Part shown: piece by piece, positions 1 through 42,218 of the stretch
Numbering within the stretch: the first letter of the stretch is position 1
Layout of the letters: the number at the start of each line of letters is the position of its first letter
Source of the DNA: Deltaproteobacteria bacterium
GTDB taxonomy: Bacteria > SAR324 > NAC60-12
Assembly (NCBI GenBank): GCA_002683785.1
Contig: NYUB01000015.1
Coordinates: 11,107 to 53,324, forward strand
Length of the DNA: 42,218 nt
Reading direction: 5' to 3'
Notes under the pieces: model-generated
What the model saw: only the letters and a program-made list of their open reading frames with translations
What the model was told of the DNA's origin: nothing
The model's database searches: none
Made by a program: the position numbers and the translations under genes

Positions 1-49
1 AAAATGATGGAAAGAAGAAAAAATCCAATGAAGTTCCAGTTCTGTCTCA

Positions 50-1111
50 TCAAAACTCCAGTCCTAAGCCGAACATGAACAACCCTCCAAAGACATATAA
101 CGGATTCTTTAAATCGAACCCGCTCTGAACATTTCGAATTTGACGATATCTTAGCTGAAGGTATTGATAACCGAGCATGCTTTCAAAAACTCCCCATTGA
201 TATGCCAGAAGGCCAAAGTATTTCAACCCATAAACTTGCTCACTCTGATAGCTTTGTTGGGAGGATTTTATTTCGGCCTTTCCAGAATTAGCCCAGCCTA
301 TCCCGGCCGTTCCAGTGAATCGGTCACCAAGTATGATGAAAGAATCAATAAAATTTGCATTCACAGTATATTGATTTCCTGAAGAAGACTTCATGGTTTG
401 TTTGAAAGCAGACGTCCCCAAACCGAAGCCTTTCCAGGATAAGGCGTATGAAACATTTCTTATGCTCAAATCTTTTTTAGAATAGTCACCATAGATTCCC
501 CTGATTCGTAAATTCCATTTTTCCCCATCCATTGATTTTGCCTTTTTCTCGGACTCCGATTCAAATTTGAGTGCATCTTTCTGCTTGGATTCCTGAGATT
601 CCTCTCCAAATTCATCCATAGTGATAATATCAACTTCAGTGAGCAACCTTTCTGTGAGTTTTCTGGTACGTTCACTCAATTGGATGGTCGTACACTTTTC
701 ACACGCATCGGTTATCGTCTTCTTTTCATCCAAGTCAACGAGTTTGAGACTCAGTTGAGTCAAATCCCCATCAGCCACAACCTCCAAATGGAACAAGAAC
801 TGAACCTGCAACATATCCTGGATGAGCATGAAACACTGCCCTTCGGTGCACTGGTCATAATCCATTTCCTGAAAAGCACTTTCCTGAGCCTCTTCAAATT
901 TTTCCTGAGGAACAATTCTAAACTTTGTTGAGATTGTTTCATTGAGCGTGTTTTGAAGGATTTGACTTCGGACGCCAGAAACCTCTCCTAAAACCGATAC
1001 AGGGACAACAATACTTTCCGGTTTCTGGTTTGTTGGATTAGGACTGGAAGCACTACACGAAGCCAGAACCAAACAAAAAGAAAAGAATAAAAACAACTCA
1101 AGAGTTCTCAT
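50..1111 (-). CDS. Putative lipoprotein with C-terminal beta-barrel-like region, function unknown
   Basis: 353-aa ORF; signal peptide with lipobox (LVLASC|SAS); C-terminal half has alternating aromatic/Gly strands ending in Phe (MFGLGLEF), as in outer-membrane barrels. Confidence 0.65.
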   Translation of the reverse strand: MRTLELFLFFSFCLVLASCSASSPNPTNQKPESIVVPVSVLGEVSGVRSQILQNTLNETISTKFRIVPQEKFEEAQESAFQEMDYDQCTEGQCFMLIQDMLQVQFLFHLEVVADGDLTQLSLKLVDLDEKKTITDACEKCTTIQLSERTRKLTERLLTEVDIITMDEFGEESQESKQKDALKFESESEKKAKSMDGEKWNLRIRGIYGDYSKKDLSIRNVSYALSWKGFGLGTSAFKQTMKSSSGNQYTVNANFIDSFIILGDRFTGTAGIGWANSGKAEIKSSQQSYQSEQVYGLKYFGLLAYQWGVFESMLGYQYLQLRYRQIRNVQSGFDLKNPLYVFGGLFMFGLGLEF

Positions 1112-1135
1112 TCATCAGCATTCTAAAAACTGCTT

Positions 1136-1573
1136 TTATTTTTTCATAACATTCATCTGCCGGATGCGCCCTACGCTGCTGACAATGATGCTCGTCTGGA
1201 AAGCAGAAGAATGGAGAAGAACGGTTCCTGAAAGGGCAAAACCAAACGGGCCAAAGGCCGGCCAGCGGGTGGCTTCAAGGGAAACGCTTTTGTCGATGGG
1301 TCTTCTTTGCAGGATTTCATAATCTCCGGAACGTTTGTGCTCGATCAGCAGGCTATGGTCTGAGAGATCAAAACCTAAACGATGGGAGACTTGCCGGGTC
1401 AAGGCCAGGGATTGTGCCTCCTCAAGTAATCCGCGGACCTCCGATGCCGTGTTTTCAAACCGTTGTCGTTCCAGTATCGGGAAATAATCGGGTACGGCAA
1501 TGACCAGCAGAATCCCCAGGAGGCCCAGACTGAGCAGGGTCTCAAGCAGGGTAAAGGCCCTTTCAAGCCCCAT
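1136..1573 (-). CDS. Type II secretion/type IV pilin-like prepilin (GspH-like)
   Basis: N-methylation-type leader MGLERA|FTLLETLLSLGLLGILLVIAVPDY; ORF track start 1621 overlaps the upstream gene, so Met at 1573 preferred (GGAG upstream). Confidence 0.7.
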   Translation of the reverse strand: MGLERAFTLLETLLSLGLLGILLVIAVPDYFPILERQRFENTASEVRGLLEEAQSLALTRQVSHRLGFDLSDHSLLIEHKRSGDYEILQRRPIDKSVSLEATRWPAFGPFGFALSGTVLLHSSAFQTSIIVSSVGRIRQMNVMKK

Positions 1574-1598
1574 TCTCCGAAAGCTCCAGAGTGGTAGT

Positions 1599-2996
1599 TC
1601 AGTAGGCATTCGGATCAACAAACCCTTTGAAGAAGGTCAATACCAGGATCTTAAGATCAAACCAGACTGACCAGCGTTCGATGTAGTAAAGGTCGTGCTC
1701 AATCCTTTTTTCAAGGGAAGTATTCCCACGCCAACCGTTGATCTGGGCCCAGCCGGTAATGCCCGCCTTGACCTTATGGCGCAGCATGTAGTTGGGTATT
1801 CTTGATTTGAACTCCTCAATCAGCACCGGCCTTTCCGGTCTGGGGCCAACCAGGCTCATTTCACCCAGCAGGACATTGAACAACTGAGGCAATTCATCGA
1901 GGTTGAAACGTCTTAAGAAAACCCCAAGAGGTGTTCTGCGGTTGTCGTTCTCGGAGGCCCAGACGGCGCCCGTCTGCAGCTCTGCGTCCTGACGCATCGA
2001 ACGGAATTTAAGTGCATAGAACGTCTTTCCGTCCAACCCCATCCGTTGTTGACGATAAAGCACCGGCCCTGGAGAAGTGATTTTAACCAGAACCGTAATC
2101 AGCATCATAATAGGCGAAAAAAGGATCAGGGCCAAAATCCCTCCTGTGAGATCCATGATCCTTTTTAGAACTTGGTTCCAGCCCGTCATGGGACTCTGGA
2201 CCAGAGTCACCAGAGGCATTCCTGCGAATGATTCAACATCGGTGTGAAGCGTCCGGAAACTTCCAAGATCCGGAACGATTCGAACATCCACCCACTGTTC
2301 TGAAAGAAGATCCTTCAATTCTTCAAGACGATGTTGTTCCCCCAGGGAAAGACTGATAAAAACTTGATCTATCCGCTCCTGCTGAATAACGTGTGGCAGA
2401 TCTTCCAGCCGTCCCAAACAAGTTATCCCTTGAGTTAAATCAGGTAGTTCTTCAAGGGAGATGAACCCCGAAAGATGAATCCCAAGCGGTTTCAATTCCT
2501 TCAGTCTCTTGACTAAAACATTCGCCTGAATTCCATCACCCACCAGCAACACTCTTTCCAGATAAGCTCCACGAGAGTGAATCCAGCTCATAAATCTACG
2601 CATCAGGTATCTCGTAAAACCCAGCATCAGCACAAAACAAACTAGAAAATAAAGCATGTGGATACGAGAATAGGAAAAACCTCGATAAAAAAAAGCCGCA
2701 ACCAAAGTTAGGATAAAAACCCCTGTTGCTCCACGTACCACGAGCCACCCTTCGACACGGAGCCTCAGAGAATGCTGCAGACGATATACACCACTCAGAG
2801 AAAAGATCAGCAACGTGATGACCGCCGCCAATAGAGCCGCTTTAAGGTATTCCTGATGGGAGGGGATCTCGATCGCCGCAGGCCAGTCGATCCAGTAAAA
2901 CCGAAGCAGGTAGGCCAATTCCCATGCTGCCAGCGCGGTAAGCAGGTCGAGGATTCTGAGAAAGGTGTTGCGAAGCTGGTTGTGTCGTTTCAGCAT
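1599..2996 (-). CDS. Undecaprenyl-phosphate hexose-1-phosphate transferase (WcaJ/WbaP-type exopolysaccharide priming polyprenyl glycosylphosphotransferase)
   Basis: Five N-terminal TM helices, CoA-binding-like domain, C-terminal bacterial sugar transferase motifs (KRIMDLTGGILALILFSPIM, GLDGKTFYALKFRSM, LPQLFNVLLGEMSLVGPRPERP). Confidence 0.9.
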   Translation of the reverse strand: MLKRHNQLRNTFLRILDLLTALAAWELAYLLRFYWIDWPAAIEIPSHQEYLKAALLAAVITLLIFSLSGVYRLQHSLRLRVEGWLVVRGATGVFILTLVAAFFYRGFSYSRIHMLYFLVCFVLMLGFTRYLMRRFMSWIHSRGAYLERVLLVGDGIQANVLVKRLKELKPLGIHLSGFISLEELPDLTQGITCLGRLEDLPHVIQQERIDQVFISLSLGEQHRLEELKDLLSEQWVDVRIVPDLGSFRTLHTDVESFAGMPLVTLVQSPMTGWNQVLKRIMDLTGGILALILFSPIMMLITVLVKITSPGPVLYRQQRMGLDGKTFYALKFRSMRQDAELQTGAVWASENDNRRTPLGVFLRRFNLDELPQLFNVLLGEMSLVGPRPERPVLIEEFKSRIPNYMLRHKVKAGITGWAQINGWRGNTSLEKRIEHDLYYIERWSVWFDLKILVLTFFKGFVDPNAY

Positions 2997-3031
2997 AAAA
3001 ACATTCGTTCCCGTTTTAACTTAGAAAAAGC

Positions 3032-4087
3032 ATGAAGACCAAATTTCAACTTAACAAAGTTTGTAGGCTCGTTTTTGACCTGAACCACTTGCATTCCATC
3101 TCCAGTGACGAGGGATGGACCAACTTCCAGACCATGATCAAGGTCCTCGATGAACGATCCTACAGCATCGTTTTGATTTCTGAAATGATCCGAATTCAGG
3201 ACTGGCAAACCTATCAAAATGTTTCGGTGCTCAATGGAAAAACCCCTGATCTGCTGCAACAGAACACCAACCTTGATGATCCACTCGTCTTCTGGATTTC
3301 GGATGATCCCGACATCCAAACCCTGTTGGCTCAAAGGAACCAGGGTTTTGCAGGAAGTATCGCAGAAACCCTTCAAAAAAAGGGAATGCAGTATCAAAAC
3401 CTTCAGGATTTGCTGGAAGTTTTTCACCCCAGCCGAAACACGGCTCAAGAGATTGCTGGCACGGTAGAAAAATTGAAACTTGAATCCCCCAAGATGCCCC
3501 TTACACTCGGCATCGGTGGACCGGAAGGATGTGGTCATGCCTTCTTCGTCGGGGAACTGCTGGAAGTGATGGAAGCCAAAAACATTCTTGTTTCCGGTCT
3601 CGATCTCACCGAACAACTTGGGATAGAATTCTCGAAACAGCATGATCTTCTTAAATACTGGCGCTCAGAATGGGTCTGCAATTGGGTCTTGGAGCATGTA
3701 CTGAGTCCCTTTTCACGTGGCGAACAACTGCTGATCGAACAAGCTCCAGAACCTCTTTCGGGTTTCGAGGTAACTCCATTTCCATTTTATCTGGTTCCTG
3801 AAATGGTACTGGTTGTCTGGGGTTCGACTCTTTTTCTGAAACAATTCAGTGAACTGATCGATATTCGAATCCTACTTGAACTGTCACCAAGTGCTGCTAC
3901 CGCCCGGGCCTTCAACATTGACGAACGGGAGGATTTCGATCCTTCTTTCATTGAAAGCTATCAAAGCAGTGAAGGTGCAGCCTACCAGGAATACCTGGAT
4001 GATTGCAAAGTCCATCAATCACTGGATTATCTGATTGATTTTGACAACTTTCATGCATTCAGGATGAAGGAAAAAAGAAGCTCTTAA
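3032..4087 (+). CDS. HAD-like/uridine kinase-like two-domain protein with degenerate catalytic motifs
   Basis: 351 aa; C-terminal half resembles the uridine kinase/PRK P-loop fold (LTLGIGGPEGCGHAFF; LVPEMVLVVWGSTLFLKQFSELIDIRILLELSPSAATARAF); N-terminal VFDLNHL/VLISEM/FWISDDPDI is HAD-like; by eye only. Confidence 0.45.
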   Translation: MKTKFQLNKVCRLVFDLNHLHSISSDEGWTNFQTMIKVLDERSYSIVLISEMIRIQDWQTYQNVSVLNGKTPDLLQQNTNLDDPLVFWISDDPDIQTLLAQRNQGFAGSIAETLQKKGMQYQNLQDLLEVFHPSRNTAQEIAGTVEKLKLESPKMPLTLGIGGPEGCGHAFFVGELLEVMEAKNILVSGLDLTEQLGIEFSKQHDLLKYWRSEWVCNWVLEHVLSPFSRGEQLLIEQAPEPLSGFEVTPFPFYLVPEMVLVVWGSTLFLKQFSELIDIRILLELSPSAATARAFNIDEREDFDPSFIESYQSSEGAAYQEYLDDCKVHQSLDYLIDFDNFHAFRMKEKRSS

Positions 4088-4575
4088 CTTTGCCTAAAAC
4101 GTTCCAGGTCCTGACGAACCAAATTCTCCTCTTCTTCACTCAATGTTCTTGAAAGTTCCTGCTTTACTTCCTTTCCTTCAATTTCCACCCAACGTCTGGA
4201 TTTCGTAAAGACCATCCACAGTCCAAAGAGGATGGCTGCTCCGGGTAGTGCCCAGAGGATCAAGTTGAACCCCTCCTTGGGAGGTGCACGAAGGATCCAT
4301 TCCCCATAGCGTTTAACAAAAAACCCCCTGATTTCATCATCACTATACCCTTGACGTACCATCTCCTCCGCTTTGTTGCGGATGCTGACCGAGAATCCAG
4401 CTTCGGAATCCTTGACTGACAGTCCCTGGCAGGTTGGACATCGAAGTTCATCCACCAGGGCCTTGATCCTTCCCTGTTGCTCCAGCGTATCCTGGGATTG
4501 CACTGCTAGGGTCCAAAAGAAGATCCCCATCAAGGCGCCCCCCAGGTTTCTGAGATAGAATTTCAAATTCTTCAA
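4084..4575 (-). CDS. ccmH: Cytochrome c-type biogenesis protein CcmH
   Basis: Signal peptide, LRCPTCQGLSVKDSEA motif, EEMVRQGYSDDEIRGFFVKRYGEWILRAPP, C-terminal TM helix. Confidence 0.9.
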   Translation of the reverse strand: MKNLKFYLRNLGGALMGIFFWTLAVQSQDTLEQQGRIKALVDELRCPTCQGLSVKDSEAGFSVSIRNKAEEMVRQGYSDDEIRGFFVKRYGEWILRAPPKEGFNLILWALPGAAILFGLWMVFTKSRRWVEIEGKEVKQELSRTLSEEEENLVRQDLERFRQS

Positions 4576-4731
4576 TTCATGCTCATAGATATTATGTGAT
4601 GGATAACAAATTATATCATGGCCCTCACGCTTTCAATTTATAATCAGGTTTAAAAAAGTGCGAAGACTTTGAAATTGCAAATATTTCAGACCTTCTTTAC
4701 AGTTTCATAAACAATTTCTTGAGAAAAAAAC

Positions 4732-5925
4732 ATGACTGCACCCATTCCACGTAACGCATTTCATTGGGAAGATCCTTTCAATTTTGAAGAACAACTAACG
4801 GAAGAAGAACGTCTCATCCGTGATTCAACCCGAGAGTTCTGTCAGGACAAACTCGCATCACGCATCCTGGAGGCCAATCGCAGGGAAGAGTTCGACCGTG
4901 AAATTCTGAATGAGATGGGATCAATGGGGATGCTTGGTTCCGTCCTCCCAGAAGAATACGGCGGTTCAGGAACCAGTTATGTCGGATACGGACTGGTGTC
5001 ACGTGAAGTCGAAAGAGTCGATTCAGGTTACCGTTCAGCAATGAGTGTGCAGTCCAGCCTCGTCATGTACCCGATTTTTACTTATGGAAGCGAGGATCAA
5101 AAGAAACGCTTTCTACCTAAATTGGCTACCGGTGAAATTGCAGGATGTTTTGGACTGACTGAACCAGACCATGGTTCTGACCCGGGAGGCATGGAAACCC
5201 GCGCAATCCGTGAAAACGGAGGCTACCGCCTTAATGGCAACAAGATGTGGATTACTAATTCACCAATTGCCGATGTGTTTGTCGTATGGGCTAAGACCGA
5301 AGACGGCGTGATCCGAGGTTTTCTTTTGGAACGGGGTATGGAAGGGCTGAGCACTCCCAAAATCAGTGGAAAGATGTCACTTCGTGCATCAATCACCGGG
5401 GAAATCGTGATGGATCAGGTCTTTGTCCCGGAGGAAAATCTGTTGCCCAACGCGTCCGGACTGAAAGGGCCCTTCGGCTGTCTCAACAGAGCTCGTTACG
5501 GCATCGCCTGGGGTACGATGGGTGCGGCAGAATTCTGCTGGCACGCGGCTCGTCAATACACGCTGGAACGTACTCAATTCGGCCGACCCTTGGCTGCCAA
5601 CCAGTTGATCCAGAAAAAACTGGCCGACATGCAAACTGAAATCACTCTTGGACTCCAAGGTGTGCTGAGGATGGGGCGTATGATGGACCAGGGCAATTGT
5701 CCTCCAGAAGTGATTTCGCTGATGAAACGCAACAACTGTGGAAAAGCCCTGGACATAGCACGTCAAGCTCGTGATATGCACGGAGGTAACGGGATTTCCG
5801 ACGAATATCATGTCATCCGCCATGTGATGAATCTTGAAACGGTCAACACCTACGAGGGAACCCACGACATCCACGCTTTGATCCTTGGACGGGCTCAAAC
5901 AGGGTTACAGGCTTTCACAGGCTGA
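4732..5925 (+). CDS. gcdH: Glutaryl-CoA dehydrogenase-like acyl-CoA dehydrogenase
   Basis: Acyl-CoA dehydrogenase fold; [78 protein letters not shown]. Confidence 0.88.
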
Positions 5926-6028
5926 AAACCCTAAAGACCTCCCAGCACAATTTTTCCAAGTCAATTCCCACCTGGGGAGATTATTACAAAACCATGTCCG
6001 TTTCCCCACCCCTTCCAATTATTTCAAA

Positions 6029-7129
6029 ATGATCCTGATCCAGTCCAAAAACCTTAAAAACGTTGTCATCGCTTTACTTGAAAAAGCAGGAAGTCAGGCT
6101 GAAGAGGCCGATACTGTTGCTTCCCACCTGGTTCGCGCCAATCTCTGTGGCCATGACAGCCACGGTGTGGGGATGCTGCCACTTTACATGAAAAAACTTG
6201 GTGAAGGGTTGCTCAATCCGAATCAGAAACCTGAACTTTTGAAAGAGGATGGATCGATCCTCATGTTCGAAGGAAACCGAGGCTACGGACAGTCCGTCGG
6301 GAAACAAGCCATGGAACAAGCCTTGGAGCTTTGCAAAACAAAAGGCCTCGTGTTGATGACACTCCGGAATTCCTACCATATGGGTCGAATAGGCACTTTC
6401 GGAGAACAGAGCATTGATGCCGGAATGGTATCCCTGCATTTTGTCAACGTCACCGATCATCCCCCCCTGGTTGCTCCATACCGTGGATCCGATGCGCGTT
6501 TTGCCACCAATCCAGCCTGCATTGCCATGCCTGGGACTGCAAAACAGCCACCGATCCTACTTGATATGGCCACCAGTCGGATCGCACTTGGTAAAGTACG
6601 GGTAGCCCTCAACAAAGGCGAAGAGCTTCCAGCAGACTGGCTCATCGATCACCGAGGACAGCCCAGCCGGGATCCCAGAGTGATGGAATCCCATATCTAT
6701 CATCGCTCTGGAAAAGAAAGCCCACCAGGAGCCCTAACCCCAGCTGGGGATTACAAGGGATACGGCCTTGCCCTTTTCTGTGAACTGCTGGGAGGAATGT
6801 TGAGCGGTGGATTCACCATACAGCCTGAAAATGAGCGCAAAGGCGGGATCACCAATAATATGATCACCTTCATCGTTGATCCATCGAGACTTCTGGAAAT
6901 TCCTGCCATGCATCATGAAATTGAAGCGATGGTGAATTATGTCAAAGCATCGCCCCCCGCAGATCCTGAAAACCCGATACTGATCGCCGGTGATCCTGAA
7001 AGAATCTCCCTCCGTGAACGTGAAAAAGACGGAATCCCTGTTGACGACAACACATGGAATCAGATTCTGGACGCAGGAGAGAACCTGGGACTGGACCGTG
7101 AAAACCTGCTCAATATCTCTGGCATCTAA
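6029..7129 (+). CDS. Malate/L-lactate dehydrogenase family (Ldh2/MDH2) NAD(P)-dependent oxidoreductase
   Basis: HLVRANLCGHDSHGVGMLPLY, NSYHMGRIGTFGEQ, ATNPACIAMPG, DYKGYGLALFCELLGGMLSGG; ORF track start 5885 overlaps gcdH, family start is Met at 6029. Confidence 0.85.
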   Translation: MILIQSKNLKNVVIALLEKAGSQAEEADTVASHLVRANLCGHDSHGVGMLPLYMKKLGEGLLNPNQKPELLKEDGSILMFEGNRGYGQSVGKQAMEQALELCKTKGLVLMTLRNSYHMGRIGTFGEQSIDAGMVSLHFVNVTDHPPLVAPYRGSDARFATNPACIAMPGTAKQPPILLDMATSRIALGKVRVALNKGEELPADWLIDHRGQPSRDPRVMESHIYHRSGKESPPGALTPAGDYKGYGLALFCELLGGMLSGGFTIQPENERKGGITNNMITFIVDPSRLLEIPAMHHEIEAMVNYVKASPPADPENPILIAGDPERISLREREKDGIPVDDNTWNQILDAGENLGLDRENLLNISGI

Positions 7130-7151
7130 GTTTTGAAAAACTTTTAGTCTC

Positions 7152-10100
7152 ATGAGTCACCCCCTTCCTTCAACAAATCTGACCCTAAACAACCGGATCC
7201 GTTTTGTAACTGCGACCAGCTTGTTTGACGGTCATGACGCTGCGATCAACATCATGCGCCGGATTCTGCAGTCGATGGGTGCAGAAGTGATCCATCTCGG
7301 TCATGACCGAGGGGTCGAAGAGATTGTCGAAGTTGCTATTCAGGAAGATGTTCAGGGGATCGCCGTCAGTTCCTACCAGGGGGGACACAATGAGTTTTTC
7401 CGTTACATGATCGATCTGCTCCTTGAAAAGAAATCAGGACACATCCGGGTTTTTGGAGGCGGGGGCGGGGTGATCATCCCCAGGGAAATCGAGGAATTGA
7501 TGGATTACGGCGTATGCCGCATCTACTCCCCGGACGATGGACGGGAGATGGGCCTCGAAGGAATGATTGCGGACATGCTCAAGAAATCTGATTTCAGCCT
7601 GACTGGAGGGGATGAAAAACCTGATCCCTCCCTTTTTAATCCCGGAAATTCTCCAGCATTGGCCCGTGCCCTGACCTGGATCGAACAGACAGAAAATTCA
7701 GATCTGGTTTCAAGTTTTGTCGAGGGACTTCCGCAAAATTCCAATCCACCGGTCATTGGACTGACTGGTACTGGAGGAGCCGGCAAATCCTGTCTGATTG
7801 ACGAACTGGTGAGGAGATTCATCCAGGAATTCCCTGAACGCCGGATCGCAGTTGTTTCCGTGGACCCCTCGAAACGCAAAACCGGGGGAGCTCTGCTTGG
7901 GGACCGTATGCGGATGAACGCGATCCATCACCCCCATGTTTACATGCGTTCTTTGGCCACCCGCCGTTCCCATCTGGCCACTTCTGAATCCCTGCTGCCT
8001 ATTCTGAGGCTGCTGAAAGCCTCATCCTTTGACCTGATCCTTGTTGAAACAGCAGGGATTGGACAAAGCGACACCGAAATCACCGATCTTGCTGATCTCA
8101 GTGTCTATGTCATGACCCCGGAGTATGGTGCCTCGACTCAGCTCGAGAAGATCGACATGATTGATTTTGCTGACTGCATCGTCATCAACAAGTTTGATAA
8201 ACCTGGAGCGGAAGACGCATTCGATGCGGTTCGTAAACAGTACCGAAGAAGCCACCGGAAATTTGACGACCCACCAGAAAGCCTCCCGGTTTTTGGAATT
8301 GTTGCGAACCGCTTCAACGACAACGGCACCAATTGGTTCTATTACCGGATGCTGGAGTTGCTGAAAGAAAAAAACCTTATTGACTGGGAAAGGGATTTCA
8401 ATGCCTCCCATGCGATTTCACAAACCCATGAACTGATACCTGCTTCTAGAAAAAACTACCTGAGGCAAATTTCAGAAACCGTTCGAATCTATAAAACCGA
8501 AGTAAAAAAACATTCAGAACAAGCCAGGGAACTGGATCAACTACTCGGAACGATCTCACAACTTTGCGGAAACAATGAAACCGTCCAAAAAAAACTGAAA
8601 AGCCATCTCGAACCTTTGGATGATGAACACTTCGATGAGGAAGCCCTTCCTGTAGTCCAGCTTTACAATAAAAAACTTGCCTCCCTGCCCCAGACGGTTT
8701 TGCAGCAAATTGAAGCTTTTTCAGAAAAACGTGAACTCTACCTGAAAGAAAGCTTCCAGTACCAGGTTAGGCAGAAAACAATTGAGGTTCAAAACCAAAT
8801 CAAAAGCCTTAGTGGGCTGATGATCCCAAAAGTTGCCGTTCCACGCTATGAGGATCTTGGAGAAATCACACGCTGGCTTGGCTTGGAAAATTTCCCAGGT
8901 GAGTTCCCCTACACCGCTGGAATCTTCCCCTTCAAACGGGAGCAGGAGGATCCAACCCGGATGTTTGCCGGAGAAGGCATAGCAGAACGAACCAATCGTC
9001 GTTTTCACATGCTTGCCAAAGGACAGCCTGCCACACGGCTGAGCACCGCATTCGACTCGGTGACACTTTATGGTTCGGATCCTCATCCTCGTCCCGACAT
9101 CTACGGAAAAGTGGGCAATGCAGGAGTTTCGGTCTGCACCGTCGATGATGCCAAACGCCTCTATTCTGGATTTGACCTCTGTACCTCGAACACCTCGGTC
9201 TCGATGACCATCAACGGTCCTGCTCCAACCGTTCTTGCATTTTTTCTCAACTCTGCTGTGGACCAACAGGTGGAGAAACACCTTCGTGAAACCGGAAAAC
9301 TCGAAGGAATTCGGAAAGAGATGGAGCAGCGCTATGGCGCCATGGATTTGAAACTTCCTGGATACCGTATGAATCTTCCGGAAACTCATCAGGGGCTTGG
9401 GCTGGGCATGCTGGGCATTTCAGGAAGCGAAGCCATGGATCCGGAAACCTATGGACGCATCCGAGAACAAACTCTGCGTTCCGTCCGGGGTACTGTTCAA
9501 GCAGACATCCTGAAAGAGGACCAGGCTCAGAACACCTGCATCTTCAGTACAGAATTTGCTCTAAGGATGATGGGAGACATCCAGGCATTTTTCACCGAAC
9601 ACGAGGTGAAGAATTTCTATTCCGTCAGCATCAGTGGCTATCACATCGCCGAAGCTGGAGCCAACCCGATCACCCAGGTCGCATTTACCCTCGCCAATGG
9701 TTTCACCATCATCGAATACTATCTCGCACGAGGACTTCCGATCGATGGTTTCGCACGCAATCTGAGTTATTTCTTCAGCAACGGAATGGATCCCGAATAT
9801 GCAGTCATTGGCCGCGTTGCACGGCGTATTTTTGCAGTGGCCATGCGTGATCTCTATAAAGCCTCGGAAAGCTCTTGCAAACTGAAATACCACATCCAGA
9901 CTTCAGGTCGTTCACTTCATGCGATGGAAATCGACTTCAATGACATCCGAACCACCCTCCAGGCCCTTTATGCGGTATACGACAACTGCAATTCACTGCA
10001 TACCAACGCCTACGACGAAGCAATCACCACGCCCACGGAAGAATCAGTGCGCCGTGCATTGGCGATCCAGTTGATCATCAACCATGAACTGGGTCAGGCC

Positions 10101-10586
10101 TTCAACCAGAATCCGCTTCAGGGAAGCTTCTTCATCGAAGAGCTGACCGTACTAGTTGAAGAGGCCATCCTCAGCGAGTTCATCCGTCTTTCTGATCGAG
10201 GCGGGGTTCTCGGAGCGATGGAAACCATGTATCAAAGAAACAAGATCCAGGAGGAATCCCTGCATTATGAAACGCTGAAGCACACAGGGGAAATGCCGAT
10301 CATGGGCGTCAACACCTTCCTCAATCCCCATCCCAGGGAAGAAATAGAAGAAATCCAACTGGCCCGATCCACCGACGATGAAAAAAAGATGCAGATCTCA
10401 GACTTGGATCTCTTTCACCGTTACCATGAGGCGGAACAGGAGCCCGCATTGGGGAAACTACGAGAAGCAGTATTAAAAAACGAAAACACCTTTGAGGCAC
10501 TGATGGATTGTGCAAGGGTTTGTTCCCTAGGCCAGGTGACTCGAGAACTTTATGGCCTGGGCGGGCAGTACCGCCGGAATATGTGA
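7152..10586 (+). CDS. icmF: Fused isobutyryl-CoA mutase (B12-binding domain + MeaI-type GTPase + mutase domain)
   Basis: 1144 aa; [37 protein letters not shown]12 domain, [22 protein letters not shown]-loop, mutase domain with IcmF-type [24 protein letters not shown] and [26 protein letters not shown]. Confidence 0.92.
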
Positions 10587-10656
10587 AGCTGCATCTTGAT
10601 CGGTGAAGCGTCTTGGGCTATGGTCCAATTATGATGATGGAACCAACAAAAACTCT

Positions 10657-11670
10657 ATGATTGAACTGCTGAAAAAATTGATGAATCGGGAAGACCTGAC
10701 CTTTCAGGAAGCCTATGATCTCATCCAGTGGGTGATGAGTGAGGATGCTATCGCAGTGCAGGCCTCGGCCCTTCTCGTGCTCCTTCAAGCCAAGGGCATC
10801 ACCGATGAAGAAATGGCTGGAGCTGCGGATGCCATGCGAGGCAGAGTGTCAAAAATCCGTGCCCCTGATGATGTCATTGATACCTGCAGTACCGGTGGGA
10901 ACGGAATCAGCACCTTCAACATTTCCACCTGTGCCGCAATCATTGCCGCAGCTGCAGGAGCCAAGGTTGCCAAACACGGAAACCGCAGCAACACCCGTAA
11001 GAGTGGCAGTGCCGAAGCACTCCAGGCCCTTGGGGTAAACATCGATCTGAGTGTAGAAGAAGTTGAACACTGTCTGGAAGAAATCGACCTTTGCTTCTGC
11101 TATGCCGTCAACCATCATCCCGCGATGCGATATGCGGGACCGATCCGGAGGGAACTCGGAGTACCAACGGTATTCAACCTGCTGGGGCCGCTGACGAATC
11201 CTGCAGGTGCAAAAAACCAATTGATTGGTGTTCCGACTCCGAACCTGACAGGGAAAATGACTGAAGTATTGAGAAGACTAAAGAGCCGCAGGATCCTTGC
11301 TGTCCATGGAGAAGACGGACTTTGTGAACTGACAGTCACCGCTCCCACACTGGTTTCGGAATTGCGTGACGGGACGATACGCCAATACACGATGACAGCA
11401 GAAGAAATGGGCCTGCGCCCCGGGAAACTGGATGACATCCGAACCGAATCTGCTGAAGAAAGTGCACAGATGATTTTGCGCATCCTTTCCGGAGAAGATC
11501 AGGGCACCCCGAGAGACATGGCCCTCATCAACACTTCAGGAGCCCTGGTGGTCGCAGGATTGGCGGATGACCTGAAACAAGGGGTGAGTCTTGCGGCAGA
11601 AGCTGTTGATTCAGGCGGTGCTGCCGAAAAACTAAAACTACTCATTGAATTTTCCCAGCAACCTTCCTGA
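10657..11670 (+). CDS. trpD: Anthranilate phosphoribosyltransferase
   Basis: DTCSTGGNGISTFNISTC, KHGNRSNTRKSGSAEALQALG, HHPAMRYAGPIRRELGVPTVFNLLGPLTNPA; ORF track starts at 10603 (GTG), family-like start MIELLKKLM at 10657. Confidence 0.88.
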   Translation: MIELLKKLMNREDLTFQEAYDLIQWVMSEDAIAVQASALLVLLQAKGITDEEMAGAADAMRGRVSKIRAPDDVIDTCSTGGNGISTFNISTCAAIIAAAAGAKVAKHGNRSNTRKSGSAEALQALGVNIDLSVEEVEHCLEEIDLCFCYAVNHHPAMRYAGPIRRELGVPTVFNLLGPLTNPAGAKNQLIGVPTPNLTGKMTEVLRRLKSRRILAVHGEDGLCELTVTAPTLVSELRDGTIRQYTMTAEEMGLRPGKLDDIRTESAEESAQMILRILSGEDQGTPRDMALINTSGALVVAGLADDLKQGVSLAAEAVDSGGAAEKLKLLIEFSQQPS

Positions 11671-11681
11671 AAAATTCCTTT

Positions 11682-12449
11682 CTAACTGATTTCCTTCCTC
11701 AGCAACTCAGGATCATCACTGATAATCCCTGTGATTCCCCATTCTGAAAGCTCCTTCATCCGGATCGGGTCATTCACTGTGTAGCACAAGACCGGAATCC
11801 CAGATTCTTTCAGCCCCTGCAACAGGAACTGATCAATGTGTCTTTGATCTTGATGGATGGAAAAAGCATCATGATCCTGATGAAGTTTTTGAAGTTCGGC
11901 AAGCGTAGCAGGGCGATCCAGTAGTGGCGCCACCGGCAACGAATGCTTTTGTTCTCTTACCCGCTTCAGGCTGAGGTGATGAAAACTTGAAACCAGAACC
12001 GTTTCCTGAAGCCCGTGTTCATGAACCATTTCACAAAGGAGGGATTCAACACCATCGGATCTTGTTTCGCTTTCTGCCGCTTGTGATTTGATTTCCAGAT
12101 TTAACAGCACCTGATCCGAAACCATTTCCAGCATCTGATCCAAACTCAATAAGGTTTTTCCCATAAATTGTTTTGAAAACCAGCTTCCACAATCCAATTT
12201 CGAAAGTTCATCAAAATGCCAGTTGCAGACTTTGCCCCTGCCAGAGGTGGTCCGCTCCAAACTTCCATCATGGATTACTACAGGAACACGATCGCGGCTG
12301 AGTTGAACATCACATTCCAGCATCTGCGCCCCTTTTTCTATGGCGGAGCGAAAAGAGGAAATCGTGTTTTCCGGGAAATAACGACTGTCCCCCCGATGGG
12401 CTACCACCCAAGGTTTGGGACAAGCTAGTGTTTCATGGAGTGATTTCAA
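11682..12449 (-). CDS. Glycerophosphodiester phosphodiesterase
   Basis: VVAHRGDSRYFPENTISSFRSAIEKGAQMLECDVQLSRDRVPVVIHDGSLERTTSGRG; NLEIKS. Confidence 0.92.
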   Translation of the reverse strand: MKSLHETLACPKPWVVAHRGDSRYFPENTISSFRSAIEKGAQMLECDVQLSRDRVPVVIHDGSLERTTSGRGKVCNWHFDELSKLDCGSWFSKQFMGKTLLSLDQMLEMVSDQVLLNLEIKSQAAESETRSDGVESLLCEMVHEHGLQETVLVSSFHHLSLKRVREQKHSLPVAPLLDRPATLAELQKLHQDHDAFSIHQDQRHIDQFLLQGLKESGIPVLCYTVNDPIRMKELSEWGITGIISDDPELLRKEIS

Positions 12450-12494
12450 TTGAGCCTTATCTCATTATGCTTTGGAAACTGAAGTCTGCCTGGT

Positions 12495-12523
12495 TTGACA
12501 GGATTGGAACTTTATTCTAAAAT
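12495..12523 (+). promoter_or_regulatory. Sigma70-type promoter upstream of the nfuA-like gene
   Basis: TTGACA (12495-12500), 17-nt spacer, TAAAAT (12518-12523), ~65 nt upstream of the ATG at 12590. Confidence 0.65.
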
Positions 12524-12589
12524 TTTATCTGAAATTAAGATTCATTCTACAAGTTTCGACAAATCTTTTCCGGAAAAAGGATCCAGTCC

Positions 12590-13501
12590 ATGTTCAAATT
12601 CACCGACCTTTCTGACAATGACGAATTCAAGGCGGAAGATTACCGTCTGAACCCAAAGGATTTTTATGAAAAAAGACGCACCTCACGCAGGCCTTATGTT
12701 TTTGATTTGAGAAGTGCGAACGATTACGAAGAATCCCATCTGCCAGGTTCCCACAATCTGCCGATCGAACATTTCGAAAATTCGATCTATCAGATGCCAT
12801 TTTCTGGAGACATTCTGCTTTATGGAGGAGAAAACGGTGAAGTATTTACCGCAGCCGAAATTCTCTATGACAATGGATTCGATACCTTCCATTTTGTCGA
12901 TTCCTACAACTCCCTCTTCAACCAGATCGATGATTCTTACCTGACCATCAAGGAGGATGCCCAAAAAAGAATCCAGGAGCAATTAAACGCCAATCCGGAT
13001 TTATGGGGACTTGAAATGACCGTTGAAGTCAAATCTCCCCTCAAAGGAATTTACAGTTTGAACTTCATCCCTGCACCCGAAAAGGGGGAAGGTCATATCC
13101 ACCTTGAAAAAGAAAGTCTTCGGATTCGTATCACCAGCCAATGCATCCCCTACCTGGAAGGTACGGAACTGATCATCAATGAAGAAGGTGAACTTGAGGC
13201 ACGCAATCCTCAAATGTCGATCACTAAACTGCATGGCAGCATCGAAGAACAGGTGGAACAACTATTGGTCGATCAAGTCAACCCGATGGTCGCCGCACAT
13301 GGTGGAGTAGTCAGTGTTCATGCTATTGAAAAAGCCGATGTCTACCTCGCGTTTGGAGGAGGCTGTCAGGGCTGTGGGCAAATTGATGTGACACTCAAAC
13401 AGGGGATCGAGGTGATGCTCAAGGAAAACATCCCCGAAATCACCAACGTCTACGACGCAACCGACCATTCTGGTGGTACAAATCCCTATTTCCAGAGTTA
13501 A
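12590..13501 (+). CDS. Degenerate rhodanese domain fused to NfuA-like Fe-S carrier (A-type-like + NifU C-terminal domains)
   Basis: Rhodanese hallmarks VFDLRSANDYEESHLPGSHNLP but no active-site Cys; RITSQCIPYLEGTELIINEEGELEARNP resembles the NfuA A-type-like domain; NPMVAAHGGVVSVHAIEKADVYLAFGGGCQGCGQIDVTLKQGIE is the NifU CxxC domain. Confidence 0.8.
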   Translation: MFKFTDLSDNDEFKAEDYRLNPKDFYEKRRTSRRPYVFDLRSANDYEESHLPGSHNLPIEHFENSIYQMPFSGDILLYGGENGEVFTAAEILYDNGFDTFHFVDSYNSLFNQIDDSYLTIKEDAQKRIQEQLNANPDLWGLEMTVEVKSPLKGIYSLNFIPAPEKGEGHIHLEKESLRIRITSQCIPYLEGTELIINEEGELEARNPQMSITKLHGSIEEQVEQLLVDQVNPMVAAHGGVVSVHAIEKADVYLAFGGGCQGCGQIDVTLKQGIEVMLKENIPEITNVYDATDHSGGTNPYFQS

Positions 13502-13508
13502 AAATCTC

Positions 13509-13528
13509 CCCTCTTTGAAATAAGAGGG
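13509..13528. terminator. Possible terminator hairpin after the nfuA-like gene
   Basis: CCCTCTT-TGAAAT-AAGAGGG, perfect 7-bp stem starting 8 nt after the stop; no strong T-tract on the + strand. Confidence 0.4.
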
Positions 13529-13676
13529 CAGACTCTCACAAGCTAGATCTTTTTAAGAAAATCCTCCTTGCTGACTGAATTACACTACATTCTGTCAGAT
13601 CCTCTTTCTCAAAATCTATTTTTAGCCCTGAACCGATGACCACTCATATCGATCATCGTTCAATAATTAATCTTCC

Positions 13677-14096
13677 ATGATGATTCAAACAGATTCATCC
13701 CAGAAAACACTCTCTGAAGAAGGTGATTTTTCAGAACAAGAATTTCAGGGAGTTGTGGCTGAAGGTTTGAAGAGGATGAGTGAACCTGAATTTCAGGCTG
13801 AAAGCTGGAACTGGATTCGAGAGCTGGATGAGGATGGAATTTTCATCTTCAGCTACCTCCTATTGGATTACCGCAACCAGACTTTAACTCTCAAGAAATT
13901 TGAGGAAACCGTCTACACTCTTAGTATGCTGATGCACAAAATGTTGCCTCCAGCTTCCAAAAGTGGACTCTCAAAAATTGAAGAATTTCAGGTAATCTTC
14001 ACCCTTTATGAAAAACTGAAGAATAGAGAAATGTCTTGGGAAGCCTGCGAAGCTTTTGTCTCTTCACTGATCTCAGATTTTCAGGGAAGCAACTGA
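13677..14096 (+). CDS. Hypothetical protein
   Basis: 139-aa ORF with no competing longer ORF; acidic, helical; no family recognised. Confidence 0.5.
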   Translation: MMIQTDSSQKTLSEEGDFSEQEFQGVVAEGLKRMSEPEFQAESWNWIRELDEDGIFIFSYLLLDYRNQTLTLKKFEETVYTLSMLMHKMLPPASKSGLSKIEEFQVIFTLYEKLKNREMSWEACEAFVSSLISDFQGSN

Positions 14097-14109
14097 ATCA
14101 AACAAAGAA

Positions 14110-15144
14110 TCATTCAGAAAGGTTTTCAGATCCTTCTTGGATCAGATTTAGGTTTTCTGAAACTTCCCGGGATATGACATCGTTGAGATGGAGTTCAGCA
14201 CATTGCCTGGCATGCCGAATCGCATTGCGGATGGTGTGAGGTTTCGAATTTCCGTGACAGATGATCACCACACCATTAATACCAAGTAAGGGAGCACCTC
14301 CGACTTCCGAATAATCAGCCCGGTCCTTCAGTGACATGAAAGGTCCTCGCATCGCAAGATATCCCAGCCGGGCCATCCAAGAAGCCTGCACCTCCTGTTT
14401 CAGGACGCTTCTTACAAAATCAAAAGTCCCTTCTGCCACCTTGAGTGCAATGTTGCCTACAAAACCGTCACAGACGACGATGTCTACCTGGTCCTGGAAC
14501 ATCGCTTTCCCTTCGATGTTTCCAACAAAATTGAGGGTGCTGCGTTCAAGTAATTTGAATGCATCCTGAACGATCTGGTTTCCTTTTCCCTCTTCCTCTC
14601 CGTTATTGAGCAAGGCGACACGTGGATTTTCCAGATTCAGCACCGTTCTCGCATACGCATCTCCCATCAAACCAAACTGGAAAAGGTACGAAGGCTTGCA
14701 ATCGATATTCGCGCCAATGTCCAGCAGTACGAATGGATTGTTGCGATTGGTCGAAGGCATCAGAGTTGCGATGGCGGGTCTTTCAATGTCTGAAATTAGT
14801 TTCAGTACAAATTTGGCCGTAGCCATACTCGCACCGGTGTTTCCTGCACTGACAACGGCATCTACCTTCCCTTCCTGGAGCAGGTTGACTGCTACCCGGA
14901 TCGAGGAATCTTTTTTTTGACGAAGTGAAAGAGCCGGAGATTCGTCCATTCCAACCGTCTCGCTGGAATGAATAACTTCGATTAGCTTTTGAGGATAGGA
15001 GTGTTGGGCAAGCTCGGAAACCACCTGATCACGGTCACCTACCAACAGGATTTCCTGATTGAAATCAGTCGCTGCTTTAACAGCAGCTTCCACAGGTGAA
15101 TGAACGGGTACATCCCCGCCCATGACATCTAAAGCTATCACCAT
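14110..15144 (-). CDS. plsX: Phosphate acyltransferase PlsX
   Basis: MVIALDVMGGDVPVHSPVEAAV, DAVVSAGNTGASMA, VLLDIGANIDCKP, LLGINGVVIICHGNS; sits with rpmF and yceD. Confidence 0.95.
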   Translation of the reverse strand: MVIALDVMGGDVPVHSPVEAAVKAATDFNQEILLVGDRDQVVSELAQHSYPQKLIEVIHSSETVGMDESPALSLRQKKDSSIRVAVNLLQEGKVDAVVSAGNTGASMATAKFVLKLISDIERPAIATLMPSTNRNNPFVLLDIGANIDCKPSYLFQFGLMGDAYARTVLNLENPRVALLNNGEEEGKGNQIVQDAFKLLERSTLNFVGNIEGKAMFQDQVDIVVCDGFVGNIALKVAEGTFDFVRSVLKQEVQASWMARLGYLAMRGPFMSLKDRADYSEVGGAPLLGINGVVIICHGNSKPHTIRNAIRHARQCAELHLNDVISREVSENLNLIQEGSENLSE

Positions 15145-15181
15145 GCAGACCTCCAGGCATTAGGAGGAAAAGCAGTGGGGA

Positions 15182-15364
15182 TCAATAATCTTCAGATTCA
15201 ACAATCTGAACGCCCTTGTAATACCCGCACTCCGAACAAACCCGGTGAGGACGGATCAATGCACCGCAATTGGAGCAAGTAGAGAGAGCAGGTGCTGCAA
15301 GTTTAATATGCCCCCGCCGATGGTCCCGCTTACTCCGGGATGTTTTGTATTTTGGTACTGCCAT
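15182..15364 (-). CDS. rpmF: 50S ribosomal protein L32
   Basis: 60 aa; MAVPKYKTSRSKRDHRRGHIKL, CSNCGALIRPHRVCSECGYYKG. Confidence 0.95.
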   Translation of the reverse strand: MAVPKYKTSRSKRDHRRGHIKLAAPALSTCSNCGALIRPHRVCSECGYYKGVQIVESEDY

Positions 15365-15370
15365 TTTATT

Positions 15371-15952
15371 TCATTTCTGGAAATTATCGATTTGGCTCCC
15401 ATTGCCTTTCAACACGGCAAAGGGGTGATCGTCTGTTTCCTTTGTGCAGAGACAATTCTGCAGATTCAAGTTCACTCCACAACCTGGACACAAGCCCCGG
15501 CATTCCACGTCGCAAATATTTTTTGCCGGCATAGAAACAAGAACCTGTTCTTCGATCAACTCCGCAAGATTGAGTGTTGGCTGATCATAGACATCCCATT
15601 CCAACTCTTTCAACGTCAAAAGGGTTTCATCCTCTACCCTGGCGAGGTCCTGCTCCGGTTGAAGCCGGATGCAGAAGTTTTCATCGGATTGGAACTCCAG
15701 ATTGCCCAGACAACGGTCACAAGTTAATATCAGCTGACCTTTGAACTGTCCATCAATCAGGATCCTCTGAGCTTCGCGTTTCAGGGTAAATTCGTAATCG
15801 ACAACCCCTGGTGGTTCCTGCACCATTTCCAGCAAACGAGGACACTCGTCAACCTCTAAACGTCCCTGAAAGCTTTGGGGTTCATGGTCGGGAAGGTCGT
15901 CGATACAAATCTTTAATTCTTGACAACCTTGCTCATTCTCCAGATGTTGCAC
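15371..15952 (-). CDS. yceD: DUF177/YceD family protein
   Basis: LTCDRCLGNLEF, VECRGLCPGCGVNLNLQNCLC; upstream of rpmF-plsX; GTG start at 15952 with GGAGG 6 nt upstream preferred over 16081. Confidence 0.85.
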   Translation of the reverse strand: MQHLENEQGCQELKICIDDLPDHEPQSFQGRLEVDECPRLLEMVQEPPGVVDYEFTLKREAQRILIDGQFKGQLILTCDRCLGNLEFQSDENFCIRLQPEQDLARVEDETLLTLKELEWDVYDQPTLNLAELIEEQVLVSMPAKNICDVECRGLCPGCGVNLNLQNCLCTKETDDHPFAVLKGNGSQIDNFQK

Positions 15953-16247
15953 GGATTTCCTCCAGGGTTTTTGCACCCGGCAGCGGATCCGTTTTTTCGA
16001 TGATGACTGGGTACTCGTTGCACATCTCTTCATTGAGGTCTGTGTATTTTTCCCACTTATCAGGCACATCGACATCAGCATAAATCGCCTCTACCGGACA
16101 TTCCTCGACACAGGCATTGCAGTCGATACACGTTTCTGGATTGATATAAAGCATACTCGGCCCCTCATGAAAGGCCTCTACGGGGCAAACTTCCACACAG
16201 TCTGTGTATTTACATCCGTCACAATTTTCTGTCACTACATAAGTCAT
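15933..16247 (-). CDS. fdxA: 7Fe-type ferredoxin (3Fe-4S/4Fe-4S)
   Basis: MTYVVTENCDGCKYTDCVEVCPVEAFHEGPSMLYINPETCIDCNACVEECPVEAIYAD. Confidence 0.9.
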   Translation of the reverse strand: MTYVVTENCDGCKYTDCVEVCPVEAFHEGPSMLYINPETCIDCNACVEECPVEAIYADVDVPDKWEKYTDLNEEMCNEYPVIIEKTDPLPGAKTLEEIRATSGE

Positions 16248-16472
16248 GGTACCTCTCCAGAGATGGATTCTTTCTGAGTCTGGATTAATGGGTTAACCCA
16301 GTATTTTCGTAATTTTATCATTCAGGATCAAGTTCTTTAAAAAGATCCTGTCATCACAACAAGCATTTCAGGCCTTTTCAATCCGTCCATCCCAAAAAAT
16401 GATTCACAAATTTTACACCAAACTTACAGTTTCGGGAATATATTCTTTGAGGCTTTGAAGGATCGCATCACC

Positions 16473-17765
16473 TCATTCATAACGTAACGGATCGACCGGA
16501 TTCATCCTTGCTGCCTTGCTGGAAGGATAAAGGGTGACCAGCACACAGATGAGGAAAGAACAAAGCGTGGTCAACCCCACATCATACCAGTCGATCAATA
16601 CCGGGATCCGGTTGCCTCCAGGATAAACACCTGGGGGAATATCTATGATGTTAAAAGTTCCCAGAATCCAGCATAGTCCAAGCCCCAGGAAAACGCCGAA
16701 CAGGGTCCCAGCAAGCCCAATCACCACACCTTGATAGACGAAGATTCTTCGAACACTTCCATCGGTGGCTCCCAACGATTTTAGAATCGCGATTTCCCTC
16801 GATTTTTCTGCAACAAGCATGATCAACGAACTGATGATGTTAAATGCAGCAACAACGATGATCAGGGTCAGGATCAAGAACAGTCCGATTTTTTCAAGTT
16901 TCATCACCTGAAACAGGCTTTTGTTTTCATCCGCCCAGTTGCTGCTCATGAAACGTGAATCCAGTTGCTGAAGTTCAGCAGCCATTTGGGATGCTGCTTC
17001 GGGATCACGGATACTCACCCCGAGTCCAGACACTCTTTTACCCATACGGTAAATTTTTTGAACGAGGCGGTAGTCGGCAAAAGCCAGTACTTCATCGTAA
17101 CCGGAAATGCCTGATTCAAAGATACCAATCACTTCCAGTTTTTTGACCCGAGGAACATCGCCAATTGGGGTCATCCTCTGTTCAGAAGATATCAGTTTTA
17201 CGTCATCCCCAATTCCTACATCAAGTTGTTGAGCAAGGCTCGCCCCAATGATAATGCCATCTGGGATTTTTTCCGCTTTGGCCTTCAGATGTGAAAGACG
17301 TTCGAGGATTGAAGCAGATAAACGGCGTTGTTCGTTTTCATCCAGGGGACCCAGCGCATAAATAGATTCACGCAGATAAGAACTGATACGTGTTACCGAG
17401 GGTTCTTTCAGCGGATCGATGCCTCGTAACAATGCCCCTTTAGGCTTTTTCTTACCCGTCAATAAAGCCTGCTTGTATACATAAGGAGCTGCTGCCACCA
17501 CTTCAGGATGTTCCAGAACTTTATTCTTGAGAACATTGTAGGCCTCGATTCCCTCATCCCAGGAAAAAAGTGTGATGTGGGGCAGTGATCCTGTTACAGC
17601 ATCACGCAGGTTACTGCGGAAACCGTTCATAACCGAGGTAGAGACAATCAGGGCGATCACGCCGAGGGCTACACCTCCGATCGAGATCCAGGTGATCATC
17701 GAAACCGAACGATCACTACGGGGGGAAAGCAGGTAACGTTTTCCTACGAAAAGTTCGAAGCTCAT
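16473..17765 (-). CDS. LolC/LolE-family lipoprotein-releasing ABC transporter permease
   Basis: FELFVGKRYLLSPRSDRSVSMITWISIGGVALGVIALIVSTSVMNGF; FNIISSLIMLVAEKSREIAILKSLGATDGSVRRIFVYQGVVIGLAGT; PSSKAARMNPVDPLRYE. Confidence 0.9.
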   Translation of the reverse strand: MSFELFVGKRYLLSPRSDRSVSMITWISIGGVALGVIALIVSTSVMNGFRSNLRDAVTGSLPHITLFSWDEGIEAYNVLKNKVLEHPEVVAAAPYVYKQALLTGKKKPKGALLRGIDPLKEPSVTRISSYLRESIYALGPLDENEQRRLSASILERLSHLKAKAEKIPDGIIIGASLAQQLDVGIGDDVKLISSEQRMTPIGDVPRVKKLEVIGIFESGISGYDEVLAFADYRLVQKIYRMGKRVSGLGVSIRDPEAASQMAAELQQLDSRFMSSNWADENKSLFQVMKLEKIGLFLILTLIIVVAAFNIISSLIMLVAEKSREIAILKSLGATDGSVRRIFVYQGVVIGLAGTLFGVFLGLGLCWILGTFNIIDIPPGVYPGGNRIPVLIDWYDVGLTTLCSFLICVLVTLYPSSKAARMNPVDPLRYE

Positions 17766-17787
17766 GATTTAAAAAATATTTTCTTGA

Positions 17788-20415
17788 TCAAAGTCCGAGC
17801 TTCTGCTTCAACAGATCCGGGGCCATGTTTAAGGCCTCAGGCAGCAACTGTGGTGCCCTGATACCAGCCTGAGCCATGTGGGGTTTCCCGCCACCTTTGC
17901 CATCCGCCAGGGAAGCCACGGCGTTTACGAGTTCACCTGCTTTCAATCCTCGTTCGAGCATCTCGTCAGAAACAATGCAAATCAGGGAACTTTTACCGTC
18001 GATTTCCGTCGCCAGCCAGGCCACTCCGTTGCTGAACTGTTTTCTCAGGGAATCAGCCAAACTTCGGAATTCATCCATGGACTGAACATCCACCTTTTTC
18101 GCAAGGACTCGGACATCACCCAGGGTTTGCGCATCCTCCAAAAGAGTACCCGCATTTGCGCCGGCATTTTGTTTGCGCATTTCCTGAAGTTCCTTTTCCA
18201 GGGTCCGTTTTTCATCGAGCAATTTTTCAACCGTCTCGGAAATTTTTTCCACAGGCACATTAAGCTGTTGCCGAAGATTCTGAGCGACACGATTTTCCTG
18301 CTGGCTGATGGACTCCGCTTGAATTCCAGTTACTCCGACAAAACGCCGTATTCCCGAAGCAATTCCTTCTTCGGAAACCAAACGGAAATGCCCGATCTGT
18401 CCCGTTGTCGGAACATGGCAACCTCCGCAGAGTTCCTCAGAAAAATCTCCCATCTTAATGACCCTTACCACATCCCCATATTTCTCCCCGAACATGGCGA
18501 CAATTCCGGAATCAATCGCTTTTTGATACTCGGTCTGATAGATCTCGGTCTCAATGTTTTCACGGATTTTGTCATTCACCCGTGATTCGATCTGCTCCAT
18601 CTCCTCCTGGGTCGGTTTTTCAGGATGGGTAAAATCGAAACGCAGGTATTCTGGATGGACGATTGAACCTGCCTGAGTCACGTGTGTCCCCAGGATTTCG
18701 CGCATCGCAGCAAGCATCAGGTGGGTCGCGGAGTGATTGTTGGTTACCTGCAGGCGTTTGGAAGGATCAATCATGGCCTCCAGATATCCAGATTCGGGTG
18801 CGTCAGGCCCTTTACAGTAGTGGACAATTGAACCTCCCTGTTTCTGGACATCAGTCACCCGCCAGCTTCTTCCGTTCTGTCGCAACATTCCCAGATCTCC
18901 CACCTGGCCTCCAGATTCTGCATAAAAAGGTGTTTGATCCAAAATGATCTGCCATTCACCCTCGCCTGGACTGCTGTAACGCAGGACTTCCGCTTCGGCC
19001 TGGAATTTTGAATAGCCGACAAATTCGGATTCCCCCTCTTTGAATTCGGTCCAGTCATCGAGAGTTAATCTGAATTTACCTGCTTCACGGGCACGGGTCC
19101 TTTGTTCCTCCATTAAATTCTCAAAACCCATTTCATCCACATTCAATCTACGTTCGTCACACATCAATCGTGTCAAATCCACCGGAAACCCGTAGGTATC
19201 ATAGAGTTTGAAAGCGTCTTCTCCGGAAAGACCTCCGTTTTCTGAAGTTCTGGAAGAAGATGCCATTTGCTCAAAAATCTCCAGCCCACGATCCAGGGTC
19301 TGGCCGAAACTGGATTCTTCCGATTCAATCACTTTTTCAATATGTTTTTGCTGAGCTGACAATTCCGGAAAAGCATCTCCCATAACTTCTGATAGCGTCC
19401 CCACCAATTGGTGCATGAAAGGTTTTTCCATTCCCAGAACCCGTCCAAAACGAGTGGCTCTTCGAAGCATTCGCCGAAGAACATAACCCCGACCCTCATT
19501 GGAGGGAATGGCTCCATCTGCAATCGCGAAACTAAGGGAACGGAGATGGTCTGCAATCACCCTGTAGGCCACACCGATTTCTCCGGACTTGTCAGTCGTG
19601 CCTGTGACTTCCGAAATCCTTCCTAAAATCGGAACGAAGAGGTCGGTACTGTAATTCGAATCAACTTGTTGCAGAACCCGGCAGATGCGCTCCAACCCCA
19701 TTCCGGTATCTACATGCTGAGCAGGAAGCGGTTCTAAGTGCTTGTCAGGGAAGCGTTGGTACTGCATGAAAACCAGGTTCCAGAGTTCAACAAAACGCCA
19801 GCAACCTTCGACGTTGACCGCACATTCATGTTCCTGCGAAAGCGGACAGGTTCCTTCTCCAAGGTCGATGTGCAGTTCGGAACAAGGACCGCAGGGACCG
19901 ACTTCCCCCATTTCCCAAAAATTATCACTTTTGTCATAACGCAGAACCTGGTTTTTCTGGATATCAGTTTCTGACCTCCAGATTTTTTCTGCTTCCTCAT
20001 CCGGACCCACTCCGTCTCCGCCTTCAAAAACGGTCGCCCATAATTTATCCTTAGGGAGAGTCCAAACTTCAGTGCTCAATTCCCAGGCCCAGAGGATTGC
20101 CTGCTGTTTGAAATAATCCCCAAAAGACCAGTTGCCGAGCATCTCAAAAAAAGTGTGGTGGTAGTTGTCATGCCCTACATCCTCAAGATCGTTGTGTTTG
20201 CCGCTGGCACGGATACATTTTTGGGAATTGACGGCACGGTTATAGTCGCGGCTTCCAGTTCCAAGAAAAATATCCTTGAACTGAGCCATTCCTGAATTCG
20301 TGAAGAGCAGCGTAGGGTCGTCATGAGGAACCACTGGGGCACTGCGCACAAAGCTATGACCACGTTCGGTGAAGAAGGATATGAAATCTTCTCGAATCTG
20401 CTGGGATGTTTTCAC
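17788..20415 (-). CDS. alaS: Alanyl-tRNA synthetase
   Basis: 875 aa; FTNSGMAQFKDIFLG, CIRASGKHNDLEDVGHDNYHHTFFEMLGNWSFGDYFK, NNHSATHLMLAAMREILG, ELCGGCHVPTTGQIGHF. Confidence 0.97.
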   Translation of the reverse strand: MKTSQQIREDFISFFTERGHSFVRSAPVVPHDDPTLLFTNSGMAQFKDIFLGTGSRDYNRAVNSQKCIRASGKHNDLEDVGHDNYHHTFFEMLGNWSFGDYFKQQAILWAWELSTEVWTLPKDKLWATVFEGGDGVGPDEEAEKIWRSETDIQKNQVLRYDKSDNFWEMGEVGPCGPCSELHIDLGEGTCPLSQEHECAVNVEGCWRFVELWNLVFMQYQRFPDKHLEPLPAQHVDTGMGLERICRVLQQVDSNYSTDLFVPILGRISEVTGTTDKSGEIGVAYRVIADHLRSLSFAIADGAIPSNEGRGYVLRRMLRRATRFGRVLGMEKPFMHQLVGTLSEVMGDAFPELSAQQKHIEKVIESEESSFGQTLDRGLEIFEQMASSSRTSENGGLSGEDAFKLYDTYGFPVDLTRLMCDERRLNVDEMGFENLMEEQRTRAREAGKFRLTLDDWTEFKEGESEFVGYSKFQAEAEVLRYSSPGEGEWQIILDQTPFYAESGGQVGDLGMLRQNGRSWRVTDVQKQGGSIVHYCKGPDAPESGYLEAMIDPSKRLQVTNNHSATHLMLAAMREILGTHVTQAGSIVHPEYLRFDFTHPEKPTQEEMEQIESRVNDKIRENIETEIYQTEYQKAIDSGIVAMFGEKYGDVVRVIKMGDFSEELCGGCHVPTTGQIGHFRLVSEEGIASGIRRFVGVTGIQAESISQQENRVAQNLRQQLNVPVEKISETVEKLLDEKRTLEKELQEMRKQNAGANAGTLLEDAQTLGDVRVLAKKVDVQSMDEFRSLADSLRKQFSNGVAWLATEIDGKSSLICIVSDEMLERGLKAGELVNAVASLADGKGGGKPHMAQAGIRAPQLLPEALNMAPDLLKQKLGL

Positions 20416-20545
20416 TGGGACCCTGTTGGAGAATTCTTAAAAGGGATGAGAAGCGAAGTCCATAAAACTCTGAACTTCGCTTTCAAGGATGAACTGCACG
20501 ATTTCCAGAGTCTATCGCGCAGGAACGTATGGATAACGAAAAGGC

Positions 20546-21157
20546 TTAACGCGCCATGAATTCAACCACCAGGTGGTCTTCCACCAGGATTGGGATCTCT
20601 TCACGTTCAGGCAACTGGACCAATGAAGCCGACATCTTAGCCGGGTCTCGGGCGATGTAGTTCAGTTGCTGTTCAAAGAAGTTATACCAATCCTTATAGC
20701 GTTCAATCTTTTTGCTTTTTTCACGCAGTTGCACCACATCTCCAGGATTCACCTGATATCCTGGTTTGTTGACCGATTGACCATTGACCGTCATATGACG
20801 GTGCACAACCATCTGCCTGGCGGCCCTTAACGTACCTGCAAACCCCATGCGGTAGACCATATTATCCAGTCGAGTCTCCAACTGCTGAACTAAAGCGATG
20901 TTGGTCTGCATACGAGACATTGAGGCTTTTTTGTAGTAGCGCCGAAGTTGTTTGGCGCTGACTCCATAGAAGTACTTCAGCTTCTGAGTTTCATGAAGCT
21001 GTTCTCCAAAAGGTGTGATTTTCTGCCTGCGGCTGGCGCCATGCTGGCCCGGGCGATTGGGCCGTTTGCTCAGCGTTAGGGCCGCACGCGGACTGCCGAT
21101 CAGATTGACTCCTAGAGCCCGGCAGGTTTTGTGCTTGATCGTTGATTTTCCTGGCAT
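20546..21157 (-). CDS. rpsD: 30S ribosomal protein S4
   Basis: 203 aa; KRPNRPGQHG, LRRYYKKA, LVQQLETRLDNMVYRMGFAGTLRAARQMVVHRHMTVNGQSVNKPGYQVNPGDVV; lacks the zinc Cys cluster. Confidence 0.93.
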   Translation of the reverse strand: MPGKSTIKHKTCRALGVNLIGSPRAALTLSKRPNRPGQHGASRRQKITPFGEQLHETQKLKYFYGVSAKQLRRYYKKASMSRMQTNIALVQQLETRLDNMVYRMGFAGTLRAARQMVVHRHMTVNGQSVNKPGYQVNPGDVVQLREKSKKIERYKDWYNFFEQQLNYIARDPAKMSASLVQLPEREEIPILVEDHLVVEFMAR

Positions 21158-21385
21158 AACAATTTCCGTTCAGATGACATCTCAGGGTTGTAGAAAAAAA
21201 TACAGAATCTTCTGTTCTGCTTCGGCCTCCTTCCGTTATAATGACGCTCAGGATGTCATCCCATTCAATGGACCCGACTGATCACGTCTGACTACGGAAA
21301 AAGTAAACCATAAATAATAGTCATTATTTCAATTCGGGTCAAGTACCTTGAAGAACAGTTTTAATTCGATGGACACAACAAAAGG

Positions 21386-22582
21386 ATGAAAGCACTTTAT
21401 AGCGGAGCTAGAATATTCGATGGAATGGGCGCGACCCTGGAAAATCATGCTGTTCTTATTGAGAATGAACGGATTCAAAGGATCGGCCCAGAAAAGGAAT
21501 TTTCTGATTTTGACGGAAACAAGATCGACATCAGAGGAAGAACTCTGCTTCCCGGATTGATCGACTGTCATGTTCATCTGGTCTATTGTGCCGAGGCTGA
21601 CCCAGGCACCAAGGTCACAAAACTCCATCCTGGTCAGATCGTCATGCGTGCCTTGACAAATGCACAAAAAAGCCTCTCTGGAGGCACCACCTCCCTTAGG
21701 GACCTAGGCGGCCGTGATTTCCTGGAATTCGCTGTTCGGGACGCATGCAATTCTGGAGAACAACTTGGCCCAACCATCCGTGCCGCGGGCAAGATCATCT
21801 GCATGACTGGAGGTCATGGCAACCAACATGGCCGGATCGCTGACGGTCTGAATGAAGTGCTCAAGGCGGTTCGGGAACAGATCCATGCCGGCTCGGACGT
21901 GATCAAGCTGATGGCTACCGGAGGTGTCATGACTTCCGGGGTCGATCCAGAGGACGCGCATTATACAGAAAATGAACTACGGGTCGGAGTCGAGGAAGGA
22001 CACCGTTTCCACCGGACCTGTGCCAGTCATGCCCAAGGTTCAGCAGGAATTCTCAACGCAGTTCGTGCCGGAATGGATTCCATTGAACATGGAATATTCA
22101 TGACGGAAGAATGTGTCGAGTTGATGCTTTCTCAAGGCACCTATCTCGTTCCTACCCTTTCCGCCCTTCTCAACATCATTAACAATGCGGATCAGGGAAT
22201 TCCGGATTACATTGTTGAGAAAAGTCTCCGCATCAAGGAACGCCATCGTGAATCGGTGTTGATGTTCCATCGTGCAGGAGGAAAAATCGCCATGGGGACC
22301 GATGCCGGTACCCCCTTCAACCTTCATGGTGACAATCAAAAGGAACTGAAGTACATGGTGGAACTTGGAATCCCAGAGAAAGATGCTCTGATCAGTGCCA
22401 ATTCGAATGCCGCCGATCTGCTTGGGATGCCCGATCGAGGACGCATAATGGAAGGGGCATATGCCGACATACTGATCGTTGATGGAAATCCCTTGGAAGA
22501 TATTTCCATGGTTTCTGATCCTGTCAATCATCACATGGTCCTCAAAAATGGAACTCCTGTTTCAAAAAATTTAAATCCTTAA
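21386..22582 (+). CDS. Amidohydrolase family protein (imidazolonepropionase/prolidase-like)
   Basis: ILPGLIDCHVHL-type motif (LLPGLIDCHVHLVY), SGGTTSLRDLGG, DVIKLMATGGV, SHAQG, IEHGIFM, AMGTDAGTPFNLHG. Confidence 0.88.
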   Translation: MKALYSGARIFDGMGATLENHAVLIENERIQRIGPEKEFSDFDGNKIDIRGRTLLPGLIDCHVHLVYCAEADPGTKVTKLHPGQIVMRALTNAQKSLSGGTTSLRDLGGRDFLEFAVRDACNSGEQLGPTIRAAGKIICMTGGHGNQHGRIADGLNEVLKAVREQIHAGSDVIKLMATGGVMTSGVDPEDAHYTENELRVGVEEGHRFHRTCASHAQGSAGILNAVRAGMDSIEHGIFMTEECVELMLSQGTYLVPTLSALLNIINNADQGIPDYIVEKSLRIKERHRESVLMFHRAGGKIAMGTDAGTPFNLHGDNQKELKYMVELGIPEKDALISANSNAADLLGMPDRGRIMEGAYADILIVDGNPLEDISMVSDPVNHHMVLKNGTPVSKNLNP

Positions 22583-22587
22583 GAACC

Positions 22588-23754
22588 ATGAAGATTCACG
22601 AAGGGGTCCAAAAACGTCATCAGGAAATGACCAACTGGCGCAGGCTTCTTCACAGCCAGCCCGAGTTGGCTTTTCATGAAAAATGGACCTCGGATTTCGT
22701 CGCAGACAAGTTGGAGAGCTTCGGCCTTTCCATCCACCGTGGTTTTGCTGGTACCGGAGTGGTTGCCACGCTGAAAAATGGTGAGGGTCCCTCAATCGGT
22801 CTGCGTGCAGATATGGACGCACTCCCCCTGATGGAGAAAAACCGCTTCGAGCATCGCTCCCAGAATGAAGGGAAAATGCACGCTTGCGGGCATGATGGAC
22901 ATACGACAATGCTGCTCGGCGCTGCGGCAGAATTAGCAGAATCTCCAAATTTCAGGGGCACTGTACATTTCATCTTCCAGCCTGCCGAAGAAGGAGGAGG
23001 GGGAGGAAATGTGATGGTACGTGAGGGACTCTTTGAGAAGTTCCCTGTAGATGCAGTTTATGGAATGCACAACTGGCCAGGAATGGAACCCGGGGAAATC
23101 GGAGTACTTACCGGACCAGTCCTTGCGGCTAATGACGCTTTCGACTTAGAAATTCTAGGCAAAGGGGGGCATGCGGCCATGCCTGACTTGAGCATCGACC
23201 CGATCCTGACTGCTTCTCAAGCGGTTGTCGCTTTACAGTCTTTGGTAAGCCGCAGTATCAATCCCCTAGAAGCAGCCGTAGTCACAGTAACCCAGATCCA
23301 TGCGGGAGATGCCTACAACGTCATTCCGGACAGTGTCAAACTCTGTGGTTCAATCCGAACCTTCAAATCCGAAATCCGTGAAAATGTCCATGCCGGCATG
23401 AAACGTATTGCAGAAGGAGTCGCAGCCGGATTTGGAGCCAAGGCAGAGTTAAAGATCAAACAAGGCTATCCCGCTACCATCAACAGCGTAGAAGAATCCC
23501 GCCGTGCTGCATCAGCCGCGACTAAAGTGATCGGCAAAGAAAAGGTAATCCTCGATGCTTTGCCCAGCACAGGTTCTGAAGACTTCTCCTACATGCTCCA
23601 GGCCCGTCCAGGCTGTTACATCTGGTTAGGCAACGGAAACCGCGGCGGCGGATGTTTGCTGCACAATCCTCATTATGACTTCAACGATGAGATCCTTCCC
23701 ATCGGGACCAGTTACTGGATCTCCTTGGTCGAACAGGAACTACCCCTCACATGA
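22588..23754 (+). CDS. M20 family metallopeptidase/amidohydrolase (hippurate hydrolase-like)
   Basis: HACGHDGHTTMLLGAA, FQPAEEGGGGG, YGMHNWPG, STGSEDFSYM. Confidence 0.92.
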   Translation: MKIHEGVQKRHQEMTNWRRLLHSQPELAFHEKWTSDFVADKLESFGLSIHRGFAGTGVVATLKNGEGPSIGLRADMDALPLMEKNRFEHRSQNEGKMHACGHDGHTTMLLGAAAELAESPNFRGTVHFIFQPAEEGGGGGNVMVREGLFEKFPVDAVYGMHNWPGMEPGEIGVLTGPVLAANDAFDLEILGKGGHAAMPDLSIDPILTASQAVVALQSLVSRSINPLEAAVVTVTQIHAGDAYNVIPDSVKLCGSIRTFKSEIRENVHAGMKRIAEGVAAGFGAKAELKIKQGYPATINSVEESRRAASAATKVIGKEKVILDALPSTGSEDFSYMLQARPGCYIWLGNGNRGGGCLLHNPHYDFNDEILPIGTSYWISLVEQELPLT

Positions 23755-23777
23755 ACCACCTCCTTCTCAATTAAAAT

Positions 23778-24155
23778 ATGGAAATCACTGGAAAACTACT
23801 CGAATGCTTGGACACAGTCCAAGTTTCAGAACGCTTTCGAAAACGGGAATTTGTCCTTGAATACGCAGACAATCCTGAATATCCCGAATACATCAAATTC
23901 GAATTGGCCCAGGAACGCTGCGAACTCCTTGATTCTTTCCAGCCTGGACAAAAGGTACGTGTTGAATTTGACCTTAAAGGAAGACGCTGGACTGATCCTC
24001 AAGGACAGGTCAAGTATTTCAATTCTCTGAGAGCTTGGCGTTTGAATGAAGTTTCTTCAGAGACTTCCACCTCTCCTGACCCATCAGGCGGTTCAGAAGA
24101 TATCCCTCTCCCTGAAAACCTGGGACCACCTAACAGCGATGAAATCCCGTTCTGA
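23778..24155 (+). CDS. DUF3127 family (OB-fold-like) protein
   Basis: MEITGKLLECLDTVQVSERFRKREFVLEYADNPEYPEYIKFEL; VRVEFDLKGRRWTDPQGQVKYFNSLRAWRL; SSB-like end SDEIPF. Confidence 0.8.
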   Translation: MEITGKLLECLDTVQVSERFRKREFVLEYADNPEYPEYIKFELAQERCELLDSFQPGQKVRVEFDLKGRRWTDPQGQVKYFNSLRAWRLNEVSSETSTSPDPSGGSEDIPLPENLGPPNSDEIPF

Positions 24156-24695
24156 ATGCATCGGCATGCTTTGCTCAAACTGCTGAGTGAATATTCGAAA
24201 CAATTCCCTCAGGAGCAGGATATCTGCTCTCGTTTCATCCACTTCGTTAATTGCGAACCTGATTGCCTCAAACGCACCCTCAAAGTAGGTCATGTAACAG
24301 CATCTTCATGGGTATTGAGCCCAGACTGTAATGAGGTTCTGCTGACCCATCATCGGAAGCTTGGGTTTTGGGTCCAGCTTGGAGGGCATGTGGACGGTCA
24401 ATCGGAAATCCTCCAGGCTGCCCTCCGGGAGGCCAGGGAGGAATCAGGTATTCCAAACATCAACCCTCTTTCAGAATCACTATTTGACTTGGATATCCAC
24501 AGTATTCCGGAAAATTCAAAGGAAGCTTCACATCTGCATTATGATACCCGCTTTCTGCTTCAGGCTGACACCAAGGAGTTTCAAATCAGTAGTGAATCCC
24601 TAGATCTCGCCTGGGTTCCTTTAGATCATCTTGAAGATTACACTCAGGAGAACTCCATAAGGCGAATGCGGGATAAACAAAAGTCTCTTGGTTGA
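24156..24695 (+). CDS. NUDIX hydrolase
   Basis: LGGHVDGQSEILQAALREAREESGI NUDIX box; ATG abuts the stop of the DUF3127 gene (TGAATG). Confidence 0.88.
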   Translation: MHRHALLKLLSEYSKQFPQEQDICSRFIHFVNCEPDCLKRTLKVGHVTASSWVLSPDCNEVLLTHHRKLGFWVQLGGHVDGQSEILQAALREAREESGIPNINPLSESLFDLDIHSIPENSKEASHLHYDTRFLLQADTKEFQISSESLDLAWVPLDHLEDYTQENSIRRMRDKQKSLG

Positions 24696-24814
24696 ATTTT
24701 TTCCATTTATAAGATTTGTATATAAATAAAAATATAAATCAATTTACTGGAACTCAGATGGAGGTACCGTTAAGATAGAATTTAATTTATTCACCTTTTG
24801 TATAGGAGAAAATT

Positions 24815-24976
24815 ATGGGAATGAGCAAAGGACGATCTCAGCAAACAAGGACTCAACGCTATAACCGAAAGCACCCGAAGGCAAAATTCTGTAACAAAAG
24901 GAACATCATGAAGTTCCTGAAAAGGATCACTGAAAACTCTTCTGCTTTACGAAAGTTGGAAGAGTCTCCCGCCTAA
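24815..24976 (+). CDS. Small basic protein, 53 aa, not in ORF track
   Basis: My translation: MGMSKGRSQQTRTQRYNRKHPKAKFCNKRNIMKFLKRITENSSALRKLEESPA*; AGGAG ribosome-binding site ~8 nt upstream; AT-rich leader. Confidence 0.6.
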   Translation: MGMSKGRSQQTRTQRYNRKHPKAKFCNKRNIMKFLKRITENSSALRKLEESPA

Positions 24977-25077
24977 GACTAAAACATCAGCATTTGGCGT
25001 AAAAACATTCTTGCCTGAGGAGATTCGGAATCTTGAAAGGAGGTTCTTCACTCCAAAACTCAGTTCCCTATAAGAGA

Positions 25078-25515
25078 ATGCAGAAATGTTTTTGGAGCCT
25101 TCTCTTTTTTGCAAGTTGGTGGCTTTCTCTTTTCAGCACGGTGTCGGCTGACAATATCCAAAAAGTTGATTCCAGCGAAGTACTGAAGATGCTTAAAAGA
25201 GGAGTAACGGTGATTGACATCCGACGTCAAGATGAATGGCTTGAAACCGGAGTGATCCAAGGTAGCCAATTGATGACCGCATTCGACCAAAACGGAGTGA
25301 TCACACAAGATTTTCCAAAACGCTTTAGTAACCTTGTTGAAAGAGATCAAGAAGTGGTGCTGATTTGCCATTCAGGAGGGAGAACCTACTACATTGCTCG
25401 GGCATTATCCAAGCAACTGGGTTATCAGAAGGTCTTTGATGCCTACCGTGGAATTACCCATTGGATCAAAAAAGGATACCCACTGGTGGAGGCTGATATC
25501 AATTCAGCACTCTGA
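25078..25515 (+). CDS. Exported rhodanese-like protein
   Basis: Signal peptide MQKCFWSLLFFASWWLSLFSTVSA; VIDIRRQDEWLETGVIQGS; intact active loop LICHSGGRTYYIA; ORF track start 25033 is a TTG. Confidence 0.82.
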   Translation: MQKCFWSLLFFASWWLSLFSTVSADNIQKVDSSEVLKMLKRGVTVIDIRRQDEWLETGVIQGSQLMTAFDQNGVITQDFPKRFSNLVERDQEVVLICHSGGRTYYIARALSKQLGYQKVFDAYRGITHWIKKGYPLVEADINSAL

Positions 25516-25573
25516 AGAAAGCATTCCTGTTTCTGCAACCATCCCAAAATCCTGCTTAAATTTCAGAGGACTT

Positions 25574-28462
25574 TTAGAGTAGTCCTTTTGTTTCAAGACT
25601 TAACTGCTCCTGCAAACTGAATTGTTTGAAACGGGGAAGCAGTTTATCCCAATCGATGATGTGTGCATCAAACTCTGGACCGTCCACACAAGCGTGTTTA
25701 CGGATCAGTTTCTCTTCCTGCTGAATAGGCACCATGCAGGCACCACACATACCCGTAGCATCAATCATCACGGAGTTGAGGCTGGCAACTGTCTTGACGC
25801 CGAAAGGACGGGTCAGTTCACTGACTGCTCGCATCATTAGAGGAGGCCCGATCGCAACCACTTCTCCAACCCTTGGACCACTCCCAGCCTTGGCCTGCTT
25901 GAGCATTGATTGAAGGGGTTGTGTGACCAGTCCGTGAATGCCAAAACTTCCGTCATCACTGGTATAGATCACCTCAAGGTTTGGAAAGTCCGATTGCAGA
26001 CGATCGAGACGCTGTCCCGGTTGATGCCAGAAACACTGTTTCACGTTTCGGAATCCGGAAATCAATACCATCTGGTTGCCCAGTTCCAGATGTTCCTTAA
26101 GGATCGGAAGCACTGGAGGCAGTCCCACTCCACCTGCAGTAAACACAACACACTCCCCCTCTTGATAACGTTCGATCAGGCTTGGCCGTCCCAGAGGACC
26201 AGCAATTCCAGCAAAGGACTGCCCAGGTAATAGACTATTCATGAGCTTGGTGCTCGTACCCACGCCCTGAATGACAAGGTCGATGCTCCCTTGACGGACA
26301 TCCCAGTCAGCCAGGGTGAGTGGGATGAATTCTCCATCCGGATTCAAAAGGACTCGAACAAACTGTCCCGCGACTGCGGCTCGGGCGATCAGGGGTGCAT
26401 GAACACGGAACTCGACAATGCCCTCTGCCAACTCGGTCTTTTCCAGAATTTTCGAAGGTGATTGGGCTTGTTCTGTGTAGGCTTTTGCCTTTTCAACGCG
26501 CATCTGGACTTCATTTCGCTTATCAGCTACACCCGCGATGATTTTACGGGCAGCATTCTGCCCGTCCCCTGCAGCCTTAATCGCAGTAGAACCACCCCGC
26601 GCAGCATCACCTCCGCTGTAGACATTACGGACCGACGTCTTCTGCGATGCTTCATCGACCTCAATCGTGCCCCAGCGGGTCGTTTTCAGTTCCGGCTCCG
26701 CATCCTTGACGATCGGATTTGGGCTGTTGCCGAGGGCCATGATGGCCAAATGGACTGGTATGGTTTCTGTTTTCCCGGTGGCCACCGGCCTGCGCCTACC
26801 GGATGCGTCGGGCTCACCAAGTTCCATCACATCGAGAACCGCCTCACGAACAAAATGGCTTTTGGAACTGCCGATGAATTCCTTAGGGGTACGCAGATAT
26901 TTTACTTGGATACCCTCTTCCAGGGCATGCTCCAACTCCTCCCGGCGCACAGGCATTTCTTCCCGAGTACGTCGGTAGACGATGGTCACTTTTCCACCCA
27001 GACGGAGCGCCGTCCTGGCAGCATCCATTGCGGTATTGCCACCACCGATTACGATTACCTGCTTGCCCCGGGTTTCCGGAAGTGGTGTTTCATGATCCTC
27101 CTGATTGGCTTGCATCAAGTTGACGCGGGTCAGGAATTCATTGGCGGACATCACACCAAGCAGGTGTTCGCCATGAACATTGAGAAATCGCGGCAGCCCC
27201 GCACCGGTACCAACGAAAATCTTCCAAAACCCGGCTTCTTTCAATTGATCCAGGGTTGCCGTCTTACCTGCAATGAAATTCTTCACGAACTGTCCACCTC
27301 GTCCACGGATCTGTTCCACCACATTGTCAATGAGGCGGTTTGGCAGTCGGAACTCTGGAATCCCATAACGTAGGACTCCGCCGAGTTCATGAAAGGCTTC
27401 AAAGACCGTGACCGGATAACCAGCGTCGAGCAACAGAAAGGCATTGATCAGCCCGGCCGGACCGGAACCAATCACCGCCACCGGAGGTTTTTCTGCTTTG
27501 ATCCATGGATCCAGATGATTGCCGTTGGCATCAATGACCATCTCTTTTGCACGCAGTCCTTCGCTTTCAGGAAGGAACCATTCAATTTGTCCAATTTCAA
27601 TCGGTAGGATGCTAGTACAGACACCTTGGCATTGGATTTCCTGCGGGCAGACTCGGCCGGTGACATTCGGGAGCGGGTTAGCCGACTGCATCAGTTCAAA
27701 GGCTTCCTGGAAGCGCCCTTCACCAATCAGACGCAGCATTTCCGGAATGTGAATCTTGACAGGACAGCCTCCCTCGTTTTCTGGCTGTCCTTCCCGGATG
27801 AGTCCGATTTCGCAGGGCCGGTCGTCACACTGCTTGTCACGCAGCACCTCCAGCCATACCAGCAGTTCCACTTCCCGGAAACTGTAACCAAGTCCCATGT
27901 ATCCCAGATAGCCCTGGTTGACGAGATCGAAATCGGCGGATCGTTCTGCGGCCGGACGGATGTAGGGAGGAATGTAGTTTTCTCCGGGCCAGTTTTTCGA
28001 AAGCCCCTGGAACATCGGATAACGGTCCGAGAAATGAGCATCCAGGGCCCGAATCCATCGCCGTTTGAACTTGAGCGGGATGTCCCAGACGAAACGCAGC
28101 AGGATTTTGCTCATCTCGTTATCCCGAAGCAGCAGTTTCCAGAAGGTTTCCGTGAATTCCAAACTCAATTCCTCCTGTTTGAATTCCCAGGCCACCGCCT
28201 GCATCCCCTCCTCCATGAAGATCTGCTGAAAGGCTTCGGGATTGTTCAGCAGCCGCCTTTTGAGCAGGTCAAGCTGTCGGTGGAAGAGGTGGACTGATTC
28301 CGATTCTTCCAGTTCCTGTAGTTCGCATGCGGCGTTCTCCAGCAACCGTTCCCCCTCCCGTTGATGCTTGTCAGCCAAACGGTAACGCTGCAGATCATCA
28401 AGATCTGTCCCGGCTTCCTCTTGCATTTTGCTTCCAGCAAAGCTGTTGGCCTGATGTTCCAT
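25574..28462 (-). CDS. Fused GltD/NfnB(SudA)-like and NfnA(SudB)-like NAD(P)H:ferredoxin oxidoreductase with N-terminal extension
   Basis: GltD-like: CPVKIHIPEMLRLIGEGRFQEAFELMQSANPLPNVTGRVCPQEIQCQGVC, VAVIGSGPAGLINAFLLLDAGYPVTVFEA, VIGGGNTAMDAARTALRLGGKVTIVYRR; C-terminal FNR/[2Fe-2S]: GMCGACMVPIQQ...ACVDGPEFDAHIIDWDKLL; start 28462 has AGGAGG, track start 28516. Confidence 0.85.
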   Translation of the reverse strand: MEHQANSFAGSKMQEEAGTDLDDLQRYRLADKHQREGERLLENAACELQELEESESVHLFHRQLDLLKRRLLNNPEAFQQIFMEEGMQAVAWEFKQEELSLEFTETFWKLLLRDNEMSKILLRFVWDIPLKFKRRWIRALDAHFSDRYPMFQGLSKNWPGENYIPPYIRPAAERSADFDLVNQGYLGYMGLGYSFREVELLVWLEVLRDKQCDDRPCEIGLIREGQPENEGGCPVKIHIPEMLRLIGEGRFQEAFELMQSANPLPNVTGRVCPQEIQCQGVCTSILPIEIGQIEWFLPESEGLRAKEMVIDANGNHLDPWIKAEKPPVAVIGSGPAGLINAFLLLDAGYPVTVFEAFHELGGVLRYGIPEFRLPNRLIDNVVEQIRGRGGQFVKNFIAGKTATLDQLKEAGFWKIFVGTGAGLPRFLNVHGEHLLGVMSANEFLTRVNLMQANQEDHETPLPETRGKQVIVIGGGNTAMDAARTALRLGGKVTIVYRRTREEMPVRREELEHALEEGIQVKYLRTPKEFIGSSKSHFVREAVLDVMELGEPDASGRRRPVATGKTETIPVHLAIMALGNSPNPIVKDAEPELKTTRWGTIEVDEASQKTSVRNVYSGGDAARGGSTAIKAAGDGQNAARKIIAGVADKRNEVQMRVEKAKAYTEQAQSPSKILEKTELAEGIVEFRVHAPLIARAAVAGQFVRVLLNPDGEFIPLTLADWDVRQGSIDLVIQGVGTSTKLMNSLLPGQSFAGIAGPLGRPSLIERYQEGECVVFTAGGVGLPPVLPILKEHLELGNQMVLISGFRNVKQCFWHQPGQRLDRLQSDFPNLEVIYTSDDGSFGIHGLVTQPLQSMLKQAKAGSGPRVGEVVAIGPPLMMRAVSELTRPFGVKTVASLNSVMIDATGMCGACMVPIQQEEKLIRKHACVDGPEFDAHIIDWDKLLPRFKQFSLQEQLSLETKGLL

Positions 28463-28519
28463 GGGTCCTCCTGATTCTTTATGGGCTATTCCGCTGTCCC
28501 GGGGTTCCTCCTTCATGGG

Positions 28520-31500
28520 TCATTGACGGGGCTGGAAACGGATAATTTCAGAATCACAATCCGCAACTGCTCTCTCGGTCTTGGCCAGCAGCTCAGGGGT
28601 GATTTCGAGGTCATCCAGCACCCCAGGAATCACACGAGCCACTTCCTTGGCAACGCCATCGACAAGAATGGTCGTAGTCTCAAATAACTCTCCTGCATCC
28701 TGGTAACATGATTTGCAGTTGCTGCAGAGGGGCATATCCTCCTCGGTGATACTGACCCAGGGGCCCGCCTTAGCAGACGCCGGAACTGTTTCCTGCAACG
28801 TCTCCGGCGTGGAAACCATGCTATTCATAAGACCATCTGCCATGCCGGAAGAAGAGGGCATGCGCGAAGACGCGGCCAGTTCCGACATTCCTTTGGCAAT
28901 CGTATCAAGATTCTTTTCATGACGGTTCATCAACCCCTGGTAGCGTTCCTTCCACTCCTGAAGCTCAACTCGGTGGGATTTTTCCATTTCCCGAACCGGT
29001 TGACCGCTGAGGAATCGCAGCATTTGCCAGTTACGCAGACGTTCTTCAGTCAGTCCGATGACCGCATCCGAGACCAGTAGACGGATCAGATGCTTGTCTT
29101 CGTCTACCGACCAGATGAAAGGTATTTGGTAACTCCGTTCTCCAGCTGACAACTGAAGGTATTCCACAACAGGAATCAGGTCTTCCTCTCCGGAAGTACT
29201 CTTAAAGTGTTTGCGGAATCGCCCTTCCGTGGCAGCAAAATCGGCTGGTGTGAGTGGAATTTCCTTCAGTGCGGTGTTGCCGTCCTGGTCTATGTATTCG
29301 ATGTTGATCCGGGTCCAGTCCTCGGTCGGATCAGGGTTGCCTTCCAGGGTAAATCGTTTCCCCAGACTTTCTCCGCCATCCGGGTCGTGTATAAAAACCG
29401 GATTCATGCGGCTTTCCACAGCTAGACGTGCCTGGCGACTGGCCGCTGCGTCAGCAATGCCGTGTTCGGCCTGGCATGGAGTATAGACGTCCATCAACGC
29501 AGGATGAGCCTCGGTGCCCAGCATCAGGTTGACGCAACGCAGAAAATGCCCCATCAACCCGGCCGATGTCTGCATCACCAGTACCCTCGGATGGAATGCG
29601 GCGATCAATCCGAGTTCCTTCCGTCTTTCCTGCTTGCCTGACTGAGCACGTCCAAATCGGCTGAGGTCTGAATCCTGAGCCATGTAGCTTGCCGTAGAAG
29701 CCTGTCCTCCGGTGTTGGAATAGGTTCCGGAATTGAGGACGACCACCTTAACCGGTGTACTGGTGGAAAGAAGACGTGAAAGTGCACCGAAACCGATGTC
29801 ATAGGTGGCTCCGTCACCGCCCAGATCAATCACGGCAGGCTGCAGGGCCAGTTCCTTTCCACTGAAATCAGACCAACTGAAATATTTGAAATATTCATCA
29901 TGGACTTTTTCGTCATAGCTGTCCTGCAATTCAAGCGCTGCGATACGTAGTGCTTTGATTTCCTCAGTATTGGTGGCACTCAGACCTTCGAAGATACCTT
30001 TGGCCAACGGAGCACTATCCTGGAAGAGGCTATTCACCCAGGGATCGGTGTAGGGATTGAAGGGAAAGGTCGATCCATAGACACTGCTGCAACCAGTCGC
30101 ATTGGCGAAAACCGAGGATGCCGGGCCGTGACCGGTCGGTCCGCTTTCAAACTGGTAAAGACGCCGATCGAGAACCGTCATCGTGCGTTTGATCCGTTCC
30201 AGCCTGGATCCCTGCTCCTTAACATTCTCCAGTTTCAAAATCTTATCACGCAGCTTTTCAGTGAGGCCTTCCAGTTGACGGGCATGTTCCAGGTAATGCT
30301 GGCGGCGCATCGCCCGATTGGCCGAGGTGATCAGTCTGATCGCAGTCACTTCTCCGCACCCCCGGCAGGCTCCGTGCCCCCCCGTCATAGCGTAATAGTT
30401 GTCTCTTTCGAGCATCAGCCGCTTGCTGTCGCCCCCGGGTTTGAGAGCATCCTTGATGAAACGTGCCGGGGAATCAGGAAGTTTGCTCAGAAAGCGAAAA
30501 TTGTGACGCATTTCCTGCAGTCGCTCACGTTCTTCAGGCTGTTTCACAAGGGCTCCGGGACCACAGACATCCACACATTCCATGCAGCCTGTACATTTCC
30601 AAGGATCGATGACGACTGAGTAAAGCGCACCACTACCTGGATTTTTCTGCTCCATGGCATCGTAAAAACTTCGAGTCCTAGCCAGAGGAAAGGCGTTCAA
30701 ACGGGCCAAAGCCTCGCGTAACTGGTTCCTTGCCTGAGGTTGAAGCCCTTCCAATTGGTCCAGGGCCCTCGCCGATGCTTCAGTAAATCCAATAATGGAT
30801 TCGGAGTTCCTGAACTCGTCCCGGATTCCCTGGGTCAATGGAAGCAGAAAACGATGCAGGTTTTCTCGCTGTCTCTCACTAAGCTTGATGGCTTCCAGGG
30901 AGGCATTTAGCGAGTCATGGATTTCATGCAATGAATTCGGAATCGCTGCATCGGGACAGATGAGGGTGCATTCCAGGCAGCCCGTACAGAGGTCAGGATC
31001 AAACTCCGGAACTGAAAGCCGAAAAAGCCCTTTGTCTTTCCAGGATGCACTTCCGGAAGGCATGAATAGCCCAATCCCCGGCAATACGGGTGATTCATCA
31101 ATGCTGCCGTCTTTGAATGGTTTGGCTACCGAAGCATTGAAGTAATCGGTATCCCCCAGACCCTGATAATCTGCGGAATGCCCATGGATTCCCATGTTCG
31201 CCGACACCTCGAGACCCGACGCCTTTGATTCTCCAGCAGGTGGTTTCCATTCTAAATAATTCTGCTTTAAGTAGTCGACTTCACGTGTGGATTCCATTCC
31301 CTCTTCAAGGACACGCATATTGCTTTCAACAACTTCAGGCCCCTTAGCCCCAAATTTTTTTTCCACTTGCTGTTGTATCTTGTCCAACAAGGCCTCTCGA
31401 CTTACACCTTGACGGATACGTACGTCATGGGCGCAAAGTGCACCGATGAAAACCACGCCCATCATCCGAATCTGCAGATCCGGAGAAGGGGCATGCCTGC

Positions 31501-33631
31501 GTGCGACTCCAAAGGCGTCAACGATCAGAAAATGGATTCTCCGTTCCAGAAGAGTTCTGCGGGCCTGATCCGGTAATTCTTCCCAAACCTCTTGAGGGCT
31601 CTGTCCGGATTGCATGATGTACGTCCCTCCTGGAACCAAACCGTTGAGTGGGTTGGTGTGTTCAAAAACCTTATGATCTGGCGAAATGACGATTTCCACT
31701 TCCTCAAGCTGGGCATTGGTGATTTTCACCGGTTCTGGACTGAGCGTGAGGTAGAAATTAGTCGGAGCCCCACTTTTTTCCGAACCATACTTGGGTGCCG
31801 ATTTAGAATGCAGGCCCAATACGGCTGCCAGGATATCGGTAAGCAGTTTTCCGCTGGCAATCGTTCCGTACCCTCCGACGGAATGGAACCTTACCCGCAG
31901 GGCCTCCTTCGGCAGCAGGTGAGGATTGTCACCGGTTTCCAGGGTCATCGAAACGGTCTCAGGATAAGCCTTTTTCAACTGCTCCTGAATGACGGACATT
32001 TCAGGAGATGCTCCGTCTGTGAAAAACCTCGAGCCAAGGTAAAAGAAGGGAACATTTCGGCCACTGATCATGTTCTCGAATGCTGCCACCAGATGCCTCG
32101 GTTGGAGATCATGCCCGCCGAGACCAAAAATTCCGGTGTTCACCAAAGGGAACTCGGCCAGTCCGGGAATCCCCGGATGACGTTTCGCTCTGTGATTCTC
32201 AACACCTCGGTAGAGGGCCTGATTGACAAGCTGGGTGAGGGCGGTCGTTCCGGAACGTTCCAGAACCGTCACCGCCTTTTTCCCTTGAAGCACGTGGACA
32301 ATGTCTGCTTCCGGGAAGGGATGAAATAATTTCACAGAAACCACCCCGACACGATGCCCCTGCCGGCGAAGGTAGGAAGCCACCGCTTCAGCATCATCCG
32401 TCACTGAACCCATTCCCAGCAACACCCATTCTGCATCATCTGTCCAGGCCGTTTGCACAGGGCGGTATTCCCGTCCCGTCAGAGCCGTGTATTCCTTCAT
32501 TGCCTGAACCACAAAACGTGGGACTTCACTGGCAAAGTGGGTGATGTGATCCGCAATGCCGGCCTGGAAATCCGGTTGATTCTGGACCCCCCCTGTGAGC
32601 CCCGGACTGTGGGGGTCAACCAGGGCCGGCACTCGCTGTCGGCTTCCTTTGCGATGAGCATGGATCCATTGACGTTTCCAGTTACCCTGAAGTTCCAGCG
32701 GTACCCATTGAAGGGTCGTTTCCAGGAGCGTTTCTTCAGAATCTTGCTCCAGCTGAAGTTCATTCTCCCCAAGAAAGATATTCAACTCTTTGAAAGCGAG
32801 TGCTTCGAATTCCAAGGAATGATGCTCCAGGAAATGTTTCAACTGCCAGAATCTACCTCGCGCACCAAACAGGATTTCCTGCGCTACTGAAGGACACTGG
32901 ATACGGTCTCTCGGATCTCCGAGGAAGTGTTTTAACATTTCCGGTTCCGGCAAACGGACTTCACTCTGCATATGGCTGGTTGAAAATCCATCCATGGCAT
33001 TCGCAGCAGGAATCAGCGCGAGGGTACTGCTGCGGTAAGCAATTGCAGCCAAATCCGCAGCTTCCTGGGGATTGCTTCCAAAAAGGATTGTATAGCCCGA
33101 AGGTAGCAGGGCATAGACATCGTCATGACCTGCCATTACGTTCAGGGAGTTTCGTGACACGACCCTCGCCGCGATCTGGAGCACAAAACCGCCAATTTTC
33201 TTCCCTGCCGTGACGAAATGGGATTCTAGCCCATAGAGAATTCCCTGGCTTGAAGAAGCATTGGAAATGTATTTCCCACCGGTTAGTGCCGCTCCCATGG
33301 CTCCGCTCTGGGCCGAATGCTCTCCTTCCGGTTCAAAGAAAAAAGGACGGCGTCCCCAGACATTGATTCCTCCGGAAGCCCGGTAAGCTTCAAAAATTTC
33401 TGAAATTTCCGTTGATGGAGTGATTGGGTAGCCGATCACTCCGTCACAGACCTGTTCCATCACATGAGCTACGGCACCATTGCCATGCATCACCGCTTCG
33501 ATACCGGGGAAGGGCACTTCTACTTCCAAATTCTGGTTCGCGGGCGCTTTGGGTTTTTTACTTGTGACGGATTTCTTTTTTGGACGATTGACAGTCCGCC
33601 GATCCGGTGCAGTGACTTCAGCTTCATTCAT
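28520..33631 (-). CDS. Expanded pyruvate/2-oxoacid:ferredoxin (flavodoxin) oxidoreductase, fused alpha-gamma-ferredoxin-beta
   Basis: GYPITPSTEISEIFEAY; gamma domain VRFHSVGGYGTIASGKLL; CTGCLECTLICP and CTGCMECVDVCG; GHGACRGCGE; GGDGATYDIGFGALSRLL...NSGTYSNTGGQAS; ATG 33631 with GGAGG 8 nt upstream preferred over GTG 33703. Confidence 0.88.
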   Translation of the reverse strand: MNEAEVTAPDRRTVNRPKKKSVTSKKPKAPANQNLEVEVPFPGIEAVMHGNGAVAHVMEQVCDGVIGYPITPSTEISEIFEAYRASGGINVWGRRPFFFEPEGEHSAQSGAMGAALTGGKYISNASSSQGILYGLESHFVTAGKKIGGFVLQIAARVVSRNSLNVMAGHDDVYALLPSGYTILFGSNPQEAADLAAIAYRSSTLALIPAANAMDGFSTSHMQSEVRLPEPEMLKHFLGDPRDRIQCPSVAQEILFGARGRFWQLKHFLEHHSLEFEALAFKELNIFLGENELQLEQDSEETLLETTLQWVPLELQGNWKRQWIHAHRKGSRQRVPALVDPHSPGLTGGVQNQPDFQAGIADHITHFASEVPRFVVQAMKEYTALTGREYRPVQTAWTDDAEWVLLGMGSVTDDAEAVASYLRRQGHRVGVVSVKLFHPFPEADIVHVLQGKKAVTVLERSGTTALTQLVNQALYRGVENHRAKRHPGIPGLAEFPLVNTGIFGLGGHDLQPRHLVAAFENMISGRNVPFFYLGSRFFTDGASPEMSVIQEQLKKAYPETVSMTLETGDNPHLLPKEALRVRFHSVGGYGTIASGKLLTDILAAVLGLHSKSAPKYGSEKSGAPTNFYLTLSPEPVKITNAQLEEVEIVISPDHKVFEHTNPLNGLVPGGTYIMQSGQSPQEVWEELPDQARRTLLERRIHFLIVDAFGVARRHAPSPDLQIRMMGVVFIGALCAHDVRIRQGVSREALLDKIQQQVEKKFGAKGPEVVESNMRVLEEGMESTREVDYLKQNYLEWKPPAGESKASGLEVSANMGIHGHSADYQGLGDTDYFNASVAKPFKDGSIDESPVLPGIGLFMPSGSASWKDKGLFRLSVPEFDPDLCTGCLECTLICPDAAIPNSLHEIHDSLNASLEAIKLSERQRENLHRFLLPLTQGIRDEFRNSESIIGFTEASARALDQLEGLQPQARNQLREALARLNAFPLARTRSFYDAMEQKNPGSGALYSVVIDPWKCTGCMECVDVCGPGALVKQPEERERLQEMRHNFRFLSKLPDSPARFIKDALKPGGDSKRLMLERDNYYAMTGGHGACRGCGEVTAIRLITSANRAMRRQHYLEHARQLEGLTEKLRDKILKLENVKEQGSRLERIKRTMTVLDRRLYQFESGPTGHGPASSVFANATGCSSVYGSTFPFNPYTDPWVNSLFQDSAPLAKGIFEGLSATNTEEIKALRIAALELQDSYDEKVHDEYFKYFSWSDFSGKELALQPAVIDLGGDGATYDIGFGALSRLLSTSTPVKVVVLNSGTYSNTGGQASTASYMAQDSDLSRFGRAQSGKQERRKELGLIAAFHPRVLVMQTSAGLMGHFLRCVNLMLGTEAHPALMDVYTPCQAEHGIADAAASRQARLAVESRMNPVFIHDPDGGESLGKRFTLEGNPDPTEDWTRINIEYIDQDGNTALKEIPLTPADFAATEGRFRKHFKSTSGEEDLIPVVEYLQLSAGERSYQIPFIWSVDEDKHLIRLLVSDAVIGLTEERLRNWQMLRFLSGQPVREMEKSHRVELQEWKERYQGLMNRHEKNLDTIAKGMSELAASSRMPSSSGMADGLMNSMVSTPETLQETVPASAKAGPWVSITEEDMPLCSNCKSCYQDAGELFETTTILVDGVAKEVARVIPGVLDDLEITPELLAKTERAVADCDSEIIRFQPRQ

Positions 33632-33728
33632 GGAAAGGGCCTCCAGTGCTTTGAGGAAGGTGTGGAGTCCTGTCGGAAGGAGAAACCTCCGTTTCGTCAG
33701 CACTCTTGACCTAACAAAAGGAAACTAG

Positions 33729-33753
33729 AACTGACGACAGGACGTTGTCAGTT
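33729..33753. promoter_or_regulatory. Inverted repeat upstream of the PFOR gene
   Basis: AACTGACGA-CAGGACG-TTGTCAGTT, 9 bp including one G.T wobble, 7-nt loop. Confidence 0.4.
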
Positions 33754-33837
33754 TAACACGTCTCATTTTGGCCACGTATACGACAATTTACGTATATTTC
33801 CCTAAGAAGAATCGAGGAGAAAAAGAGGGTGTACTTC

Positions 33838-33869
33838 CCAATAAAAACCAAGGTACTGGTTTTTATTGG
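33838..33869. terminator. Perfect 13-bp inverted repeat downstream of the carboxylase gene, probable terminator
   Basis: CCAATAAAAACCA-AGGTAC-TGGTTTTTATTGG, ~30 nt beyond the stop of the minus-strand carboxylase gene. Confidence 0.55.
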
Positions 33870-33898
33870 AAAGATATATAGTAGGATTGAACTTTGAT

Positions 33899-36800
33899 TC
33901 AGTTGCTCAGGGAAACGGTCATGTCAACCGTTTCGACAATGAAAAGCAAGTCTCCTACATTAACGGTCTGGCGATCTTCTGCAATCACCCGGGTGACACG
34001 GTAGTGTTGATTCTGGGGATAAATCATCTGCCCGTCACCACTCTTGAAATGGGCCAGATTGATTTCTGAAAAGACCTTCATTGATTCCAGCAGGCATATC
34101 GGATGATCGATATCAATCACCTGTCCTTCACGTACAAAGGGTTCCTCTTCCGGTGAAGGACTCAAATAAAAGCCTCCCATCTGGGGTGAAATCACCTTGA
34201 TTTCATTCGTTTCCTCTACAACCAGTTCTTCTTGGCTCAAGCCATTGCCAGAATCACCAGAATCATTTTCGACTCGGGATTTCAATTCATTGGCATCAAT
34301 TCGTTTAAGAAATTCTTTCAGAAAACCGGTATCGAAACGTCCTTTGAGAAAATTCTGGTCGTCAAGGATCATGCGACTCAGAGCAAGATTGGTCGAAATC
34401 CCCTCAAGCCGGACACGTCCCAGGTAATCCAACATTCTAGCACAGGCTTCCTTTCTGGAGGAACCCCAGCAGATGATCTGTGCAATCATGCTGTCATAGT
34501 AGGGCGGCACCAAAGAACCCTCTTCCACAGAACTGATAACACGCACATGTGTTTCTTCAGGAAAATGCACCTCACCCACATAACCAGGTTCAGGAATAAA
34601 ACTCAGGCTTCCATCATCCTGAACCTCGACCCGTTCCGCATTGACACGTACTTCTATCGCATGACCGTCAAATCTGACTGGTAGTTGAGCGATGCTTTTG
34701 CCTTGGGCAACAAGAAACTGCTGCTGTACGAGGTCCACTTGGGAGACCATTTCACTCACAGGGTGCTCGACCTGGAGGCGTGTATTCATTTCCATAAAAT
34801 AAACCTGTTTTCCTTTCAGGTCGTATATGAATTCCACTGTTCCTGCACCAACGTAATTGATGTGGTTGATCAATTCCAAAGCGTAATCAAACAGGATTTT
34901 CTGGGTCTTTTTGGGAATATTGAAAACCGATTCTTCAATCAGTTTCTGGTAATCACGCTGAACTGAGCAATCACGAATCCCCAGAAGTTTGGAATTGCCT
35001 TTGATATCACGAAGAACCTGAACTTCTAGATGGCGCATGGAAGTGATAAATTTTTCAAGATAGAGGTCTCCGTTACCGAATGCACTCAAAGCCTCTTGGG
35101 ACATCCTGCTGAATGTTGAAGGAAACCAGTCCGGGTCTTCGACAACTCCGATACCTTTTCCCCCGCCTCCATGTGCTGCTTTGATCAGAACTGGGAAACC
35201 AATTTCCTGTGCAACACTTGCAGCATGAACCGGATCGGTGAGAGCGCCCTCACTTCCTGGAACAACCGGAATATTAAGGCTTTTGGCGGTAGCAATCGCA
35301 TTGGATTTATTCCCCATGCGGTCCATGTTCTCTGCACGAGGACCAATGAAATTAAAACCATGTTCGCGGCAGATACGTGCATATCTAGGGGATTCGGAAA
35401 GGAATCCTATCCCAGGATGAATAGCATCCACTTCCTCCTGTTCTGCGACTCGGATCACACTCATAGCGTTGAGGTAGCTTTCCTGTGGAGTATCTCCCCC
35501 GATGCAGACCAGACGATCATCCTCACCAAGTTGCTTGACAGGTTTGCTTTCCATATCCGGATCAGAGGCAACCAGTATCGTCTGCAATCCTGCTTCTCTT
35601 GCTCCCTGGATCAACCTTGCTGCGGTACAACCCCGGGCATGGATCAGTACTTTGTTGATGTTCTTGGGTCGGAATTTGTCACTACGACTCAGACGTTGGA
35701 CATGCTCCTGAATTGAAAGCCGGTATTCTCCAGCAAGGATCCTGGCAATAACATCCTTTACCTGATGCTGGGCCGTCGGAATTTGAGGATCGATCTCTTT
35801 CAAACGTTCATCCAGATTGTCATCAAACGGATTGGCCACAAGCCCGTCCATGGCCTCATTGTTCGAGGAGAGATAATTGGACAGGGTCGCATGGGCGGGC
35901 AGGTGACTTTCCACCACAAGCTGTCCAGCAAAGGGCATTTGTGTCCCTGAAAGGTAATAGGTACGAACCAGCAGGTGAGTCATGAAACTGGCCTGGGCCC
36001 CTCCGGTGCAATCACGGAATCCGAAACAGATCACTGGCAAATCAAAGTCTTTAATGAAACGAGTCAGTCTGTCATTGATGATTGACATTGAAAACAATGA
36101 ACCCGCCCCCTCTTTGGTCTGCATTCCTGCTGAGGAAACAAACATGATTACCGGAAGTTTCATCCGGGCACATTCATCCAGCAACCTGCATACCTTATCA
36201 CAGCTGGCCATGTCAAAAGCCCCTGCCTGAAATTCAGTATTGCTCACCACTAGACCCACTCGGTATCTCGGATTGCTTCCCGAAATTGTTTCTAAAGAAT
36301 CCGAAGTGGATTGGATTGTGTCTTTTGATCCATTTTCATTTGTCTTGGGAAGGTCCTCTTTAGAAATTTCAAAATGAGCAAGTCCTGTGATCACTCCGCA
36401 GGGCATCCCTCCATTAGACAAAGCACGTTCGATGGCATCTCTAAAACCAGGGAACTGTAAAGGATTGGAAGTGATTCGATCGCCATAGAGTTCTTGAAAA
36501 CCAGTAAAGAATTGATCAATGACCTTGGCTGGGCTAATTGGGTTTCTTTTGTATTCACGAAGCAGATTTTGAATCAACAGGTCCTTGTAGGCCTGATCCA
36601 GTCGATTCCAGAAATCCTTGATACCAATGTTTCGAGGAGTGATCTTCCCGTCAAAACGCCCCTTGCCTTGTTGATCGGTATATAAAGAAGGAAGGAGACC
36701 GGAAAAAAAGTAACGGACTACACCAAACAAGGGAGGACTCATCCTTGGAAACACAACCCTCTTCCAGGTGCTGATGGTGCCCATCACTTCATCACAGTCT

Positions 36801-38536
36801 TTTCGTTCGATGAAACGAACCAACCATTTGAAAAAATGATCTCGAAGCCATTCACTTTCAAATTTGACCGAGCTTTTTTCAAATTCCTTGAGTGCACCGT
36901 CGAAGGCGACCTCAAATAAGTTTTCTACAGATTCCTTTGAAATACGGTTGTTTCCTTTCAATTCTCCCGCAATCCTAGGCAAAGAATCGATCAATTGATT
37001 GTATAATAAGTCGAAGAGGATTATGTTCTGATGGTTTTCAAAGAACACTGGTTGAATTTCAGGGTTTTGCAAAAGATCGAGCAGAACGAGATTTCCAGGA
37101 GGAAGTTCATGTATCTCGTTGCGTTGGAGATGTTCGAAGAGCTCGATCAGGTTTTCTCCGGCATTGTCCTTCCAATGATTGTAGAGATAGATCAGGATTT
37201 CGGTGACAAGGTCTACAATCGATTTTTGATAGTTTTCACGCGGATCTCCCATGAAAAAACGGGTGAATTTGCTCCGTTCCTTGTCTCTGGCATCGTTTGC
37301 AGCCAGAAATGCTTCGAACCGTTTGAAAAGCTTTTCGTTGTAACGAATCTCAAGGGTTGAGGAAACCCAACGTTTAAAATTTTCACGGCGTTCTTCCTCA
37401 CGCCTTTGATGCAAACGCCCCACCGGCGTTTTCCGGGGGCTGAGCCTTGAGTACTGATGAATCGTACGGCTACTGATACGCTGGCGCATTCTAAGAAAAC
37501 GCATAAACCGGTAAACATCACCGAAGATGTTGAGGGTCCCCGTCGGTGGACGATCCGTCAGCCGATTGCTTTCAATCAAAAGTTCCGATGGATCTAGATA
37601 GTGTTCGATGCTGTCACGATAATGCTGAAAGAAAAAATCATGTTCCTTGAGGAAACTCACTGCATCCATCTCCACACTCTCAATACCTGTGATGATGGCA
37701 CGTGCGAGGTTTTTGAGTTGATGAGGTTGGTCGTAGCTGTAGTCGATCACACCATCGAAGTACCCCCGTGATTGCAATTCATAAGCTGACACCCCAATGT
37801 ATTTGGCTGATTCCTGCCAGGAGAGATTGTATTTGCGTGCTATGTTGCTCAGGCCCTTAGGATGAATGGTGTTGAACACACCTTCTCTAACGGAAAGTAG
37901 TAAGTTTGCTGTCGCCAAAGGAATCGCTCCTCCGCTGTAACCTCCTCCAAAGACCACTCCCACCACAGGTAGTTGTAAATTTGCCATCTCGGAAATGAAA
38001 AAGGAGATGCTGTGGGACTGGTTCTGGAGATTTGCCTCGGCATCTGCAGCAGCACCAGGAGTGTCCATAAACGTCACCAAAGGCATCGCGTGGGAGGCGT
38101 AAAATCGCACCATTTCTGCTGCTCTTCGATGATGCTTGGGATACCAAACTCCATTTTGCGATTTATGATTTTGGGCAATGAAACCGAGTCTGCGCTGAAG
38201 CCCGCCAATATCAAACTCACATTCTGCCATGTAAAGAGGCCCTTCGGATTCTTCAAAAATGATTTTTGAGCCAAGTTGTCTGATAACTTCTGGAGAACTA
38301 GGACGCTTTTGGGTCTCAGACGGGGTAATGACACGATGAATGTACCCGTCCACATCCAGTTTTTTGAGCAATTTGATCTGAGCTGCAATATCTTTTGAGG
38401 TCAGCAGGCCTTCTACACCGGACTGATCAAAAATGGCAGATTTCTTTCCATTCTGGAGGGCGAGGTCATGAGACATCGTCTCCGCAGCATGAAAAGCACT
38501 TTGATAGTTCTGGCTACGTTTCCTCGTGTTACTCAT
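33899..38536 (-). CDS. Single-chain biotin-dependent acyl-CoA (acetyl/propionyl-CoA) carboxylase: AccA-like + linker + AccD-like + AccC + AccB domains
   Basis: 1545 aa; LVTFMDTPGAAADAEANLQNQSHSI and GGGYSGGAIPLA (AccA-like); IMFVSSAGMQTKEGAGSLFSM and GFRDCTGGAQASF (AccD-like); VLIHARGC...KAAHGGGGKGIGVV...YFMEMNTRLQVEHPVSEM (BC); LLESMKVFSEI biotinyl site (Lys codon 34076-34078). Confidence 0.9.
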   Translation of the reverse strand: MSNTRKRSQNYQSAFHAAETMSHDLALQNGKKSAIFDQSGVEGLLTSKDIAAQIKLLKKLDVDGYIHRVITPSETQKRPSSPEVIRQLGSKIIFEESEGPLYMAECEFDIGGLQRRLGFIAQNHKSQNGVWYPKHHRRAAEMVRFYASHAMPLVTFMDTPGAAADAEANLQNQSHSISFFISEMANLQLPVVGVVFGGGYSGGAIPLATANLLLSVREGVFNTIHPKGLSNIARKYNLSWQESAKYIGVSAYELQSRGYFDGVIDYSYDQPHQLKNLARAIITGIESVEMDAVSFLKEHDFFFQHYRDSIEHYLDPSELLIESNRLTDRPPTGTLNIFGDVYRFMRFLRMRQRISSRTIHQYSRLSPRKTPVGRLHQRREEERRENFKRWVSSTLEIRYNEKLFKRFEAFLAANDARDKERSKFTRFFMGDPRENYQKSIVDLVTEILIYLYNHWKDNAGENLIELFEHLQRNEIHELPPGNLVLLDLLQNPEIQPVFFENHQNIILFDLLYNQLIDSLPRIAGELKGNNRISKESVENLFEVAFDGALKEFEKSSVKFESEWLRDHFFKWLVRFIERKDCDEVMGTISTWKRVVFPRMSPPLFGVVRYFFSGLLPSLYTDQQGKGRFDGKITPRNIGIKDFWNRLDQAYKDLLIQNLLREYKRNPISPAKVIDQFFTGFQELYGDRITSNPLQFPGFRDAIERALSNGGMPCGVITGLAHFEISKEDLPKTNENGSKDTIQSTSDSLETISGSNPRYRVGLVVSNTEFQAGAFDMASCDKVCRLLDECARMKLPVIMFVSSAGMQTKEGAGSLFSMSIINDRLTRFIKDFDLPVICFGFRDCTGGAQASFMTHLLVRTYYLSGTQMPFAGQLVVESHLPAHATLSNYLSSNNEAMDGLVANPFDDNLDERLKEIDPQIPTAQHQVKDVIARILAGEYRLSIQEHVQRLSRSDKFRPKNINKVLIHARGCTAARLIQGAREAGLQTILVASDPDMESKPVKQLGEDDRLVCIGGDTPQESYLNAMSVIRVAEQEEVDAIHPGIGFLSESPRYARICREHGFNFIGPRAENMDRMGNKSNAIATAKSLNIPVVPGSEGALTDPVHAASVAQEIGFPVLIKAAHGGGGKGIGVVEDPDWFPSTFSRMSQEALSAFGNGDLYLEKFITSMRHLEVQVLRDIKGNSKLLGIRDCSVQRDYQKLIEESVFNIPKKTQKILFDYALELINHINYVGAGTVEFIYDLKGKQVYFMEMNTRLQVEHPVSEMVSQVDLVQQQFLVAQGKSIAQLPVRFDGHAIEVRVNAERVEVQDDGSLSFIPEPGYVGEVHFPEETHVRVISSVEEGSLVPPYYDSMIAQIICWGSSRKEACARMLDYLGRVRLEGISTNLALSRMILDDQNFLKGRFDTGFLKEFLKRIDANELKSRVENDSGDSGNGLSQEELVVEETNEIKVISPQMGGFYLSPSPEEEPFVREGQVIDIDHPICLLESMKVFSEINLAHFKSGDGQMIYPQNQHYRVTRVIAEDRQTVNVGDLLFIVETVDMTVSLSN

Positions 38537-38604
38537 ACTTGATTTATGTTATTTTTTTTGACACTGAGGCCATTCATTTTCCTTCTATGTAAGAATTTAT
38601 TTTA

Positions 38605-39090
38605 ATGCCTAAACAGCCTGTTTTCATCCATTCCAGCCTGATGGAGCAGTTGGTCCAAGAGGCCCGTATCTCCAAGCGACAAAGGATGAATTACAATTTT
38701 CATCAGCTTGAGGACGCTGCGAACCGGATGCTGAATGCCATCGAACCTGAAAGTTATATACAGCCCCATCGTCATGTCGAACCACCACGTGATGAAGCCT
38801 TCCTGGTATTGCGAGGTCGTGGAGCGATCCTCCTTTTCAATGATGACGGAGTTGTGAAGCATGGTTTCCTGCTTGATTCCGCTAGTGAAAACCTTGGCTT
38901 GGACATTCCTGCCGGTTGGTATCACACCATCGTCTCCCTTGAACGTGGAAGTGTTTTTTACGAAGTCAAAGCTGGTCCTTACGAGCCCACGAAAGCCAAA
39001 GAGTTTGCTACTTGGGCTCCTCCAGAAAATGCTCTAGAGGCTCCTGCCTACCTTGAGAAACTAAAAAAAATGGCCTCACGATTTTATTGA
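38605..39090 (+). CDS. WbuC family cupin fold protein
   Basis: NYNFHQLEDAANRMLNAIEPESYIQPHRHVEPPRDEAFLVLRGRGAILLFND; PAGWYHTIVSLERGSVFYEVKAGPY. Confidence 0.85.
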   Translation: MPKQPVFIHSSLMEQLVQEARISKRQRMNYNFHQLEDAANRMLNAIEPESYIQPHRHVEPPRDEAFLVLRGRGAILLFNDDGVVKHGFLLDSASENLGLDIPAGWYHTIVSLERGSVFYEVKAGPYEPTKAKEFATWAPPENALEAPAYLEKLKKMASRFY

Positions 39091-41030
39091 TTTTGCTCCA
39101 CTCCTTCCAGAACAGTCTGTGGCAGAAATAGCCATTCAGGCCCAACAGTGTTCGACGAGATAGGAAAGAGCAATTGTTCCTCCATTGAAAACATTCGATT
39201 CACCAACATCGGATCGTTGCGTTGATGATATTCACTCATCACTAAACGCATCTGTTCCTTCTTCCCCAATTGTTGCAGAGTCAGTGCCAGGCGATCCAAC
39301 AGCACAAGTTGTATCGCCGGATTTCCCTGAAGACGTTCGTTCTTCTCGAGAGTATTGACCAGCAAATCTTCGTTTTCCTCCCAATTACCGCTGAGCATCA
39401 ATGATGAACTGAGGGATTCGATCAGGAAAAGATGGTCCGGATGGTTTTCAAGCCCCTGGCGGTAGATTTTTTGGGCTTCTAATTCCTTACCCTGATAGAG
39501 ATAGAGATCTCCCACCAACCTATGTGCAAAGCCCCTGCTTTCAGGGTTGTTGAGGTATGGTCTGCTGATTTCTAGAGCTTCCTGCCAAGACTGTTGAGGG
39601 GCCAGAGAAAGTGCGTGGAGGTAAACCACCTCCCAACTTCCGGAAAGTTGATCCAGCAAAGGAGTAGTCAATGCCAGTACAGAACGGTATTTACGCTGAA
39701 GGTAATAAATCCGTGCCAGTGAAAAATCAAGTAGTGGACTTTGGTGGGTGACCCGAGCTTGACTAAGCAACTCTTCCGCATTTTCATAATCACCGCGTGC
39801 TGCAGCCAGACTAGCTCGAAGCTGCAGGACTTCCATTTTTAAAGGATATTTTTCCTGGAGACGAAGCAGACTTTGCTCGACTGAATCAATTTCTCCTTTC
39901 ATGAGGCGGCGACGCAAGGAGAGTAACTGAAAAATTGGTTCCTGAGGATCATTTTCGATCGCCCTCTGCAGGGCCAAATCCCCCTGCAGATAATCTCCCA
40001 TTCTAAACAAAACCGTGGAGCGGAGAAAATGTACCCGACCGAGTCGGGTGTTGATCTCTACCGCCTGATTCAATGTATCCAAAGCCTCTTCCAGTTTCCC
40101 GGAGCGAAGGGAAAGGGAAGCCAATCCGAGCAGGGCATCCACACTGCGAGGGTCCAGTTCCAGAGTTTGAAGGAATTGCTTTTGTGCCGTCTCTAGATCC
40201 CCACGATTGAATTCAAGATAAGCACGAAGGAGGGAAATCTCAGCATTGGTTTTCGTTTGGGATTCCAGCTTTTCAATCAACATTATAGCTTCATCCCACT
40301 GCTGTTGAGAAAAGAGAATTCGGAGCAATTCCAGCTGAAGAGGTTCATAATTGGGATGCTCTCGAATCATTTCCTCAATCAGAGTCCTCGCGTAATAAAA
40401 GCTCCCCTGTGTCGAATAGGCCTGGATTCTCAAAAGCAATGCTTCACGGTTAGAGGGTTCAAGTCGAATCAGTTCATCCAACACCCGGATGGCACTGTCA
40501 TACTCATGCTGACGGAGCTGAAGCCGGGCTAGAAATAACAGTGCCTCAGCGTAATATCGGTCACGCTGCAGGATTTCCTCCAAGACTGCAATGGCCCGGG
40601 AAGTATCACCAATCTGCTCAAAAGTACGTGCCAGGATTAGATAGGCTGAAACCCTTTCGGGATCAAGGTCGGTGGCGGTTCCTAGCTCAGTCAACGCATC
40701 ACTGAAGCGTTGCAATGCATAAAGCACAGTTCCGAGTTGTTCGTAATAGGCAGCATTCAACGGATCCATCCGGGTTGCTAGCCTTGCATGGCGTTCTGCC
40801 GATTCATATTCCTTTTTCAGCAAATAGCCTTTGGACAACCCGTAATGAGCTCCTGCATTGTCTTCTTCCTCACGGATGATTTTTTTCTGTTCGACAATAA
40901 AGGAGTTCACATTTTCCTCGGTCAGCAGAGGAATGTTTTTTTTGCTCTCTGAAAGCCCTCCACAACCTGATATCACCAACAGCAGAGCTATGCCCGGAAG
41001 GAATATTTTTGGGAATTTATGCACTTTCAA
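39084..41030 (-). CDS. Tetratricopeptide repeat lipoprotein
   Basis: 648 aa; lipobox LLVISGC|GG; many TPR units (e.g. AAYYEQLGTVLYALQRFSDALTELGTATDLDPE, VDALLGLASLSLRSGKLEEALDTLNQAVEIN). Confidence 0.88.
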   Translation of the reverse strand: MKVHKFPKIFLPGIALLLVISGCGGLSESKKNIPLLTEENVNSFIVEQKKIIREEEDNAGAHYGLSKGYLLKKEYESAERHARLATRMDPLNAAYYEQLGTVLYALQRFSDALTELGTATDLDPERVSAYLILARTFEQIGDTSRAIAVLEEILQRDRYYAEALLFLARLQLRQHEYDSAIRVLDELIRLEPSNREALLLRIQAYSTQGSFYYARTLIEEMIREHPNYEPLQLELLRILFSQQQWDEAIMLIEKLESQTKTNAEISLLRAYLEFNRGDLETAQKQFLQTLELDPRSVDALLGLASLSLRSGKLEEALDTLNQAVEINTRLGRVHFLRSTVLFRMGDYLQGDLALQRAIENDPQEPIFQLLSLRRRLMKGEIDSVEQSLLRLQEKYPLKMEVLQLRASLAAARGDYENAEELLSQARVTHQSPLLDFSLARIYYLQRKYRSVLALTTPLLDQLSGSWEVVYLHALSLAPQQSWQEALEISRPYLNNPESRGFAHRLVGDLYLYQGKELEAQKIYRQGLENHPDHLFLIESLSSSLMLSGNWEENEDLLVNTLEKNERLQGNPAIQLVLLDRLALTLQQLGKKEQMRLVMSEYHQRNDPMLVNRMFSMEEQLLFPISSNTVGPEWLFLPQTVLEGVEQNQ

Positions 41031-42218
41031 TAAGAGAAGGGAGAGATGCCTTTAGAACTCCAATTCTGTTCTGCGATCATCAACCTGGGAAGGGAAATCG
41101 CGGCGGGAGGGCTTGAAGGACCTTCATTGCCCAAACGGTCCACAAGCATTATTTTGAACATTAAAATATCTTCTTTTTTAGTTTCCAAATCAATATAAAA
41201 CAAAGCCTGCTTTGGAAGCACTCCCGGATGGGTATCTGTTTCGTAAATGGGAGGACCGGGGATGCTGATAAGAACATCTCTTTGAAAAAGATAATGATCT
41301 TCCCTCAGTGGCATCCCATTCAAAGGAGTTTCAGGAAGATTCCCGTTATCATCCAGCAGATAAAGATTTGCGCCATAATTACGGGTCCGGTGTATGATTT
41401 CTCCAGGCTGCGGAAATCGCTGATAAAAACTCTCCTGCGGTGTAGGCCAGGAAAAACGTGAGGAAAATCGACGCTGGATGGCTTTTGAGTGATTTTTATC
41501 CTGGCTCAGTTGTGCTTGTCCTGTTTGATCCTCGTTGTTGCTTAATATGGTATTTCCTCCTCCAATTGTTCCTTCTGTTTCAAAATCACCACTTTTCAAT
41601 TGTCGCAGAACCCTTCCAAAATCAAAAACCTCTTCCAAATAAATGCCTGCGTCATCTTTTTCATACCCTGTCGGATCTGGAAAACGTTCCACTTTCAGAG
41701 ATACCGCTTCTGGGAAAACAGGTCTGGGCGGAATCCCCATCATAGCCCTTTGCTGAAGGGGTTCTTCATTTTCATCAAGCCAACTCAACCGAATCTGTCT
41801 GATCATTGGCAATTGAGAATCGGTTATCCCTGGATCGTAAAGAAATAGGCTGGAATCTTCCTTTAAAAACCGGGTCGATGTATATGGAATGAATTCATTT
41901 TTAAACCAGCCATCTTCACAATCTGGGCAGATACGCTGTCCATAATATTCTTCGATGAGCAGTCCTGGAACTGGTTCATTGAAAGATTCAAATGTATTTC
42001 GGGATTTTTTCTCTTGAACTGAATCCGTCTCATGAAAATTGATTGAGTCATTTGCAAAATATTTCCTACCCCCATCAAGAATTTGCCATTGAATTCTTAA
42101 TTGACTGTCTCTGTAGATAAACTGGGGTTCAGAAAAATACTGGGTTGGAGCTTGTTCGGGCATCGGTTCAGGAAGAGTTTTGAACCCACACCCCTGGAAC
42201 AGGAAAAAGACAGAAAAA
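41027..42218 (-). CDS. Putative lipoprotein, 5' end beyond the window edge
   Basis: Reading frame is open from Met 42163 to the edge and encodes ...FSVFFLFQGCGFKTLPEPMPEQ, a lipobox-like end; 4-nt overlap with the TPR gene. Confidence 0.6.
   Translation of the reverse strand, partial: FSVFFLFQGCGFKTLPEPMPEQAPTQYFSEPQFIYRDSQLRIQWQILDGGRKYFANDSINFHETDSVQEKKSRNTFESFNEPVPGLLIEEYYGQRICPDCEDGWFKNEFIPYTSTRFLKEDSSLFLYDPGITDSQLPMIRQIRLSWLDENEEPLQQRAMMGIPPRPVFPEAVSLKVERFPDPTGYEKDDAGIYLEEVFDFGRVLRQLKSGDFETEGTIGGGNTILSNNEDQTGQAQLSQDKNHSKAIQRRFSSRFSWPTPQESFYQRFPQPGEIIHRTRNYGANLYLLDDNGNLPETPLNGMPLREDHYLFQRDVLISIPGPPIYETDTHPGVLPKQALFYIDLETKKEDILMFKIMLVDRLGNEGPSSPPAAISLPRLMIAEQNWSSKGISPFSY

Follow-up and report, generated by a model that had tools for sequence, protein, structure and literature searches.

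A single-chain carboxylase of a SAR324 bacterium as a probable orthologue of the Shewanella acetyl-CoA carboxylase AccS/AccADCB

In a window of 42,218 nucleotides (the whole stretch of SAR324 DNA analysed here), a single open reading frame carries all four carboxylase functions and very probably encodes, judging from sequence comparison, the SAR324 orthologue of Shewanella oneidensis AccS/AccADCB, which would be the only acetyl-CoA carboxylase to supply fatty-acid synthesis. Acetyl-CoA carboxylase is the first enzyme of that pathway. The architecture of the protein is already known; its occurrence in SAR324 and in other phyla is new.

The gene begins with ATG, contains zero internal stops, and lies on the minus strand (Table 1). 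A first-pass annotation, which left the strand unstated, had placed all four functions in one 1545-aa frame with the carboxyltransferase (CT) halves first, and this layout is borne out by Pfam, by NCBIfam and by the uninterrupted frame; the motifs that it quoted (FMDTPGA, GGYSGGAI, DCTGGAQASF, and ESMKVFSEI) are all present. The chain runs CT-alpha, a helical domain of ~400 aa, CT-beta, biotin carboxylase (BC), and biotin carboxyl carrier protein (BCCP). The domain search that had been proposed as a check identifies the N-terminal region as a carboxyltransferase (ACCA, 2.6e-28). The BC domain is matched by Biotin_carb_N, CPSase_L_D2, and Biotin_carb_C, and the C-terminal carrier domain by Biotin_lipoyl (residues 1448-1493) and by the NCBIfam BCCP model (2.4e-12). 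In the same Pfam search of the 1545-aa protein, the Carboxyl_trans match is weak and the CT-beta half receives no clear assignment, being too diverged for one; the NCBIfam accD model does match it (4.3e-9, residues 743-877). In direct comparisons, E. coli AccC is 42% identical to the BC domain, and the two CT halves are strongly diverged from their E. coli counterparts (AccA, 26% identity, 3e-20; AccD, 24% identity, E 1e-5).

Table 1. Features of the SAR324 carboxylase gene, with positions in the window.
Feature	Position	Strand	Basis
accS/accADCB-type single-chain acetyl-CoA carboxylase (probable), 1545 aa	33899..38536	-	uninterrupted ORF, collinear with PDB 9kkm (1440 bits)
CT-alpha (AccA-like) core, residues 122-276; FMDTPGA and GGYSGGAI	37709..38173	-	Pfam ACCA, E. 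coli AccA match
Central all-helical domain, residues ~271-676	36509..37726	-	AlphaFold model; without Pfam family; PDB match 9kkm
CT-beta (AccD-like) domain, residues ~677-936, without zinc ribbon	35729..36508	-	accD model, E. coli AccD match
Biotin carboxylase domain, residues 960-1407	34316..35659	-	Pfam, E. coli AccC match, catalytic residues kept
Biotin carboxyl carrier domain, residues ~1440-1537	33926..34219	-	Pfam Biotin_lipoyl, NCBIfam BCCP
Predicted biotinyl lysine K1487 in LESMKVF	34076..34078	-	E-[SA]-M-K across family alignment

Residue conservation was scored over 53 family sequences. The CT-alpha segments D158-A162 and S201-A204 and the CT-beta motifs GMxTKEG and GGAQA are invariant (53/53 in each case). 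The BC domain retains, also without exception, the equivalents of E. coli AccC K116, K159, H209, Q233, K238, E276, E288, N290, R292, Q294, V295, E296, and R338. The sole tested BC position that differs is H236, an ATP-side residue in the E. coli enzyme, which is Y1196 in the SAR324 protein; nearly the whole family has Y, N, or Q at this position, Y and N being the most frequent. The biotinyl lysine motif E-[SA]-M-K is found in 52 of the sequences, the remaining one having a gap there, and K1487 of the SAR324 protein sits in ESMK. The protein has the four functional units and the active-site motifs of E. coli AccA, AccB, AccC, and AccD, but on one chain instead of four and with a helical insert. 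It was also correctly noticed at the outset that the AccD-like part lacks a zinc ribbon: E. coli-type AccD has an N-terminal four-cysteine ribbon, whereas a CxxC...CxxC pattern within residues 560-955 is found in 0/53 family members.

The best match in the PDB is 9kkm/9w4a, “Acetyl-CoA carboxylase multifunctional enzyme AccADCB” (1517 aa, 1440 bits), with which the SAR324 protein is collinear from residue 10 to 1537. The title of 9kkm, released on 2025-11-19, describes a cryo-EM acetyl-CoA carboxyltransferase holoenzyme dimer from Shewanella oneidensis; a literature search on the codes 9KKM and 9W4A found no structure paper. We assign the entry to this species from its title, from the 1517-aa length of SO_0840, and from its near-identity to Shewanella-type DNA on the plasmid pOXA436. 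An AlphaFold2 model of residues 1-955, built from 34 natural sequences (pLDDT 80.7, pTM 0.79), has two alpha/beta halves on either side of the all-helical stretch. Structure prediction had been suggested as a further check, and the predicted CT and helical module folds like 9kkm, the top Foldseek match (4.5e-74, TM 0.79 by query). The helical stretch has no match to a Pfam family, and a 361-aa portion of it finds 9kkm as the sole credible PDB chain (6.8e-65). Because the match to 9kkm runs from end to end, including this orphan domain, and is also the top fold match, we regard the two proteins as orthologous.

The first-pass annotation implied that the domain order was new, and had itself named prior characterization as what would overturn its proposal. 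The same order is in fact published and structurally solved in Shewanella AccS/AccADCB, and a new architecture was therefore rejected. In S. oneidensis, SO_0840 (AccS) is a 1517-aa protein listed for AccA, AccB, AccC, and AccD, with no other protein entered under the A, C, and D functions (PMC4793157). Two natively biotinylated proteins have been seen in this organism, and AccS is one of them (PMC10470608; PMC11602165); when AccS is in short supply, growth is restored by E. coli accA, accD, and accBC together (PMC11602165). That its domain order is unlike that of eukaryotic ACC was already remarked in 2024 (PMC11602165). The SAR324 protein shares with AccS the domain order, the length (1545 vs 1517 aa), the helical domain, the catalytic motifs, and full collinearity, but the CT part is only ~44% identical and the host is not a gamma-proteobacterium. 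Furthermore, Shewanella accS has a divergent LysR-type regulator gene, accR; no such gene lies beside the SAR324 carboxylase gene, where a WbuC-family cupin gene stands instead (window 38605-39090, plus strand), divergent from the carboxylase in a position common to some other SAR324 genomes. The AccR neighbour is regulatory context and does not define the enzyme. A scan for promoters and terminators gave no more than chance.

It should be mentioned that accS adjoins blaOXA-48-like genes on Shewanella chromosomes (PMC3480492), and that a piece of it has been carried with blaOXA-436 onto the Enterobacter plasmid pOXA436, a conjugative IncHI2A plasmid. Here a Shewanella-type accS fragment lies beside blaOXA-436 (L109:12001-14709), and two compared fragments are 97.5-99.5% identical to 9kkm. 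The PLSDB table for this plasmid lists no accS gene, and a predicted cmlA5 resistance gene overlaps part of the fragment.

Eukaryotic and actinobacterial homodimeric ACC follow the order BC-BCCP-central-CT, with the AccD-like half first. By its Pfam and NCBIfam domain order, the SAR324 chain does not: CT comes first, with the AccA-like half leading, so that the inversion of the CT halves relative to the eukaryotic type stands as originally described. Like SACE_4237 and other homodimeric enzymes, the SAR324 protein carries every function on a single chain and has a middle region that is not catalytic (PMC6491548), but this region differs from theirs, credibly matching no PDB chain except 9kkm. 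The first-pass annotation had taken BC-BCCP-CT as the rule for single-chain enzymes; for bacteria this is incomplete, because long-chain acyl-CoA carboxylases have been described as single chains with CT N-terminal to BC-BCCP (PMC6491548). The SAR324 protein resembles these in being a bacterial single chain with CT ahead of BC-BCCP. Their CT is not known to carry such an inserted helical domain; PDB 5fif, a CT domain from a bacterial carboxylase of the single-chain kind, comes only at rank 26 in the fold search with ~250 aligned columns. A mention of “accADCB” in Berkiella (PMC9803151) was considered as the same fusion and set aside, since the wording there more probably enumerates four genes.

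We surveyed 34 SAR324 genomes of the same order (families f1 and f2) and five of the same class outside it (f3 and f4). A search for the fusion and for separate acc genes, as had been recommended, recovers the fusion in 32 of the 34, where it is the sole ACCA match at 1e-15, and no separate AccD or AccB reaches the curated cut-off in these 34 genomes. All five genomes outside the order have canonical separate AccA, AccD, and AccB, and none has the fused carboxylase. Because the source genome is 87% complete, the missing subunits are judged mainly from the 34-genome pattern; a BirA gene is present in the source genome. The closest named relative of the protein is from SAR324 cluster bacterium lautmerah10 (90%). 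AccS homologues have been stated to be confined to Shewanella and a few gamma-proteobacterial genera (PMC11602165); this range is contradicted by copies in SAR324, in Acidobacteriota (18/396 genomes sampled), and in the Verrucomicrobia group, with 6/388 genomes in the phylum of the Lentisphaerae record and further copies in records titled Verrucomicrobia and Kiritimatiellae. Full-length copies occur in all four of these non-SAR324 groups, and in ten non-SAR324 genomes with the fusion it is the sole ACCA match at 1e-12. In a tree of the CT part, the SAR324 sequences form a set of their own (100/100), apart from those of the Acidobacteriota, the Verrucomicrobia group, and the Shewanella type; the exact place of the last is unsure because their branch is long.

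Could the protein instead carboxylate propionyl-CoA, a long-chain or another acyl-CoA, with acetyl-CoA being carboxylated elsewhere? Single-chain long-chain acyl-CoA carboxylases do exist in bacteria (PMC6491548), and the source genome has other carboxylase parts, namely two CTs (540 and 569 aa) and two BC-like proteins (714 and 957 aa). Those CTs, however, are of the full Carboxyl_trans type, as in propionyl- and methylcrotonyl-CoA carboxylases, and fall far under the AccD cut-off, whereas the order has no AccA/AccD-type enzyme besides the fusion, whose orthologue serves S. oneidensis as acetyl-CoA carboxylase; we thus consider another main substrate improbable. Since CT identity is only ~44%, substrate preference in SAR324 could still differ from that in Shewanella. 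The possibility that neighbouring acc genes were joined artificially during assembly or annotation, a conceivable worry in a 173-contig draft, was rejected as extremely improbable, given that dozens of assemblies made independently, and spanning several phyla, contain fused frames of ~1450-1650 codons with the orphan domain and that the same fusion is seen by cryo-EM.

For the preferred reading, that of an AccS-type acetyl-CoA carboxylase, activity, substrate, oligomeric state, and a swinging-carrier cycle in SAR324 can be proposed by analogy. By homology to the solved enzyme, K1487 would be biotinylated by the BirA of the genome. The BC domain would carboxylate biotin using ATP and bicarbonate, as in established biotin-carboxylase chemistry, and the carrier would then swing to the CT site, which the AccA-like and AccD-like halves form between them. 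The lineage-specific helical domain presumably keeps these halves together and shapes the dimer. Acetyl-CoA would thereby be converted to malonyl-CoA, which would enter type II fatty-acid synthesis, the fused gene replacing separate accA, accB, accC, and accD in this SAR324 order.

Several other genes were observed. A 1727-aa pyruvate/2-oxoacid:ferredoxin oxidoreductase-like protein (28520-33703, minus strand; POR_N, POR, PFOR_II, and Fer4 domains) is longer than ordinary PFOR and far under the curated PFOR cut-off; among the carboxylase loci compared, it adjoins the carboxylase only in a same-genus genome. Directly downstream of it is a 980-aa bifunctional glutamate-synthase-beta-like/FAD-NAD flavoprotein (25574-28516, minus strand; PRK12779, above cut-off), possibly its electron partner. 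A fused isobutyryl-CoA mutase/GTPase IcmF, above its curated cut-off, is encoded at 7152-10586 (plus strand). The 957-aa protein, on contig 11 of the source genome (L003:724-3597), has a diverged biotin carboxylase with inserts and a C-terminal biotinyl-type LLEVMKMF, and no CT was recognized in it; many genomes of the order have BCCP-matching frames of 920-991 aa that may be the same protein.

With about even confidence, we suggest that the AccS-type carboxylase arose long ago as a fused alternative to the four-subunit enzyme. It would have become fixed in one SAR324 order and, through descent or horizontal transfer, would have come to be scattered among the Acidobacteriota, the Verrucomicrobia/Kiritimatiellae/Lentisphaerae, and the gamma-proteobacteria, with its own helical scaffold doing what an unrelated central domain does in eukaryotic ACC. 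With the wider family, the 9KKM structure can be interpreted against a diverse alignment. Metagenome searches for separate accA, accB, accC, and accD could wrongly call such organisms unable to start fatty-acid synthesis.
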